Part shown: in pieces, positions 1 to 64,000 of the stretch | Layout of the letters: each line of letters opens with the position of its first letter | How positions within the stretch are numbered: the stretch's first letter is position 1 | Assembly: GCA_903843965.1 (NCBI GenBank) | Contig: CAIMRY010000009.1 | Span: forward strand, 1-64,000 | Source: an uncultured delta proteobacterium | Lineage (GTDB): Bacteria > Desulfobacterota > Desulfovibrionia > Desulfovibrionales > Desulfovibrionaceae | DNA: 64,000 bases | Direction: 5' to 3' | Notes under the pieces: generated by a model | What the model saw: the letters and a program-made list of their open reading frames with translations, nothing else | Told to the model about the DNA's origin: nothing | Databases searched by the model: none | Position numbers and translations under genes: made by a program

Positions 1-1
1 G

Positions 2-148
2 CGGCCCATCGCCGATCTCATGGCGGGCGTGGGACTGGTGCTGGGCAAGGCCAGGCTGACCTGCGCCCATGTGTACCGGACAGAGGACTTCGACAGGCAG
101 GATGGCCCGCAGATGTTCGGCTCCATCAACCTGTCGGTGACGTTCTAG
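2..148 (+). CDS. LpxR-like outer-membrane lipid A deacylase, C-terminal fragment
   Basis: The frame is open from the window edge to TAG at 146-148, giving about 48 residues. The tail reads LVLGKARLTCAHVYRT, then EDFDRQDGPQMFGSINLSV and a final Phe. The AHVYRT-x-x-F-D-x-Q motif and a closing beta strand ending in an aromatic residue fit the C-terminal strands of the LpxR/DUF2219 outer-membrane barrel. That family removes the 3'-acyloxyacyl chain from lipid A. Only the last two strands are present, so the catalytic residues cannot be checked. The family call rests on remembered motifs and is moderate. Confidence 0.6.
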   Translation, partial: RPIADLMAGVGLVLGKARLTCAHVYRTEDFDRQDGPQMFGSINLSVTF

Positions 149-195
149 GCAGGGGAGCCGCCGCCTGGGCAGCCCCGGAAACCGGGGGAGAAGGC

Positions 196-411
196 TTAGG
201 TCTGGGGCTCTGCGGCGGGCTGGCCGGGCTCGGGCTGGGCGGCTTCGGGCTGGCCGGGAGCGATCTGGCCTGGCTCAACAGGGTTGCCGAACTCGTCGAC
301 ATCGCCGCCGCGATGGCCGGTTTCCTGCTTGCGGCGCAGCTTCTCTTCCTTCTTCTTCTTCTTGGCCAGCTCCTTGGAGCGCTTCTCGTACTGATAGTTT
401 GGCTTTGCCAC
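196..411 (-). CDS. Small basic conserved hypothetical protein (71 aa)
   Basis: GTG start at 411 with a good ribosome binding site (AAGGAAGG) a few bases upstream. The N-terminal half is very basic (about residues 8-30, RSKELAKKKKKEEKLRRK) and probably forms a charged helix. The C-terminal half is Pro/Gln/Ala-rich and looks disordered. There is no signal peptide or membrane segment. The composition suggests RNA or ribosome binding, but that is inference. It lies tail to tail with the gene ending at 148. I do not recognise a function. Confidence 0.65.
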   Translation of the reverse strand: MAKPNYQYEKRSKELAKKKKKEEKLRRKQETGHRGGDVDEFGNPVEPGQIAPGQPEAAQPEPGQPAAEPQT

Positions 412-555
412 GGGCCTTCCTTTGCACTTGGTTCACGGGTTGGGGGGCGTCGCCTGCGGCGACTCGGATAGGGATGTTACCCTTTCCGGCGGACTCTGGC
501 AACGACTTTGCGCCCTGCCCTTCCTGTCCGCCGTCCTGCCCGCCCTCCGCGCACG

Positions 556-993
556 TCAGGTGAACAGGCAGATCTTGCAGTCCTTGGCGTAGCGCAAAAA
601 GTCCTCCGCAGTCCAGACCACCACCTTGTCCAGCAGCTTGGTCTCGTCGATCTCCATCATGTCGATGCTCATCTTGCAGGCGATGAGCTCCACCCCCTCG
701 ATCTGGGCCATCTCCATGAGCTCGCCCAGGGTCGGGATGTTGGCCTTGTCGATCTTGCTCTTCATCATGCCCGTGGCCAGCGTGACCATGCCCGGAATGA
801 CGCCCATGACGCCCGGCGGGAAGAACTTGGCGTGGTCCGCCCCGCCCTTGAGCACCATGTTCAGCCCCATGAACGAGTAGAAGATCTTGGTCTCCATGCC
901 CAGGCGCGCGGCGTTGATGCCGAGCACCAGGGACGGATACGCACCGTCGAGGGTGTCCTTGACGCAGATGAAGGCGGCCCTTTCCTTGTCCAT
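556..993 (-). CDS. DsrE-family protein (145 aa)
   Basis: ATG at 993 is preceded by GGGAGG, so the longer in-frame extension upstream is not needed. The sequence has the DsrE/DsrF-like alternating beta-alpha pattern: FICVKDTLDGAYPSLVLG at the N-terminus, a glycine/methionine-rich middle (FFPPGVMGVIPGM), and LIACKMSIDMM with a conserved Cys. It ends in CKICLFT. Family members are small cytoplasmic proteins used as sulfur carriers or accessory proteins in sulfur metabolism, which suits a sulfate reducer. The exact partner is unknown. It is monocistronic, with a long intergenic region upstream. Confidence 0.8.
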   Translation of the reverse strand: MDKERAAFICVKDTLDGAYPSLVLGINAARLGMETKIFYSFMGLNMVLKGGADHAKFFPPGVMGVIPGMVTLATGMMKSKIDKANIPTLGELMEMAQIEGVELIACKMSIDMMEIDETKLLDKVVVWTAEDFLRYAKDCKICLFT

Positions 994-1159
994 CGTCAAC
1001 CTCCCGCGGCGCGAGCGCCGCACAACCTGGTTGCGCCCGGCAAAGACCGGCGCTTGTGTCGGAAATATACCCACCGGGGGTATGATGTCAAGGGCGGCAC
1101 GGGCACCCGACCGCCTCCGGCCGCCAGAGGCTCCGGCACCGCAGCCAGGGGCTCCGCCC

Positions 1160-1182
1160 CCAAGGGGCCTGAGACCCCTTGG
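1160..1182. repeat. Hairpin repeat of the CCAAGGGG/CCCCTTGG family
   Basis: Two perfect 8-base arms (1160-1167 and 1175-1182) flank CCTGAGA. It belongs to the same family as the CCAAAGGGCC...GGCCCTTTGG hairpins at 6838, 12078 and 18974. Confidence 0.6.
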
Positions 1183-1367
1183 AGCCCCCGTATGCCCCCT
1201 GGGGGGGGAGGCTGGGCTGGCCATCAACAATGCGTGCAGGTTTTCGGCGAAGACGCAGAAATACCTGCGCGCGGTTGGCCCCTTTTGGAGAGGCTAGGAA
1301 ATTGACCTGCTCCCCTAAACCCGGTCCAGCTTTGGGAGGCAGGTCAAACCCAACACAATGTGCGAGC

Positions 1368-1389
1368 AAGGTTAAGAATAATTAACCTT
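1368..1389. promoter_or_regulatory. Perfect inverted repeat, possible operator
   Basis: AAGGTTAA and TTAACCTT form a perfect 8-base inverted repeat around GAATAA, about 80 bp upstream of the ATG at 1469. The position and AT-rich setting suit a regulator binding site. The regulator is unknown. Confidence 0.4.
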
Positions 1390-1468
1390 TGGTATCACCG
1401 GTAATATTTCATTCCGTCCCGGACGAAGAGGGTACAGGCGGAATCACTTCTAACTCAAGGACGGAAAT

Positions 1469-1876
1469 ATGGACGTACATACCCTCTCGACGAGCACGGC
1501 CAACCAGGCGGCGGCTTCGGGCGGTACGCAGGGCATCTTGCAAGTGCAAAATGCGGAGCATGAGGCTGCTGCGAGCAAAACCGGCACCGGCGACACCGTT
1601 GACATTTCGCCCGAAGCCCGCACCAAGGCCGCCGCCAGCGCGACCGTTCAGGCAGCCAGCGCAAATACCGACACCACCCTGACCTCGCGTATCGCCAAGC
1701 TCCAGAAGCAGCTCCAGCAGGTGCAGGGCTCTTCCAGTCTGGATCCCGACAAGAAGAGAGCGGCGCTCGCAGCGGTACGCACCCAGATACAGATGCTGCA
1801 ATCCCAGTTGCCGAAGTCGGCGAAGACGGGCACTGGCGGCACCACAGCGTCATCGCTGACGACCAGCCACGCCTAA
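1469..1876 (+). CDS. Small coiled-coil hypothetical protein, flagellar-regulator-like N-terminus (135 aa)
   Basis: ATG at 1469 with AAGGA just upstream. The protein is Ala/Thr/Ser-rich with a short coiled coil around residues 70-90 (IAKLQKQLQQVQ) and a second helical stretch (KKRAALAAVRTQIQMLQSQL). The segment DTVDISPEA resembles the D-x-V-x-[LI]-SPEA motif seen in FlgM-like and FlxA-like flagellar proteins, but no full family signature is visible. There is no signal peptide. It is a single gene between two minus-strand genes. A flagellar link is only a hint. Confidence 0.6.
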   Translation: MDVHTLSTSTANQAAASGGTQGILQVQNAEHEAAASKTGTGDTVDISPEARTKAAASATVQAASANTDTTLTSRIAKLQKQLQQVQGSSSLDPDKKRAALAAVRTQIQMLQSQLPKSAKTGTGGTTASSLTTSHA

Positions 1877-1992
1877 CAAATCCGACTGGTACCCCGGCAC
1901 ACAGCCCCTGGTTGAGCGCACAAGACGTTCAGGCAGGGGCTCTTGCCGTGGCAAGGCCGCAAGGCCCCACAGCCTGTGGAGCATATTCTCTT

Positions 1993-4962
<2,970 letters not shown>

Positions 4963-5159
4963 CCTGGGGAGGTAATCATCCGGGCGGGGTTGGCAAGGGG
5001 GGGAGGCCCGGCTGCCCTTATCGGGGTGGTCGGGCCGGTATAATTGAGGCGGGTTTTACACTTCCTGCCCGCTACGGGACGGAGACTCTCTCGTGCTTCA
5101 TGCCGCAGTTACGTCCTCGTCCTCGGCAACGAAGGACATGTGCTCCAGGCTCAAGGCTT

Positions 5160-5591
5160 CTATTCGCGCCGGGGCGGAAGGGGCACCGGCTTGTACGCCT
5201 GACCAAAGGCCCGGTAATAGGCCTCCCAGTCCTGCACCGGCGGAAGCGTGCGGTGCAGGACGAGCAGGGGATACTGGGAGCCGTTGAGCCTGTACGTGAT
5301 CTCCTTGGTGGTTGTGACGGCTTGCGGCCCCTGCTCTATTTCGGCGTGGCTGACGTCGAGCTGCCAACGGCCAAAGAGGAATGGCGCCTGCCACAAGTCC
5401 GGCTTCATTCCTGCGTTATTATACCTGGGCGGACCGCAGATGCTTCGCACCTGTGAAATGGTCATGCCTACTTGTACGGCATCCCACTGCTTTGGGTATC
5501 CGGTGCGCAGATGCAGTTGCAGCAGCGCGACAAGCAATGTCAGGGCCAATACATACGAGAGCCTGCGCCAGAAGGAAGAAGATATTGTCAT
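5160..5591 (-). CDS. Candidate immunity protein: membrane-anchored, BamE-like motif (143 aa)
   Basis: It starts 23 bases after the amidase-like toxin gene on the same strand and must share its transcript. One N-terminal membrane segment (about residues 9-26) is followed by a periplasmic domain. Residues 41-55, VGMTISQVRSICGPP, match the BamE/SmpA-type G-x-[TS]-x-x-QV-x-x-I-x-GPP signature, and Trp/aromatic strands follow (WQAPFLFGRWQLDV). The partner of the second toxin (13111-13908) carries the same motif. A periplasmic inhibitor of the upstream enzyme is inferred from position and topology. After the stop, another frame stays open for about 24 more residues, so a frameshift near the end is possible. 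Confidence 0.65.
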   Translation of the reverse strand: MTISSSFWRRLSYVLALTLLVALLQLHLRTGYPKQWDAVQVGMTISQVRSICGPPRYNNAGMKPDLWQAPFLFGRWQLDVSHAEIEQGPQAVTTTKEITYRLNGSQYPLLVLHRTLPPVQDWEAYYRAFGQAYKPVPLPPRRE

Positions 5592-5614
5592 GTCAGGGCC
5601 TCACTGCTTCCTGT

Positions 5615-6499
5615 TTATCGAACACGCCCGGTGTAGCGCCGAAACACCACCGACCCTGCCTGATCCTTGCGGAATCCCCAATCGTTTTCCACAACCTGCC
5701 CGTAATTCGGGCCTGGCAAGGACGTGATGGACAATGTTTTTCCATTTTCGGAGACTATGCCCACATGTCCGCCATTGGAGGCGATGTCTCCGGCCCTGGG
5801 TGTGTTTTCCACCACCTCATAGCCAGGGATGATCAAATCTTTGTCGTGCCAGTCGCTGGCCGAAGGGATATTGCCGCCCCATTTGCCGTCTGTCTGCTCG
5901 TGCAGCCAGTCGCTGCCCTCCGTGCCAAGCGCGCCGGACAGGCCGCCCACATGCGGGACAGGCGCGCCCGATTGTCCCAGCTTGTCCGCCACATACGCGT
6001 TGCACTGGTTGACGACCTTGTCGCCAACCACCTTTGGATGCCATTTGTCGCTGCCCACATCCGCCCTGGCATTCTTCACGAGCTTCTCCGGGCTGTACCG
6101 CTTCTCTTTGAGCCGCCAGGCCTCGTTGTCCGTTCCGGCCTTGCTCCTGGAACTTCCGCCCGACCCGCCGTAGTACCCGTGCCAGCCATAGGGCTGGGGC
6201 TTGTGGCCTGCGCCGATCTTGGTCCCGCTGGCCGTGCCGCCGCCTGAGCCGCCAGACGCGTTCAAGCCCGCCGCCCCACCGCCCAAAAGCGACTCCCCGG
6301 CAAGGGTTCCAGCGGGCGGCTGCCAGCTTGCTGGCTTCTTTACGGCGAACCAGTCTCCGTACTCCCTGGGGAAGTGGTCCCTTGGCGCGCCCCAGGGGTC
6401 GGGCGTTCTGCGCCATTGGTTCGTCTCCTCAAAATACGCCCAGCCCTGTTTGGGCTCGTCCGCCACAAAGTTGCTATTCGATTTCTTGCGAACAGACAT
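5615..6499 (-). CDS. Peptidoglycan-amidase-like toxin with shared KIGAG leader motif (294 aa)
   Basis: ATG at 6499 follows GGAAAGGAGG at ideal spacing, which excludes the longer upstream frame. Residues 1-90 are hydrophilic, ending in a Gly/Ser-rich linker. Residues 94-111 contain KIGAGHKPQPYGWHGYYG, closely matching residues 34-51 of the Tlde1-like protein at 12378. The C-terminal domain (about 125-294) has NQCNAYVAD with a candidate catalytic Cys166 and GDIASNGGHVGIVS with candidate His245, a layout typical of NlpC/P60- or CHAP-like cysteine amidases and several type VI amidase effectors. There is no signal peptide, so an export apparatus or lysis is needed. The promoter block upstream is shared with two other units. 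The toxin role is inference. Confidence 0.7.
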   Translation of the reverse strand: MSVRKKSNSNFVADEPKQGWAYFEETNQWRRTPDPWGAPRDHFPREYGDWFAVKKPASWQPPAGTLAGESLLGGGAAGLNASGGSGGGTASGTKIGAGHKPQPYGWHGYYGGSGGSSRSKAGTDNEAWRLKEKRYSPEKLVKNARADVGSDKWHPKVVGDKVVNQCNAYVADKLGQSGAPVPHVGGLSGALGTEGSDWLHEQTDGKWGGNIPSASDWHDKDLIIPGYEVVENTPRAGDIASNGGHVGIVSENGKTLSITSLPGPNYGQVVENDWGFRKDQAGSVVFRRYTGRVR

Positions 6500-6558
6500 A
6501 CACGCCTCCTTTCCGGGTTGCAACGACCGGAGAGGATCTCCAGACCAAATTGCCACAT

Positions 6559-6640
6559 AGGATAGCACGTACTTTTGGGTGCGGACAAAAATCACCCATT
6601 TATGGCCGCTAAAAGGACGAAAATTCCCGGTTGACAGGGT
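6559..6640 (-). promoter_or_regulatory. Shared regulon promoter, copy 1 (amidase-like toxin)
   Basis: On the minus strand this reads CCCTGTCAACCGGGAA at the far end, then repeat 1 (ATTTTCGTCC, 6615-6624), AGCGGCCA, repeat 2 (ATTTTTGTCC, 6583-6592) and a -10 hexamer TATCCT (6559-6564). TTGTCC inside repeat 2 can serve as -35 (17-18 bp spacing). The same blocks occur at 10456-10536 and 12268-12350. The leader to the ATG at 6499 is about 50 nt. Confidence 0.75.
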
Positions 6641-6905
6641 TTTGGGGGAAGGCGGCCTCCGGCGGTTTGGGCCAAGAGCCTCCGGCGGCCGGGGGGAATG
6701 ATTCCCCCCAGACCCCCTCATATGGGCTGGTTCGGGGTGGCTTGGGGCAACGGACTCGGCCCAGCCTGACCCGCACAAGCCGAAAGGGGCTGCTTCAGGT
6801 TCCGCCTGAAGCAGCCCCTTTCGGCGCACTGGGGATTCCAAAGGGCCTCAGGCCCTTTGGCGGGGTCCAGGGGCAGCGCCCCTGGCCGCCGGAGGCCGTC
6901 TCCCT
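6641..6905. repeat. Composite hairpin cluster downstream of the response regulator
   Basis: Reading leftward from the stop at 6906 there are three hairpins in order: CCAGGGGC/GCCCCTGG (6867-6885), CCAAAGGGCC/GGCCCTTTGG (6838-6860), and a perfect 21-bp stem with core AAAGGGGCTGCTTCAGG (6779-6825, 5-nt loop). A further GGGGGGAAT/ATTCCCCCC hairpin lies at 6691-6709. The same three-hairpin order follows the genes ending at 12007 and 18935. It probably acts as terminator or mRNA 3'-end structure, though no strong T-run follows. Confidence 0.75.
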
Positions 6906-8444
6906 CTACTGCACTTGCGTCGTGACTTTCAGCCCGTACTTCTCGATCTTGGCGATGAGGGTGGGCCGCGAGAGGCCGAGCAGCTTGGCCGCGCGGGTGC
7001 GGTTGCCGCCGGTGATTTCGAGCGCCTCGGCCACGGTGCCGCGGGCCACGGTGTCGAGCACGTGCTCGTAGGCCGCGTCCCCGGCCTGGTCGAGCAGCGC
7101 CCGGCGGATGAAGGCGCGCAGGGGGTCGTCGCCGGTTCCGGCATGCGCGCCCGGCTGCCGCGCGCCGGAATCCGCACCCGTTGCGGTTGGTTCCGGCTCG
7201 TTGCTGTCGGCTATGAACCCGCCCTGGCCGTCGCTTTTCAACCCAAGTTTGCCGCTGCCCCGGCCCAGGGCCTGCAGCATCTCGTCCGCGCCGATGGGCG
7301 CTCCCCGGCTGAAGATCAGCGCCTTTTGCAGGGCGTTGGCCAGTTCGCGCACGTTGCCGGGCCAGCCCTGGGCCGAGAGCAGATCCAGGGCCTCGGGCGT
7401 CAGCCCCGGGCTCTGCATGTCCATCTCCCGCGCCAGGCGCGAGAGGAAATGCCGGGCCAGAAGCGGCACGTCGCCCTCGCGGCTGCGCAGAGGCGGCAGG
7501 CTCACGGTCACCACCTTGAGGCGGTAATACAGGTCCTCGCGGAAGCGGCCCTCGGCCACGGCGGCCTCCAGGTCGCGGTTGGTGGCGGCCAGGATGCGCA
7601 CGTCCACCGGGATGGGCTCGCGCCCGCCCAGGCGCTCCACCTGTTTCTCCTGCAAGAGCCGCAGGATCTTGGCCTGCACGCCCAGCGGCATGTCGCCGAT
7701 CTCGTCCAAAAACACGGTGCCCCGCTGGGCCTGCTCGATCTTGCCCACGCGCCGGGAGCTGGCCCCGGTGAAGGCCCCCTTTTCGTAGCCGAAGAGCTCG
7801 GCCTCCAGCAGGGTGTCGGGGATGGCCACGCAGTTGATGACCACAAAGGGCTTCTGCGCGCGGGCGCTGTGCTGCCACAGGGCGCGGGCCACCAGCTCCT
7901 TGCCCGTGCCGGACTCCCCGCGCACCAGCACCAGCGCCTCTGTCGGCGCGGCGCGGCCAATGGCCTTGAAGACCTCCTGCATGGCGCGGCTTTGGCCCAC
8001 CAGGGCGTCGCCCTGCGTCTCCTCGGCCTCGGGCCCGTGCAGGCCCTGGTCCAGGTTGGTGGCCACGTGCTCGCGCGCCAGGCGTCCGGCCTCCAGGGCC
8101 TGGTGGATGAGCCGCAGGATGTCCGGGATGTCAAAGGGCTTGAGGATGTAGTCAAAGGCGCCGAGCTTGGTGGCCTCGATGGCCGTTTCGGTGCCGCCGT
8201 AGGCGGTCATGATGATCACCGGCAGGTTGGGCACGCTCGCGCGCATGCGCTGCATGGCCTCAATGCCGTTGATGCCGGTCATGCGCACGTCCATGACCAC
8301 CAGGTCCGGGGCCTGGCGCGCCACCTCGGCCACGCCGGCCTCGCCGCTTTGCGCGGTGCGCACCTCGTACCCGTCGGCCTCCATGATCTTGCCGAAGCTC
8401 TGGCGCAGCTGGGCGTCGTCGTCAACAATCAGAATCTGGGCCAT
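6906..8444 (-). CDS. Sigma-54-dependent response regulator, NtrC family (512 aa)
   Basis: It has a receiver domain (residues 1-120) with the acidic pocket DDD at 8-10 and phospho-acceptor D52 (MDVRM). The AAA+ domain follows, with Walker A GESGTGKE, the sigma-54 contact loop GAFTGA, Walker B LDEIGD and the arginine-finger region. A Fis-type HTH sits at the C-terminus (GGNRTRAAKLLGLSR). A disordered linker precedes the HTH. The protein activates sigma-54 promoters after phosphorylation. The histidine kinase gene lies 68 bp upstream on the same strand and is its likely partner. Target genes are not visible from the sequence. Confidence 0.95.
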   Translation of the reverse strand: MAQILIVDDDAQLRQSFGKIMEADGYEVRTAQSGEAGVAEVARQAPDLVVMDVRMTGINGIEAMQRMRASVPNLPVIIMTAYGGTETAIEATKLGAFDYILKPFDIPDILRLIHQALEAGRLAREHVATNLDQGLHGPEAEETQGDALVGQSRAMQEVFKAIGRAAPTEALVLVRGESGTGKELVARALWQHSARAQKPFVVINCVAIPDTLLEAELFGYEKGAFTGASSRRVGKIEQAQRGTVFLDEIGDMPLGVQAKILRLLQEKQVERLGGREPIPVDVRILAATNRDLEAAVAEGRFREDLYYRLKVVTVSLPPLRSREGDVPLLARHFLSRLAREMDMQSPGLTPEALDLLSAQGWPGNVRELANALQKALIFSRGAPIGADEMLQALGRGSGKLGLKSDGQGGFIADSNEPEPTATGADSGARQPGAHAGTGDDPLRAFIRRALLDQAGDAAYEHVLDTVARGTVAEALEITGGNRTRAAKLLGLSRPTLIAKIEKYGLKVTTQVQ

Positions 8445-8512
8445 GTCTTCTCCCTGCGGTCAGTGCCGAAGGTTTCAGGTGGCGGTGGCTTCAATGAACC
8501 CGACGAAGCCGG

Positions 8513-10054
8513 TCAGGATCTGAGCCATATGTTCTCCCGCAGGGGCAGCACCAGGACAAAGGTCGCGCCCCCCTTGTCCGACGGTTTGAGGTGGAGGTAG
8601 CCGCCATGCTCGTCCAGGATGCGCCAGGCTATGGCCAGGCCCAGGCCTGTGCCCTCCTCCTTGGTGCTGAAAAAGGGCTGGAAGACCTTGTCCTGAAGTT
8701 CGGGCGCGATGCCCGGCCCGGAGTCGGAAAGCTGGAGGATGGCCACGCGCCCCAGCGGGTCCACAAAGCCGGTCTCCTCGGTGATCTCGATGCGCCCGTT
8801 CTCGCCCATGGCGTCGCAGGCGTTGAGGATCAGGTTGACCAGGGCCTCCTTGAGCTGCTCCGGGTCCACGTCGACCTCAGGCAGGGGCCGCTCGCGCACG
8901 ATGCGCACGTCCACGCCGTAGGTCTCCAGGCGGTGCTTGAGCAGATTGAGCGTCATGTCCACCACGTCGGACGGGCTCAAGTGCTGGAACTTCGGCCTGG
9001 GCGGGCGGGAGAACTCCAGGAAGTTGCGCACGATGGTGTCCAGGTGGCGGATCTCCTCGCTGATGACGTCGAAGTCCTCGCGCTGGGTGGGGGAAAGGTC
9101 GAGCCCGCGCTCCAGGGAGAACAGGCGCATCTTCACGCTGGTCAGCGGGTTGCGCACGCTGTGGGCCACGCCTGCGGCCAGCTTGCCCACCAGGGCCAGC
9201 TTCTCGGCCTGGAGCAGGTGCTGGCGCGACTGCTCCAGCAGGGTGTGGGTCTGGTTCACGTCGCGCAGGAGCCCGTGCACCAGCTCACCCACGGCGCGCA
9301 CCTCGTCGGCCTCGCCCTGGTCCGGCGGCTGGCCGTTCGCCCCGCCGTCGTCCGATCCCAGGCCCGCGCCCCGGGCCAGGCTGCGGATGGGCCCCAGCAC
9401 CTGGCGCAGCAGCACCCAGCCGAGCATGAGCCCCAGCACCGCCCCGGCCGGGATGACGAACAGCGAGGCCGTGGTGGCCGCGTGCGCCAGGGAGCGCATG
9501 GCCGAAACGCCCAGGTCGGCGTCGCGGCCATGCAGGGCGAACAGCTCGCGCGCGGCGTCCTGGGCGGTCTCGCGCTGGCGCACGGCCCTGGCCAGTATCT
9601 CCGCGCCCTGGCCCGGCTCGCTTTCGATGAGTTCGCGCAGGGTCTCGGCCTGGGCCTTGGACGAGGCGGCCATGTGGTCGATGAGCTCGCGCCCGACCTC
9701 CATGGGCTCGCTGGCCAGCACCTTGAGCAGGGTCCGGGCCATGGTCTGCTGCCGGGCCTGAAAGTCCTTCAGACGCTCCGGGTTCTGGCGCGCGGCCAGG
9801 GCGTCGGCCTCCAGGCTGATCGTCTGCTCAGACAGGGACAGGGCGCTGACCTGCTGGCTCAAGTTGACCTGGCGCAGGGTGTCTGTGGCGTCGAGGTAAT
9901 GCTGGGCCAGCCAATAGGTGGCCGTGGCCCCGGCACAGGCGCAGAGCGTGAGCCCGACCAAAAGCGCGAACACGCGCCCGCGCAGCGAGGGCTGGATGCG
10001 CTGGGCCAGGCGCTTGAGCGCCGCACCCAGCAGCGCGTCGGACGGGGTTCTCAT
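8513..10054 (-). CDS. Membrane sensor histidine kinase
   Basis: About 513 residues from the ATG at 10054. An alternative in-frame ATG lies 12 bases earlier, and neither has a strong ribosome binding site. Two membrane segments (about residues 25-45 and 195-215) enclose a periplasmic helical sensor domain. They are followed by a HAMP-like stretch, a dimerisation box GVAHSVRNPLTSVK, an N box NLILNACDAM, a G1 box DSGPGIAPE and a G2 box GTGLGLAIAW. The residue after the phospho-acceptor His is Ser, where Glu is usual. It is the first gene of a two-gene operon with the NtrC-type regulator. Confidence 0.93.
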   Translation of the reverse strand: MRTPSDALLGAALKRLAQRIQPSLRGRVFALLVGLTLCACAGATATYWLAQHYLDATDTLRQVNLSQQVSALSLSEQTISLEADALAARQNPERLKDFQARQQTMARTLLKVLASEPMEVGRELIDHMAASSKAQAETLRELIESEPGQGAEILARAVRQRETAQDAARELFALHGRDADLGVSAMRSLAHAATTASLFVIPAGAVLGLMLGWVLLRQVLGPIRSLARGAGLGSDDGGANGQPPDQGEADEVRAVGELVHGLLRDVNQTHTLLEQSRQHLLQAEKLALVGKLAAGVAHSVRNPLTSVKMRLFSLERGLDLSPTQREDFDVISEEIRHLDTIVRNFLEFSRPPRPKFQHLSPSDVVDMTLNLLKHRLETYGVDVRIVRERPLPEVDVDPEQLKEALVNLILNACDAMGENGRIEITEETGFVDPLGRVAILQLSDSGPGIAPELQDKVFQPFFSTKEEGTGLGLAIAWRILDEHGGYLHLKPSDKGGATFVLVLPLRENIWLRS

Positions 10055-10543
10055 GGCCGGAAGCATACCCCAGGCCGCGCGCATTGTCAGCCTGCTTGCC
10101 GCGCCAAGTTCCCGGCTGTCGCGGTTGCGCCCCCTGGCCGCCGCCTCCAGCAATGCGCAACCGGCCTGCCCGGCCTTGACGCCCAGGGACCGTGTACCCC
10201 GTGACAGGCATTGCGGGCCGGTAGTTCCGCACCGTGTACCCCCCATCCAAGGCGACAGCGGCCCAGGACCAGGCGCGCTGGTTCGTCTCTCTCGTCCAAC
10301 CACAACCGTTCGGCCAGCAACCAAAACGATCCGCAATCGGCCCGGCCCGGCCCCAACCGCTCCGGTCGACAACAAGCCCATGCTGCGACCAAAACAATCC
10401 GCAAAGGGCCTGGTCCGCAACGCGCTGTCGGCCCTGGCGCGACGCCCCCCCCGGCACCCTGTCAACCGGGAATTTTTGTCCTTTTCCCGGCCAAAGACCC
10501 GCCATTTTTATCCACCCCCAAAACCCGTGCTATACTCTCGCCG
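10055..10543. other. Intergenic region with imperfect direct repeats and a regulon promoter
   Basis: About 490 bases with no convincing gene. An imperfect direct repeat (CCAAAACGATCCGCAATCGG at 10321 and a near copy CCAAAACAATCCGCAAAGGG at 10389) has a 68-bp period. The right end is the second copy of the shared regulon promoter. Confidence 0.55.
10456..10536 (+). promoter_or_regulatory. Shared regulon promoter, copy 2 (terminase)
   Basis: It has CCCTGTCAACCGGGAA, repeat 1 ATTTTTGTCC (10472-10481), a CGGCCAAA segment, repeat 2 ATTTTTATCC (10504-10513) and -10 TATACT (10531-10536). The predicted transcription start falls at about 10543, almost on the ATG at 10544, so the terminase mRNA may be leaderless. 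Confidence 0.75.
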
Positions 10544-12007
10544 ATGAACACAACGCCCCCCGACACCCCACTCCTGCTCACCCCCTTTCTCCACTACAAG
10601 GCCCCGCCCACCATCGCCCGATTCATGAAGTCACGCGCCCTGTACCGGGGCCTCATGGGCCCGGTGGGCTCGGGCAAGTCCTCGGCCTGCTGCATGGAGC
10701 TGATGCAGCGCGCCCTGGCCCAGGCACCCGGCCCGGATGGCGTGCGCCGCGCGCGCATGGCCGTGGTGCGCAACACCTACCGCGAACTCAAGGACACCAC
10801 CCTGCGCACCTGGCTGTCCTGGTTCCCGGAGAAGACCTTCGGCCCCTTCAGCCTGACCGACCTCTGCCACAGCGTGAACCTGCCCCGCGCTGACGGCAGC
10901 AGCGTTGAGCTGGAGGTGCTCTTCCGCGCCCTGGACCGGCCCCAGGACGTGAAGAAGCTGTTGTCGCTGGAGCTTACCGGGGCCTGGATCAACGAGGCGC
11001 GCGAGATGCCGCTGTCCATCGTCGAGGCCCTGGGCGACCGCGTGGAGCGCTACCCCGCCGGACGCGACGGCGGCGCCACCTGGGCCGGGGTCATCATGGA
11101 CACCAACCCCCCGGACAGCGACCACTGGTGGTACCGGCTGGCCGAGGAGACCCGGCCCAAGGGCTGGACCTTTTTCCGCCAGCCCGGCGGACTGTTGGAG
11201 CAGTGCGGCGAGTTTTGCCCTAACCCCGCCGCCGAGAACCTGGAGCACCTGCCCCCGCGCTTCTACCTGCGCCGCATGAACGGCAAGACCCCGGCCCACG
11301 TGCGCGTGTACTACTGCGCCGAGTACGGCTTTGTGCAGGACGGCCTGCCCGTGTACCCGGAGTTCAGCGACGCCCGGAATGTGGCGGCGGCGGAGCTTGG
11401 GCCCGTGGACGGCCTGCCGCTGTATGTCGGGCTGGACTTCGGCCTGACCCCGGCGGCTGTGCTGGGCCAGCGCCTGCCCACGGGCCGCTGGCACTTTCTC
11501 GACGAGCTGGTCAGCACGGACATGGGAATGGTGCGCTTTGCCGGGCTGTTGGGCCAACTCCTGCAAGACCACTACGGCGGACTCGCGGTCGAAATCTGGG
11601 GAGATCCCGCAGGGATGGCCCGCGCTCAGACCGACGAGCGCACGCCCTTTGACATCCTGCGCGCCCAGGGCCTGGCCGCCCGGCCAGCACCCAGCAACGA
11701 CCCCCTGCTGCGGCGCGAGGCCGTGGCCGCCGCCCTGGCGCGTGATGTCGACGGGCTGCCGGGCCTGGTGCTCTCCCCGCGCTGCGCGACCCTGCGCAAG
11801 GGCATGGCCGGGGCCTGGCACTACCGTCGGCTCCAGGTGGCCGGCGAGGCGCGCTTTGTGGACACGCCGGACAAGAACCGCTTCTCCCACGTGTGCGAGG
11901 CCGCGCAGTACCTGCTGCTCGGCGCGGGCGAGGGCAGGCGGCTGCTCCACCAGGACCGGCCGGACAACGCACGCCAGGCCCGCAGCGTGAACCGGGCGCG
12001 GGGGTAG
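10544..12007 (+). CDS. Solitary phage-type terminase large subunit (487 aa)
   Basis: The ATPase domain has Walker A GPVGSGKS (39-46) and an acidic Walker-B-like segment GAWINEAREMP. The motif IMDTNPPDSDHWW matches the family's coupling region. The C-terminal RNase-H-like nuclease is marked by YVGLDFGLTPAAVLG. Terminase large subunits package phage DNA into proheads, cutting concatemers at the portal. The length is full and no frameshift is seen. No small terminase, portal, capsid or tail gene is adjacent. The promoter is shared with two toxin genes. No Shine-Dalgarno sequence is visible; a second in-frame ATG at 10625 also lacks one. Confidence 0.88.
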   Translation: MNTTPPDTPLLLTPFLHYKAPPTIARFMKSRALYRGLMGPVGSGKSSACCMELMQRALAQAPGPDGVRRARMAVVRNTYRELKDTTLRTWLSWFPEKTFGPFSLTDLCHSVNLPRADGSSVELEVLFRALDRPQDVKKLLSLELTGAWINEAREMPLSIVEALGDRVERYPAGRDGGATWAGVIMDTNPPDSDHWWYRLAEETRPKGWTFFRQPGGLLEQCGEFCPNPAAENLEHLPPRFYLRRMNGKTPAHVRVYYCAEYGFVQDGLPVYPEFSDARNVAAAELGPVDGLPLYVGLDFGLTPAAVLGQRLPTGRWHFLDELVSTDMGMVRFAGLLGQLLQDHYGGLAVEIWGDPAGMARAQTDERTPFDILRAQGLAARPAPSNDPLLRREAVAAALARDVDGLPGLVLSPRCATLRKGMAGAWHYRRLQVAGEARFVDTPDKNRFSHVCEAAQYLLLGAGEGRRLLHQDRPDNARQARSVNRARG

Positions 12008-12377
12008 AGGGGAAGGGGGTAGATGGGCAGGGGAAGCAATAGCCTTCGGCGGCCAGGGGCGCTGCCCCTGGACTCCGCCAAAGGGCCTGAGGCCCTCTGG
12101 ACTCCTCAGCGCGCCGAAAGGGCTGTTTCAGGCAGGGGCCTGAAACAGCCCTTTCGGCTTGTGCGGGTCAGGCCTGGCCGAGGACTCTGCCAGCGCCAAC
12201 CAGTTCCGCCCCTATGGGGGTTCCAAGGGGCCTCAGGCACCTTGGCCGCCGGAGGCTTCTTCTCCACAAACCCTGTCAACCGGGAATTATTGTCCTTTTA
12301 GCGGCCAAAACGGGTGATTTTTGTCCAGCACCAAAAGCCCATGCTATATTTCATTGAAAGACGAATGGAGGTCGGAT
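12008..12377 (+). repeat. Three-hairpin composite followed by a regulon promoter
   Basis: After the terminase stop come hairpin CCAGGGGC/GCCCCTGG (12053-12071), hairpin CCAAAGGGCC/GGCCCTCTGG (12078-12100) and a perfect 21-bp stem with core AAAGGGCTGTTTCAGG (12113-12158, 4-nt loop). The order and orientation relative to the gene are the same as at 6906 and 18935. The third regulon promoter starts at 12268. Confidence 0.75.
12268..12350 (+). promoter_or_regulatory. Shared regulon promoter, copy 3 (Tlde1-like toxin)
   Basis: It has CCCTGTCAACCGGGAA, repeat 1 ATTATTGTCC (12286-12295), AGCGGCCAAAA, repeat 2 ATTTTTGTCC (12317-12326) and -10 CTATAT or TATATT near 12344-12349. TTGTCC lies 17 bp before CTATAT. 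The leader to the ATG at 12378 is about 25 nt. Confidence 0.75.
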
Positions 12378-13124
12378 ATGGAAACACGAAGCACGGACAC
12401 GGGCATTTGGACGCGGGTAAGTGAGGACGGCAAGCACGCCGCCGCAGGAATGAGCCTGGATTCGGGCGGCGGCATGAAGATCGGCGCGGGCAAACGTCCG
12501 CAGCCATTTGGTCGCGACGGGCGATACGGCGAAATGGGCGGCGGCTCCTCAACCGGCCCGGAGTATCGGGCCAAGGTCACGTTGCCGAATGAGGTACGCG
12601 GGGAAGTGACGCCGCCACCATCGGCTACGCCCCCGCAAAGCCCGCTGGGCCAGGGGCCGCAGAAGGGGCAGAACGTTGGCAAGCAGTACGTGCTGCCGCC
12701 GCAGGTGAAGGCCGAGAACGCCCAAACCGCCCTGGTTTACAGCCAGAGCGACGGCAGGCTCATGGACATGGAGGACCGGCTGGTGGGCCAGGGCTATTCC
12801 GGCGCACCAGACTACGTGAACAAGCCGGAGTTCCAGGACAAGGTGGACAAGGGCGTCATCCCGGAAGGGACATACACCATCGGCGAAGTCATCGTTAGTC
12901 GTGTGGATGGGCGCGGCATGGGGCCGGACGTGATCAAGCTCGAGCCTGACGCGGCCACGGCGGAGCGCATCCGGGCCATGGGCCGCGACCCGAACACGTT
13001 CTATATTCATGGGGACAACCAGAAGAAGAATCAGTCGGCTTCGGAAGGATGCATCATCATGGACCAAGAATACCGCAAGGCATTGAAAGAGTTACAGGGG
13101 GCAAGGATACGTGTGCTACGCTAG
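12378..13124 (+). CDS. Tlde1-like peptidoglycan toxin with shared KIGAG leader motif (248 aa)
   Basis: ATG at 12378 follows TGGAGGT. The N-terminus carries KIGAGKRPQPFGRDGRYG (34-51), matching the amidase-like toxin at 94-111. A Pro-rich linker (about 75-105) separates it from a C-terminal domain (about 115-245). That domain has a strand ALVYSQSDGRLMD, IPEGTYTIG, and the catalytic segment HGDNQKKNQSASEGCIIM with His211 and Cys225. This matches the Tlde1/DUF2778 L,D-transpeptidase fold. Known members cut or exchange D-amino acids in peptidoglycan stem peptides when delivered to the periplasm. There is no signal peptide. The stop overlaps the next gene by 14 bases. The family call is fairly firm; delivery is unknown. 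Confidence 0.78.
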   Translation: METRSTDTGIWTRVSEDGKHAAAGMSLDSGGGMKIGAGKRPQPFGRDGRYGEMGGGSSTGPEYRAKVTLPNEVRGEVTPPPSATPPQSPLGQGPQKGQNVGKQYVLPPQVKAENAQTALVYSQSDGRLMDMEDRLVGQGYSGAPDYVNKPEFQDKVDKGVIPEGTYTIGEVIVSRVDGRGMGPDVIKLEPDAATAERIRAMGRDPNTFYIHGDNQKKNQSASEGCIIMDQEYRKALKELQGARIRVLR

Positions 13125-13908
13125 TGTATTGATATTCTGCATATGCGCTGTAGTCACCTTCGAGGCACGCTCCGCACAGGCATGGTTCTTGGCGCACGGA
13201 TCCCACGTAGTAAGCCATAGATTCTATGACAGCTTCTCCTTCTACGCCGACCACGCCCTCGTTGGCGGGAGGCAGAACTACAGCTTCAAGGCGCAATACC
13301 CTTCGGATGTGCTCATCCGCGTATTCGACGAGCGGCACGACCGCTTCCAGGGCTTCGGGCCGAACGGCGAGGCGGCGCTCACCGTGGACGAATCCTGGTG
13401 CCAGGACGTGACGGAAGCGCTGGGCAAGGCCAAACGGCTTGATGTGGGCGGCTACGAGGAGCGCATGCTCTGCTACACTTCGGCCCGCCCTGGCGACGAC
13501 ACCGTGGTCCTGTTCACCCTGCCCCGCTGCCCGGACGAATGCAGGCGCGTCATGGAGATCCAGGTGCGCGCGCAGAAGCGCGAGGTGCGCGTGCTGGACA
13601 AGTGCTCGGCCACGCTGGGCGTGCACGCGGGCATCGCCACCCAGAGCGGGCTTGCGCTCGGCCTCACGCGGGCGCAGGTGCAGGCCATCCTCGGCCCGCC
13701 TCTGGCCCAGCGCGGCGACAAGTGGCTGTACGCCGCCTCGGTGAGTGTGAAGCTCAGCGACGAGGAAAACGTTCGACGCGGCTTGCCTGTGGCGCAGGTC
13801 GTCACGCCAAACTACCCGTTCCCTGTGGCCTTCGAAAAACATATCGTGGTCTGGTTCAAGGGCGACCGCGTGAGCGCGTTCCGGGTGAACATGGACTGGG
13901 GGCTGTAG
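13111..13908 (+). CDS. Candidate immunity protein, exported, BamE-like motif (265 aa)
   Basis: The GTG start at 13111 lies inside the end of the toxin gene, with AAGGA just before it, so the two are translationally coupled. Residues 1-24 form a signal peptide ending SAQA. The mature protein has six cysteines and, at 183-197, LGLTRAQVQAILGPP, a BamE/SmpA-type motif. Strands WLYAASVSVKL and HIVVWFKGDRV follow, as in BamE-like folds. Periplasmic location and coupling fit a neutraliser of the Tlde1-like toxin. It is longer than known Tldi1 partners and the N-terminal 160 residues are not recognised. Confidence 0.68.
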   Translation: MCYASVLIFCICAVVTFEARSAQAWFLAHGSHVVSHRFYDSFSFYADHALVGGRQNYSFKAQYPSDVLIRVFDERHDRFQGFGPNGEAALTVDESWCQDVTEALGKAKRLDVGGYEERMLCYTSARPGDDTVVLFTLPRCPDECRRVMEIQVRAQKREVRVLDKCSATLGVHAGIATQSGLALGLTRAQVQAILGPPLAQRGDKWLYAASVSVKLSDEENVRRGLPVAQVVTPNYPFPVAFEKHIVVWFKGDRVSAFRVNMDWGL

Positions 13909-13937
13909 CTGCGCTTGGGCATCTGCCAACGAAACAC

Positions 13938-13973
13938 GGCCCGGCCACCCCAATGAGGGCAACCGGGCCTTTT
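13938..13973 (+). terminator. Rho-independent terminator of the Tlde1-like cassette
   Basis: GGCCCGG (13938-13944) pairs with CCGGGCC (13963-13969) and is followed by TTTT. It lies between the rightward toxin cassette and the leftward methyltransferase. Confidence 0.7.
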
Positions 13974-13992
13974 CGCGTCGTTTCCCTGACCC

Positions 13993-14721
13993 CTACCCTA
14001 TGCCCGGCTCGGTCTTCCAGGCATAGATGGGCGTGAGCGGCTGGTAGCCCACCAGGTCGATGCGCATGGCGCTGATGGCCCCCAGCTGCGGCGGCAGAAT
14101 CAGGCGGTTGATGAAGCCCCAGGGCGGGGCGGAGCGCCAGGTGCCGGGCGGGCCGGGCAGGATGGAGTGCGCGCGCGCGGGCTTGAACCCGGTGTGGATG
14201 AGCGCCAGCGCGCGCATCTCCGGCCAGGTGTACCAGTGCGCGCGCGACAGGGTGGAGCTTTCCTGCCAGGGCCAGCGCCAGCCCCGGGCCAGATAGTAGC
14301 ACGAGTGCCGGTTCAGAAAGCCGATGAGCAGCCCCTTGGCCGCCACCCGCGCAGCCTCGGCCAGGACTTGTCCGGGGTTGTCGCAGAACTCCAGCACGGT
14401 CCACAACACGCAGAAGTCGTATTCCTTGTCCGCAAAGGGCAGGGCCTCGCCATTGCCCACGTAGAGCTCGGCGCTTGGCCCCAGGCGCTTCCTGGCCGCC
14501 TCGATCATCTGCGGGGACTTGTCCAGACCGGCCACGGAAAACCCGTCGTCGTACAATATCTGCTGGAACAGGCCGGTGCCGCAGCCTATCTCCAGCACGC
14601 GCTGGTTGCGCCGGGGCCACTGGGCCAACACGGAGTCCAGCAGGTGGCGCTCCGCCCCCAGGGCGTGGCTGCCCTCGGGGGTGGTGAACCACTTGTCGTA
14701 GCGCAGGGCGTCCATGTTCAT
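13993..14721 (-). CDS. Class I SAM-dependent methyltransferase (242 aa)
   Basis: Motif I VLEIGCGTGLFQ, an acidic end of strand 2 (VAGLDKSPQMI), motif post-I GNGEALPFADKEYDFC and strand 4 VLWTVLEFC identify a Methyltransf_11-type cytoplasmic enzyme. The C-terminal third is Trp/Pro-rich. The substrate cannot be read from the sequence. ATG at 14721 has only a weak ribosome binding site. It is downstream of and co-directional with nothing obvious, and the peroxiredoxin gene upstream on the same strand is about 95 bp away. Confidence 0.85.
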   Translation of the reverse strand: MNMDALRYDKWFTTPEGSHALGAERHLLDSVLAQWPRRNQRVLEIGCGTGLFQQILYDDGFSVAGLDKSPQMIEAARKRLGPSAELYVGNGEALPFADKEYDFCVLWTVLEFCDNPGQVLAEAARVAAKGLLIGFLNRHSCYYLARGWRWPWQESSTLSRAHWYTWPEMRALALIHTGFKPARAHSILPGPPGTWRSAPPWGFINRLILPPQLGAISAMRIDLVGYQPLTPIYAWKTEPGIG

Positions 14722-14815
14722 CAGCGGCCTTGGCCCGGCTGCAAGCGGGCCGCGCTCCGATCGGGGCGGGCAGGCCAGGGGGTCGGCCCGCCGCCGCCGG
14801 GCGGATATGCGTGCG

Positions 14816-15478
14816 TTATTCGGGGTTCAGGGCCTCGTAGACCTTGCCCACCAGCGCCTCGGAGGGGGTCAGGGTCTTGTCGCCGGGGTTCCAGTGGGCC
14901 GGGCAGGCCTCGGCCGGGTGCTTGGCCAGGTAGACGTTGGCCTCCATCTTGCGCACCAGCTCCTCGGCGTTGCGGCCCACGTTGTAGAAGTTGACCTCGC
15001 TGCCCACCAGCACGCCCTCGGGGTTGATGATGAAGGTGCCGCGCAGGTCCAGCCCGCTCTCAGCGTCCCAGACATCGAAGTAGCGGGACACGTGCCCGGC
15101 GGGATCTGCGGCCATGAGGAACTTCACGCCCTTGAGCATGCGCTCCGTGGTCTGCCAGGCCAGGTGCGCGAACTTGGTGTCCGTGGACACGCTGACCACC
15201 TCTGCCCCGAGCTTCTTCAGCTTCTCGTGCTGGGAGGCCAGCTCGGCCAGCTCGGTGGGGCAGACAAAGGTGAAGTCCGCCGGGTAGAACACCAGGATGA
15301 GCCACTTCTTTTTTTTCAGAATCTTCTCGGAATCCACCTCGCCAAAGCCGCCCTCGGTGGGGTCATAGGCTTCGAGCGTGAAGTGGCGGATCTTCTGGCC
15401 GACCTTGGCGCATTCCAGCAGGTCGTCTTCGTCGTCGTTATCGTGGTCGTGGTCGTGGTCGGTGTCGCAGCAGCCCAT
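14816..15478 (-). CDS. Peroxiredoxin, AhpC/TSA 2-Cys type, with acidic His-rich N-terminus (220 aa)
   Basis: Peroxidatic Cys73 lies in DFTFVCPTE and the resolving Cys192 in EACPAHW, the typical 2-Cys arrangement. The protein reduces hydrogen peroxide and alkyl hydroperoxides in the cytoplasm, using a thioredoxin-type donor. The first 20 residues, CCDTDHDHDHDNDDEDD after the initial MG, are unusual. They form a metal-binding-like Cys/His/Asp tail absent from standard AhpC. A ribosome binding site (GGAGGCTCCCC) precedes ATG at 15478. No dedicated AhpF is nearby. Confidence 0.95.
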   Translation of the reverse strand: MGCCDTDHDHDHDNDDEDDLLECAKVGQKIRHFTLEAYDPTEGGFGEVDSEKILKKKKWLILVFYPADFTFVCPTELAELASQHEKLKKLGAEVVSVSTDTKFAHLAWQTTERMLKGVKFLMAADPAGHVSRYFDVWDAESGLDLRGTFIINPEGVLVGSEVNFYNVGRNAEELVRKMEANVYLAKHPAEACPAHWNPGDKTLTPSEALVGKVYEALNPE

Positions 15479-15851
15479 GGGGAGCCTCCGTCGTGTGTTT
15501 GTGGTTGGGGCGCGCGCGCGGCCTCATCTCATATCTGAGGGCGGGCGGGCGGCGCGGATTCGCTCGATGGTCTCAGAATAGGGGCTGTGAGCGGGGGAGT
15601 CAAGGAGAGGAGGCCTCACCCAGGAGCAGGGTTCGGGCGCAGCGGGTTGTCGTCAGGAGTCTGCGTCAACGTGTCGGCGGCAGGAGTCGGCGGCAACGGG
15701 TTGTCGGCAGGAGTCGGCAGCAGCGAGCCGGGCAAGACGATGCAGGCCTTGCCCCCTTCCCCCCCGGCCCATCCTGCTATATCTTGTCGCTCACGCGCGC
15801 GCCGGCAGAATCTTCTCCGCGCCGCCACCCGAACACCGAAAACGAGGCACC
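15479..15851. other. Intergenic region with three 27-bp tandem repeats
   Basis: 373 bases between divergent genes. Apart from the tandem repeat at 15643-15723 nothing gene-like is supported. The upstream regions of both the peroxiredoxin and the M16 peptidase lie here. Confidence 0.5.
15643..15723. repeat. Three 27-bp imperfect tandem repeats
   Basis: Units 15643-15669, 15670-15696 and 15697-15723 share the core GTCGGCAGGAGTCGGC. On the minus strand they would encode a 9-residue repeat around NPLPPTPA, but no start or ribosome binding site supports a gene. Confidence 0.65.
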
Positions 15852-18800
15852 ATGACCCAGCCTTCCGAGAAATTGACCCACGGCTTTGTGCTCGAACGCG
15901 AACAGGCGATCCCCGAACTCGCGGCCACGGCCCGCGTGTACCGCCACGCCAAGACCGGCGGGCGTCTTTTGTCCATCATAAGCCCGGATGAGAACAAGGT
16001 CTTCGGCATCGCTTTCCGCACCCCACCGGCGGACAACACCGGCCTGCCGCACATTCTGGAGCACAGCGTGCTCTGCGGCTCGAAAAAGTACCCGGTCAAG
16101 GAGCCCTTTGTGGAGCTCATCAAGGGCTCGCTGAACACCTTCCTCAACGCCCTGACCTTCCCGGACAAGACCTGCTACCCCGTGGCCAGCGCCAATGTGC
16201 AGGACTTCTACAACCTTGTTGATGTCTATCTGGACGCCGTGTTCTTCCCGCGCCTGACCGAGAACACGCTGAAACAGGAGGGCTGGCACTTTGACGTGGA
16301 GGCTGCAAACCAGCCGCTGAACTACAAGGGCGTGGTCTTCAACGAGATGAAGGGCGCGTACTCCTCGCCCGAGAGCCTGCTCTCCGAATACTCCCAGCGC
16401 GCGCTGTTCCCGGACACCTGCTACGGGCTGGACTCCGGCGGCGACCCGGAGCGCATCCCGGACCTGACCTTCGCCCGGTTCATGGACTTCCACACGCGCT
16501 ACTACCATCCGTCCAACGCCTACGCCTTCTTCTCCGGCGACGACGACCCGGACACCCGCCTGGCCCTGCTCGACGCCGTGTTCTCGCAGTTCGAGGACGG
16601 ACGCGAGGCCGCAGCCACCTCGGCCATCAGCCTGCAACAGCCCTTTGACGCGCCCCGGCGCTTCACCCACCCCTACGCTGCGGAGGCCCCGGGCGAGGTG
16701 GACGGCGACGACGGCGACGACGCCCCCGAGGCTGGTGAGGCTGGCGATGCTGGCGAGAGCAAGCCCAGGGCCATGTGCACCGTGAACTTCGGCCTGCCCG
16801 AGCCCGCCAGCAATCCAGCAGACCCCAACAACCCCGCCTATCCTATAGAGGGGGGGCCGGACCTGAACCTGGCCCTTTCCGTGCTGGAGCACGTGCTCAT
16901 CGGCCTGCCCTCCTCGCCCCTGCGCAAGGCGCTGGTGGACTCCGGCCTGGGCGAGGACCTGACCGGCGGCGGCCTGGAGACCGACTTGCGCCAGCTGGCC
17001 TTTTCCGTGGGCCTGAAGGGCCTGCACGCGCCCAGCGTCGAGGCTGCCGAGGCTACCTCCGCCCAGGTGGAGGAGCTGGTGCTGGCCACCCTGCGCAATC
17101 TCGCCGAGACAGGTCTGCACGCCGACGACATCGAGGCCGCAGTGAACAGCGTGGAGTTCGACCTGCGCGAGAACAACACCGGCAGCTATCCGCGCGGCCT
17201 GGCCCTGTTCTTCGAGTCGCTGTCCACCTGGCTCTACGACGCCGACCCGCTGATGCTGCTGCCCTTCGAGGGGCCGCTGGCCCGGCTCAAGGCCCGGCTG
17301 GCCCGGAGCGAAAAGGTGCTGGAGGAGCTCATCCGCACCCAATTCCTGGACAACCCGCACCGCGCCCTGGTGACCCTGGTGCCGGACACCACCCTGGCCG
17401 AAACCCGCGAGGCAGCCGAACAGGCCCGCCTGGCCGCCGTGCGCGCGGCCCTGTCTCCGGCGGAGCTTGCGGCCCTGGTGGCCGAGACCCACGCCCTGCA
17501 CGCCCTGCAGGAGGCCCCGGACGCGCCCGAGGACCTGGCCAAGATTCCGCGCCTGACCCTGGCCGACCTGCCGCTCAAGAACGCGGTCATCCCCCACGTG
17601 CGCACCACCCTGGCCGGAGCGGCCGCGCACCTGCACGAGCTGCCCACCAGCGGCATCGTCTACCTGGACCTGGGCCTGGACCTCTCCGCCGTGCCGGACC
17701 AGCTCATCCCGCTGGTGCCCATCCTGGGCCGGGCGCTGATGGAGATGGGCACCAAACGCAGCTCCTTCGTGGACCTGACGCGCAAGGTGGCCATGACCAC
17801 CGGCGGCATCTGGCCGCAGTCCTTTGTTGCCAGCGTGCGCGCACCCGACGGCACCTGCGCGGCGCTGCCCTGCCAGCGCCTGTTCCTGCGCGCCAAGGCC
17901 ACGGCCCAGCGCACCCCGTCCCTGCTCGACATCCTGTCCGAGGTGCTGCTTGAGCCGGACTTCAGCGACATTGAGCGCCTGGGCAAGATCGTGCTGGAGA
18001 CCAAGGCCCGGCGCGAGCACCGGCTCATCCCCGCCGGGCACGCCCTGGCTGCCTCCCGGCTCAAGGCGCGCTACGGCGCGGCCCAGGCCGTCAGCGAGGC
18101 CATGCAGGGCCTGACCGGCTTCTTCTACGTGCGCGAGCTGGCCACGCGCATGGAGAAAGACCCCGAGAGCGTGGTCCGCGACCTGACGACCCTGCTTGGG
18201 CTCATGCTGCGGCGCTCGGCCCTGGTGGCCAACATCACCGCCGACGGCCCGGCCCTGGCCGACACGGCCAACCGCCTGGGCGGCCTCATCGCCAGTGTAC
18301 CCACAGGAGGGGCCGACGCCGACCTTGCCGCTGCGCCGCGCAGCCTGCCTGTGCTGCCCGAGCGCGAGGGCCTGGTCCTGCCCGCCCAGGTCAACTACGT
18401 GTGCACCGGGGCCAACGTGAAGGCCCTGGGCCACTCGCCCGGCGCGGCCGCCGCCGTGGTGGGCAACTTCCTGCGCGCGGGCTACCTCTGGGAACGCGTG
18501 CGCGTGCAGGGCGGGGCCTATGGCGCGGGCGTTTCGTACAGCCGCACCAGCGGCAACCTCACCTTCACCTCCTACCGCGACCCGAACCTGGGCCGCACGG
18601 TGGAGGCCTTTGCCGCTGTGGCCCCGTATCTGGCCGGGATGCAGATCGACGCCCCGGAACTGGAGAAGAGCATCATCGGCTCCGTGGGCGACCTGGACCA
18701 CTACCTCTTGCCCGACGCCAAGGGCTTCACCGCCCTGGCGCGCGACCTGACCGGCGAGGACGCGGACTACCGCCAGGCCGCGCGCGACGCTGTGCTCTCG

Positions 18801-18935
18801 GCCAGCCTGCGCGACTTCCGCGAGTTCGGGGAGGCCGTGGCCGTGGCCACCACCAAGGGCTGCATGGTCATCGCAGGCGGACGCGAGGCCCTGGCCGGAA
18901 GCGGCCTGGACCTGACCCTGACCAAGGTGCTGTAG
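15852..18935 (+). CDS. M16C (PreP/insulinase-family) metallopeptidase (1027 aa)
   Basis: The inverted zinc motif is HILEH (67-71) with the distal Glu165 in FNEMKGAYSS, as in presequence protease/Mop112-type enzymes. The two M16 halves are joined by the M16C-associated helical hinge (about 480-560). The C-terminal half has the substrate-positioning GGAYGAG-type segment (QGGAYGAGVSYSR). A polyacidic insertion (about 280-305, EVDGDDGDDAPEAGE) and a Pro/Asn-rich loop are additions to the first half. There is no signal peptide, so it is a cytoplasmic oligopeptidase that degrades peptides. It is a single gene, followed by the three-hairpin element. Confidence 0.93.
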   Translation: MTQPSEKLTHGFVLEREQAIPELAATARVYRHAKTGGRLLSIISPDENKVFGIAFRTPPADNTGLPHILEHSVLCGSKKYPVKEPFVELIKGSLNTFLNALTFPDKTCYPVASANVQDFYNLVDVYLDAVFFPRLTENTLKQEGWHFDVEAANQPLNYKGVVFNEMKGAYSSPESLLSEYSQRALFPDTCYGLDSGGDPERIPDLTFARFMDFHTRYYHPSNAYAFFSGDDDPDTRLALLDAVFSQFEDGREAAATSAISLQQPFDAPRRFTHPYAAEAPGEVDGDDGDDAPEAGEAGDAGESKPRAMCTVNFGLPEPASNPADPNNPAYPIEGGPDLNLALSVLEHVLIGLPSSPLRKALVDSGLGEDLTGGGLETDLRQLAFSVGLKGLHAPSVEAAEATSAQVEELVLATLRNLAETGLHADDIEAAVNSVEFDLRENNTGSYPRGLALFFESLSTWLYDADPLMLLPFEGPLARLKARLARSEKVLEELIRTQFLDNPHRALVTLVPDTTLAETREAAEQARLAAVRAALSPAELAALVAETHALHALQEAPDAPEDLAKIPRLTLADLPLKNAVIPHVRTTLAGAAAHLHELPTSGIVYLDLGLDLSAVPDQLIPLVPILGRALMEMGTKRSSFVDLTRKVAMTTGGIWPQSFVASVRAPDGTCAALPCQRLFLRAKATAQRTPSLLDILSEVLLEPDFSDIERLGKIVLETKARREHRLIPAGHALAASRLKARYGAAQAVSEAMQGLTGFFYVRELATRMEKDPESVVRDLTTLLGLMLRRSALVANITADGPALADTANRLGGLIASVPTGGADADLAAAPRSLPVLPEREGLVLPAQVNYVCTGANVKALGHSPGAAAAVVGNFLRAGYLWERVRVQGGAYGAGVSYSRTSGNLTFTSYRDPNLGRTVEAFAAVAPYLAGMQIDAPELEKSIIGSVGDLDHYLLPDAKGFTALARDLTGEDADYRQAARDAVLSASLRDFREFGEAVAVATTKGCMVIAGGREALAGSGLDLTLTKVL

Positions 18936-18948
18936 CACAAGGCAAGAG

Positions 18949-19048
18949 CTAGGGACGCTGCCCCTGGACCCTGCCAAAGGGCCTGAGGCCCTTTGGAATC
19001 CCCAGTTGAAAAAGGGCTGCTTCAGGTTGGACCTGAAGCAGCCCTTTT
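18949..19048 (+). terminator. Three-hairpin composite terminator after the M16 peptidase
   Basis: A degenerate CCAGGGG-type hairpin (about 18949-18966), CCAAAGGGCC/GGCCCTTTGG (18974-18996) and a perfect 18-bp stem with core AAAGGGCTGCTTCAGG (19010-19048, 3-nt loop) end in CCCTTTTGGTTTT. The last hairpin is a good intrinsic terminator. Confidence 0.75.
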
Positions 19049-19164
19049 GGTTTTGGGCAGATTGCTTGAGAGCGTCTCCGCTCGAAAACCCGAGAGTATT
19101 GCCAAGGCTGAACCCAGCCAACGCATCCGCCTTTGCCGCTCCGGACCATGCCCCATAAGGGGGT

Positions 19165-19225
19165 CCGGGGGCCGCTGCCCCCGGCGGGGTCCAGGGGCGG
19201 AGCCCCTGGCTTCGCGATTTTTTTT
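19165..19225 (+). terminator. GC hairpins with T-tract overlapping the convergent stop codon
   Basis: CCGGGGGC/GCCCCCGG (19165-19184) and CCAGGGGC/GCCCCTGG (19191-19209) precede eight Ts (19218-19225). The last Ts belong to the TAA stop of the leftward trmI gene. The same design occurs at 29707-29737. Confidence 0.7.
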
Positions 19226-20198
19226 ACTCCGTGGCCTCGGGGTCGTGCTCGGCGTCCTGGCCGGGGTCGCCCTCGCCGGTTTCCGGGCCGAGGTCCGGAT
19301 CTGTTTCGGAAACCGGAACCTTGGCCGGGCGGGTGAAGGGCTCGGGGTTCTCCATGCAGCGCGCGAACACCAGAAAGCCGGTGTGGGCCACCATGCGGTC
19401 CTCGGGCCGCAGCCTGTCGGGCACGCACTTGTAGCGTCGCACGAGAATCTCCAGCGCCTCGATCTCGGTGAAGGGCCCGGCCTCCAGCCCGCGCAACAGC
19501 TCGCTGACCTGGTTCACGGTGGGCAAAAGGAATCCGCAGGTTGCGCCGGGGGTCACTGCCGGGGGGATGTGCCGCAGGCAGTCCTGGGGCTCGCGCACGT
19601 CGAGGAACAGCGCGTCGGCCCCGGTCTGCTCAAAGCCGGTCTCCTCGATGTCGGCCAGGTGCTGCTCCACCCGGTGCGACAGTCCAACCCGGGCCAGATT
19701 CTTCTGCGCCAGCTTGTAGAACTCCTCGCGCCGCTCGTAGGTGTAGACCTTGCCCGTGTCGCCCACGTAGGTGGCCAGCGCCAGGGTCAGGCCCGCGCTG
19801 CCGGTGCCGGTCTCGATGACGCGGCAGCCGGGCTGGATGCCCAGCTTGAGCAGCACGTAGCCGATCTCCTTGGGGTACATGATCTGGGTCTGGCGCTTGA
19901 CGCCCTTGATGAGTTCGTACACCGTGGGCTTGAGCACGCGGTACGGGTGGCCCAGGTGCGAGCGCACAATGCCGCCGAAGCCGGTCACGGCGATGTCGCT
20001 CATCAGGATGCGGCCGTCGTGGGTGTGGATTTCCCTGGCCGGGTCCAGGGCGTGCATGTAGCGCTTGCCCTTGGGGCTGATGACCAGGACAAGCTGGCCT
20101 GCCGGGATGAGCGCGGCAACGGGCTTGTCGGCAAGGGCCAGATTGGTTGCGGCCAATTCAGCTGTGGTTGTTTCGTCGGGCGTGGACGTATCGGACAT
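19224..20198 (-). CDS. trmI: tRNA (adenine-N1)-methyltransferase, TrmI family (324 aa)
   Basis: ATG at 20198 follows GGAGGAA. The small N-terminal beta domain is followed by the TrmI-specific segment HLGHPYRVLKPTVYEL and YPKEIGYVLLKLGI. The SAM-binding motif I is VIETGTGSAGLTLALA, and TYERREEFYKLAQ and DALFLDVREPQD follow. TrmI tetramers place m1A at position 58 (and sometimes 57) of tRNA. The protein carries a disordered acidic tail (about 295-324). It is divergent from the radical SAM gene, with about 100 bp between starts. Confidence 0.92.
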   Translation of the reverse strand: MSDTSTPDETTTAELAATNLALADKPVAALIPAGQLVLVISPKGKRYMHALDPAREIHTHDGRILMSDIAVTGFGGIVRSHLGHPYRVLKPTVYELIKGVKRQTQIMYPKEIGYVLLKLGIQPGCRVIETGTGSAGLTLALATYVGDTGKVYTYERREEFYKLAQKNLARVGLSHRVEQHLADIEETGFEQTGADALFLDVREPQDCLRHIPPAVTPGATCGFLLPTVNQVSELLRGLEAGPFTEIEALEILVRRYKCVPDRLRPEDRMVAHTGFLVFARCMENPEPFTRPAKVPVSETDPDLGPETGEGDPGQDAEHDPEATE

Positions 20199-20300
20199 TT
20201 CGGTTCCTCCGTGCGCGCAAGCGGGCCGCGCAGGCAAGGGCCTACCGGGTGCGTGGCCCGGCGTCAAGGGCCGCTCGGCGGCCATTCAGAGGAGAAGATT

Positions 20301-21356
20301 TTGGCGCAGGCGCAGGCCTTTCGGTACGTGTTCGGGCCGGTGCTCTCGGGCCGGTTGGGCCGGTCCCTGGGGCTGGACCTTTTGGGTGAGCGCGTCTGCT
20401 CCATGAACTGCGTGTACTGCGAGTCCGGCCCGCTCCAGCATCTGACCCTGGCCCGCGCGCCCTACGTGCCCGCCGTGGACCTGCTGGCCGAGCTTGAGCG
20501 CTGGGAGGCCGCGCGCCAAGCCGTGGGCGATCCCCTGCCCGACGTGGTCACCCTGGGCGGCCTGGGCGAGCCCACCCTGAACAGCGAGCTGCCGCAGGTT
20601 ATCGCTGGCGTGCGCGGCCTGCTGCCGGGCGTGCCCGTGGCGGTGCTGACCAATTCCAGCCTCATGACCGACCCCCAGGTGCGCGCGGAGCTGGCCCAGG
20701 CCGACATGATCCTGCCCAGCCTGGACGCGCTTGCGCCTGTGGAGTTCGCGGCGGTGAACCGGGCCCACCCCGGCCTGGACCCCAACGCTATTGCGGATGG
20801 CATTCTGGCCTTCCGCACGGAGACCACGGCCCTCCCAACAGGTAGTCGGTCCAGGCGCACCAATCTTTTCCTGGAGGTTCTACTTGTCGCCGGGGTCAAT
20901 GACAGCCAGCGCAACCTGGAGCTTCTGGCTGCCTTCTGCAACCGTCTGCAAGCCGACCGCGTGGACGTGACCACCCTGTCCCGGCCCGGAACCGAGCCCA
21001 CGGCCCGGGCGGTGGACCAGGAAACCTTGACGCGCTGGCGCACGCGCCTGGGGCAGTCGGGCTGTCCCTTGGCCGGGCAGGGCGCGGCAGGCCTTTGTCC
21101 GCAGGATGCTGGCCCAACGCTTGCACTACGCAAGAAAAGTAGGCATGAACAGAACGGAGACTTGCGGCCGGAGGAACTCCGCGCACGCCTCCTGGCCTCC
21201 CTGGCGCGCCGACCACAGACGGGCGTGCAGCTGTCGGAGGCCCTGCTCGCGGACCAGGGTGCGGTCACCACCGCCCTGGCGCAGCTGCTGGCCGCAGGCC
21301 GAATTTCGGCGCGCCAGCAGCATGGGCAGGAATACTTCCAGGCCCGGACCAGCTAG
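20301..21356 (+). CDS. Radical SAM protein with C-terminal winged helix (351 aa)
   Basis: The TTG start at 20301 is chosen because AGAGGAG lies 7 bases upstream and the protein begins exactly where homology-like sequence (FRYVFGPVLSGRLG) starts. The iron-sulfur motif CSMNCVYC is followed by GGLGEPTLNSELP, typical of the COG0731-like radical SAM group. The last 70 residues (LRPEELRARLLASLARRP onward) look like a winged helix that may bind nucleic acid or regulate. The substrate is unknown. The gap to the next gene is 79 bases, so the RNase gene may be co-transcribed. Confidence 0.85.
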   Translation: MAQAQAFRYVFGPVLSGRLGRSLGLDLLGERVCSMNCVYCESGPLQHLTLARAPYVPAVDLLAELERWEAARQAVGDPLPDVVTLGGLGEPTLNSELPQVIAGVRGLLPGVPVAVLTNSSLMTDPQVRAELAQADMILPSLDALAPVEFAAVNRAHPGLDPNAIADGILAFRTETTALPTGSRSRRTNLFLEVLLVAGVNDSQRNLELLAAFCNRLQADRVDVTTLSRPGTEPTARAVDQETLTRWRTRLGQSGCPLAGQGAAGLCPQDAGPTLALRKKSRHEQNGDLRPEELRARLLASLARRPQTGVQLSEALLADQGAVTTALAQLLAAGRISARQQHGQEYFQARTS

Positions 21357-21435
21357 GCCCACGCCCCATGGCCCCTCCGCAACGTGTGGATGGCCCGAAT
21401 TTCTTCCAAATTTTCTAGCTTTCGAGGTTCTTTTC

Positions 21436-23547
21436 ATGAATGATGTGAACGACACCCAGGCCCCGCCCCAGGCGGAAGGCTCTGGCGCAGCACAGTCTGG
21501 CGCACAGTCCGGCAGTCGGCAGGACACCACCCCGTCCGATGCCCGCCAGGACAACTCCCAGCAGACCAGCGCCAAGCCCAAACGCTCCCGTGGCAGACGC
21601 GGCGGGCGCGGGCGCGGGCGCGGCAAACCCGCAGGCGACGGCGCAGCCGAGGCCCTTAGCCAATCCTCCCAGTCCTCCCAGTCCGGCCAGGCCACCCAGG
21701 CCGGGAACTCCACCCCTGGCGCGACAACGCCTCCGGTCGCCGAGGCCGCACCCGCCAATGCCGAGGCAGTGCCCCCGGCCAAGCCCAAGAGCCGCAGCCG
21801 TGGGCGCGGCAAATCCGCCAGCGCCAAGACCGCAGCCAAGGACATGAACGCGGCCAAAGACCCGAACGCGGCCAAAGACATCGACGCGTCGGACGACGCC
21901 GAAGCAGCCAAGAACGGTTCCAGGGCCGCGCCCGGCGCCCCCAAGGCCCCGTCCGCCAGGCAGCCCCGCCAGGCCAGGGATTCCGGCAAGTCCAAGGCCG
22001 CCGCCAGGGTCGGCAAATCCCGTGAAACCCAGGATGAACGCGACGAACGCGACGCCGGGGCCGACAAGGAGCATGTCGACACCAAGAAGAAGCGCGCCAA
22101 GAAGATGTTCATCGGCGTGCTGCCCAACGAGCTTGTGGAGGTGGTCCTGACCGAGGAGTCCACGGTCCAGGAATACTACGTGGAGATGCTGCACCAGGCC
22201 AAGACTAAGGGCAACATCTACAAGGGCTACATCCACAACATCGACTCCGCCCTGCAGGCCGCCTTCATCAACTACGGGGCCGAGCGCAACGGCTTTCTGC
22301 AGATCGACGAGGTCCACCCCGAATACTACCAGGGCGCCTATCCGCTGAAAAAGGGCGCGCGCTACCCGCTGATCCAAAAGGTGCTGCGCTCCGGGCAGGA
22401 GGTCCTGGTCCAGGTGGTCAAGGAGCCCACGGGCAAGAAGGGCGCCTTTGTCACCTGCTACCTCTCGCTGCCGGGCCGCTATTTCGTGTACACCCTGGGC
22501 CGCGACCAGCAGGGCGTGAGCCGCAAGATCGAGGACGAGAAGGAGCGCGAGCGCCTGAAGTCGGCCATTGAGCAGATCGGCCCGCCCGAGGGCGTGGGGC
22601 TCATCGTGCGCACGGCGGGCATCGGCCGCGCCAAAACCGAGCTGGTGCGCGACTACAAGGTGTTGCACCGCCTCTGGGGCGAGATCAAGAAGAAGGCCCA
22701 GACCGAGAAGGCCCCGGCCCTTGTCTACAAGGAGCTGGACCTGGCCGTGCGCGCCGCGCGCGACTACCTGACCCCGGAGGTGACTGAGGTCTGGGTGGAC
22801 GACCCCGACACCTTTGAGCAGATCAAGGACTACGTGGCCCTGGCCTTTCCCAAGAGCCCGAACATGGTCAGGCTGCACGCCGACCACGACAAGACCATGT
22901 GGGAACGCTTCGGCCTGACCAGGCAGGTGGAGCAGATCTACTCGCGCGAGGTCACCCTGCCCTCCGGCGGCAGGCTCGTGTTCGACCACACCGAGGCCCT
23001 GACGAGCGTGGACATCAACTCCGGCAAGATCGGCGGGGAGCAGAGCTTTGCCCGCATGGCGCAAAAGACCAACACCGAGGCCGCCGAGGAGATCGTGCGC
23101 CAGCTGAAGCTGCGCGACATCGGCGGGCAGATCGTCATCGACTTCATCGAGATGAAGGACCCCAAGCATATCCGCGACGTGGAGAAGGTCGTCAAGCAGG
23201 CCATGAAGAACGACCGCGCCCGCACCGACGTTTCCGGCATCTCGCCCTTCGGGCTGATGGAGCTGGTGCGCCAGCGGCTGGGCTCCTCGGCCATCAGCGT
23301 GAGCACCGAGCCCTGCCCCTGCTGCGGCGGCACGGGCATCCGCCGCAACCTGGAGTGGCAGTCCTTGCAGGCCATGAAGACCATCCACCGGCTGCTGCGC
23401 CGCCCCGGCTGCCCCAACCCGCTCCAGATGCCGCTGGGCCAGGAGCTGGCCATCTACATGTTGAACAACAAGCGCGAGCTCTTGACCGAAATGGGCGCGC
23501 GCCTGGACAACCGCGTGGAGATTGTTGTGGATACAAAACTGCCGTAA
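21436..23547 (+). CDS. rng: Ribonuclease E/G family endoribonuclease (703 aa)
   Basis: ATG at 21436 has GAGG upstream. Residues 1-215 are a long low-complexity Ala/Lys/Arg/Gln-rich region with RGRRGGRGRGRGK, probably disordered and RNA-binding, placed at the N-terminus rather than at the C-terminus as in E. coli RNase E. The catalytic half starts near KKMFIGVLPNELVEVVL. The S1 domain is interrupted as usual, the DNase-I-like subdomain has the metal-binding VDINSGK, and the Zn-link is CPCCGGTG. The enzyme processes rRNA and degrades mRNA. Whether to call it rne or rng is uncertain. Confidence 0.92.
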   Translation: MNDVNDTQAPPQAEGSGAAQSGAQSGSRQDTTPSDARQDNSQQTSAKPKRSRGRRGGRGRGRGKPAGDGAAEALSQSSQSSQSGQATQAGNSTPGATTPPVAEAAPANAEAVPPAKPKSRSRGRGKSASAKTAAKDMNAAKDPNAAKDIDASDDAEAAKNGSRAAPGAPKAPSARQPRQARDSGKSKAAARVGKSRETQDERDERDAGADKEHVDTKKKRAKKMFIGVLPNELVEVVLTEESTVQEYYVEMLHQAKTKGNIYKGYIHNIDSALQAAFINYGAERNGFLQIDEVHPEYYQGAYPLKKGARYPLIQKVLRSGQEVLVQVVKEPTGKKGAFVTCYLSLPGRYFVYTLGRDQQGVSRKIEDEKERERLKSAIEQIGPPEGVGLIVRTAGIGRAKTELVRDYKVLHRLWGEIKKKAQTEKAPALVYKELDLAVRAARDYLTPEVTEVWVDDPDTFEQIKDYVALAFPKSPNMVRLHADHDKTMWERFGLTRQVEQIYSREVTLPSGGRLVFDHTEALTSVDINSGKIGGEQSFARMAQKTNTEAAEEIVRQLKLRDIGGQIVIDFIEMKDPKHIRDVEKVVKQAMKNDRARTDVSGISPFGLMELVRQRLGSSAISVSTEPCPCCGGTGIRRNLEWQSLQAMKTIHRLLRRPGCPNPLQMPLGQELAIYMLNNKRELLTEMGARLDNRVEIVVDTKLP

Positions 23548-23579
23548 CCGGGCGGTGCGCCGCCGGGGGGGGTCGGGCT

Positions 23580-23774
23580 GTGGAAGGATTACCGCTCCTG
23601 CTGCTGTTCCTTGTCCTTTGGCTGGTTGACAGGATTCTGGACGCTGCCCTTCGTCCCATGCGCGCCGTTCGCTCCCAGGCCGAGGCCGGGGAGCGGGACG
23701 ACGTGACGGTGGAGATCGTCCAGGTTCCCGCGCCGGAAGAACAACTGATCCCAACAATGACAAAACAGCGATGA
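23580..23774 (+). CDS. Small single-pass membrane protein (64 aa)
   Basis: The GTG start at 23580 follows a G-rich Shine-Dalgarno-like run. A hydrophobic helix (LPLLLLFLVLWLVDRILDA) is followed by a charged cytoplasmic tail. The stop overlaps the next start in an ATGA junction, and it lies 32 bases after the RNase gene, which both support translation. Function unknown. Confidence 0.6.
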   Translation: MEGLPLLLLFLVLWLVDRILDAALRPMRAVRSQAEAGERDDVTVEIVQVPAPEEQLIPTMTKQR

Positions 23775-24517
23775 ACACTCCCGCCAAGCCTTCCGAGAAC
23801 GCCATCCTTCTGCACGCCTGCTGCGGGCCGTGCAGCATCATGTCCGTGCAGATCCTGCGCGACCGGGGCTATGCGCCCACGCTGTTCTTCCACAACCCGA
23901 ACATCCACCCGCTGACCGAGTACCTGCGCCGCCGCGAGGGCCTGCTGGATGTGGCCGCGCGGATGCACGTGCCGGTGCTCCTGGCCGACCAGCTGCGGCC
24001 GCCAGCCAGCGTTGACCAGCCCGCCAGCGTTGATCAGCCCGCCAGCGTTGATCAGCCCGCCAGCGTTGACCAGCCCGCAGGCCCGGCCCAGCCAGCAGGC
24101 CCGGACCTGGGCTTTGGCCCGGCCGCCGCGCACCCCGGCCCCTGGCTTTCGGCCATGGCGGCCCTGGGCCCAGGCATGGACGACATGGCCCAGCGCTGCC
24201 CGCGCTGCTACGAGATACGCTTTGTGGCCACGGCGCGGGTGGCGCGCTCCCAGGGCTACGTGTGCTTCACCAGCACCCTTTTGTACAGCCGCTACCAGAA
24301 CCGCAGGGCCATCCTGGCCGAAGGCGAGCGCCAAGCCGGGCCAGACCTGGCCTTCCTGCCCGAGGACTTCCGCCCCGGCCTGCTGGAGGGCGTGCGCCTG
24401 TCCAAGCAGTGGGGCATCTACCGCCAGCAGTACTGCGGCTGCCTGCTGAGCGAGCACGAACGCTACAAGCGTTTACTCGAAATCGAAACGGAGAAGCCCG
24501 ATACGGCTTCAGAATAG
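23771..24517 (+). CDS. queH: Epoxyqueuosine reductase QueH, with repeat insertion (248 aa)
   Basis: The QueH/DUF208 signature HACCGPC (15-21), RCPRCYEIR and YCGCLLSE provide the cysteines that bind the 4Fe-4S cluster and neighbouring metal. The enzyme reduces epoxyqueuosine to queuosine in the wobble position of tRNAs. It is cytoplasmic and non-homologous to QueG. A species-specific insertion of about 35 residues (about 77-112) contains four tandem PASVDQ units encoded by 18-bp repeats. The insertion sits between conserved blocks and need not destroy activity. It is coupled to the upstream membrane gene by a 4-nt overlap. Confidence 0.93.
   Translation: MNTPAKPSENAILLHACCGPCSIMSVQILRDRGYAPTLFFHNPNIHPLTEYLRRREGLLDVAARMHVPVLLADQLRPPASVDQPASVDQPASVDQPASVDQPAGPAQPAGPDLGFGPAAAHPGPWLSAMAALGPGMDDMAQRCPRCYEIRFVATARVARSQGYVCFTSTLLYSRYQNRRAILAEGERQAGPDLAFLPEDFRPGLLEGVRLSKQWGIYRQQYCGCLLSEHERYKRLLEIETEKPDTASE
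24002..24073 (+). repeat. Four 18-bp tandem repeats inside queH
   Basis: Units at 24002, 24020, 24038 and 24056 differ only at a few positions (core GCCAGCGTTGA) and encode PASVDQ four times. A likely site of slippage-driven length variation. Confidence 0.85.
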
Positions 24518-24559
24518 CTGACTCGGATTCCAGCGCTGCATCTTTACAAGTCCTCCTAG

Positions 24560-24580
24560 AATGGTAACATTTACCATTCC
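24560..24580. promoter_or_regulatory. Perfect 21-bp palindrome, likely operator
   Basis: GAATGGTAA and TTACCATTC (9-base arms, centre CAT) lie 46 bp upstream of the GTG start of the PocR-GGDEF gene. The symmetry and position suit a dimeric repressor or activator site. Confidence 0.55.
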
Positions 24581-24625
24581 GGTTGTGTTCCATGCACGAG
24601 ACCACCAGCGAGGAGGCGCCCACTC

Positions 24626-26464
24626 GTGACAGACCCAATGCCAAGCCCCAAGAACTTCTCCCTTGTTGATCTCATCGAACGGCACGAGCTGCGGCTTATG
24701 GTCGAGGCCTGCCACAAGGCCTGCGGCGTGGCCGTCAGCATCAAGGATGTCGACGACGACCAGGTGCTGGTGGGCGCCGGCTGGCAGGTCATTTGCGCCG
24801 GGTACCACCGCGTGCACCCCGTGAGCCGCGAGCGCTGCATCCAAAGCCAAAACAGGCCGTTCACCCCCGGCGCGGGCATGGAAGTGCAGGACATGCTGTG
24901 CCACAATGGCCTGCGCCACCTGTCCTTTCCCATGCTGGTGGATGGGCGGCACATCGCCACCTACTACCTGACCCAGTTCTTCTACGACACCGACGTGCGC
25001 GACACGGATGCCTTCGAGGCCCAGGCCCGGGAGCTGGGCTTTGACGAAGAGGAGTACCTGGCCGCCCTGGCCGAAGTTCCGGTGCTCAGCCGCGAGCGTG
25101 CGCAAGAAATCATTTCGTACATGGGCACCTTCTCCCGGCTCATCACCGACCTGGCCACCCGCAACCTGCGCCTCAAGCTGGCCCTGCAGGAGAACGAGCG
25201 CATCCAAACCCGCCTGCGCGAGACCACGGCCCTGACCGAGAGCATCCTGAACGTCATCGCCAGCCCGCTGTTTTTGAAGGACCGCAGCGGCGTGTACACC
25301 GGCTGCAACGACGCCTTCAGCACCTTTCTGGAGCGCCCCAGGGAGGAGTTCATCGGCAAGGGCGTGTTCGACCTGTACCCCGAGGTTGAGGCGCGCAAGT
25401 ATTTTGAGATGGACGAGGCGCTCATGGCCGCCGACGTCGTCCAGATGTACGACTTCCGCATGTCCCGCAAGGACGGCGCCGTGCGCGAGGTCATGTTCAG
25501 CAAGGCCGCCACCCATGACGCCCACGGCAAGGTCAGCGGCATCGTCGGCGTGATCACGGACATCACCGAACGCAACCAGGTGGCCCGCGCCCTGCGCGAA
25601 AGCCAGGAGCGCTACCGCTTCCTGGCCGAGAACTCGGCCGACATCATCTGGCGGCTGGACCAGGAGCACCGCTTCATCTACGCCAGCCCGGCGGATGAAC
25701 GCCTGCGCGGCTTCCACTACACCGAGGTCCTGGGCCAGAGCCTGTGGGACGCCGTGCACCCGGATCACGTGGGCCTGATGCGCCAACGCTGCCAGGACTT
25801 CCTGGCCTCCTTCGCGCACACGCCCGGTCCAGACCCCATGCGCGTGGAGACGCCTCTGGTGATCAAAGGGGGCGGCAGCCTCTGGGTCGAAATCTTGTGC
25901 AACCCGGTGCGCGAGGACGACGGCGCCATCTGCGGCTACCACCTGGTGGCCCGGGACATCACCCAGCGTAAGAGCTACGAGGAGGAGCTGGTGTTCATGT
26001 CCACCCACGACGCCCTCACCGGCCTGTACAACCGCGCCCATTTCGAGGCCGAGTTCAGCCGCGCGGCCCAGGGTCGGGTGCTGCCGGTCAGCGTGATCAT
26101 GGCCGACGTGGACGGGCTCAAGACGGTCAACGACCTGCAGGGCCACGCCGCTGGCGACGAGCTGATTAAGGGCGCCGCCGAGATCCTGCGCAAGTCCTTC
26201 CGCGCGGGGGACCTGGTGGCCCGCCTGGGCGGCGACGAGTTCGCCGTGCTGCTGGTCGGCGCGGACGAGTCCATCGTGGCCGAGTCGTTGAGGCGCATCT
26301 GCGCGGAAATCGGCGCGTGCAGGCTTCAGCGCGACCCTGGCGCTCCCCGCTTGTCCCTGGGCGCGGCCACGGCCAGAACCCCGGAGGAGCTGGAGAGCGT
26401 GCTGCGCCTGGCCGACCAGCGCATGTATGAGAACAAGACCGCGCACAAGACAGGCCAACTGTAG
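24626..26464 (+). CDS. PocR-PAS-PAS-GGDEF sensor diguanylate cyclase (612 aa)
   Basis: The GTG start follows GAGGAGG. Residues about 10-190 form a PocR ligand-binding domain (SLVDLIERHELRLMVEAC, CHNGLRHLSFPMLVDG). Two PAS domains follow (about 205-320 and 325-445), then a GGDEF domain (about 450-612) with an intact LGGDEF active site. An RxxD inhibitory site (RAGD) lies five residues before GGDEF, so product feedback is expected. The protein makes c-di-GMP in response to a small organic ligand, perhaps a hydrocarbon-like or propanediol-like molecule as in other PocR proteins. It is soluble and monocistronic. The ligand is inference. Confidence 0.93.
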   Translation: MTDPMPSPKNFSLVDLIERHELRLMVEACHKACGVAVSIKDVDDDQVLVGAGWQVICAGYHRVHPVSRERCIQSQNRPFTPGAGMEVQDMLCHNGLRHLSFPMLVDGRHIATYYLTQFFYDTDVRDTDAFEAQARELGFDEEEYLAALAEVPVLSRERAQEIISYMGTFSRLITDLATRNLRLKLALQENERIQTRLRETTALTESILNVIASPLFLKDRSGVYTGCNDAFSTFLERPREEFIGKGVFDLYPEVEARKYFEMDEALMAADVVQMYDFRMSRKDGAVREVMFSKAATHDAHGKVSGIVGVITDITERNQVARALRESQERYRFLAENSADIIWRLDQEHRFIYASPADERLRGFHYTEVLGQSLWDAVHPDHVGLMRQRCQDFLASFAHTPGPDPMRVETPLVIKGGGSLWVEILCNPVREDDGAICGYHLVARDITQRKSYEEELVFMSTHDALTGLYNRAHFEAEFSRAAQGRVLPVSVIMADVDGLKTVNDLQGHAAGDELIKGAAEILRKSFRAGDLVARLGGDEFAVLLVGADESIVAESLRRICAEIGACRLQRDPGAPRLSLGAATARTPEELESVLRLADQRMYENKTAHKTGQL

Positions 26465-26577
26465 GCCTGCCGCCGGAATTTTGACCAGGCTGCCGCACAA
26501 CGGCCTGAACCTGCCTTTCAGCCCTTGGGGGCCATACACTTCCTGCCGCTGGCACCGGCCTTGCATGCTGTGCAGGC

Positions 26578-27687
26578 ATGCCCAGCACCAGCAGCCTCTT
26601 CCCGCGCTCATTTCGCGCATACCCCTGCCCTCAGGCTCGATTGCGCCTGCGCGGCTCTTTGCGCAACGACCTGCGCTTCGGACTGCGCGCCTGGCTGCTG
26701 TGCTCGCTGGGGCTGATGCTGTTTTGCAGCGGCGGCTGCGCCATGCTGCCCCTTGCCCTAAGCACCACGGCCTCCTTCGCGGTCCCCAGAACCGCCTCCC
26801 TGGCTTACAGCGGGGTCAAAAAAATCTACGAGACCGCGCAGCTGGCCGCAGACGAGCGCGACATGAACACCATCGTGCGCGACAACATGCTGACCCTGAA
26901 GGCCAAAAGCGCTCTGTTGACCGAGCGCAGCGCTGCAGACGTGCACGTCTACGCGTACAACGGCGACATCTTCGCCGTGGGCATCGTGGACAATGAGAGC
27001 CAGCGCAACCATGTCATCCGCACCCTGCAAGAGGTCAAGGGCGTGGACGAGGTCAAGGGCGTGCTGCGCATGCGCAACCTGGAGCAACCGTACGCCGGGC
27101 TCAAGGACGACTACCTGGAGACCACCACGCGCATGGCTCTCAGCCGCTATGTGCTGCACAAGAACTCCGGCATCGAGATCAACGCCGTGCAGGGCGAGCT
27201 CTGCCTGGGCGGCGTCGTGGGCACCTATGCCGAGGCCTTGGACCTCATCCAGTACGTGGAGTCCGTGTCCGGCACGCGCGCCATGTCCCTGCTCGCCATC
27301 CGCGACGAATACGCCACGGGCAAGCGCGAACTCAACGCGCGCTACCTGCTCAAACCCGAGCCGGAGCACGCTCCCCCGCGCCTGCTGGCCGAGGCCGAGC
27401 CCGCCCGGCTGCCCTCCACGCCCGTGGTCTCCCGCTCTGTCAAGCCCGAGGCCGGACCCGCAGAGCCGATGGTTTGGAACAAGGCCCGCGTGCGCCTGGG
27501 CGCGCAGCTGCAAGCCGCAGCCAAGAACCTCAAGAATCCCACAGGCAAGGCCGAGCTGCTGACCCTGGCCCAGCAGGTCACCACGGACCATGATCTGTCC
27601 ATCGCCGACCGGCTGTCCGTCGCGGCGGTCCAGGCCACCAACCAGCACGCGCGCCTGAAAATCCAGACCCTGCTCGCCCTGTACTGA
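26578..27687 (+). CDS. BON-domain envelope protein (369 aa)
   Basis: The N-terminus has Arg-rich residues, then a hydrophobic segment (about 36-53) ending FCSGGC, which may be a lipoprotein or uncleaved signal. Two BON-like repeats follow (about 95-165, VRDNMLTLKAKSALL and VHVYAYNGDIFAVGIVDNE; then about 170-245). The C-terminal third is Pro-rich with an amphipathic helix. BON proteins such as OsmY and DolP bind phospholipid and support envelope integrity. The lipobox is imperfect (Ser-Gly-Gly-Cys), so lipidation is uncertain. A single gene with no clear partner. Confidence 0.82.
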   Translation: MPSTSSLFPRSFRAYPCPQARLRLRGSLRNDLRFGLRAWLLCSLGLMLFCSGGCAMLPLALSTTASFAVPRTASLAYSGVKKIYETAQLAADERDMNTIVRDNMLTLKAKSALLTERSAADVHVYAYNGDIFAVGIVDNESQRNHVIRTLQEVKGVDEVKGVLRMRNLEQPYAGLKDDYLETTTRMALSRYVLHKNSGIEINAVQGELCLGGVVGTYAEALDLIQYVESVSGTRAMSLLAIRDEYATGKRELNARYLLKPEPEHAPPRLLAEAEPARLPSTPVVSRSVKPEAGPAEPMVWNKARVRLGAQLQAAAKNLKNPTGKAELLTLAQQVTTDHDLSIADRLSVAAVQATNQHARLKIQTLLALY

Positions 27688-28117
27688 CGCCCACGCCCTG
27701 GTCACGACAGCCTCCCCTGTTCTTCCAGGCCTGCACATTGGTGCAGATGCCAGCACGCCAGCCGGCTCAAATCATTGTGTTGCGGTGTGTTGTAGTATTT
27801 TAGATCGGCTGTGAGTCGCGCTGCGCAACGCTTCCCTTCTATCTGACCGCATTGCTGCGCCCCTGTCCAGCAGCCTGAACCACAGCCTCGCGGAGGCATA
27901 AGCGCCCTGCCACGGCGCTTTGCCCAGTCCTGGGCTTCCAGGCTCCGGCTGCCACAGGCCGCCAGACCGCCACGGCCACCACGACCGACACAGGCAGCTC
28001 TGGCGGCTGCTTCTTCCGTTCTTGGCCCATGCGGCTTCCGTTGGCCCCATGCGCCCACTGCCTGCTACAGGGCCATGGGCATTGCCTTTGGTCCGCAACT
28101 GGGGCTACAGGGTGGGC
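27688..28117. other. Intergenic region, no gene seen
   Basis: 430 bases without a supported gene. There is an AT-rich patch near 27768-27805 that could hold the promoter of the downstream glycosyltransferase, but no clear hexamers stand out. Confidence 0.4.
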
Positions 28118-29311
28118 ATGAACGTCCTCGTGCTGCACCGGAACTTTCCCGGCCAGTTCCGGCACATTGCCCGGCATCTGGTCCAGGCCGGACACCGCGT
28201 GGTGGCCGTGGGCAACGCCCAGGCCCCGGGCCTGCCCGGCATCACCCTGCTGCGCTATGACGCGCGCACGCTCAACCTCGCCGGGCACCGGCACCTGGCC
28301 ACGGTCACCAGCGGCGTGGCCCACGGCGAGATCGTGGCTGGCATCCTGGTCCAGCTGCGGGCCAAGGGCTTTGCGCCGGACGTGGTGCTGGCGCATCCCG
28401 GCTGGGGCGAGGCCCTGCACGTCAAGGACATCTTTCCGCAGACGCGCCTGGTCTCGCTGTTCGAGTTCTATTACCATGCGGACGGCGCGGACGTGGGTTT
28501 TGAGCCGGATACCACCCCGAGTTTGGAGCTGCGCGCCACCTTGCGCTGCCGCAACATGCTGCACCTGACCAGCCTGGAGGCCTGCGACGCCGGGGTCTCG
28601 CCCACGCATTGGCAGCGCTCTCTGCATCCGGCTGCGTACCAGCACAAGATCACCGTGGCGCACGAGGGCGTGGACACAACGCTCCTGCGCCCGGACAACG
28701 CCGCCCGCTTCACCCTGGCCGATGGCCGCGTGCTCAAGCCCGGCGATCCGGTGCTGACCTTTGTGGCCCGCAACCTGGAGCCCTACCGGGGCTTCCACAG
28801 GTTTATGCGCGTCCTGCCCGAGATACAGCGGCGCTGCCCTGAGGCCGTGGCAATCATCTGCGGGGGCGACGGCGTGAGCTATGGCCGCCCGCCCGAGGGA
28901 GCAGCCAACTGGCGCGAGAAGCTTTTAGCCGAGGTCGGCCCTCAGCTGGACCTCGCGCGCGTGGTTTTCACCGGTCAGATTCCACACAAGGACTACCTCA
29001 CGCTGCTGCAGGTCTCCTCCGTGCATGTCTACCTGACCTATCCCTTCGTGCTGTCGTGGTCCGTGCTGGAGGCCATGAGCTGCGGCTGCCTGGTGTTGGG
29101 CTCGGCCACGCCGCCTGTGCAGGAGGTGCTGCGGCAGGGCGAAAACGGCCTGCTCTTCGATTTTTTCGATGCCGAGACCCTGGCTCTTTTGGTCCAGGGA
29201 GCTTTGGCCCGCCCAGACGACTTTGTCAGCCTGCGGCAGCAGGCCCGGCACGACATCATTTCTGGCTATGACATAAAAGAAGGCATTGCCCAGTATATGG
29301 CCTTGCTGTAA
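28118..29311 (+). CDS. Glycosyltransferase family 4 (GT-B fold) (397 aa)
   Basis: ATG at 28118, where MNVLVLHRNFPGQFRHIA begins the N-terminal Rossmann domain; the longer upstream frame is low-complexity and rejected. The C-terminal domain contains the donor-binding segment with LEAMSCGCLVLGSATPPVQEVL, the usual family signature in which the E-x7-E-type motif holds the nucleotide sugar. The N-terminal FPGQFRHIARHL resembles group-1 transferases of lipopolysaccharide or polysaccharide assembly. The substrate is unknown. It is a single gene followed by a hairpin element. Confidence 0.9.
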   Translation: MNVLVLHRNFPGQFRHIARHLVQAGHRVVAVGNAQAPGLPGITLLRYDARTLNLAGHRHLATVTSGVAHGEIVAGILVQLRAKGFAPDVVLAHPGWGEALHVKDIFPQTRLVSLFEFYYHADGADVGFEPDTTPSLELRATLRCRNMLHLTSLEACDAGVSPTHWQRSLHPAAYQHKITVAHEGVDTTLLRPDNAARFTLADGRVLKPGDPVLTFVARNLEPYRGFHRFMRVLPEIQRRCPEAVAIICGGDGVSYGRPPEGAANWREKLLAEVGPQLDLARVVFTGQIPHKDYLTLLQVSSVHVYLTYPFVLSWSVLEAMSCGCLVLGSATPPVQEVLRQGENGLLFDFFDAETLALLVQGALARPDDFVSLRQQARHDIISGYDIKEGIAQYMALL

Positions 29312-29617
29312 GGAGCATAGCCCTGGCGATGGTTCGTGTTCCTGCTGTTCGGTCTATTCCAAAGGCACTCTCTTTTTCTGTGCCAGAGTAGGCAGGTCCT
29401 CTGTCTGCGTCGATCCTCTCTTTTTTGACAGGGGATGACTTTGGTTTAGCGTCCCGCAGTCTACGCCTGAGCTAATCCAGAAGGCTTCAGCAACCTTGAT
29501 CGATGTTGCCCACGCCCGTTGTGACCATATGCCCGGCACATCATACGGGCTATCAACTCCGTTCGGAACGCCATAATGCGATTATCCCGACCCGGAACGG
29601 GTCCATCCTCTGAAAAA
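29312..29617. other. Lower-GC intergenic patch, possible decayed insertion
   Basis: About 300 bases visibly less GC-rich than the surroundings, with no ribosome binding site or recognisable product. A 61-codon minus-strand frame (29354-29539) is open but matches nothing I know. It may be a remnant of transferred DNA. Confidence 0.35.
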
Positions 29618-29737
29618 CCGAAAGGGCTGGCTCAGATTTGCTGGGCCAGCCCTTTCGGCGTGTGCAGTGAGTTCTGCGAAGCATCCCCGGTCAAGACGCT
29701 GGGGGTCCAGGGGCGAAGCCCCTGGCGAATTTTTTTT
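29618..29737 (+). terminator. Hairpin cluster with T-tract at the convergent stop codon
   Basis: An 18-bp stem with core GAAAGGGCTGGCTCAG (29618-29658, one wobble pair) belongs to the AAAGGGCTG family. CCAGGGGC/GCCCCTGG (29707-29725) is followed by eight Ts (29730-29737), the last two of which are part of the TAA stop of the leftward gene. Confidence 0.7.
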
Positions 29738-31073
29738 AAACCAGGCGCTCTTCCTGGGCGTAGCGCTTCACAAAGCCCTTGGCCTCGTCCAGGTTGGTCA
29801 CGTCCCCGGCGATCTGGGCCTTGAGCAGGGCGTCGCGGATGATGCCCACGGTGGGGCCGGGGTTCAGGCCCGTGGCCTGCATGATGTCGCGGCCGTTGAG
29901 CAGCGGCTCCAGCGACTCCTCGGGCGTGTCGGCCCGCTCGAACATCTTCAGATTGTGGTTGAATTCGCGGTAGGAGCCGTTGCGGGCCTTGATGTCCGCG
30001 CGGACCATCTCCAGGATGCGCGGGTATTCGTCGATGGCCCGCAGCCTGCGCATGCCCTTGTCCGTGAGCATGAAGTGCGGGCGCATGTGGTCGCGCACCA
30101 GGGTGCAGATGAGGTCGATGTCCTCCGGCGGGAAGTGCAGGCGGTTCAGCAGCTTGCGCGTGACCTTGGCGCCCACGCGGTGGTGCTGCAAAAAGCTCCA
30201 CTGCCCGTCGGAATACTCGGCGGTGTAGAGCTTGCCCACATCGTGGAACATGCAGGCCATGGTGCCGTACCAGTCATAGGGCAGCACCTCCGGGTAGTGG
30301 CGCATGACCTCGATGGTGTGGACAAAGACGGTCTCCTCGCCCTCCTCCGGGTTCTTGATCTGTTTCACCCGGGCCAGGGCGGCGATCTCCGGGATGAGGC
30401 CGTGCAGGATCTGGCACTCGAACAACAGCTGCACGAACTTCCATAGGTTTTCGGCCTCGACCTTGCGGAACTCGTCCATGATGTCGGACACGGGGCAATA
30501 GTCCAGCACGCGCCGCGCGCCCCGGATGATGGCCATCCAGGTGTTGGGCTCGATGGACAGGTGGTAGTTTGCGGCAAAGCGCATGGCCCGCACGGCCAGC
30601 AGGTAGTCCTGCTTGAGCACCACATCGGGGAAGCCCTTGATGCGCACGTGGCCCTCGTCAAAGTCGGCCAGACCCTGGTCCTGCTCCTTGGGGCTGGGCA
30701 GGTAGGGACAGGCGGCGGAAAGGGGAATCTCGCCCTTTGCCTCCAGTATCTTGAGCAGGCGCGGGGTCAGCCTGGCCACGCACTCCTCGGGGTGGGTGCC
30801 GTCGTCCACGCTGGCGGTGTGGAAGTAGAAGGTCACGCCGCTCTGGTGGATGATGCCGGTGACGCCGTATTCCGCACAGCTTTCCACGTTGGGGAACAGG
30901 CGCTTCAGGCCGTCGAAGTCCAGCTCGGTGCTGATGTCCATGGCCAGCACTTCGCCGCCCGCAGCCTCGGCCAAAACGGTCTTTTGCAGGCGGGCGTTGA
31001 TGACGTAGGCGTCGTACCCGTTGCGCATGATGCTTTTGCACAGGCTCACGGCGTCTTTGAAAGGCTGGCTCAT
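29736..31073 (-). CDS. HD-domain protein related to tRNA nucleotidyltransferases (445 aa)
   Basis: ATG at 31073 has GGAGGAAG upstream. The N-terminal half resembles the polymerase-beta head of CCA-adding or poly(A) polymerases (MDISTELDFDGLKRLFP, FPDVVLKQDYLLAVRAMRFA), but the GG/GS-x-D-x-D catalytic acid motif is not apparent. The C-terminal half is an HD phosphohydrolase with MFHDVGKL and H-D spacing as expected. It may be a phosphodiesterase or phosphatase rather than a CCA adder. It lies 96 bases after pyrC on the same strand and may be in the same transcript. Confidence 0.82.
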   Translation of the reverse strand: MSQPFKDAVSLCKSIMRNGYDAYVINARLQKTVLAEAAGGEVLAMDISTELDFDGLKRLFPNVESCAEYGVTGIIHQSGVTFYFHTASVDDGTHPEECVARLTPRLLKILEAKGEIPLSAACPYLPSPKEQDQGLADFDEGHVRIKGFPDVVLKQDYLLAVRAMRFAANYHLSIEPNTWMAIIRGARRVLDYCPVSDIMDEFRKVEAENLWKFVQLLFECQILHGLIPEIAALARVKQIKNPEEGEETVFVHTIEVMRHYPEVLPYDWYGTMACMFHDVGKLYTAEYSDGQWSFLQHHRVGAKVTRKLLNRLHFPPEDIDLICTLVRDHMRPHFMLTDKGMRRLRAIDEYPRILEMVRADIKARNGSYREFNHNLKMFERADTPEESLEPLLNGRDIMQATGLNPGPTVGIIRDALLKAQIAGDVTNLDEAKGFVKRYAQEERLV

Positions 31074-31169
31074 TCTTCCTCCGGGTCTCTGTAAGCCCCT
31101 GGCGGGGCGGGTGTTCCTGTCCGTCGCGGCATGGCCCAGTTATCAGACCGGCGCCGCCGCGCCAGCGCT

Positions 31170-32576
31170 CTATACTATGCTTTTTCCCGCAAGGAAATGG
31201 GCGGCCACGCGGCCGCGCAGGCCGCGACCCAACAGCGGGGTGTTCGCGCTCTTGCTGTGCATGGTCTGGGGCCCCACCACCCACGCGGCCTCCTGGTCAA
31301 AGAGCAGGAAGTCCGCCGGGTCGCCCGGGGCGAAGGTGTTCACGGGCAGGCCGAAGCGCCTGCACGGGGCCGTGGTCCAGGCCCGCAGGAAGGAGTCAAA
31401 GGGCAGCCTGCCTGTGCGCACCAGCTCCCAGGTCACGCTGAGCGCCGTGTCCAGGCCGGAGATGCCGCAGGGCGCAGCGTCGAACTCGACCTCCTTCTCG
31501 TGGGCGGCGTGGGGCGCGTGGTCTGTGGCCAGCATGTCGATGGTCCCGTCGGCCAGGGCGTCGAGCAGGGCCTCCACGTCGGCCTTTGTGCGCAGGGGCG
31601 GGTTGACCTTGGCCAGCGAGCTGTAGCCCGCCACCTCGTCCTCGGTCAGGGTCAGGTAGTGCGGGCAGGTCTCGGCGGTCACGTCGACCTTGCGCGCCTT
31701 GGCCGCGCGGATCACGGCCACGCTTTTTTCGCAGGAGATGTGCGCCAGGTGGATGGGCGCGCCCAGGTATTCGGCCAGGAGCACGTCGCGCGCGGCCTGG
31801 ATGGCCTCGGCAATGTCCGGCTGGGCGGCCAGTCCCAGGCGGCTGGAGACCTCGCCCTCGTTCACGCCCGCACCCGGGGCCAGCCAGGGGTCCTCGCAGT
31901 GGTCGATGACCACGCGGCCCAGGTCCTGGCAGTATTCCATGGCCCGGCGCAAGAGCTCGGTGCTGGCCACGGGCGCGCCGTCGTTGGAAAAGGCCCTGCA
32001 GCCCGCAGCCGCAAGGTCGGCCATGGACGCCAGCTCCTGGCCTTTCAGGCCCTTGGTCAGCGCGCCGATGGGAAACAGGCGTGGGCCGCCTGGCCAGGCC
32101 CTGCGCGCCCGCTCCAGCATGAACTCGGTGACGCTGGCGTTGTCGTTGACGGGCCGGGTGTTGGCCATGCACATGATGTTCGAAAAGCCCCCGGCGGCGG
32201 CGGCGGCCAGGCCCGAGGCGATGTCCTCCTTGTACTCCTGGCCGGGCTCGCGCAGGTGCGTATGCGCGTCGGTCAGGCCGGGCAGAAGCAGCAGCCCGCG
32301 CGCGTCGGCCTCCTCGGCCGCGTGCACGTCCAGGCTGCCAGCCGGGACCAGGGCCACGATGCGGCCCCGGGCCACCAGCACGTCGACGAGCTGGCCTCTG
32401 GGGTTTTTGATTTTTCCGAGCGGGCTGGGCTGCCCGAGTTTGCCGGGCTGGCTATCCGGCTGTGAGGCCTTGGCGTTGCTGGCTTTGCTATGACTCTTCA
32501 GGGGGCCCAGCCACAGGGCGGAGCGCACCGCGAGGTCCAGTTTCTTGACCTGTTGCGGATTGTTGTTCTCTGCCAT
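31170..32576 (-). CDS. pyrC: Dihydroorotase
   Basis: 468 residues of the class I (PyrC/AllB-like) amidohydrolase type. Metal ligands are in DAHTHLREPG and ATDHAPH, with the conserved HISCEKSV and MANTRPV segments and the C-terminal NTPLLGR-type motif. It converts carbamoyl-aspartate to dihydroorotate. An extra low-complexity loop (about 27-57, Ser/Lys/Pro/Gln-rich) near the N-terminus makes it longer than the usual 420-430. AGGAGA precedes the ATG. It is in an operon with pyrB, 46 bases upstream. Confidence 0.96.
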   Translation of the reverse strand: MAENNNPQQVKKLDLAVRSALWLGPLKSHSKASNAKASQPDSQPGKLGQPSPLGKIKNPRGQLVDVLVARGRIVALVPAGSLDVHAAEEADARGLLLLPGLTDAHTHLREPGQEYKEDIASGLAAAAAGGFSNIMCMANTRPVNDNASVTEFMLERARRAWPGGPRLFPIGALTKGLKGQELASMADLAAAGCRAFSNDGAPVASTELLRRAMEYCQDLGRVVIDHCEDPWLAPGAGVNEGEVSSRLGLAAQPDIAEAIQAARDVLLAEYLGAPIHLAHISCEKSVAVIRAAKARKVDVTAETCPHYLTLTEDEVAGYSSLAKVNPPLRTKADVEALLDALADGTIDMLATDHAPHAAHEKEVEFDAAPCGISGLDTALSVTWELVRTGRLPFDSFLRAWTTAPCRRFGLPVNTFAPGDPADFLLFDQEAAWVVGPQTMHSKSANTPLLGRGLRGRVAAHFLAGKSIV

Positions 32577-32622
32577 GGGGGGTCTCCTGTTCCTTCGTGT
32601 TCAGGCGGGGATACCGGCGTGT

Positions 32623-33579
32623 TCAGGCGGGAATGCCGGGCTGCCCGGCGTCCGGCGATTTGCGGGTCAGGTAGAGGTAGAGCAGGGCCATGCGCACGGC
32701 CACCCCGTTCTCCACCTGCTCCAGGATCAGGCTCTCGGCGCTGTCGGCCAGGGCGGAGTCGATCTCCACGCCCCGGTTGACGGGTCCGGGGTGCAGCACG
32801 CAGGCGCCCGGCGCGGCCAGGGCCATGTGCCGGGGCGAAAGGCCGAAGGTGCGGGCGTATTCGCGCAGGTCCGGCAAGAGCCCGGCCTGCTGGCGCTCCA
32901 GCTGCAGGCGCAGGCACATCACCGCGTCCACGTCCTGGGCGGCCTTGGCCACGTTGGAGTAGACGGCCACGGGCCAGGTGTCCAGACGCGGCGGCAGAAG
33001 CGTTCTGGGGCCGCACAGGCGCACGTTCGCGCCAAGCTTGGTCAGCAGCAGCACATTGGAGCGGGCCACGCGGCTGTGGGCGATGTCGCCCAGGATGAGC
33101 ACGGTCTTGCCTGCAAACTCCCCGCCCCAGCGGCGGGACAGGGTCAGGGCGTCGAGCAGGGCCTGGGTGGGGTGGGCGTGGCGTCCGTCGCCGGCATTGA
33201 TGACGCTGCACTCCAGCCTCTCGGCCAGGAACTGCGCGGCCCCGCTGGAGGCGTGGCGGATGACGATGCCGTCCGGGTTCATGGCCTGCAGGGTGAGCGC
33301 CGTGTCTTTCAGGGTTTCGCCCTTGGTCAGGCTGGAGCTGCTTTTGGCCAGGGCGAAGGTGTCGGCGCTGAGGCGCTTGCCCGCCATGTCGAAGCTGGTC
33401 TTGGTGCGGGTGCTGGCCTCGGCGAAGAAGAGCACCACGCTGCGGCCCTTGAGGGTCGGCACCTTTTTCACCGGGCGGCTGTTGATCTCCCGGAAATAGG
33501 CGGCCGTGACCAGGACGTGGCGCACCTCGTCCGCCGAGAGCTGGGAGATGTCGAGCAGATCCTTGTGATTCCATTGCAT
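32623..33579 (-). CDS. pyrB: Aspartate carbamoyltransferase catalytic subunit
   Basis: The start ATG at 33579 has AAGGA at correct spacing; an upstream in-frame start is less likely. 318 residues. The carbamoyl-phosphate loop is [10 protein letters not shown], where the usual STRTRTSF has Lys in place of the second Arg. The aspartate-side motif HPTQALLD and the C-terminal HPGPVNRG are intact. It makes N-carbamoyl-L-aspartate, the first committed step of pyrimidine synthesis. A regulatory chain gene (pyrI) is not present. The gene starts the pyrBC unit. Confidence 0.96.
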
Positions 33580-33757
33580 GGCGGCGTCCTTTTCCTTCTC
33601 GGTCTGCGGGCCCCGTCCTGCGGGCCTTGCCAGCTCTTTCACGGCCCGATCTGGCCGATCTGCCCTGCTCTATTCCGGTCTGCTCTGTCCTGCTCTTTTC
33701 CGACCGGGCTGCCCGCCGTGCGCGGGCCGGGTCATCCTGCTGCGCGGTTGCCCCGGC

Positions 33758-34963
33758 CTAGTCTGAATCTGCTCCGGAAAATACGTCCAGCACGGCCTGC
33801 GGCACCACGGAGAAGCGCGCGGCCTGGCCCGGCGCCAGGCTTCCCAGGCGCTTCGCCCCAGGCACGAGCGGCCCGAAGAAGCGCGCCGGGTTGGCCGTGA
33901 TCAGCGCCAGGCCCTGGCACAGGGTCAGCAGGCCGGGGTTGCGCTGGCCCAGCCAGGCCAGCTCGGCAAAGGGGTCCAGGTCGGCGTTGGAGCACAGGCC
34001 GTCGGTGCCCAGGCACACGTTGACCCCGGCATCGAGCAGTTCGCGCAGCGGGGCCTGGCCCACGCCGATGTGCTCATTGCTGCGCGGGCACAGGCACACG
34101 CTGGCGCGGCTGGCTGCGATGAGCGCGATGTCCTCGTCCGTCACGGTGACGCAGTGCACGCACAGGGTGGCTTCGTCGAGCAGGCCCAGGGACTGCGCCA
34201 GGGGCACGGGCCGCATGCCCGGCGCGCTGTACCCGTCCAGGATCCCGCGCGAGCGCAGCAGGTCCAGAAACGGGCTCTGGCCCGTGAGCAGGATGGCGTC
34301 TTCCTCGGCGTGCTCGGCCAGGTGCAGGGAAAAAGGCAGGCCTTTGGCCCTGGCCACATCCTTGGCCGCGCGCATGAGCTGTGCGCCGGTGCTGTACAGG
34401 GCGTGCCCGGCCACGGCGCACGCGCCCTGCCCGGCCTGCCCGGCGTGACCTGACTGACCGGTCTGGTCCACGGCGTCCACCTGATGCAGCAGGGTCTGCG
34501 GATCATCTGGCGGGCTGCTGCCGATGGCCTCCTGGAAGGACACGAAGCCCAGCCCGCTGGAGGCCAATATCCCGGCCAGGAGCGGGGCGTTGCGGGTGCT
34601 GATGTCGGCCACGAAGGCGCAGCCGCGGCTTTCCAGCCGGGTCAGCTCGGTGCGCACCAGGGGCTCGTCCACGCCGTAGGCGTTGTTGGCCAGCAGGCTT
34701 TCCACCCAGGCCACAAAGCCCTGGCCCGTGGTGGTCTTGCCCAGCATGTGGGTCATTTCCAGGTGGGTGTGGCTGTTGAACACGGCCGGGGCCAGGGTCA
34801 GGGACCCCAGGTCGCGCACCGGGCCCGCATGGGTCCGGCGCAGGTGGCCGTAGGGGCCCACGTCCAGGATCATCTGGTCCTGGACAACGACGGCGGCGTC
34901 CTCCAAAAGGGGCCAGCCAGGGGTCATGGGCGCGACGCGGGCCGCGCGGAAGATTTCGGGCAT
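33758..34963 (-). CDS. Amidohydrolase of the aminohydrolase (TRZ/ATZ/SsnA) group (401 aa)
   Basis: Metal-binding motifs NSHTHLEMT, LHLAEHAEE, CVHCVTV and LGTDGLCSNAD define a zinc or iron deaminase of the guanine/chlorohydrolase/aminodeoxyfutalosine deaminase type. The start at 34963 is the first residue of clear homology but lacks a ribosome binding site. An ATG at 35026 with a G-rich upstream stretch is an alternative. The insertion TGQSGHAGQAGQG is low complexity. Futalosine-pathway deamination for menaquinone is possible, since related proteins do this, but no mqn gene is nearby. It is directly upstream of pyrB on the same strand. Confidence 0.85.
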   Translation of the reverse strand: MPEIFRAARVAPMTPGWPLLEDAAVVVQDQMILDVGPYGHLRRTHAGPVRDLGSLTLAPAVFNSHTHLEMTHMLGKTTTGQGFVAWVESLLANNAYGVDEPLVRTELTRLESRGCAFVADISTRNAPLLAGILASSGLGFVSFQEAIGSSPPDDPQTLLHQVDAVDQTGQSGHAGQAGQGACAVAGHALYSTGAQLMRAAKDVARAKGLPFSLHLAEHAEEDAILLTGQSPFLDLLRSRGILDGYSAPGMRPVPLAQSLGLLDEATLCVHCVTVTDEDIALIAASRASVCLCPRSNEHIGVGQAPLRELLDAGVNVCLGTDGLCSNADLDPFAELAWLGQRNPGLLTLCQGLALITANPARFFGPLVPGAKRLGSLAPGQAARFSVVPQAVLDVFSGADSD

Positions 34964-35366
34964 GGTGCTGACTTGGGTGTTGAGGTTCTGGCGGGCGGAC
35001 GTGATCGCCTGCGCCCGCCGGGGCATCATAGCCATTTCCCCCGGCGTTGCAAGGCCATGCGGCGCTCCCGGCCTTGTTTCACCCTGTTGCGTCTGGTCTA
35101 TCCCTGGCTGGTCTTTTTGCGGTCGCCTTTTCCCGCCTGGCAGGGTGGGCGACGCAACCGGCAGCGTGCCCACCGGAATCCGTCAAGCGTGCAGCACTCG
35201 GCCCGCATGCAGCCGCATCCCTGCCGCTTGGCCATTCTCCAGCCTCGTCATTGGACTGTCGTCGGCTCTTGCTTGGCTGGCGCCGGATTCCTGCCGGACT
35301 CTCGCCGGGCTGTCGCCAGACTGGCGCCGGACCGCCGCCGTGCACAGCCACTTTTCGTCTTCGCCT
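34964..35366. other. Intergenic region with short tandem repeats
   Basis: No gene is supported. It contains five 11-bp imperfect tandem units at 35282-35336 and the terminator of the next gene at its right edge. Confidence 0.5.
35282..35336. repeat. Five imperfect 11-bp tandem repeats
   Basis: Units GCCGGATTCCT, GCCGGACTCTC, GCCGGGCTGTC, GCCAGACTGGC and GCCGGACCGCC recur at 11-bp spacing, close to one helical turn. Confidence 0.55.
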
Positions 35367-35394
35367 AAAAAAAGGGAGGCTTGCGGCCTCCCTT
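35367..35394 (-). terminator. Rho-independent terminator after hcyD
   Basis: On the minus strand AAGGGAGGC pairs with GCCTCCCTT (stem 35372-35394) and is followed by a T-tract (complement of A at 35367-35373). Confidence 0.85.
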
Positions 35395-35400
35395 GTCTTG

Positions 35401-36573
35401 TCACATGGAGAGTATCTCGCACTGCGGCTCGGTGAGCAGGAACGTGCCGTTCTCGATCCATTTCTTGAGCGTTTCGGCTATCTCAAGCGAGATGGTGTAG
35501 CTGGTCACCGGCACGGTGGGCGTGGCGCGCTCGTTCACCGTGATGCTGCCGCTTTTGAGCTCCTCGAAGTTCACGTGGCAGATGGTGCGGTTGATTCCGT
35601 TGGGATAGTCGTAGCCGTAGTCCTTGACGGGCATCTGGATGTCCGCGTCGGCCACGCCGGTGAACCAGGCCATCTCCTCGTCCAGGATGGGGATGGGAAT
35701 GCCCACGCCCATGTTCAGCGAGCAGCCGTAGCCGGTGATGGACAGGCCGCGCACATAGCGCGGGTCCATGCCCTTGAGGTTGCCCTTGAGCATGAGCGTG
35801 CCCGAGGCCCCAAGGGGAATGCCGCGCTCGTTCCTGGGCGGCTTGGCGTTGTGCTGGGTGCCCGCGCCGATGACGTAGCCCACGCTGCCGCCCATGAAGA
35901 TCCGCGTGCCCAGCCCGATGGTGCGCAGGTAGGGATCGTTGAACAGGGGCGAAAGCTGGCCCGAGGTGGCGAAGTTGGCGTTGCGGCAGCCGGGCTTAAG
36001 CGGGCCCATGTACGTGTAGATGGTCCGGCCGCTCATGTTCACGGCGCAGTTGTAGTTCTGGTAGCAGTTGCGCGGATTGAGCAGCCAGGCCCCGGGCAGG
36101 CTGGCCAGGGTCACGTCCTTTTCCAGCTCCTTGCGCGGGTAGCAGTCCGTGCCGTAGGACTTGGCCCGCAGGCGAACGGGCTTGCCGCGCAGCAGGTCCT
36201 CGATGACGTGGCCGCCGCCGTAGGCGAAGCGGCCCGGGTAGACCTTGTTCAGGGGATCGTCGGCGCTGGGCTCGGTGGCGCCGCAATAGGCATCGACAGC
36301 GGCCAGGCCCGCGTAGCAGGGCACGTTGTTCAGCCAGACTTGGGCAGCCTTCATCAGCGGCGGCTCCTGACCGAAGTTGAAGAGCATGCCGGACGAGCAC
36401 ATGGGCGAGAAGGTGCCCGTGGTCACCACGTCGACTTCCCTGGCGGCCTTGGTCTTGCCCAGACGGCGCACGGTCTCGACCATTTCCTCCGCTGTGAGGA
36501 CCACGGCCTTGCCTTTCTGGATGCGCTCGTTGATCTCGGCGATGGTCTTTCCGGTCTTGGCTTTCCCGGCCAT
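35401..36573 (-). CDS. hcyD: DUF39/HcyD-type sulfide-dependent homocysteine biosynthesis protein (390 aa)
   Basis: GGAGGAAG precedes ATG at 36573. Conserved DUF39 features include TTGTFSPMCSSGMLFNFG with a functional cysteine motif, CYAGLAAVDAYCGAT, YGGGHVIEDLL and GCSLNMGVGIPIP. The family converts aspartate semialdehyde plus sulfide to homocysteine in anaerobes that lack the O-acyl-homoserine route, usually with a NIL/ferredoxin partner. The partner is not here, and there is no fused CBS or ferredoxin domain. It is leftward, directly beside the replication origin region. Confidence 0.9.
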   Translation of the reverse strand: MAGKAKTGKTIAEINERIQKGKAVVLTAEEMVETVRRLGKTKAAREVDVVTTGTFSPMCSSGMLFNFGQEPPLMKAAQVWLNNVPCYAGLAAVDAYCGATEPSADDPLNKVYPGRFAYGGGHVIEDLLRGKPVRLRAKSYGTDCYPRKELEKDVTLASLPGAWLLNPRNCYQNYNCAVNMSGRTIYTYMGPLKPGCRNANFATSGQLSPLFNDPYLRTIGLGTRIFMGGSVGYVIGAGTQHNAKPPRNERGIPLGASGTLMLKGNLKGMDPRYVRGLSITGYGCSLNMGVGIPIPILDEEMAWFTGVADADIQMPVKDYGYDYPNGINRTICHVNFEELKSGSITVNERATPTVPVTSYTISLEIAETLKKWIENGTFLLTEPQCEILSM

Positions 36574-36657
36574 GTGCTTCCTCCGCTGCTGGAGCTCTTG
36601 ATGCCGTGTCCGCGCCCACTGCAGGCGCGGCGCAATCCGTCGTCGGCTATTGGTCGA

Positions 36658-36828
36658 TTATTCGTCTGGCTGGGCCAGGGCCGCAAGCAAGTCCGGCGTG
36701 CGCCTGGGGGCCTTGCGCCGCTTGTCGTCCATGGGACGAGCTGCCGGGGCCAGGGCTTTGCGCACGCGCACATCGCCCGGCTGCAGCACCAAGGTGAAGG
36801 CTGTGGCCTTGCTCTTCTTCTTGCTCAT
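36658..36828 (-). CDS. Small basic hypothetical protein (56 aa)
   Basis: ATG at 36828 gives MSKKKSKATAFTLVLQPGDV at the N-terminus, followed by a basic Pro/Arg-rich stretch and an acidic tail. It lies 84 bases upstream of hcyD on the same strand. The initiation region is weak and a start slightly upstream (MNGQQT) is possible. The coherent frame between hcyD and the origin suggests a real gene. Function unknown. Confidence 0.45.
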   Translation of the reverse strand: MSKKKSKATAFTLVLQPGDVRVRKALAPAARPMDDKRRKAPRRTPDLLAALAQPDE

Positions 36829-36869
36829 GGTCTGCTGCCCGTTCATTTGAACATGCTCTTGAAAACATC

Positions 36870-37070
36870 GATCGACCTGTGGAAAACATGGCGGCCTTCC
36901 GCCCTCTGGTTCATGGCTCAAATCGCCGCGCTTGGCAATTCTTTTCCGTTGGCCGCCGCGCTATTCGCTTGGCATCGGAAGGGTTTTCGCGTAGGAGATG
37001 AAGGCATGCAGGAGGACCAAATGGCGTCCTGCGAACCTGAGAAATTTCTCCTTGTTTTTCCACAAATTGG
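36870..37070. other. oriC: Candidate replication origin segment with two DnaA-box-like sites
   Basis: TGTGGAAAA (36878-36886, minus-strand TTTTCCACA) and TTTTCCACA (37056-37064, plus strand) are DnaA-box-like and in opposite orientation. They flank the region directly upstream of dnaA, where strand polarity switches from leftward to rightward genes. AT-rich runs are present near 37035-37070. The call is inference from context. Confidence 0.45.
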
Positions 37071-37093
37071 ATGAAGGTACAGGCCACAGGACC

Positions 37094-38392
37094 GTGAAGA
37101 AAGCCCTGCGTGAACATCTTGCGGGCTCTTGCACAGAGCAGGAGCTGAAGCGCTGGTATGACCCCCTGGAGATCGAGCAGTCCGAGGGCGGCCACGAGGT
37201 GCGCATCAGCTTTCCGCACAGCTACTTCGCCCAGTGGTTTGCCGGTCGCATGCAGGACCGCTTCGAGGCCGAGCTGCACCTGTTTCGCGGCGGCGCCTGC
37301 GACATCCGCTATGTCATCCCTGGCCTGCGACGCCGCGCCGCAGTCGAAGGCGCCGGAGCCGACCGGGCCACCAGGAAACTGAGCTTCCCCTTTGACGCGC
37401 AGTACAGCTTTGAGAGTTTTCTGACCAACTCCAAGAACTACTTTCCGCTGGAGACGGCGCGCCAGGTGGCGCGTGACGGCATGGCTCAGTTCAACCCCTT
37501 TGTCATCTGCGGCAAGTCCGGGTCGGGCAAGAGCCACCTTTTGAAGGCCATCGCCAACGAGATCGCCAAAAACCAGCCCTTGTCGGACATCCTGGTGACC
37601 TCGGGTGAGGGCCTGCGCACCCTGTTGTCCCAGGGCGACCAGTTGGCTTCACGCAGCTTTGTCTCGGGCCACCAGTACCTCCTGGTCGACGACATCCACT
37701 GGCTGGCCGGGGACGAAAGGCTCCAGCAGGAGCTGCTCGTGGTCTTCAATCAATTCCACGACGGCAAGCGGCAGATGGTCTTCACCTGCCAAGACCGCAT
37801 CGGCGCATACGAGGACATCATCCCGTCCCTGCGCTCCCGCCTGGAGGGTGGGCTCGTGGTCAGCCTGAAGCAGCCGGACATGGACATCCGTGTGGCCTTG
37901 ATCCAGGAGCGCGTACGGGCCAAGAAGCTGCCCCTGTCCAAGGAGCAGATCCTCATCCTGGCCCAGCGCTTCCAGAACTTCCGGGCCTTGAACGGCATCC
38001 TGATCAAGCTCTTGGCCTTCCGCGAACTGGTGCGCAAAGACATCTCGGCCAGGGACTTTGAGCACATCCTGTCCAACACCGAGGAGCGCGACCTGCCCAA
38101 GGTCACGGCGGACAGCATCATCGACACCGTGTGTCAGCACTATCAGGTCAAGCGCAAGGACGTCATGGGCGAGGACAGGCGGCAGGGCATCGCCCTGGCC
38201 CGGCAGGTGGCCATGTTCCTCTGCCGCGACCTGCTCGGCCAGTCCTACCCGGTGCTCGGCCGCACCTTTGGCGGCAAGGACCACAGCACGGTCATCTACT
38301 CGGTGAAGAAGATCAAAGAATTGCAAGAAGATGGCAAGGAAATGAAACAGCTGTTGAAAGATTTGAAGGTTCGTTGTCGGCAGGCGGGCTGA
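37094..38392 (+). CDS. dnaA: Chromosomal replication initiator DnaA (divergent)
   Basis: The GTG start at 37094 gives 432 residues; an upstream in-frame ATG is less likely. Domain I is short. Domain III has Walker A GKSGSGKS (140-147, atypical for DnaA, which normally has GxxGxGKTH), Walker B LLVDDIHWL and arginine-finger region RSRLEGGL. Domain IV has the DnaA-box-binding helix RTFGGKDHSTVIYSV. It binds DnaA boxes and melts the origin. It is first of the dnaA-dnaN-gyrB-gyrA set. The divergent Walker A deserves attention. Confidence 0.92.
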   Translation: MKKALREHLAGSCTEQELKRWYDPLEIEQSEGGHEVRISFPHSYFAQWFAGRMQDRFEAELHLFRGGACDIRYVIPGLRRRAAVEGAGADRATRKLSFPFDAQYSFESFLTNSKNYFPLETARQVARDGMAQFNPFVICGKSGSGKSHLLKAIANEIAKNQPLSDILVTSGEGLRTLLSQGDQLASRSFVSGHQYLLVDDIHWLAGDERLQQELLVVFNQFHDGKRQMVFTCQDRIGAYEDIIPSLRSRLEGGLVVSLKQPDMDIRVALIQERVRAKKLPLSKEQILILAQRFQNFRALNGILIKLLAFRELVRKDISARDFEHILSNTEERDLPKVTADSIIDTVCQHYQVKRKDVMGEDRRQGIALARQVAMFLCRDLLGQSYPVLGRTFGGKDHSTVIYSVKKIKELQEDGKEMKQLLKDLKVRCRQAG

Positions 38393-38486
38393 ACCGTGTT
38401 TGGACCGCGTGAAACGCTGGGCTGTTCCTGTGAAGCGACAGGCAATGTTTGTCAAATACGCCAATAAACAAGGCTCTTGCCACTGT

Positions 38487-38514
38487 TTCGAACAAACAGG
38501 CGCTGCTTATAATA
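38487..38514 (+). promoter_or_regulatory. Promoter of dnaN
   Basis: TTTCGA followed after 16 bp by a perfect -10 TATAAT, about 20 bases before the dnaN ATG, with AAGGAGAA as ribosome binding site. Coordinates are approximate by a few bases. Confidence 0.55.
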
Positions 38515-38533
38515 GCCATCAAGGAGAATATGT

Positions 38534-42282
<3,749 letters not shown>

Positions 42283-42534
42283 GGTAAGCACGGGTCTCGG
42301 TAGAGCTTGGGGGCGCTGCCCCCAAGCCCCTGCCAAGGGGAATGATTCCCCTTGGAGCCTTTAGTTGTTGATGTTCATTGTAGAAGTGATAATTTGACCT
42401 GAATGCTCTCCCCGGAATCTCCCAAATGGTGTGTCCGGGGGACCTCAGGCCCCAGGTGGAGATGAGGGGCTGGGGGATAGAGGCGAAGCCTCTGCCCCTG
42501 GTTCCAACCGACCCGCCACATACGGAGGATATAC
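42283..42534. repeat. Hairpin repeats between gyrB and gyrA
   Basis: GCTTGGGGGC/GCCCCCAAGC (42305-42327) and CCAAGGGGAA/TTCCCCTTGG (42333-42355) follow the gyrB stop. Another small stem AGAGGC/GCCTCT lies near 42480. They belong to the genome-wide hairpin families and may terminate or attenuate before gyrA. Confidence 0.6.
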
Positions 42535-45006
42535 GTGAGTCAGAACGTCTTCATTGAACGCGAGATGCAGAAATCCTACCTGGAGTATTCGCTCTCGGTC
42601 ATCGTGGGCCGCGCCATCCCGGATGTGCGCGACGGCCTGAAGCCCGTGCACCGGCGCATCCTTTTCGCCATGCACGAGCTGGGCAACGCCTACAACCGGG
42701 CCTACAAGAAATCGGCCCGCGTTGTCGGCGACGTCATCGGCAAGTACCACCCGCACGGCGACACGGCGGTGTACGACGCCATCGTGCGCATGGCCCAGAC
42801 CTTCTCCATGCGCGACCCGCTCGTCGACGGCCAGGGCAACTTCGGCTCCATCGACGGCGATGCCGCGGCGGCCATGCGTTACACCGAAGTGCGCATGAGC
42901 AAGCTGGCCAGCGAGTTTCTTGGCGACATCGAAAAGAAGACCGTGGACTTCCGGCCCAATTACGACAACACCATGGAGGAGCCCACGGTGCTCCCGGCCA
43001 AGGTGCCGAACCTGCTCTTGAACGGCACCACAGGCATTGCCGTGGGCATGGCCACGAACATCCCGCCGCACAACCTGGGCGAGCTCATCGCGGCCACCCT
43101 GTATGTGCTGGACAACCCGAACTGCGGCCCGCGCGACCTCTTGCCCATGATCAAGGGCCCGGACTTCCCCACCGGCGGCATTGTCTTCACCGGGCGCGGC
43201 CTGGCCGAGGCCTACCTGACCGGACGCGGCAGCATCAAGATGCGCGGCGTGGTCAACGTGGAGGAGGCCAAGAAGGGCGGCAAGGAAAACGTCGTCATCA
43301 CCGAGATCCCCTTTGCCCTGAACAAGTCCAGCCTGGTGGAGAAGATCGCCGCCCTGGTCAACGACAAGAAGATCGACGGCGTGGTGGACCTGCGCGACGA
43401 GTCCGATCGCAAGGGCATCCGCATCGTGTTGGAGCTTAAGCGCGGGGCCATCGCCGACATCGTCATCAACGCCCTGTACAAGTACACCCCGCTGGAGACT
43501 TCGTTCGGCATCAACATGATGGCCGTGGTGGGCAACCGGCCCATGCTGCTCAACGTCAAGCAGATTCTGGCCTACTTCCTGGAGCACCGGCGCGAGGTCA
43601 TCATCCGCCGCACCCAGTTCGACCTGGACAAGAGCCTGGCCCGGGCCCACGTGCTGGAAGGCCTCAAGATCGCGCTCGACAACATCGACGAGGTGGTGGC
43701 GCTCATCCGCGCCAGCAAGGGCGTGGTCGAGGCCAAGGTCGGCCTCATGGAGCGCTTCGCCCTTACCGACATCCAGTCCCAGGCCATTTTGGACATGCGC
43801 CTGCAGCGCCTGACCAACATGGAGCGCCAGAAGCTCCTGGACGAGCTCAAGGAGCTGGGCAAGCTCATCGCCTGGCTGCAGAGCATCCTGGCCAACGAGA
43901 CCGTGCTGCGCGGCGTGATCCGCGACGAGCTGACGGAAGTGGGCGAGAATTACTCCAGCCCGCGCAAGTCGCAGATCGTGGCCGAGGAGGCCTCGGACAT
44001 CGCCATTGAGGACCTGATCCCCGACGACGAGGCGGTCATCACCCTGTCGCGCCGGGGCTACATCAAGCGCACCAACCTTTCCAACTACCAGCAGCAGAAG
44101 CGCGGCGGCAAGGGCGTGGCCGGGGTCAGCACCTCGGACGGCGACTTTGTGCACACCTTCCTGTTGACCAGCAACCACCAGCACCTGCTTCTGTTCACCA
44201 ACCAGGGCCGCATGTACCAGATGAAGGCCCACCAGGTGCCCGAGGCCGGGCGCTACGCCAAGGGCGCGCACATCGCCAACCTGGTGCCCCTGGACAAGGA
44301 CGAGTACGTGGCCACGGCCATCACCCTGCGCGAGTTCCTGGAGGACCGCCAGTTCCTCTTCGTCACCCGCCGGGGCATGGTCAAGCGCACCAGCAGCGCG
44401 CTCTACGCCAACATCCGCACCAGCGGCATCCGCGCCGTGACCCTGAAGGACGGCGACGAGCTGATCATGGTCTGCGACGTGCGCGACGAGGCCGACGTGC
44501 TGCTCATCACCGAGCAGGGCAAGGCCATCCGCTTCCCGGTGGAGGAGGTCCGGCCCATGGGCCGCACGGCCGCCGGGGTCAAGGGCATCGCCCTGCGCGG
44601 ACGCGACCGGGTCATGGCCGGGGTCGTCACCGGCGACCCGGACCGCGAACAGGTGCTCACCGTGAGCGACCTGGGCTACGGCAAGCGCACTCCGCTGGAC
44701 CAGTACCGTGCGCAGTCGCGCGGGGGCATGGGCATCATCAACATGCGCGTCACCGACAAGACCGGCAAGGTCATGGGCGCGGTGATGGTGGCCGAGACCG
44801 ACCAGATGGTCGTGCTCTCCAGCGCCAACAAGATCGTGCGCTTCCCCACGAATCAGGTGAGCCTGAACCAGGGCCGCGCCACCCAGGGCGTGCGCCTGGT
44901 GCGCCTGGCTGGCGGCGAGGTTGTGGCCGGGTTCGACCTGGTTCAGCGCGACGGCCTGGAATCCGTGGAAGGCGTTGACGAGGAGCTTCCTCCTTCCGAG
45001 GAATAG
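42535..45006 (+). CDS. gyrA: DNA gyrase subunit A
   Basis: 823 residues from GTG at 42535, preceded by GGAGGA. The catalytic Tyr lies in [10 protein letters not shown]. The DNA-gate segment [16 protein letters not shown] has the usual Ser/Asp resistance positions as Asp-Thr-Ala (GDTAVYD). The C-terminal beta-pinwheel has the GyrA box variant QKRGGKG. It forms the A2B2 gyrase with GyrB. It is separated from gyrB by a hairpin-rich 252-base gap, so it may have its own promoter there. Confidence 0.98.
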
Positions 45007-45016
45007 CGGAGGCACC

Positions 45017-45925
45017 ATGAAGGCAAGCTTTCGGTCCGCATCGCTGGCATTGGCTGGTATCGTCCTGCTTCTGGGCCTCTGCGCCCTTTGGGCGTGCGAC
45101 CGGGGCGCGCCCAGCGGCCCTGCGCTGGACCTGGCCATTGCCCGCGACGCGTACGCCGGGGGCTACTTCCTGGAGGCCGAGACGGCCTACGAGCGCTATC
45201 TGCAGTCCGACCCCCAGGGCAAGCACCGTCTGGAGGCCTGGACCCGGCTGGTGGAGATCTCAAGCGGCGTCAAGGGCGACCTGTCCAAGGCCGTGACGCT
45301 GCTTGAGACCGCCACCCTGGAGTACAACGGCAGGCCGGAGGTCAACTGGCCGCTGCTGTTCCGCCTGGGCGAGCTGTACGAGCAGCAGGGCCAGCGCAAG
45401 AAGGCCCTGGACGCCTGGTCACGCTGCCTGGACACCAGCGACGGGGACACGGCCAAGATCGTGCAGACGCAGATCCGCATGGCCGTGGCCAACCGCGCCC
45501 TTGGCCACCATGACGTGGCCGTTGATCTTTTGACCCAGTCCGTGGCCCAGGCCAGGGATGTGGAGACCAAGAGCCGGGCCATGTACGAGCTGGCGCAGAC
45601 CCTGTCCCTGACCTGGAAGTGGGACAGGGCCATCGCCATCCTGAACGAGATCCTGGAGATGAAAAAGGCAGCGCCAGACGTCAAGGTCATGAGCGCGTAC
45701 CTTTTGGCCGACGCCTACGAGGCCCAGCGCAACATTCCCAAGGCCCGGGAGATCCTGCTCACCCTCAAGGACACCTATCCCAACCCCGAGGTCATCGTGG
45801 CCCGGCTGGCCACCCTGGGCCAGCAGCACGTGGTCCCGATGACCCCGCAGCTCCAGCCGGGCGACTCCATGCCGCCCGAGGTGCCGGACGCCAGCGTGCC
45901 CAGGAAGCGCAAGCCGAGCTCCTAG
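45017..45925 (+). CDS. TPR lipoprotein (302 aa)
   Basis: ATG at 45017 with GGAGG upstream, 10 bases after the gyrA stop. The signal peptide ends LWAC (residue 27), a probable lipobox. The rest is a series of TPR-like helical repeats (YFLEAETAYERYLQ, LLFRLGELYEQQGQRKKALDAW, AYLLADAYEAQRNIPKA), with a Pro-rich tail. Such proteins serve as scaffolds in the outer-membrane or inner-membrane periplasmic face. Its conserved place after gyrA in Desulfovibrionales is remembered, not checked. Function unknown. Confidence 0.82.
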   Translation: MKASFRSASLALAGIVLLLGLCALWACDRGAPSGPALDLAIARDAYAGGYFLEAETAYERYLQSDPQGKHRLEAWTRLVEISSGVKGDLSKAVTLLETATLEYNGRPEVNWPLLFRLGELYEQQGQRKKALDAWSRCLDTSDGDTAKIVQTQIRMAVANRALGHHDVAVDLLTQSVAQARDVETKSRAMYELAQTLSLTWKWDRAIAILNEILEMKKAAPDVKVMSAYLLADAYEAQRNIPKAREILLTLKDTYPNPEVIVARLATLGQQHVVPMTPQLQPGDSMPPEVPDASVPRKRKPSS

Positions 45926-45972
45926 GCCGCAGACCTTCGGCCACCATTTCCTGGCCCCTGCGCCTGTTCTCG

Positions 45973-46131
45973 TCATTTCACCACCCGGCCGACATGGGCC
46001 TTTTCCCGGCACTGCGTCAGCCGTTCTTCATACTCGCACACATCCTCGGTCTTGTCCGCCTCCAGCACGCTCGCCAAAGCCGCCTCCTGGCCGCGCACAG
46101 CCTCCAGAAAACGGTCCTGCCCGTCAACCAC
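45973..46131 (-). pseudogene. Probable remnant or very small gene (52 codons)
   Basis: From a possible GTG at 46131 the frame reads QDRFLEAVRGQEAALASVLE and continues ADKTEDVCEYEERLTQCREK, with strong helix-forming, protein-like composition. There is no Shine-Dalgarno sequence. Upstream in the same frame lies MEQGQRQGVDVVHGAAQAW (46287 leftward), separated by two stops. This looks like the 3' end of a gene disrupted by mutation. Confidence 0.4.
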
Positions 46132-46508
46132 GCCACCACGCCGTTTTCACGCCTGGGGCCCTGTAGCGGGGCAAACAGGCCGTCACTTGAGTCGGCAGCT
46201 TGGCGACGCCAGCGCCTGTCCGTGCTCCTGCCAGGCCTGGGCTGCCCCATGCACCACGTCCACGCCCTGCCGTTGGCCCTGTTCCATCTGAGCCTGCGCG
46301 CCTGGCGGCACAGACACCCTCAAGGCCGGAGTCGCGAAAGAGATACTGCCAACATGAGCGCAACCCGGTTGCTGCGTCTGCCCATGGAGAGAACTTTTCT
46401 GGTGATTTCTGGGCGTACACTTCAGATCAATCCGCGAAGCCAAAGCGCAGGGCATTCCGCCCTGCTCCTGTTCCGCAGGTGGCAAGCATCGACGGTGTAA
46501 CCATTTAG

Positions 46509-46522
46509 TTGATGAATATCAA
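46509..46522. promoter_or_regulatory. FNR/CRP-family binding site
   Basis: TTGATGAATATCAA is an exact match to the FNR consensus TTGAT-N4-ATCAA, in an AT-rich stretch. The nearest leftward frame begins at 46485 and the O-methyltransferase stops at 46673, so its target is unclear. Confidence 0.55.
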
Positions 46523-46672
46523 TATATTGCGCTAATTTCTTGGGTGCACTGGCGCAAGCGTGTTCACAATACGTGTTGCCCGGTGCACAGGGTCTGCACA
46601 GTGTCTGCGCAGGGGGTGAGTCTGTATGCGCCTGCTTTGCGTCGGACCGGGCCCGAGGCCGACCCCCGGTCG

Positions 46673-47263
46673 CTAAATTTTCCGGCTGACCAGCAGTCCC
46701 GAGCCGATGGGCACGATGAGCGCGTCCACGCGCTGGTCTTCTTGGGCGTCGTCGAGGAAGTCCTGGAATTCTGGGGCATGGCTGATGGCGTTGTCCACGC
46801 AGATGAGGCCGCCCTTGGGCAGTCTGGCCAGGGCCAGCTCAAAGGCCGCGCGGGCCAGGCCGCGCTCGGCGTCGATGAAGCAGAAGGCCAGGGCCTCCAA
46901 TGATTCCAGTCCGGACAGGGCGTCGCCCTCGATGAAGTCCACCACGTCCAGCACCGCAGCGGCGGCAAAGCTCTGACGGGCCAACTCGGCCTTGGCAGGG
47001 TCCAGTTCAAAGGTGCGCAGTCGGCGTGCCGTTTCCCGGCACGCCAGGGCCAGCCACAAACCGGAATACCCTGCGCCCGTTCCCACCTCCACGGCCAGGC
47101 CCGACGGGGCGCTGGCCAGCAGGATGGCCAACAACTTGCCCGTCTCGGGCGGGATTTGGCGCAGCAGGTGCTGACGATCCATGCCTTGGGCCTTGCGCCA
47201 TGCTTCCAGCTCCTTGAGCTTTCCGAGGGTGGTCGCAACGTCTTGGGGCATGCTGCTGAACAT
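46673..47263 (-). CDS. O-methyltransferase family 3 (196 aa)
   Basis: ATG at 47263 with GGAGG seven bases upstream. Motif I is AVEVGTGAGYSGLWLA, strand 2 TFELDPAKAELAR, strand 4 FCFIDAERG, and the segment GGLICVDNAISH with the typical VDN metal-side motif. It matches catechol/caffeoyl-CoA-type O-methyltransferases. The physiological substrate is unknown. It is divergent from fliL, with 242 bases between. Confidence 0.9.
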   Translation of the reverse strand: MFSSMPQDVATTLGKLKELEAWRKAQGMDRQHLLRQIPPETGKLLAILLASAPSGLAVEVGTGAGYSGLWLALACRETARRLRTFELDPAKAELARQSFAAAAVLDVVDFIEGDALSGLESLEALAFCFIDAERGLARAAFELALARLPKGGLICVDNAISHAPEFQDFLDDAQEDQRVDALIVPIGSGLLVSRKI

Positions 47264-47429
47264 GGGGGAACCTCCGTTTGCTGCGTTCTGCATTGTGCCA
47301 GCTAGCATAGTTCATCTGCAACAGAAAGCGTCTTCTTGTCCCGCCTGCCCTGCGCAGGCCGTCCTTGAGCTCCAGTCCCGCCCGCTTGCGTTCTTCCTTC
47401 AGATTTGGCTATATGTTTTGCACTTGCAG

Positions 47430-47437
47430 GCCGATAA
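47430..47437 (+). promoter_or_regulatory. Sigma-28-like -10 element upstream of fliL
   Basis: GCCGATAA is a perfect FliA-type -10, about 70 bp before the fliL start. The expected -35 TAAA is poor (TATA with 16-bp spacing), so the call is tentative. Confidence 0.45.
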
Positions 47438-47505
47438 GGGTATCGGGACAGTGTGGACCCGTTGCCGGGTGATTCCGGCTGCATCGATAACAAGGCGGTT
47501 TTTCA

Positions 47506-48093
47506 GTGGCAAAGAAACCAAGTGCGGAACCTGCGGGCGACATAGCTGTTGATCTGGCGGCTCCGACCAAGTCCAAGAAAAAGCTGATTATTGTCATCGG
47601 CCTCAGCCTGGTGCTGTTTGGCGCCCTGGGCGCTGGCGGCTACTACTTCTACAAGGGCATGGGCAATAAATCCGCCTCAGGTGGCGACAACGCCACGGCG
47701 CCGAAGTCGGAAGCCAAGGCCCCTGCCGGTCATGGCGAAGCCAAGGACGCCAAGGAGACCGACCACGCCGCCATCGCCCTAGCCAGCAACAGTGGCGATC
47801 TGGTGAGTATTCCCCCCTTCCTGGTCAATCTGGCCGACCCCCAGGGCCGCCGCTACCTGAAGCTGGCCCTGGACGTTGAGCTGAAAGACAAGGCCGCCTC
47901 TGACGAGCTGAACAAGAATATGCCCAAGATCAAGGACGCCCTGATCCTGCTTTTGTCCAGCAAGACCTATGAGGACCTGGCCAGCATCGAGAACAAGATC
48001 CTGCTCAAGAAAGAGATCGTGGAGCGGTTGACCTTGATCCTGGGCGAACAAAAGGTCATGCGGGTGTACATCACGGAGATCGTCATCCAGTAG
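47506..48093 (+). CDS. fliL: Flagellar basal body-associated protein FliL
   Basis: GTG at 47506 with AAGGCGG upstream. A cytoplasmic N-terminus, one membrane segment (about 27-47), a disordered periplasmic linker (about 50-95) and the FliL domain (LVSIPPFLVNLADP and onward to VYITEIVIQ) fit the family. FliL surrounds and stabilises stator units. It is first in a fliL-fliN-fliO-fliP-fliQ set. Confidence 0.94.
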   Translation: MAKKPSAEPAGDIAVDLAAPTKSKKKLIIVIGLSLVLFGALGAGGYYFYKGMGNKSASGGDNATAPKSEAKAPAGHGEAKDAKETDHAAIALASNSGDLVSIPPFLVNLADPQGRRYLKLALDVELKDKAASDELNKNMPKIKDALILLLSSKTYEDLASIENKILLKKEIVERLTLILGEQKVMRVYITEIVIQ

Positions 48094-48214
48094 TCGGCGG
48101 TGATGCGGCCCAGCGCACTCTTGCGTGTGCACGGGATTTGCAATACTGACTTGAGCACGAAATGATCTGCGCCGTGCGAGCACGCGCTGTCTGAACACAC
48201 ACAAAGAGGTCAGC

Positions 48215-48745
48215 ATGGCCGAAGACAAAGACCAGGACTCCCTCGCCGAGGAGTGGGCCAACGCCTTGATGAAGGACGACGGAGCTGCGGCCGGGGCGGA
48301 TGCCCCTGGGGGCGTGATTCCGGACGACGCCCTGGCCGATGAGTGGGCCAAGGCCCTGGCCACCCAGGAGGTGGACGGGGTCAAGAAGGAGAAGGAGCAG
48401 ACCTATCTGCGCACCCAGACCCACGAGCCTGAATTCAAGGACATGACGGCTGAGCACAAGACCCAGCGCCAAAATCCCGGCACCAAACGCGACCTGGACT
48501 TCATCCTCGACATTCCGCTGGAGGTCTCGGCCGAGCTGGGACGCACGCGGTTGTTGATCAACGAGCTGCTGCAGCTGGGCCAGGGCTCGGTCATCGAGCT
48601 GAACAAGCTGGCTGGCGAGCCCCTGGAGATCTTCGTCAATGGCAAGCTCGTTGCCCGTGGCGAGGCCGTGGTCATCAACGAGAAATTCGGCATCCGGCTC
48701 ACCGACATCATCAGTCCCATTGAGAGGGTCAAGCAGCTTGCCTGA
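48215..48745 (+). CDS. fliN: Flagellar motor switch protein FliN (with duplicated N-terminal motif)
   Basis: 176 residues; the C-terminal SpoA/SURF domain (about 92-175) begins LDFILDIPLEVSAELGRTRL and ends ISPIERVKQL, as in FliN. The N-terminus carries two copies of LAEEWANAL/LADEWAKAL at 10-18 and 40-48, a 30-residue repeat of a motif that occurs once in most FliN proteins. FliN is part of the C-ring and binds the FliH export complex. GAGG lies upstream of the ATG. The stop overlaps fliO if fliO starts at 48738. Confidence 0.95.
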   Translation: MAEDKDQDSLAEEWANALMKDDGAAAGADAPGGVIPDDALADEWAKALATQEVDGVKKEKEQTYLRTQTHEPEFKDMTAEHKTQRQNPGTKRDLDFILDIPLEVSAELGRTRLLINELLQLGQGSVIELNKLAGEPLEIFVNGKLVARGEAVVINEKFGIRLTDIISPIERVKQLA

Positions 48746-49211
48746 GCTCGATTTTTTTGTCATCATGAAAACGGTCGCGGTGCTTGCATGCATCGTCGGC
48801 CTGATGTTCTTCATTGTCTGGCTGTTGAAGAAGCTGGCGCCCGGTGTCGTGCGCGGTCCGGCGCAGCGCGTGGACCTGAGACTGCTGACGCAGCTTTCCC
48901 TTGGCTCGCGGCAGAAGCTCGTTGTGGTGCGCGTGGCGGACCGGACCCTGCTCATTGGCGTGGCCGAGGGCTCCATCACCACCCTGGCTGAACTTTCTTT
49001 GCCAAACAGAGCGCCCACAGCCAAGAAGGAAGCCGATGAGCCAAAAATCTTCGCCGACCTGCTCGCCTGGCGCAAGGACAGCCCGGAACCCGCGGCTGAG
49101 CCCTCGAAAAAGTCGGCTCCAAGTCCCGCCGGCCCCTCCCGCCCACGTTCCGACAGCGACGACGACGAGGGCCCGCGCCTCTTCGCACCTGGGGAGCGCC
49201 CCCTGCGCTAG
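48738..49211 (+). CDS. fliO: Flagellar export protein FliO
   Basis: A TTG start at 48738 is preferred because GAGAGGG is just upstream and it overlaps fliN by 8 bases; an ATG at 48765 lacks a ribosome binding site. One membrane segment (about 10-30, TVAVLACIVGLMFFIVWLL) is followed by a cytoplasmic FliO domain (VDLRLLTQLSLGSRQKLVVVRVADRTLLIGV split in two beta pairs) and a disordered acidic tail. FliO assists assembly of the FliP ring. Confidence 0.85.
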   Translation: MPELDFFVIMKTVAVLACIVGLMFFIVWLLKKLAPGVVRGPAQRVDLRLLTQLSLGSRQKLVVVRVADRTLLIGVAEGSITTLAELSLPNRAPTAKKEADEPKIFADLLAWRKDSPEPAAEPSKKSAPSPAGPSRPRSDSDDDEGPRLFAPGERPLR

Positions 49212-49968
49212 CCTTTTCGCCCTGGCCCTGCTGCTGTTCTTGGTGCTGCTGCCTGCCCTGGCCCAGGCTGCGGCCCCTGCGGCCAACCCTTCCGTGCCCA
49301 CGCTGACCATGCAGCTTTCCGGCGGGCAGAGCGAACCGGCCAAGGTCTCCGTGGCCCTGGAGTTGATGTTCCTGTTCACGGTGCTGACCCTTGCCCCGTC
49401 CATCGTGCTGACCATGACCAGCTTCACGCGCATCATCATCGTCTTCCACTTCCTGCGCCAGGCCATGGGCACCCCGCAGATGCCGCCCAACCAGATCCTG
49501 GCCTCCCTGGCCCTGTTCATGACCATCATCATCATGGGCCCGGTGATCCGCCAGGTGAACCAGGAGGCGCTGCAGCCGTACCTGGAGGAGAAGATCGGCT
49601 TCAAGGATGCTCTGGACAAGGCCCAGGTGCCCATCCGCGCCTTCATGTTCAAGCACACCCGCGAGAAGGACCTCTCGATCTTCTACTCCATCAGCAAGGA
49701 AGACCGGCCGCAGAACAAGGAGCAGGTCTCCACCATCATGCTCGTGGCCGCGTACACCATCAGCGAGCTCAAGACCGGCTTCTCCATCGGCTTTCTCATC
49801 TACATCCCGTTTTTGATCCTGGACATGGTGGTCGCCAGCATCCTGCTCTCCATGGGCATGATGATGCTGCCGCCCGCCATGGTGGCCCTGCCCTTCAAGA
49901 TCCTGTTGTTCATCCTGGTTGACGGCTGGAGCCTCTTGATCGGCTCCATCGTCAACTCCTTTGCCTGA
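49189..49968 (+). CDS. fliP: Flagellar export gate protein FliP
   Basis: Identified by the signal-like N-terminus LFALALLLFLVLLPALAQA, the FliP motif FTVLTLAPSIVLTMTSFTRI, and MGPVIRQVNQEALQPYLEE and GFLIYIPFLILDMVVASIL. FliP forms the export gate pore with FliQ and FliR. No ATG, GTG or TTG lies near the expected start. CTG at 49189 is used here as the most likely start (SD-like GGGAG lies after it), so the true start is uncertain. It overlaps the end of fliO. Confidence 0.9.
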   Translation: MGSAPCASLFALALLLFLVLLPALAQAAAPAANPSVPTLTMQLSGGQSEPAKVSVALELMFLFTVLTLAPSIVLTMTSFTRIIIVFHFLRQAMGTPQMPPNQILASLALFMTIIIMGPVIRQVNQEALQPYLEEKIGFKDALDKAQVPIRAFMFKHTREKDLSIFYSISKEDRPQNKEQVSTIMLVAAYTISELKTGFSIGFLIYIPFLILDMVVASILLSMGMMMLPPAMVALPFKILLFILVDGWSLLIGSIVNSFA

Positions 49969-49980
49969 CGAGGAAGCGCC

Positions 49981-50256
49981 ATGGCCATCACCCCAGAATT
50001 TGTCGTCGGTTTCGCGCGCGAGGCCATGGAGATGACGCTTGTCATCTGCCTGCCCATGATGGGCGTGGGCCTGGCGGTCGGCGTGTGCATCAGCGTGTTC
50101 CAGGCCGCCACCCAGATCCAGGACGCCACGCTCTCACTTGTTCCAAAGCTTGTGGCCATGTTCATCGCCCTGATCCTGGCCTTCCCCTGGATCATGGACA
50201 AGATGATGACTTACACCACCAAGCTGTTCACCAACTTGCCCGAAATCATACGCTAG
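49981..50256 (+). CDS. fliQ: Flagellar export gate protein FliQ (91 aa)
   Basis: Two membrane helices (about 16-38 and 52-73) and the conserved ISVFQAATQIQDATLSLVPK identify FliQ, part of the export gate. ATG at 49981 follows GAGGAAG and is 12 bases after fliP. fliR is not downstream; the next gene is a membrane glycosyltransferase. Confidence 0.95.
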   Translation: MAITPEFVVGFAREAMEMTLVICLPMMGVGLAVGVCISVFQAATQIQDATLSLVPKLVAMFIALILAFPWIMDKMMTYTTKLFTNLPEIIR

Positions 50257-50544
50257 CCGCCTGCGCCTGTGGCCGCGCTGCGCCCAACCTTGCCAAGCCG
50301 CGCCTCACACGCTACGACTCCCAAGGAGTTCGGCTGTTCCTGCGTCGACCTCCGTTCATGATCAGGTTTCTGCGCATGTGCCGCAGCGCATGGCCGCAGG
50401 CCTGTACGTCGCGGCGCGCCGCGCACAGACCTGCGCTGACGTGCCTGTGGGCGTCGGCATGGCTTCATTGACCCCGAACCAGGGCCTCTGCCTGCCGCCT
50501 GGCCCCTGGCCGGGTGCATGCGCCCTGCGCCCCAGGTGACCGCC
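50257..50544. other. Intergenic region, no gene seen
   Basis: 288 bases between fliQ and the GT39 gene. No conserved frame, strong promoter or hairpin with T-tract was recognised. Confidence 0.4.
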
Positions 50545-52194
50545 ATGGATCTCAAGACCATCAGCAATTCCATCACCAAACGCCCAGGAACCTGGGTGTT
50601 CTGGCTCATCGTCGCGCCGACCTTGCTGCGCCTGTGGTTTGTGGCCACCGGCCAGCTGGGCCTGGTGCAGGACGAAGCCCAGTACTGGGACTGGACCCGT
50701 CACCTGCAGCTGACCTACTACTCCAAGGGCCCGCTCATCGCCTGGATCATCGCCCTGTTCACCGGGCTTTTGGGCAATACCGAGCTGGGCGTGCGCATGG
50801 GCTCCATTGTCGGCGCGGCTCTGTTCCCCCTGCTCCTCTGGTGGCTCATCGCCGGATTCTGGAAAAGGCCGATGCTGGCTGCGCTGGCGGTGTTCCTGGC
50901 GGCTGTGTCGCCCCTGTTCCAGGCCCTGGGCGTGCTCATGACCACGGACAACCCCTTTGTGCTTTGCTGGACCGTGGCCATGATCGCCCTGTACGCGGCA
51001 TCTACCCCGGACGAGACGGGCAAAGACCGCGGACTTTGGCCATTTGCGTTGCTGGCCCTGGCCTACGGCGTGGGCATTTTGGCCAAGTACACCATGCTCG
51101 GCCTGGCCGGGCTGGCCGTGGGCTACGGCTTTCTGCTGCACCGCGGCGGCGCGCTGCCCGCCCGCTTCTGGTCCCGGCTTGCAGCTGCGCTGGCCCTGGG
51201 CGTGCTGCTGGGCTTTCTGCCCACCCTCATCTGGAACATGCACAACGGCTATGTGGGCTACAAGCACGTCATGTACCTCATTGGCGTGTCCGGCGAGGCG
51301 GCCACGCACATGTTCCGGCTTTCGCGCGTGCCGGAATACGTGGGCGCGCAGCTGGGCTTCGCCCTGCCCTGGTGGTTCTGGCTGATGCTCGTGGCGGGCT
51401 GGAGCACCGGCGCGCACGTGTTGCAGGCCGTCATTCGGCAGCCTTCCGCAAACACTTCCGCAACGAACTCCAACAAGACAAAAAATTCAGCTTCGGGCGC
51501 GACCTTTGCCCAGTCGGCCCTATTGGTGGTTTTTTTCTGGCCCATGACGCTGTTTTTCCTGGCCTGGAGCTTCCACACAAAGGTGCTGGCCAACTGGAAC
51601 ACGGTCAGCTTTGTGGCCGGGAGCATCCTGGGCGCCCTTGAGCTGGAGCGGCTTCTGGTCTCCAACCTCTTGCGGCGCACTTCGCGCCTTTTGCTGGCGG
51701 GCGGGGCGGCCAGCTTTGCGCTGATGCTCGTGCTGCACCTGCACCAGCTGTTTCCCCTTCCGTCGTCCATCAACCCCGCGCACCGGCTCAAGGGCTGGCA
51801 GGACATGGGCGCGCGCATGGGCGAGGTGACGCAGCAACGCTTCGCCGATCCCAAGCATGTGTTTTTCATGAGCGATGTGTACGACATCACCGCCTCCCTG
51901 GCTTTCTATCTGCCGGGGCAGCCGCAAACCTACTGCCTGTGGTGGAGCAGCCGCCGCATGAACCAGTACGACCTCTGGGGCGGACCCGAGGGCATGCTTG
52001 GGTGGGACGCCGTGCTGGTGCTCAAGGGCGACGCCGCTGGCATGCCGCCGGTTTTGACCGACATGTTCGCCAGCGTGGCCGGACCGTACCGTTACGTGGC
52101 GCGCTACCGCGACGTTCCGGTGCGGCCCTTCTACTACTACCTGTGCTATGGCTACAAAGGCCTGTGGCCGCATCACGAGAGCGGCGCCTTCTAG
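50545..52194 (+). CDS. GT39/ArnT-like polytopic membrane glycosyltransferase (549 aa)
   Basis: The start at 50545 (MDLKTISN) is used; an in-frame ATG lies 27 bases earlier. About eleven to twelve membrane helices are followed by a soluble C-terminal region. The catalytic-type motif GLVQDEAQYWDW near the N-terminus (about 45-56) with Asp-Glu is that of dolichyl-phosphomannose/ArnT-type transferases, which use polyprenyl-phosphate-linked sugars on the periplasmic side. It has a Ser/Asn/Thr-rich loop near residues 300-318. Acceptor unknown; envelope glycan or lipid A modification is likely. Confidence 0.88.
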   Translation: MDLKTISNSITKRPGTWVFWLIVAPTLLRLWFVATGQLGLVQDEAQYWDWTRHLQLTYYSKGPLIAWIIALFTGLLGNTELGVRMGSIVGAALFPLLLWWLIAGFWKRPMLAALAVFLAAVSPLFQALGVLMTTDNPFVLCWTVAMIALYAASTPDETGKDRGLWPFALLALAYGVGILAKYTMLGLAGLAVGYGFLLHRGGALPARFWSRLAAALALGVLLGFLPTLIWNMHNGYVGYKHVMYLIGVSGEAATHMFRLSRVPEYVGAQLGFALPWWFWLMLVAGWSTGAHVLQAVIRQPSANTSATNSNKTKNSASGATFAQSALLVVFFWPMTLFFLAWSFHTKVLANWNTVSFVAGSILGALELERLLVSNLLRRTSRLLLAGGAASFALMLVLHLHQLFPLPSSINPAHRLKGWQDMGARMGEVTQQRFADPKHVFFMSDVYDITASLAFYLPGQPQTYCLWWSSRRMNQYDLWGGPEGMLGWDAVLVLKGDAAGMPPVLTDMFASVAGPYRYVARYRDVPVRPFYYYLCYGYKGLWPHHESGAF

Positions 52195-52260
52195 CCTGCC
52201 GCCCCCTGCCGTTTGTTTCCCGTGAAATCTTGTCGCATTCGAGTAGTTTTGTGCTGTTCG

Positions 52261-52290
52261 ATGACATTCGTTGACATTCTTTGACAACGG
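52261..52290 (+). repeat. Three tandem 10-bp TTGACATTC repeats, promoter/operator
   Basis: ATGACATTCG, TTGACATTCT and TTGACAACGG follow each other without gaps. TTGACA at 52271 and 52281 are perfect -35 hexamers in phase with the helical turn, upstream of the HTH gene at 52318. They may be an autoregulated operator. Confidence 0.6.
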
Positions 52291-52317
52291 GTGCATAAGG
52301 GCATACATCGTTGCCAT

Positions 52318-52593
52318 ATGATAGACAGCGATGCAGATGCGCACGATTCAGCCCCGGGTTTGCCCAGACTTCTGACCCTGAAGGAAGTGGCCAACTTCTT
52401 GCGCATCCACCCAAGAACAGCGTACAGGTTGGTGCAGGACGGCGCGCTGGCCGCCATACGGGTTGGCACGCAGTGGCGAGTAACTGAGGATGCACTGCAC
52501 GAGTATGTTGCGCGCGGATGGCGGCATTGGCGGCCCGAACCTTCCAGGGTCAAGACACGGCAATACAGCCTGCCGTTTGAAGACGAGGAGTGA
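52318..52593 (+). CDS. Excisionase/MerR-type helix-turn-helix DNA-binding protein (91 aa)
   Basis: A compact winged HTH: LLTLKEVANFLRIHPRTAYRL, DGALAAIRVGTQWRVTEDAL as in the Xis/HTH_17 family, with a C-terminal acidic tail. These proteins act as recombination directionality factors or small transcription regulators. A start at 52291 (GTG) is an alternative. It overlaps or abuts the following hypothetical gene. No integrase is nearby, so a regulator role is more likely than excision. Confidence 0.82.
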   Translation: MIDSDADAHDSAPGLPRLLTLKEVANFLRIHPRTAYRLVQDGALAAIRVGTQWRVTEDALHEYVARGWRHWRPEPSRVKTRQYSLPFEDEE

Positions 52594-52595
52594 GC

Positions 52596-52997
52596 ATGAA
52601 TTCGACGCCTGATGGAATTTCCGGACAGCTGCACCCGGCCCGGCCCGTGTCTTTGCCCAACGACTTCGGCACGGCCATCAGCATGACGGCGAGCCTGGTG
52701 GCTGAGGACATCCACTTCAGCACCGCCACGGGTCTGCTCACGGTGGAGAAACTGTACCGCACCGCGCTGGGCCGCGTCGGCTATGGCATCATCGCCGCCA
52801 GCGGCGAAAGCCGCGAGCGCCGGGCCTACAGCCTGGACGAGCAGGGCGAGACCGTTATCTGCGACAATGGCGCCTTTGCCCTGGAGCTGCCCGTGAATGA
52901 TCTGCACGAGCTGTTGTGCATGGCCCTGCAGGCCGAGGACGCGCTGAAGACCGTGGGTGAGCATGCCCAGTTCGCCCAGGCCGTGAACGACAAATAG
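52596..52997 (+). CDS. Hypothetical protein, partner of the HTH gene (133 aa)
   Basis: ATG at 52596 with GAGGAG upstream, 2 bases after the HTH stop, so coupled. The sequence is cytoplasmic and mixed alpha/beta (SLVAEDIHFSTATGLLTV, GYGIIAASGES, RAYSLDEQGETVICDNG). There is no membrane segment or known motif. Possibly an effector of the HTH regulator. Function unknown. A strong terminator follows. Confidence 0.65.
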   Translation: MNSTPDGISGQLHPARPVSLPNDFGTAISMTASLVAEDIHFSTATGLLTVEKLYRTALGRVGYGIIAASGESRERRAYSLDEQGETVICDNGAFALELPVNDLHELLCMALQAEDALKTVGEHAQFAQAVNDK

Positions 52998-53021
52998 CCT
53001 CACGCCATCCGCCTGAAAATG

Positions 53022-53047
53022 AAAACGCCCGGTTGACCGGGCGTTTT
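53022..53047. terminator. Bidirectional Rho-independent terminator
   Basis: AAAACGCCCGG pairs with CCGGGCGTTTT around TTGA; T-runs on both strands serve the rightward HTH pair and the leftward lipoprotein gene. Confidence 0.85.
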
Positions 53048-53067
53048 TTGTTCTGGATTTGGCGGGA

Positions 53068-53946
53068 TCATCCCTGCGGCTTTCTGTTTCTTTTCAGCCA
53101 GGCCCAGCCTGCCAGCGTCAGTGCGCCCAGCACCGTGAGCGCGGTCTGCTTTGCATAGTCGTGCAGGATATCCTTCAGCCACTCGGACAGCGTTTCGCCC
53201 AAGCTTCGTTCCTTGAGCTTGATGGTCACGGCGTCTCTGTAGACGACAAAGGGGTCTTCCACCTTTTCGCCGTCGATCTTCCCATAGGCCACAAGGGTGA
53301 TTTCAACGGCCGCCAGCCCTTCCTGCTTGGGCGTCACCTCCCAGGTCCATTCCGTGCCGCTGGCCTCGGACACGGGCTTGGTCTGCTCCGGCTTGGAGAT
53401 GATCTTGATCTTGTCGTCCGCGCAGAGTCGGGCGGTCATGGTCTGGGAGGTCGGCACGGCGTTCTGCCCGCCCTGGATTCCTCCCTGTGCGTATGTTCGG
53501 CGGATTTCCTCGCTGAGCTTGGCATACGAAAGCGTCAGGCGGATGTTCTCGATTTTGTCCACGGTCATGGGCGAGGGCACGGAGTAGGCGATGTTGCCCT
53601 TGCGCATGGCATCGCGCATCCCGTCCACCGTGTCCGGCACCGTGCTCGGCACAGGGCGGGGTCCGTTGTCCGGGGCGGATCCCTTTGTGGTGGGTGGATA
53701 ATATCCGCCTGGGCCATTTTTAGCCTCGGCTGGCCCTGCCGGGGCTGCAGGGTTTGTCTCTTTCGGAGCTGTCACTGCTGGTGATGCTGTTGCGGGCTCG
53801 CTTTTTTTTCCCTCCGACTTCTTCTCTCCTGCGCACGCGAATAACCCGCAGACCAGGACAACCAAGGTCAGGGTCCAGAAAGCCGCAGCAATTCGGCTCC
53901 CAGAGCCCCGCCGGTGTGCTGGGACGTTGTGAGCATTTGCACGCAT
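53068..53946 (-). CDS. Putative lipoprotein with C-terminal membrane helix (292 aa)
   Basis: An N-terminal signal (about 18-38) ends LFACAGE, a plausible lipobox. A Lys/Pro/Ala-rich linker (about 40-95) precedes a beta-rich domain with TMTARLCADDKIKIIS and VTPKQEGLAAVEITLVAYGK, which looks like an immunoglobulin-like or outer-membrane-assembly fold. A membrane helix near the C-terminus (about 265-284) ends in a basic tail. It is an uncharacterised envelope protein. Function unknown. Confidence 0.65.
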   Translation of the reverse strand: MRANAHNVPAHRRGSGSRIAAAFWTLTLVVLVCGLFACAGEKKSEGKKSEPATASPAVTAPKETNPAAPAGPAEAKNGPGGYYPPTTKGSAPDNGPRPVPSTVPDTVDGMRDAMRKGNIAYSVPSPMTVDKIENIRLTLSYAKLSEEIRRTYAQGGIQGGQNAVPTSQTMTARLCADDKIKIISKPEQTKPVSEASGTEWTWEVTPKQEGLAAVEITLVAYGKIDGEKVEDPFVVYRDAVTIKLKERSLGETLSEWLKDILHDYAKQTALTVLGALTLAGWAWLKRNRKPQG

Positions 53947-54046
53947 GCCTCGCCTCCTCTGGTTCCGTAACGTTGTATTTCCTACCCCTCTCGTTCAAGA
54001 TTCCGTGCAGTCGTTTGGCTGTGCGCAATGGCGGTCGGCGTTTGGC

Positions 54047-55393
54047 CTACGCCTCGGTTGTTTCGCAGAACTGCACAGCGTGCGCGCCGAAGTCCTCCTG
54101 CCCGGTGGATTCGATGACCGCGCGCCAATAGTCGGACTCGACGTTGAGCATCTTGCGCTTGCTGGTCACGAGCTGCAGCGGCACGTGCACGAAGCGCGAC
54201 TGCAAACGGCTGACGACCATGCCGGTCTTTCCGGCCATGGCCGCGTGCACCGCGTTCTGCCCCAGGAAGCCGCCGTACACGCGGTCGTTGGCGTTGGCCG
54301 GCACCGAGCGGATGATGTAGCTCGGATCGATGAACTTGATGGTGGCCTCCATGCTGCGGGCCTTGAAGTACTCCTTGATGCGGGCGATGAGGATGGCGCA
54401 AATGTCGCAGAGCACCGGATTTCCCGAGGCGTCGGTTCGTCCGCTGGCCTCGCAGAGGTGCTGGCCCGCGCCCTCGGCCACCACGATGACCGCGTGGCGG
54501 CGTTTGCGCAGGCGTATCTCCAGCTGGGCCAGCAGTCCGTCCGGCCCGTCGAGGCTGAAGCGGTTCTCCGGCACGAGCACGAAGTTGACTTCCTTGAGCG
54601 CCAGGGTGGCCTGGGCGGCGATGAACCCGGACTCGCGGCCCATGAGCTTGACGATGCCGATGCCGTTGAAGGCGCCCACGGCTTCCACATGGGCGCAGGC
54701 GATGGCCTCGGTGGCCTTTTCCACGGCCGTGTCAAAGCCGAAGGACTTGCCCACGAAGTTGATGTCGTTGTCGATGGTCTTGGGGATGCCGATGACGCTG
54801 ACGCGGGAGTTGCGCGCCTGGAGCTCTTTGACGATGTTGGCGGCGGCCTTCATGGTTCCGTCGCCGCCGACCATGAACAGCACGTTGATGTTCATGCGCT
54901 CCAGCGCGTCCACAATCTCGTCGGCGGGCTGCGGCCCACGCGAGGAGCCGAGCTCTGTTCCGCCGAAGACGTGGAAGCTTGACACCTTTTCCGGGGTCAA
55001 CTCCATGATGTCGTGCCCGTACTTGGGGATGAAGCCCTGCAGGCCGTAGCGGATGCCGATGACCGAGGCCACGTGGTAGTGGTGGTAGGCGTCCATGACG
55101 ATGGCGCGAATGACGTCGTTGATGCCTGGACACAGCCCGCCGCAGGTGACGATGGCGCATTTGACCTTGGACGAATCGAAGTAGAGCTTGCCGCGCGGCC
55201 CGGCCTTTTCAAAGCGCATGGGCCCGCGAGCCTCGCCCATGAGGTCGGCCTCCTCCTCGGTCAGGTTCAGCTCCAGCTCCTCCTCCGCGTCGATATAGCG
55301 GCAGTAGTGCAGGGGGGTGGGTATCTTGGCCACGCCAAGGGTCTGGATGGCGGTGCTGAAGACGGATTTTTTGGAGCCAGCGCTCTTGGTCAT
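54047..55393 (-). CDS. pfkA: ATP-dependent 6-phosphofructokinase, long clade (448 aa)
   Basis: AAGGAGG is immediately upstream of ATG at 55393. Residues include CGGLCPGINDVIRAIV, VGGDGTMKAA (the GGDG rather than GGDD of pyrophosphate enzymes), IGIPKTIDND and GRESGFIAAQA. An N-terminal extension of about 75 residues is typical of the long TP0108-like clade. It phosphorylates fructose 6-phosphate in glycolysis. It is leftward and monocistronic, with the secreted propeller-like gene about 90 bases upstream. Confidence 0.93.
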   Translation of the reverse strand: MTKSAGSKKSVFSTAIQTLGVAKIPTPLHYCRYIDAEEELELNLTEEEADLMGEARGPMRFEKAGPRGKLYFDSSKVKCAIVTCGGLCPGINDVIRAIVMDAYHHYHVASVIGIRYGLQGFIPKYGHDIMELTPEKVSSFHVFGGTELGSSRGPQPADEIVDALERMNINVLFMVGGDGTMKAAANIVKELQARNSRVSVIGIPKTIDNDINFVGKSFGFDTAVEKATEAIACAHVEAVGAFNGIGIVKLMGRESGFIAAQATLALKEVNFVLVPENRFSLDGPDGLLAQLEIRLRKRRHAVIVVAEGAGQHLCEASGRTDASGNPVLCDICAILIARIKEYFKARSMEATIKFIDPSYIIRSVPANANDRVYGGFLGQNAVHAAMAGKTGMVVSRLQSRFVHVPLQLVTSKRKMLNVESDYWRAVIESTGQEDFGAHAVQFCETTEA

Positions 55394-55481
55394 GGGGACC
55401 TCCTTGGGCCGGGTGCGGATTCTGTATCTGGTTCTAGCCAATACTGGCGCTGGCGTAAACTCCCTTCAGGCATTTCCCGCG

Positions 55482-57038
55482 TCATTGCAGCAGCAGCGCG
55501 CGGGCAGGGCCCTCGGCGCTGATGCCTTGGCGCAACTGCACGGTGAACGGCGCGGGTGTCGGCGTCGGCATCTCCTGCGGTTCGCCCTGGCCGCCGGCGT
55601 GCGCGGCAGGGCCCTTGCTGCCGTGGGCGCCCATGGTCGCAACGTCGCCCTTTGCAGAAGCATGGGCTTTGGCGCTCGTGACAGTCTGGTCCATGACCGG
55701 GGCCTCCACGTGCAGGCTCAGGTTCGGCGCGGCCTCGGTCCAGAGCAGGACCTGGTCCTCGGAAATGGCGCGGATGTTGACCGTGGTCTTGCCGCTGGCG
55801 TTGTGGGCCTGGTCGAAGATGCGCAGCGCAAGGCCGGGGATCTGGGCCGTGCCGTCCGGCTGAACCGGCACCGGGGTCCAGTCCTCGGCAAAGCATTGGG
55901 CGTGCGGCAGACCGGTGCGGGCGTCGTAGTAGCGCACCATCCCGTCCATGTCGGACAGGCGCAGGCAGCGGGCGTGCCGGGACAGGGCTAGCTGGGGCGG
56001 GTGTATCTCGTACACCGGATTTGGCCTCCAGGACAGCCCAGGACGCGCGTAGTACAGCTCCGCACCCCGAAGCTCCAGCCAGCCCTCGTTTTTGCCTGTG
56101 GTGGCCTCTGCTGGCGAAATTTCGGCCTGCGCCGGGCTGTTTTGCAGCACGTTCCAGCGCACCACACGGCCGTCCGGGGTCCACAGCCGCGCCTCATTGG
56201 CCCGGAACTCCCCGCGCGCAAAGGGTCCGCCCGGAACCTTCAGCGGGTGCAGGAGCACGCCCGTGCGCGGGTTCCAGGCCCCGCCCCGGCCCAGGGAGTC
56301 AATGGCCAGCAGCACGCCCTCGCCATCGGAAAACCCGAGGGCGGCCGGTGCGCCTTTCATGTCCATCACATCGTGCATCTGCCCGTTTCGCGGGCCGACC
56401 CAGAGCCGGCCTGTTTCGTCCTGCGCCGCCAGGAACGTCCCGGAAGCGCTCAGGGTCAGCTTGAGCTGACCGCGCAGGGCGACCTCGACGGCGCTGGCCG
56501 GGCATCCGGCCTTGGTCAGGTCGAAGAAGACAAGCTGGTTCAGGCCTTGGGCCCAGGCGGCCAGGATGGTTCCCTGTTTCGCCAGGGCCAGGGCATAGGC
56601 CGGGTGGCCTTCGGGCATGGCCACGCTGGTGCAGTTGACCGCGCCGAACAGCTCAATGCGGCCATCGGCGTGGCTGGCGGCGGCTGTATCCGCGTCGCCG
56701 CTTTCGGCGATGACGTTTGTGGCCAGGAGCACGGCGGCCCGCTCATGGGTGAAGAGCAGGCCCTGGGCCCCGGCCCAGAGTCTGGAGGAGGTGTCCAGCA
56801 GCGCTGCCTGGCTCAAGGTTCTGCTCTGCAGGCTCTGTTGCAGGGCCTGGCCCGGGGCGGACGAAGCCCTGGCTGCGGCTGGCTGGCGCAGAAGGTAGGC
56901 TTCCCCGACGTTGGGCCGGGCAGGCTGTTCGGCGCGGCTGGGCTGGGGGGCCAGCCCGCACAGGGCGCACAGGATGCACAGGGCGCAGGCCGGTTTGGGG
57001 TGCGCTGTGGCCAGGTGCTTGCAGGGCGGCTTGGGCAT
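55482..57038 (-). CDS. Secreted beta-propeller-like hypothetical protein (518 aa)
   Basis: A signal peptide (residues 1-36) is followed by repeated beta-blade-like units with aromatic-Gly patterns (TIEL-type strands, FDLTKAG, DETGRLWVGP, LGRGGAWNPRTG, RLWTPDGRVVRWN, GMVRYYDART). This fits a WD40-like or Kelch-like extracellular or periplasmic propeller. The C-terminus is disordered. No catalytic motif. Function unknown. Confidence 0.75.
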   Translation of the reverse strand: MPKPPCKHLATAHPKPACALCILCALCGLAPQPSRAEQPARPNVGEAYLLRQPAAARASSAPGQALQQSLQSRTLSQAALLDTSSRLWAGAQGLLFTHERAAVLLATNVIAESGDADTAAASHADGRIELFGAVNCTSVAMPEGHPAYALALAKQGTILAAWAQGLNQLVFFDLTKAGCPASAVEVALRGQLKLTLSASGTFLAAQDETGRLWVGPRNGQMHDVMDMKGAPAALGFSDGEGVLLAIDSLGRGGAWNPRTGVLLHPLKVPGGPFARGEFRANEARLWTPDGRVVRWNVLQNSPAQAEISPAEATTGKNEGWLELRGAELYYARPGLSWRPNPVYEIHPPQLALSRHARCLRLSDMDGMVRYYDARTGLPHAQCFAEDWTPVPVQPDGTAQIPGLALRIFDQAHNASGKTTVNIRAISEDQVLLWTEAAPNLSLHVEAPVMDQTVTSAKAHASAKGDVATMGAHGSKGPAAHAGGQGEPQEMPTPTPAPFTVQLRQGISAEGPARALLLQ

Positions 57039-57068
57039 GGCGTCAGTCCTTGCGGTTGTGGCCTGCGC

Positions 57069-58106
57069 TCAGCCCTTGGCCGGAATTGTTTCGATGGCCG
57101 TAAGTTCTTCGATGTCCGGTCCCGGATGGTCGGCGATGGCCTGGAGCAGGGCCTCGGGCGTGGCCGTGGCCGCGCCCACCTGGGCCACCACCAGTCCGGC
57201 GGCATGGTTTGCCAGCACTGCGGCGGAAAGGGGGTCGGCCCCGGCGGCCAGGGCCAGGGCCAGGGTGGCGATGACCGTGTCGCCCGCGCCGGTGACGTCA
57301 AAGACCTTGCGGGCAAAGGTCGGTATGCGCTGCGCCGTGTGCGCGCCCTGGTACAGGGCCATGCCTTGGGCGCCCAGGGTGATCAGCAGCTGCGCGCAGC
57401 CGAGCCTTTTGAACAAGGCGGCGGCGGCAAGGCCTGGCCCCTGCGGTCCGGCCACGGGCACTTCGGCACCTTCGGAGGCCTCCTTGGCGTTGGGCGTCAG
57501 AATGTCGACCCCGTGGTACAGGTCGAAGTTGCAGGGCTTGGGGTCCACCAGGATGCGCGGCCGGGCTCCGGAGGGGCCCTTGAGCGCCCGCAATCCGTCC
57601 ATGAGCGCCCTGGTGACCACGCCCTTGCCGTAATCGGAAACGATTATGATGTCGTGCCCTTGGGCGTGATCCTTGACCCTTTTCAACAGGCCTTCAATGA
57701 CCATTTCGGAGAGCGGATCCGTGTGTTCACGATCAACCCTGACGATCTGCTGGTTTTGGGCGATGATCCGGGTCTTGCGTGTTGTGCGGCGGCGATCATC
57801 GTAAACGAGATCGCTCTGGATATCGGACTCGCTCAAGAGGCCCGTGAGCGTCTGGCCGTCCTGATCCGCCCCCGCCACGCCGATTATCACGGTTTGACCA
57901 CCAAGGGCCACGATGTTTCGAGCGACGTTCCCGGCTCCACCAAGGCGGTATTGTTCGTCGGACACTTGCAGGACGGGCACTGGAGCCTCTGGGGAAATCC
58001 TGGTGACAGATCCGAAGGTGTAGTGATCAAGCATGAGATCGCCAACGATCATCACACGCTGATGAGCAAGGCGATCAACCAATGAGAGCATGTTCAATGT
58101 GATCAT
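57069..58106 (-). CDS. hldE: D-glycero-beta-D-manno-heptose-7-phosphate kinase (RfaE1/HldE N-domain)
   Basis: 345 residues from ATG at 58106, with AGAGGG upstream. The PfkB/ribokinase fold has GGAGNVARNIV, the D-glycero-manno-heptose motif VGDLMLDHYTFGSV, and the catalytic-base segment VTGAGDTVIA. It phosphorylates heptose-7-phosphate for lipopolysaccharide core synthesis. The adenylyltransferase domain of HldE is missing here, so it is the RfaE1-type single domain. The domain partner may be elsewhere. Confidence 0.92.
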   Translation of the reverse strand: MITLNMLSLVDRLAHQRVMIVGDLMLDHYTFGSVTRISPEAPVPVLQVSDEQYRLGGAGNVARNIVALGGQTVIIGVAGADQDGQTLTGLLSESDIQSDLVYDDRRRTTRKTRIIAQNQQIVRVDREHTDPLSEMVIEGLLKRVKDHAQGHDIIIVSDYGKGVVTRALMDGLRALKGPSGARPRILVDPKPCNFDLYHGVDILTPNAKEASEGAEVPVAGPQGPGLAAAALFKRLGCAQLLITLGAQGMALYQGAHTAQRIPTFARKVFDVTGAGDTVIATLALALAAGADPLSAAVLANHAAGLVVAQVGAATATPEALLQAIADHPGPDIEELTAIETIPAKG

Positions 58107-58205
58107 CAGCCCTCTGCGAGGCGGCTTCCGCACGCCCGTTGTTCATTGAAACGGATGCAAATATGGAGACTTAGCCATGATGATGATCTGGTGATTGACG
58201 CAATC

Positions 58206-59141
58206 CTACGGATTTGCAAGGCCAAGGAGTTGGGCCAGGTGATGGAGCTCTTCCAAGGACGCGTACGAGACGGCGAGCATGCCCTTTTCCTGCGTTCCGG
58301 TGATCTTCACGGTTTTCCCCAGGATGTCGGCCAGGCGTGTCTGGATGTCGCGCACCTGCTCGCCGGGTTTTTCGACAGGCTGGCGCGGGGTGCGCGTGCC
58401 GCGAACGGCCTTGCCCCGAGGATTGACGCTGCCATATAACTCCTCGGGCTCGGCCAGGCGGCCATGTTCCTTGAAGAAGCTGGCCTCAGCCTCGGCCTGG
58501 CGCACGGAGAGGTTGAACTCCTTGATGCGTTCGAACAGGCCCTGGCAGGATTCGCCCTCCACGGCCATGATGGCGCGGCCATGCCCGGCGGTGAGCACCC
58601 CGGACTGGATGTCGGCCTGGATTTCATCGGGCAGGTTGAGCAGGCGCAGGGAGTTGGCCAGGGCCGAACGGCTCTTGCCCACCTGCCGGGCCAGCTCCTC
58701 CTGGTTCAGCCCGAAGTCTTTCAGCAGCTGCTGGAAGCCGCGCGCCTCTTCGATGGCGTTCAGGTCCTCGCGCTGCAGGTTCTCGATGAGTGCGATGGCC
58801 AGGGTCTCCATGTCCGTGAGGTTGCGGACAAGGGCGGGGATCTCTTTCAGGCCGGCCATTTTGGAGGCGCGGGTGCGGCGCTCTCCGGCCACCAGCTCGA
58901 AGCCGTCCTTGCCGCCGGGCAGGGGCCGCACCAGGATGGGCTGGAGCACGCCCTGGACCTTGATTGACGCCGAGAGATCCTCCAGGGCCTGGGGGTCAAA
59001 TTCCTTGCGCGGCTGGTGCGGGTTCGGGACAATTTTCGAGATGGGGATGAGCCGCACCTCTGCCGTGTTCACAGACTCCGTCTGGATGCTGCCGAGCAAT
59101 GCATCCAGTCCGCGACCGAGTCCTCTTTGACCGATGGCCAT
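58206..59141 (-). CDS. parB: Chromosome-partitioning protein ParB
   Basis: 311 residues with GGAGGA before ATG at 59141. The CTP-binding N-domain has VPNPHQPRKEFD and GERRTRASKMAG, then ENLQREDLNAIEEA, the central HTH NQEELARQVGKSRSALANSL and the C-terminal dimer region. ParB spreads from parS and guides SMC. Unlike most genomes, parA is not adjacent: a rightward zinc-ribbon gene separates them, although both are leftward. Confidence 0.96.
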   Translation of the reverse strand: MAIGQRGLGRGLDALLGSIQTESVNTAEVRLIPISKIVPNPHQPRKEFDPQALEDLSASIKVQGVLQPILVRPLPGGKDGFELVAGERRTRASKMAGLKEIPALVRNLTDMETLAIALIENLQREDLNAIEEARGFQQLLKDFGLNQEELARQVGKSRSALANSLRLLNLPDEIQADIQSGVLTAGHGRAIMAVEGESCQGLFERIKEFNLSVRQAEAEASFFKEHGRLAEPEELYGSVNPRGKAVRGTRTPRQPVEKPGEQVRDIQTRLADILGKTVKITGTQEKGMLAVSYASLEELHHLAQLLGLANP

Positions 59142-59272
59142 GCCATTCCTCCAAGTATGCTGGCGGGCGCGCCTTGCCCTTGAGCCGCGTAGCGCATCCG
59201 CGTTTGTACCTTGCCATGTCCGCGCGCGCCCCCTATAAGGGGCCAAACGCAAACGCCAAGGAGACCATTGCC

Positions 59273-59710
59273 ATGAGCCAGACCCACGACATCCCCGGCT
59301 TTCAGGAAATCTTCGATGCCCAGGGTCAGCCTCTGGGCGCCATTCTCGGCCCCGAGGCCTGGGCCAGCGTGCGCGAGGTGGTGTTGCAGCACTGTGCCCC
59401 GCCCGCCAGCGCTCCAGAAAAGGCCGAGCCCTTGGACGACTGGAGGGCGCTGGTTCTGTCCTGGGACTTCAAGTACCCAGTGGATCTGGATGTGGCCTGC
59501 CCGCTGTGCGGCAACGAATCATCCGACTGGGAGCACGACTCCCCCCGCAAATTCATGCTCAACGCCGCCAACATGGGCGGCCTGGTCTCTTTCCGCTGCC
59601 TGTCCTGCCAGGCGCGCGTCATCAAGCGCCACTTCTACGACGTCATCAAGATTGAGGCCACGCCCTTTGCCCCGGAGAAAAGCCTCCGGAACAAAGGCCG
59701 CGCCTCTTAA
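59273..59710 (+). CDS. Zinc-ribbon-like hypothetical protein between parB and parA (145 aa)
   Basis: ATG at 59273 follows AAGGAG. Two CxxC pairs, CPLCGN and CLSCQA, separated by about 40 residues probably bind zinc. The rest is mixed and acidic. It is opposite in direction to the par genes, with its promoter in the parB 5' region. Its place inside the par locus may be incidental or regulatory. Confidence 0.72.
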   Translation: MSQTHDIPGFQEIFDAQGQPLGAILGPEAWASVREVVLQHCAPPASAPEKAEPLDDWRALVLSWDFKYPVDLDVACPLCGNESSDWEHDSPRKFMLNAANMGGLVSFRCLSCQARVIKRHFYDVIKIEATPFAPEKSLRNKGRAS

Positions 59711-59719
59711 GCCCAGCGT

Positions 59720-60490
59720 CTAGTCCTGCACCTTGCTGCGCGAGACTTCCTGGGCCAGGGCCATGTAGGCTTCGGCGCCGCTGGAGCGGATGTCGTAGGT
59801 GATCACGGGCTTGCCGAAGCTCGGTGCCTCGCTCAGGCGCACATTGCGCGGGATGATGACCTCAAACAGGTGCTGGGGCAATGCCTTTCTGACCTCGTGC
59901 TTGACCTGCCAGGAGAGCTTGTTGCGCTGGTCGTACATGGTCAGCACCACCCCCAGCACCCGCAGGTCCGGGTTCAGCCGCTTCTTCACCAGCTCAAAGG
60001 TCATGAGCAGCTGCGACAAACCTTCCAGCGCATAGTACTCGCACTGGAGCGGAATGAGCAGCTCCCGCGCGGCGCACAGGGCGTTCACGGTCAGGATGCC
60101 CAGCGACGGCGGACAGTCGATGATGATGTAGTCGTAATCGTCCTCCACCGGATTCAGGAGGTCGCGCACGTAGTACTCGCGTCCCAGCTTGTCCGCCAGC
60201 TCGATCTCCGCCCCCACCAGGTCCTGGGTTCCAGGCACCAGCGAAAGAAACGGGATGTTCGTCTCGACAATGGAATTGCGCACCTTTTCCGGTTCGAACA
60301 GGGCCGTGTAGATGTTCGGCCTGTCGTCGCTGGGGTAGAAGCCAAGGCCGCTGGAGGCATTGCCCTGGGGATCGCAGTCCACCAGGAGCACTTTTTTCTC
60401 CATCACGGCCAGGGATGCGCCAAGATTCACTGCGGTAGTGGTTTTGCCCACGCCGCCCTTCTGGTTTGCAACAACAATTCTTCGTGCCAC
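59720..60490 (-). CDS. parA: Chromosome-partitioning ATPase ParA/Soj
   Basis: 256 residues. The GTG start at 60490 follows GGGAGG. The deviant Walker A is KGGVGKTT, with NQ preceding, and [10 protein letters not shown] and DCDPQGN complete the nucleotide site. It binds DNA non-specifically and segregates the origin with ParB and parS. A perfect parS lies 28 bases upstream of the start. Confidence 0.97.
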
Positions 60491-60517
60491 TTTGGCCTCC
60501 CGGGGAGCATCTCTGTG

Positions 60518-60533
60518 TGTTTCACGTGAAACA
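60518..60533. promoter_or_regulatory. parS centromere site
   Basis: TGTTTCACGTGAAACA is an exact 16-bp parS palindrome, immediately upstream of parA. It is the ParB binding site of bacterial chromosomes. Confidence 0.95.
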
Positions 60534-60644
60534 CCAGGCTGGGGCCCGGTGTTTTTGACCAGCGCAACGAGCGAGTGTGTTATCTACTGCCCGCTGGCTG
60601 GAAAATCAAGGCGCGAGTGCGTCTGAAGGAGAAAAAAGCGGAAA

Positions 60645-61652
60645 CTAGTCCTTAAAGTAGGAACGGTACCACTCCACGAATCGGGCAATGCCGTCCTCGA
60701 TGCGCGTGGCGGGCTTGAAATCCACGTCCCGGACCAGGTCGTCCACGTCGGCGATGGTGGCGGGAACGTCGCCCATCTGCATGGGCAGATACTCCTTGAT
60801 GGCCTTCTTGCCCAGGCACTGCTCAAGGACTTCGATGTAGCGGGAGAGCTCGACCACGCTGTTGTTGCCGATGTTGTAGATGCGGTAGGGGTTGGGGCTG
60901 GTGGCTGGGTCCGGGTTCGAGCCATCCCAGTCGGGATTGGGCTGAGCTGTGTGCATGGTCACGCGCACCACGCCTTCCACGATGTCGTCGATGTACGTGA
61001 AGTCGCGTTTCATCTTGCCGTGGTTGAAAACCTTGATGGGCTCGCCTGCCAGGATGGCCTTGGTGAACAGGAACAGCGCCATGTCTGGGCGGCCCCAGGG
61101 CCCGTAAACCGTGAAGAAGCGCAGGCCGGTAGTGGGCAGGCCGTACAGGTGGCTGTAGGTGTGGGCCATGAGCTCGTTGGATTTCTTGGTGGCCGCGTAC
61201 AGGCTGATGGGGTGGTCCACGTTGTTGTGCACGGAAAACGGCATGTTCGTGTTCAGGCCGTACACGGAGCTCGACGAGGCAAAGGCCAGGTGGCCGACCT
61301 TGTTGTGGCGGCAGCCCTCCAGGATATTCAAAAAGCCGACCACGTTGGAGTCGATGTAGGCGCGCGGGTTCTCGATGGAGTAGCGCACCCCGGCCTGGGC
61401 GGCCAGGTTCACCACGTGGGTGAAGCCGTGGTCCTTGAACAGCTTGGCCATGCCCTCATTGTCGGCCAGGTCCAGTTTGGCGAAGGTGAACTTGGGGTCC
61501 GGGGTCAGCATGGCCAAGCGCGCCAGCTTGATTTCGACCGAGTAGTAGTCGTTGAGGCAGTCCAGGCCGACCACCTCGTGGCCCATAAAGAGCAGTCGGC
61601 GGGACAAATGGAATCCGATGAACCCGGCTGCGCCGGTGACAAGTACCTTCAT
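60645..61652 (-). CDS. NAD-dependent epimerase, UDP-glucuronate 4-epimerase type (335 aa)
   Basis: GxxGxxG is in [12 protein letters not shown], the catalytic YxxxK in YAATKK, and the segment [19 protein letters not shown] with [11 protein letters not shown] is characteristic of the UDP-glucuronate/galacturonate 4-epimerase subgroup. It makes UDP-galacturonate or a related sugar for polysaccharide synthesis. AGAGGA lies upstream of the ATG. A single gene. Confidence 0.9.
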
Positions 61653-61740
61653 GGTGTGCGTCCTCTGGGGGTTGTGGGGTGTGTGGGGAGCAGGAAAATG
61701 TATCCGCAGCGGCGGGCAAAGGCAAGGCTCGGGCCAAGGC

Positions 61741-62436
61741 TCAGGCTAGGGGCAGGGCCTTGAGTGCGGACATGGCGCGGTGCAGTTCGTGGGGCAGCAG
61801 GCCGACCAGCTCCTCGGGTGCGGGCAGAGCCAGCACGCGCACCTCCGGCTCGCCCGCGCCAGGCGGGAACAGGGCGGCTGCGATCTGCGCGGCCTCGGGC
61901 CCGAAGCAGGCCACCACCGTGACGCCGAAGCTGAGCACGCCGTTGAGGAAGACGTTGCGGGCCTGGCCAGGCGAGAGGGGAACGTCCGGAGCATCCTTGC
62001 AGGGCCAGAACAGGCTGGTGCCCTGGGGCCAGGCCATGTAGCCCAGGATGGACTGGAAGAGGGTGCGCCGGGCCGGGTCAGCCTTGCCCGTCACGTCGGC
62101 CATGAGCGATGCATAGGTGATGATGATCTGAGGCCTGGTGCGCAGGCGGGCGGCCAAGGCCCTCCAAGGCTCCGGCCAGTCGAGATCGATTGTGTGAGTA
62201 GGGTTGGCGATGTCAGGCCCAACAGCTCCGGCAGTGGGGTGCGCCGTGGCGGCGTGATCGCGAACGGACGATTCCGGGGCGGATTGGCCGGGCCGGGCCG
62301 GGCTGATCCGCTGCGCCGCAGGCGGGATATCCGGCAGGCCCTCGGGCAGAAACAGGCAGTCCAGTCCTGCGGCGCTCCAGGGGCGCAGGTGGTCGGGCAG
62401 GTCTACAGGTGCCGCAAAAGATCCCACACGCGCCAT
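61741..62436 (-). CDS. Hypothetical protein downstream of coaBC (231 aa)
   Basis: ATG at 62436 with GGAGG upstream, overlapping the end of coaBC by 34 bases. It is conserved-looking, with [41 protein letters not shown] and [19 protein letters not shown], and ends in an amphipathic helix. The Pro/Ala-rich N-terminus is probably disordered. There is no membrane segment. Co-transcribed with coaBC. Function unknown. Confidence 0.72.
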
Positions 62437-63641
62437 GCAACCTCCGTCTTGGGCAGTTCCGGCCACTGTTCCACCCGGCCCGTGCGGTCGAGCACCGTGA
62501 CCGTGTTCGTGGCGGAGTCGAACCCGCTGCCCGGAACGCCGACCAGATTGGCCACGATGATATCCAGGTTCTTTTCGGACAGCTTGAGCCGAGCCTGACC
62601 GACGAGATCCTCGGTCTCGGCGGCAAAGCCGATGAGGATCTGGTCAGCGCGTTTCTGCTCGCCCAGTGTGCGCAGGATGTCCGGGTTTTCGGTGAGGCGC
62701 ATGAGCACCTCGCCGCTGGCCATGTCGCGCTTCTTCAGCTTGCGCGCCGGGTCCGCGCTCTCGGGTAAAAGCGGGCGGAAGTCGCATACGGCGGCGGTGC
62801 AGCAGGCCAGGTCCGTGTCGGCCCAGAGGGCCTGGCAGGCGTCGAGCATCTCGCGCGCGCTGGAAACGCTGAAGACCTCAATGCCCGGTGGGAAGTCCAG
62901 AGCCGTGGGCCCAGCCACAACGCGCACCCGCGCCCCGCGCATCCAGGCGGCCATGGCCAGGCACGCGCCCATGAGCCCGCTGGAGGGGTTGGACAAATAG
63001 CGCACCGCGTCCCATTTCTCGCGCGTGGGGCCCAGGGTCACCAGCACGGTCTTGCCGTCCAGGTCGTGCGGGGACAGCGCGCGCAGCACATGGGCCAGGA
63101 TGTGCGGCACAGGCGAAAGCTTGCCCTGGCCGGTGTCGCCGCAGGCCACATCGCCCACAACCGGGCCGATGCCCACGGCCCCGCGCTTGAGCAGGGTCTG
63201 CCAGTTGGCCTGGGTGGCCGGGGCGTTCCACATGGCCGGATTCATGGCCGGGGCCAAAAGCAGGGGCCCGGAAAAGGCCAAGGCCTGGGTGGACAAGAGG
63301 TCGTCGGCCAGGCCGTGGGCCAGCTTGGCCAGGATGGAGGCCGTGGCCGGGGCGATGACCAGGGCGCTGGCCGACTGGCCGGGGGTGAGGTGCACAAAGG
63401 GGTCATGCCCGGCGCCAGGGCCGAACATGCCCGTGGTCACCGGATCCGCGCCAAGGGCCCGGAAGCTCTCGGCCCCGACAAAGCGCTGGGCCGAGTCCGT
63501 GAGGGTGGCGCTCACCGCGACCTGGCAGCGGCGCAGCAGGCGCAGCAATTCCAGGCTCTTGTACGCAGCCACGCTCCCGGTGACGCCCAGGTGGACCCGC
63601 CTGCCCAGGAAGCAGGAGAAGTGCAGGTGCTCGGTGCTCAA
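62403..63641 (-). CDS. coaBC: Phosphopantothenoylcysteine synthetase/decarboxylase
   Basis: 412 residues. The CoaC half has GVTGSVAAYKSLEL, the active-site ATASILAKLAHGLADDL and APAMNPAMW. The CoaB half has LGPTREKWDAVRYLSNPSSG and a KKRDM-type lysine segment. It makes 4'-phosphopantetheine from phosphopantothenate in CoA synthesis. The TTG start at 63641 overlaps the upstream stop by 4 bases (TTGA), with AAGGA nine bases before. Confidence 0.95.
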   Translation of the reverse strand: MSTEHLHFSCFLGRRVHLGVTGSVAAYKSLELLRLLRRCQVAVSATLTDSAQRFVGAESFRALGADPVTTGMFGPGAGHDPFVHLTPGQSASALVIAPATASILAKLAHGLADDLLSTQALAFSGPLLLAPAMNPAMWNAPATQANWQTLLKRGAVGIGPVVGDVACGDTGQGKLSPVPHILAHVLRALSPHDLDGKTVLVTLGPTREKWDAVRYLSNPSSGLMGACLAMAAWMRGARVRVVAGPTALDFPPGIEVFSVSSAREMLDACQALWADTDLACCTAAVCDFRPLLPESADPARKLKKRDMASGEVLMRLTENPDILRTLGEQKRADQILIGFAAETEDLVGQARLKLSEKNLDIIVANLVGVPGSGFDSATNTVTVLDRTGRVEQWPELPKTEVAWRVWDLLRHL

Positions 63642-64000
63642 TTGTTGATGTCCTTTTCCGAGAAGCTGCCCTGGGAGGAGCCGGTGGCGCCGGGCCGGGC
63701 CTTGGCCGTGCCTGGGCGGGAGACTGAGTTGGAGCGGCTGGCGTAGGTGCCGCCCTTGTACTCGAAGGCAAAGACCTTGGCCTGGGCCTTGTAGCCGTCG
63801 TTCAGCTCGATGATGGCGGCCTTGTTGGCTTTTTCGAAAATGAGGATGCTCTTCTTGGAGCGCACGGCGGAAACCTTTTTCCAGCCGTCCTTGACCATGT
63901 TGTTCAGGAAGAAATTGATGAGGTCGTCAAACACCACCCGGCCCTGGAAGATCTGGATGCCGGCCTTGAACTGCTGGGTATCGAAGGAGAAGTCGTCGTC
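63638..64000 (-). CDS. Hypothetical protein, truncated by the window end
   Basis: The frame stays open to 64000. The visible 120 residues include DDDFSFDTQQFKAGIQIF near the edge, a helix DLINFFLNNMVKDGWKK, and IIELNDGYKAQAKVFAFEYK, with a low-complexity Ser/Arg/Gly tail. It is upstream of coaBC with a 4-base overlap. No family recognised; an exported lipoprotein start may lie outside. Confidence 0.6.
   Translation of the reverse strand, partial: DDDFSFDTQQFKAGIQIFQGRVVFDDLINFFLNNMVKDGWKKVSAVRSKKSILIFEKANKAAIIELNDGYKAQAKVFAFEYKGGTYASRSNSVSRPGTAKARPGATGSSQGSFSEKDINN

Follow-up and report, generated by a model that had tools for sequence, protein, structure and literature searches.

In the window (the whole 64,000-nucleotide stretch of DNA analyzed here), seven 10-bp units arranged in phase form an array that runs through the likely promoter of a small winged-HTH gene (gene 1) and into its start codon. 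We consider it probable, from sequence comparison, that the 91-residue gene-1 protein has this array as its cognate operator, on which it would repress its own expression cooperatively; the protein bears a clamp-like tail and may act with a co-expressed effector, the product of gene 2. The central features, all on the + strand, are as follows.

52252 to 52321, + strand: array of seven 10-bp in-phase units, the proposed operator (10-bp recurrence in the genus and in 50/50 type-1 loci, defined below)
52261 to 52289, + strand: the three repeats described in an earlier note on this DNA, the best-conserved core of the array
52318 to 52593, + strand: gene 1, 91-residue winged-HTH protein (HTH_17, excisionase-family domain) with a BldC/Xis/RdfS-like fold in the model
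52596 to 52997, + strand: gene 2, 133-residue protein whose family, among the genomes searched, does not extend beyond the window's own taxonomic family

The earlier note had pointed out three gapless 10-bp units, and these are real (GATGACATTC-GTTGACATTC-TTTGACAACG at 52260-52289), as are the perfect -35 hexamers that it saw in two of them (TTGACA at 52271-52276 and 52281-52286). The units are not identical: the middle one alone is an exact TTGACATTC, the first reads ATGACATTC, and the third has just TTGACA in common. The extent of the repetition was understated, the three repeats being the core of an array of ~70 bp and about seven units. In order, the units read TGCTGTTCGA TGACATTCGT TGACATTCTT TGACAACGGG TGCATAAGGG CATACATCGT TGCCATATGA, and six of them begin with TG (at 52252, 52262, 52272, 52282, 52292 and 52312); the sixth unit (52302) begins with CA in the window and with TG in several relatives. 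A single TTGACATTC-like word is unremarkable, with 11 matches at up to one mismatch in the window against 7.06 expected, a count reached by 8 of 100 shuffles. The phased score observed for the upstream region was reached by none of 1000 dinucleotide shuffles of that region, and the phased triple TGACA-N4-TTGACA-N4-TTGACA, allowed up to three mismatches, has four matches in the 3.56-Mb genome (one in the control), namely the exact site in the window and three sites with three mismatches each. The search elsewhere in the genome that the note had suggested thus returned no second array with fewer than three mismatches, and no regulon was seen when the 3.56-Mb genome was searched with the array pattern.

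Both genes are present in 15/15 genomes of the genus. An alignment of 11 genus sequences shows an invariant TG every 10 bp (five consecutive, and again 20 bp on) and is gap-free from the array to the ATG; when all 15 genomes are aligned on the core, the TTGACA of unit 2 is 47 bp upstream of the ATG in every one. The earlier note had taken free variation of the repeats among strains as the observation that would speak against it; units 2 and 3 proved nearly invariant across the 15 genomes. Mean column identity is 0.85 over 52252-52291 (17/40 columns invariant) and 0.79 over 52292-52317 (6/26 columns invariant), compared with 0.44 in the preceding intergenic DNA and 0.75 across the initial 53 bases of the coding region; the array is thus merely somewhat above the coding start in conservation, which counts against the operator reading. 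The pattern TGACA-N5-TGACA-N5-TGACA with up to one mismatch occurs exactly once, at the operon locus, in 14/15 genus genomes, the fifteenth (G004) having a degenerate unit, and a reversed-pattern control gave no match in the same 15 genomes. The 44 other genomes searched yielded 13 matches to the core pattern (4 in the control), two of which (G021 and G027) are sited before the orthologous operon. At one locus (L029) the TG-only score falls short of significance (p 0.19), and by eye some unit spacings at L029 and L030 are 9 or 11 bp.

The coupled gene of the earlier note is present as described, its ATG at 52596 lying 2 bases after gene 1. AGGAG at 52586-52590, within the end of gene 1, is the likely ribosome site of gene 2, and the sequence suggests that the two genes are likely translationally coupled. 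Gene 2 occurs in 162/247 genomes of the taxonomic family and in 29/44 of its genera, with one match per genome except for two in G031; it was found in 0/24 genomes of the same order from other families, and in a sample of the phylum all 13 matching genomes (of 395) belonged to the window's own family. The window's gene-2 protein has no match in Pfam, NCBIfam or PHROGs, 14 diverse members of the family gave just single scattered Pfam matches (E 0.058 or worse), the best E in a profile search of the PDB was 0.74, and the AlphaFold model is unusable (mean pLDDT 43.5). A lone weak PADLOC match to a Type II methyltransferase (15.6 bits) was taken as chance. G031 (locus L106) has two tandem copies of gene 2, and before the second lies a short ORF with the degenerate tail MQLTLLTS. 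Gene 2 is followed by one further element of the operon.

53021 to 53048, + strand: terminator-like hairpin after gene 2, with a 12-bp stem, 4-nt loop and T run (-20.6 kcal/mol, z -4.7)

This hairpin is missing from the list of the consensus scan. It is symmetrical, with flanking runs of A and T, and is probably a bidirectional terminator that may also serve the convergent gene at 53068-53946.

We examined 112 gene-2 loci, drawn from three sets (80 + 15 + 17), the remaining gene-2-positive genomes lying outside this count. A profile match within 400 bp before gene 2 was taken as an HTH gene, giving 63 loci with and 49 without one (in G031 the best gene-2 copy is without an HTH gene and the other copy has one). 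The 63 were sorted by recognition-helix sequence into type 1 (T[AV]YR, 40 loci), type 2 ([ET]TLR, 16 loci, among them L220, which is doubtful as an HTH gene) and other (7 loci). The type-1 set was enlarged by 10 genus loci to 50; L016, L022, L023 and L026, whose genomes were already counted, and L027, with too little upstream DNA, were left out of the additions. Lag-10 recurrence of TGACA was scored over about 220-250 upstream bases against 200 shuffles, with a threshold of p≤0.01.

By this measure the array is significant in 50/50 type-1, 2/16 type-2 and 1/7 other loci, and in 2/49 loci without an adjacent HTH gene; the type-1 loci span seven genera (16, 14, 12, 3, 3, 1 and 1 loci) and are related, so the 50 loci are not 50 independent events. 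Lag 10 was the best lag in 50/50 type-1, 10/16 type-2 and 4/7 other loci. It was the commonest best lag in the loci without an HTH gene too (20/49), though rarely significant, and this counts against the association. Two near-type-1 helices in the 'other' class, G061 and G062, miss the threshold (p 0.026 and 0.056). Among type-2 loci the best autocorrelation falls at lag 10 in 8/16, with several p values of 0.01-0.05, and these loci may have another or a weaker phased motif. By eye, TTGAT/TTGAC words about 10 bp apart are seen upstream of the type-2 HTH genes at L107, L108 and L109. The array therefore tracks the type-1 HTH gene and not gene 2, as predicted for a cognate operator. The same distribution bears on the idea that the array is the operator of a different direct-repeat regulator, such as a response regulator, with the HTH gene merely its target. 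Some response regulators are indeed named as other direct-repeat binders in the BldC paper, in the text available of it (PMC5859096). A global regulator, however, would be expected at many sites, whereas the array occurs once in its own genome and in 14/15 genus genomes, and it accompanies the type-1 HTH gene rather than gene 2; we regard this explanation as unlikely.

The array overlaps two candidate promoters for gene 1.

52281 to 52286, + strand: preferred -35, TTGACA of the third repeat (inferred from the 17-bp spacing peak in type-1 loci)
52304 to 52309, + strand: preferred -10 candidate, TACATC, 8 nt before the ATG
52271 to 52299, + strand: alternative promoter, TTGACA (52271-52276), 17 bp and CATAAG (52294-52299), inferred from the sequence

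In 32/50 type-1 loci a TTGAC/TGACA unit and a hexamer starting with TA are exactly 17 bp apart, the peak over spacings of 12-23 (runner-up, spacing 20, 17/50), and in the other 18/50 no such hexamer is at this distance; the commonest hexamer at 17 bp is TACATC. In 15/15 genus genomes the first two bases of the -10 element are invariant and it lies 8 nt from the ATG. A strict consensus scan listed no sigma-70 promoter here, and no Shine-Dalgarno sequence was seen before the ATG at 52318. With the -10 just 8 nt before the ATG and no Shine-Dalgarno in view, the gene-1 mRNA may be nearly leaderless in the genus. At loci of another genus, g8, L146 among them, the start is placed further downstream. 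A start at GTG 52291 was considered: the frame is open back to this codon in 13/15 genus sequences (closed in L022 and L025), the codons from there to ATG 52318 vary in amino acid, and the ATG is preferred.

These promoter elements are the basis for reading the repeats as tandem overlapping promoters, in which the repeated TTGACA would supply alternative -35 boxes without any regulator. Two perfect TTGACA hexamers and the 17-bp peak fit such an arrangement, and a conserved -35 would by itself explain one unit. Yet the units unlike a -35 (52252, 52292 and 52312) keep the 10-bp TG phase, a lag-10 array in 50/50 type-1 loci exceeds what a promoter needs, and the -10 candidates are poor, so that we consider this reading improbable. 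Whichever promoter is used, its -35 and -10 and the start codon all lie within the array, which favors repression by occlusion; repression rather than activation is suggested by this position.

The 91-residue ORF begins at ATG 52318, directly downstream of the repeats, as the earlier note described. Its sole Pfam domain over cut-off is HTH_17 (2e-15), and it scores 53.4 bits against the TIGR01764 excisionase model (cut-off 28.8), a label that denotes a DNA-binding domain common to BldC-type regulators as well. The protein has a single MerR-like winged-HTH domain and no dimerization or effector domain. Its structural model is good within the domain (block means of 84-85 for residues 21-60) and of low pLDDT in the tail. 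In Foldseek the top seven matches were BldC chains (best E 1.2e-3, 34-37% identity), followed by Pukovnik Xis and RdfS, with no match at E≤0.001, and a phmmer search of PDB sequences returned BldC (E 0.014 and 0.028) and Xis (E 0.69) alone, all weak. In the geometry of its DNA, though in that only, the locus also resembles a BldC-type target, with direct repeats one turn apart. The BldC motif AATTnnnnC is absent, the units reading TGACATTCGT and so on, and the NCBIfam BldC model (NF033787) gave 21.8 bits against a cut-off of 77; gene 1 is therefore not classed as a BldC orthologue. Assignment to Mad1 of the MADS defense system was rejected (NCBIfam MAD1, 37.8 bits against a cut-off of 80; PADLOC mad1, 28.4 bits).

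The excisionase label raises the possibility that gene 1 encodes the recombination directionality factor of an integrative element, either as a remnant or still in use, with the array part of an attachment site; the earlier note had likewise suggested the remains of such an element. The TIGR01764 domain above cut-off, PHROGs excisionase matches and a model fold similar to Xis and RdfS all speak for it. No tyrosine integrase was found nearby, however, and neither the spread of gene 2 through the family nor the neighborhoods compared indicate a location in a mobile element. Phage_integrase (PF00589, which covers tyrosine integrases only) has 10 matches in the genome and none on this contig (94,557 bases). 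The surroundings are mixed. Of the 18 regions compared, 8, drawn from four genera, have one and the same gene after the operon or after gene 2; most of these 8 also have a glycosyltransferase (PMT_2) as upstream neighbor. We take the shared downstream gene to be a phosphofructokinase; genes further upstream, common to the genus alone, are presumably flagellar. In the remaining 10/18 regions, all from other genera, the neighbors differ, which would fit movement of the operon or its surroundings. At L001 and L002 the sequence just upstream is unlike that of the window. A gene for 292 residues at 53068-53946 (- strand) stands between the operon and the phosphofructokinase-like gene in the window; none of the other 17 regions has a relative of it. 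A glance at single-contig genomes showed no consistent link between operon position and contig start. From the mixed synteny and the lack of an integrase match on the contig, we conclude that the locus is chromosomal and old, and not fixed in place across the family. Together with the downstream gene shared by 8/18 regions in four genera and a partner gene found in 162/247 family genomes, this makes a recombination directionality factor very improbable. The integrative-element part of the earlier proposal thus finds no support, with no tyrosine integrase on the contig and conservation throughout the family, while its autoregulated switch gains from the comparisons (conservation in the genus, type-1 HTH genes in seven genera, one site in 14/15 genomes).

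A further conserved feature is found at the C-terminus of the gene-1 protein.

52561 to 52578, + strand: codons for QYSLPF (residues 82-87), a tail resembling the beta-clamp-binding hexapeptide (compared with PMC3836487 and PMC12309361)

The motif Q-x-x-L-[P/F] occurs within the last 28 residues of 60/63 HTH proteins, compared with 3/333 heuristically called proteins from the same regions. Of the 60 matches, 58 have P and 2 have F at the fifth position, 42 have L at the second, and 56 have L, T or I at the sixth; of the three proteins without the motif, two read QLTLL and QLKLL and the third ends early. In G016, G082, G081 and G065 (L110, L165, L171 and L190) the HTH gene before gene 2 is replaced by a gene for a different small protein with the tail QLKLPT, which we take to be a ribbon-helix-helix protein. 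No tail-bearing ORF was detected upstream of gene 2 in 44/112 loci (the 49 without an HTH gene less G031 and the four ribbon-helix-helix-like loci). An alignment of type-2 HTH proteins, searched against 32 genomes (28 of them from the group of 49), found a full-length match in G131 alone, which has a pair; it partly matched G062's own pair gene and gave partial matches in G122, G076 and G109.

This pattern bears on whether the operon is a toxin-antitoxin-like pair, autoregulated, with a DNA-binding antitoxin first and its partner second, the tail contacting the partner and not the clamp. Two small coupled genes would suit such a pair, as would the exchange of the HTH protein in four genomes for a ribbon-helix-helix-like protein with the same tail. 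Against it stand the 44/112 loci in which gene 2 has no detected tail-bearing ORF upstream, a one-copy conservation across the family that is unusual for toxin-antitoxin pairs, and the match of the tail to a known clamp motif; we judge a pair of this kind to be about as unlikely as the response-regulator explanation.

In the text available from the sources cited here, interaction with the beta clamp requires QLSLPL in E. coli Hda and QFKLPL in Caulobacter HdaA (PMC3836487), QLSLPL is termed tight-binding (PMC12309361), and a review gives the general motif as QL(S/D)LF at the C-terminus (PMC9690074). Tails reading QLKLPL and QFKLPL occur among the HTH proteins, several of them identical to HdaA QFKLPL; measured against QxxLF or QL[SP]LPL at a flexible terminus, the Q-x-x-L-[P/F] tails of the 60/63 proteins fit and the window's QYSLPF is a near match. 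The gene-1 tail may, on this resemblance, hook the protein to the DNA-replication clamp. Such a reading is weakened by the ease with which short motifs arise, by the non-canonical QYSLPF and by the relatedness of the proteins, and the tail could contact gene 2. A search of 40 related genomes gave no Hda above the curated cut-off, but this says little, as only 1/14 control genomes passes the cut-off even with E. coli and Caulobacter included. Among the open-licence PMC titles listed, none concerns a clamp-binding wHTH regulator, and nothing on excisionase-family DNA-binding proteins in Desulfovibrio was found there. The LysR-type regulator YybE is reportedly linked to replication.

We return to the cognate-operator reading. 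Monomers would line up along one side of the helix, one to each 10-bp unit, in head-to-tail order and with cooperativity; BldC at smeA-sffA and Apl at pR-pL are precedents for cooperative binding to repeats one turn apart and for repression. The resulting filament would span its own promoter from the -35 past the -10 to the start codon and repress the two-gene operon steeply once enough protein has accumulated, so that gene 1 would act homeostatically, as an autorepressor with a sharp threshold. Given the Hda-like motif at the C-terminus, the operon may have a replication- or chromosome-linked function, with gene 2 as the co-expressed effector. The clamp-like tail and the orphan partner suggest more than a routine autoregulator. 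More tentatively, and as a possibility that we would not assume, a clamp-tethered BldC-like filament might be loaded or stripped at its own operator by clamp loading or fork passage and so set the level of the orphan partner, family-wide in Desulfovibrio-type sulfate reducers, with an exchangeable DNA-binding domain (HTH type 1, HTH type 2 or ribbon-helix-helix) and a constant clamp tail. The locus would in any case provide a small natural operator from which the site code of a wHTH filament can be read (10-bp phase and TGACA core, in seven genera), of use in tests of how BldC/Xis-type proteins select their sites; should the conserved tail of these small DNA-binding proteins bind DnaN, it would connect a transcription regulator with the replication machinery.

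By analogy, the window's protein probably works like BldC, RdfS and Apl, each compared here with the available text of its source. Streptomyces BldC (PDB 6AMA and 6AMK) is likewise a small single winged-HTH protein and the best match in fold and sequence among solved structures; it occupies direct repeats in head-to-tail order, the protected tracts being separated by one turn, and one of its sites is upstream of bldC itself (PMC5859096). It differs in its many targets, where a single array is found here, and in its motif (AATTnnnnC as opposed to TGACA) and model score (21.8 bits against the cut-off of 77). Apl of phage 186 binds seven direct repeats at a spacing of 10-11 bp between pR and pL, cooperatively, and represses both promoters (PMC7498355); unlike the window's protein, a family-wide chromosomal gene product with no integrase on its contig, Apl is a phage excisionase that also acts at the attachment site. 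RdfS of ICEMlSym-R7A (PDB 8DGL), each protomer of which takes up about 10 bp (PMC11963761), and Pukovnik Xis (PDB 4J2N) share the wHTH fold class, but both are borne by mobile elements, and RdfS is described in the text available as having no consensus motif, whereas the array here is strongly conserved. For the tail, the hexapeptides of Hda and HdaA match (PMC3836487 and PMC12309361), although there the motif is N-terminal in an AAA+ protein and here C-terminal on a small DNA-binding protein. A precedent is provided by T4 gp33 and gp55, small transcription proteins with C-terminal segments that bind the sliding clamp gp45, in gp55 on a variable linker, and that couple transcription to replication (PMC2988020). 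These are phage factors bound to RNA polymerase, whereas for the window's protein a role at the clamp is a prediction.
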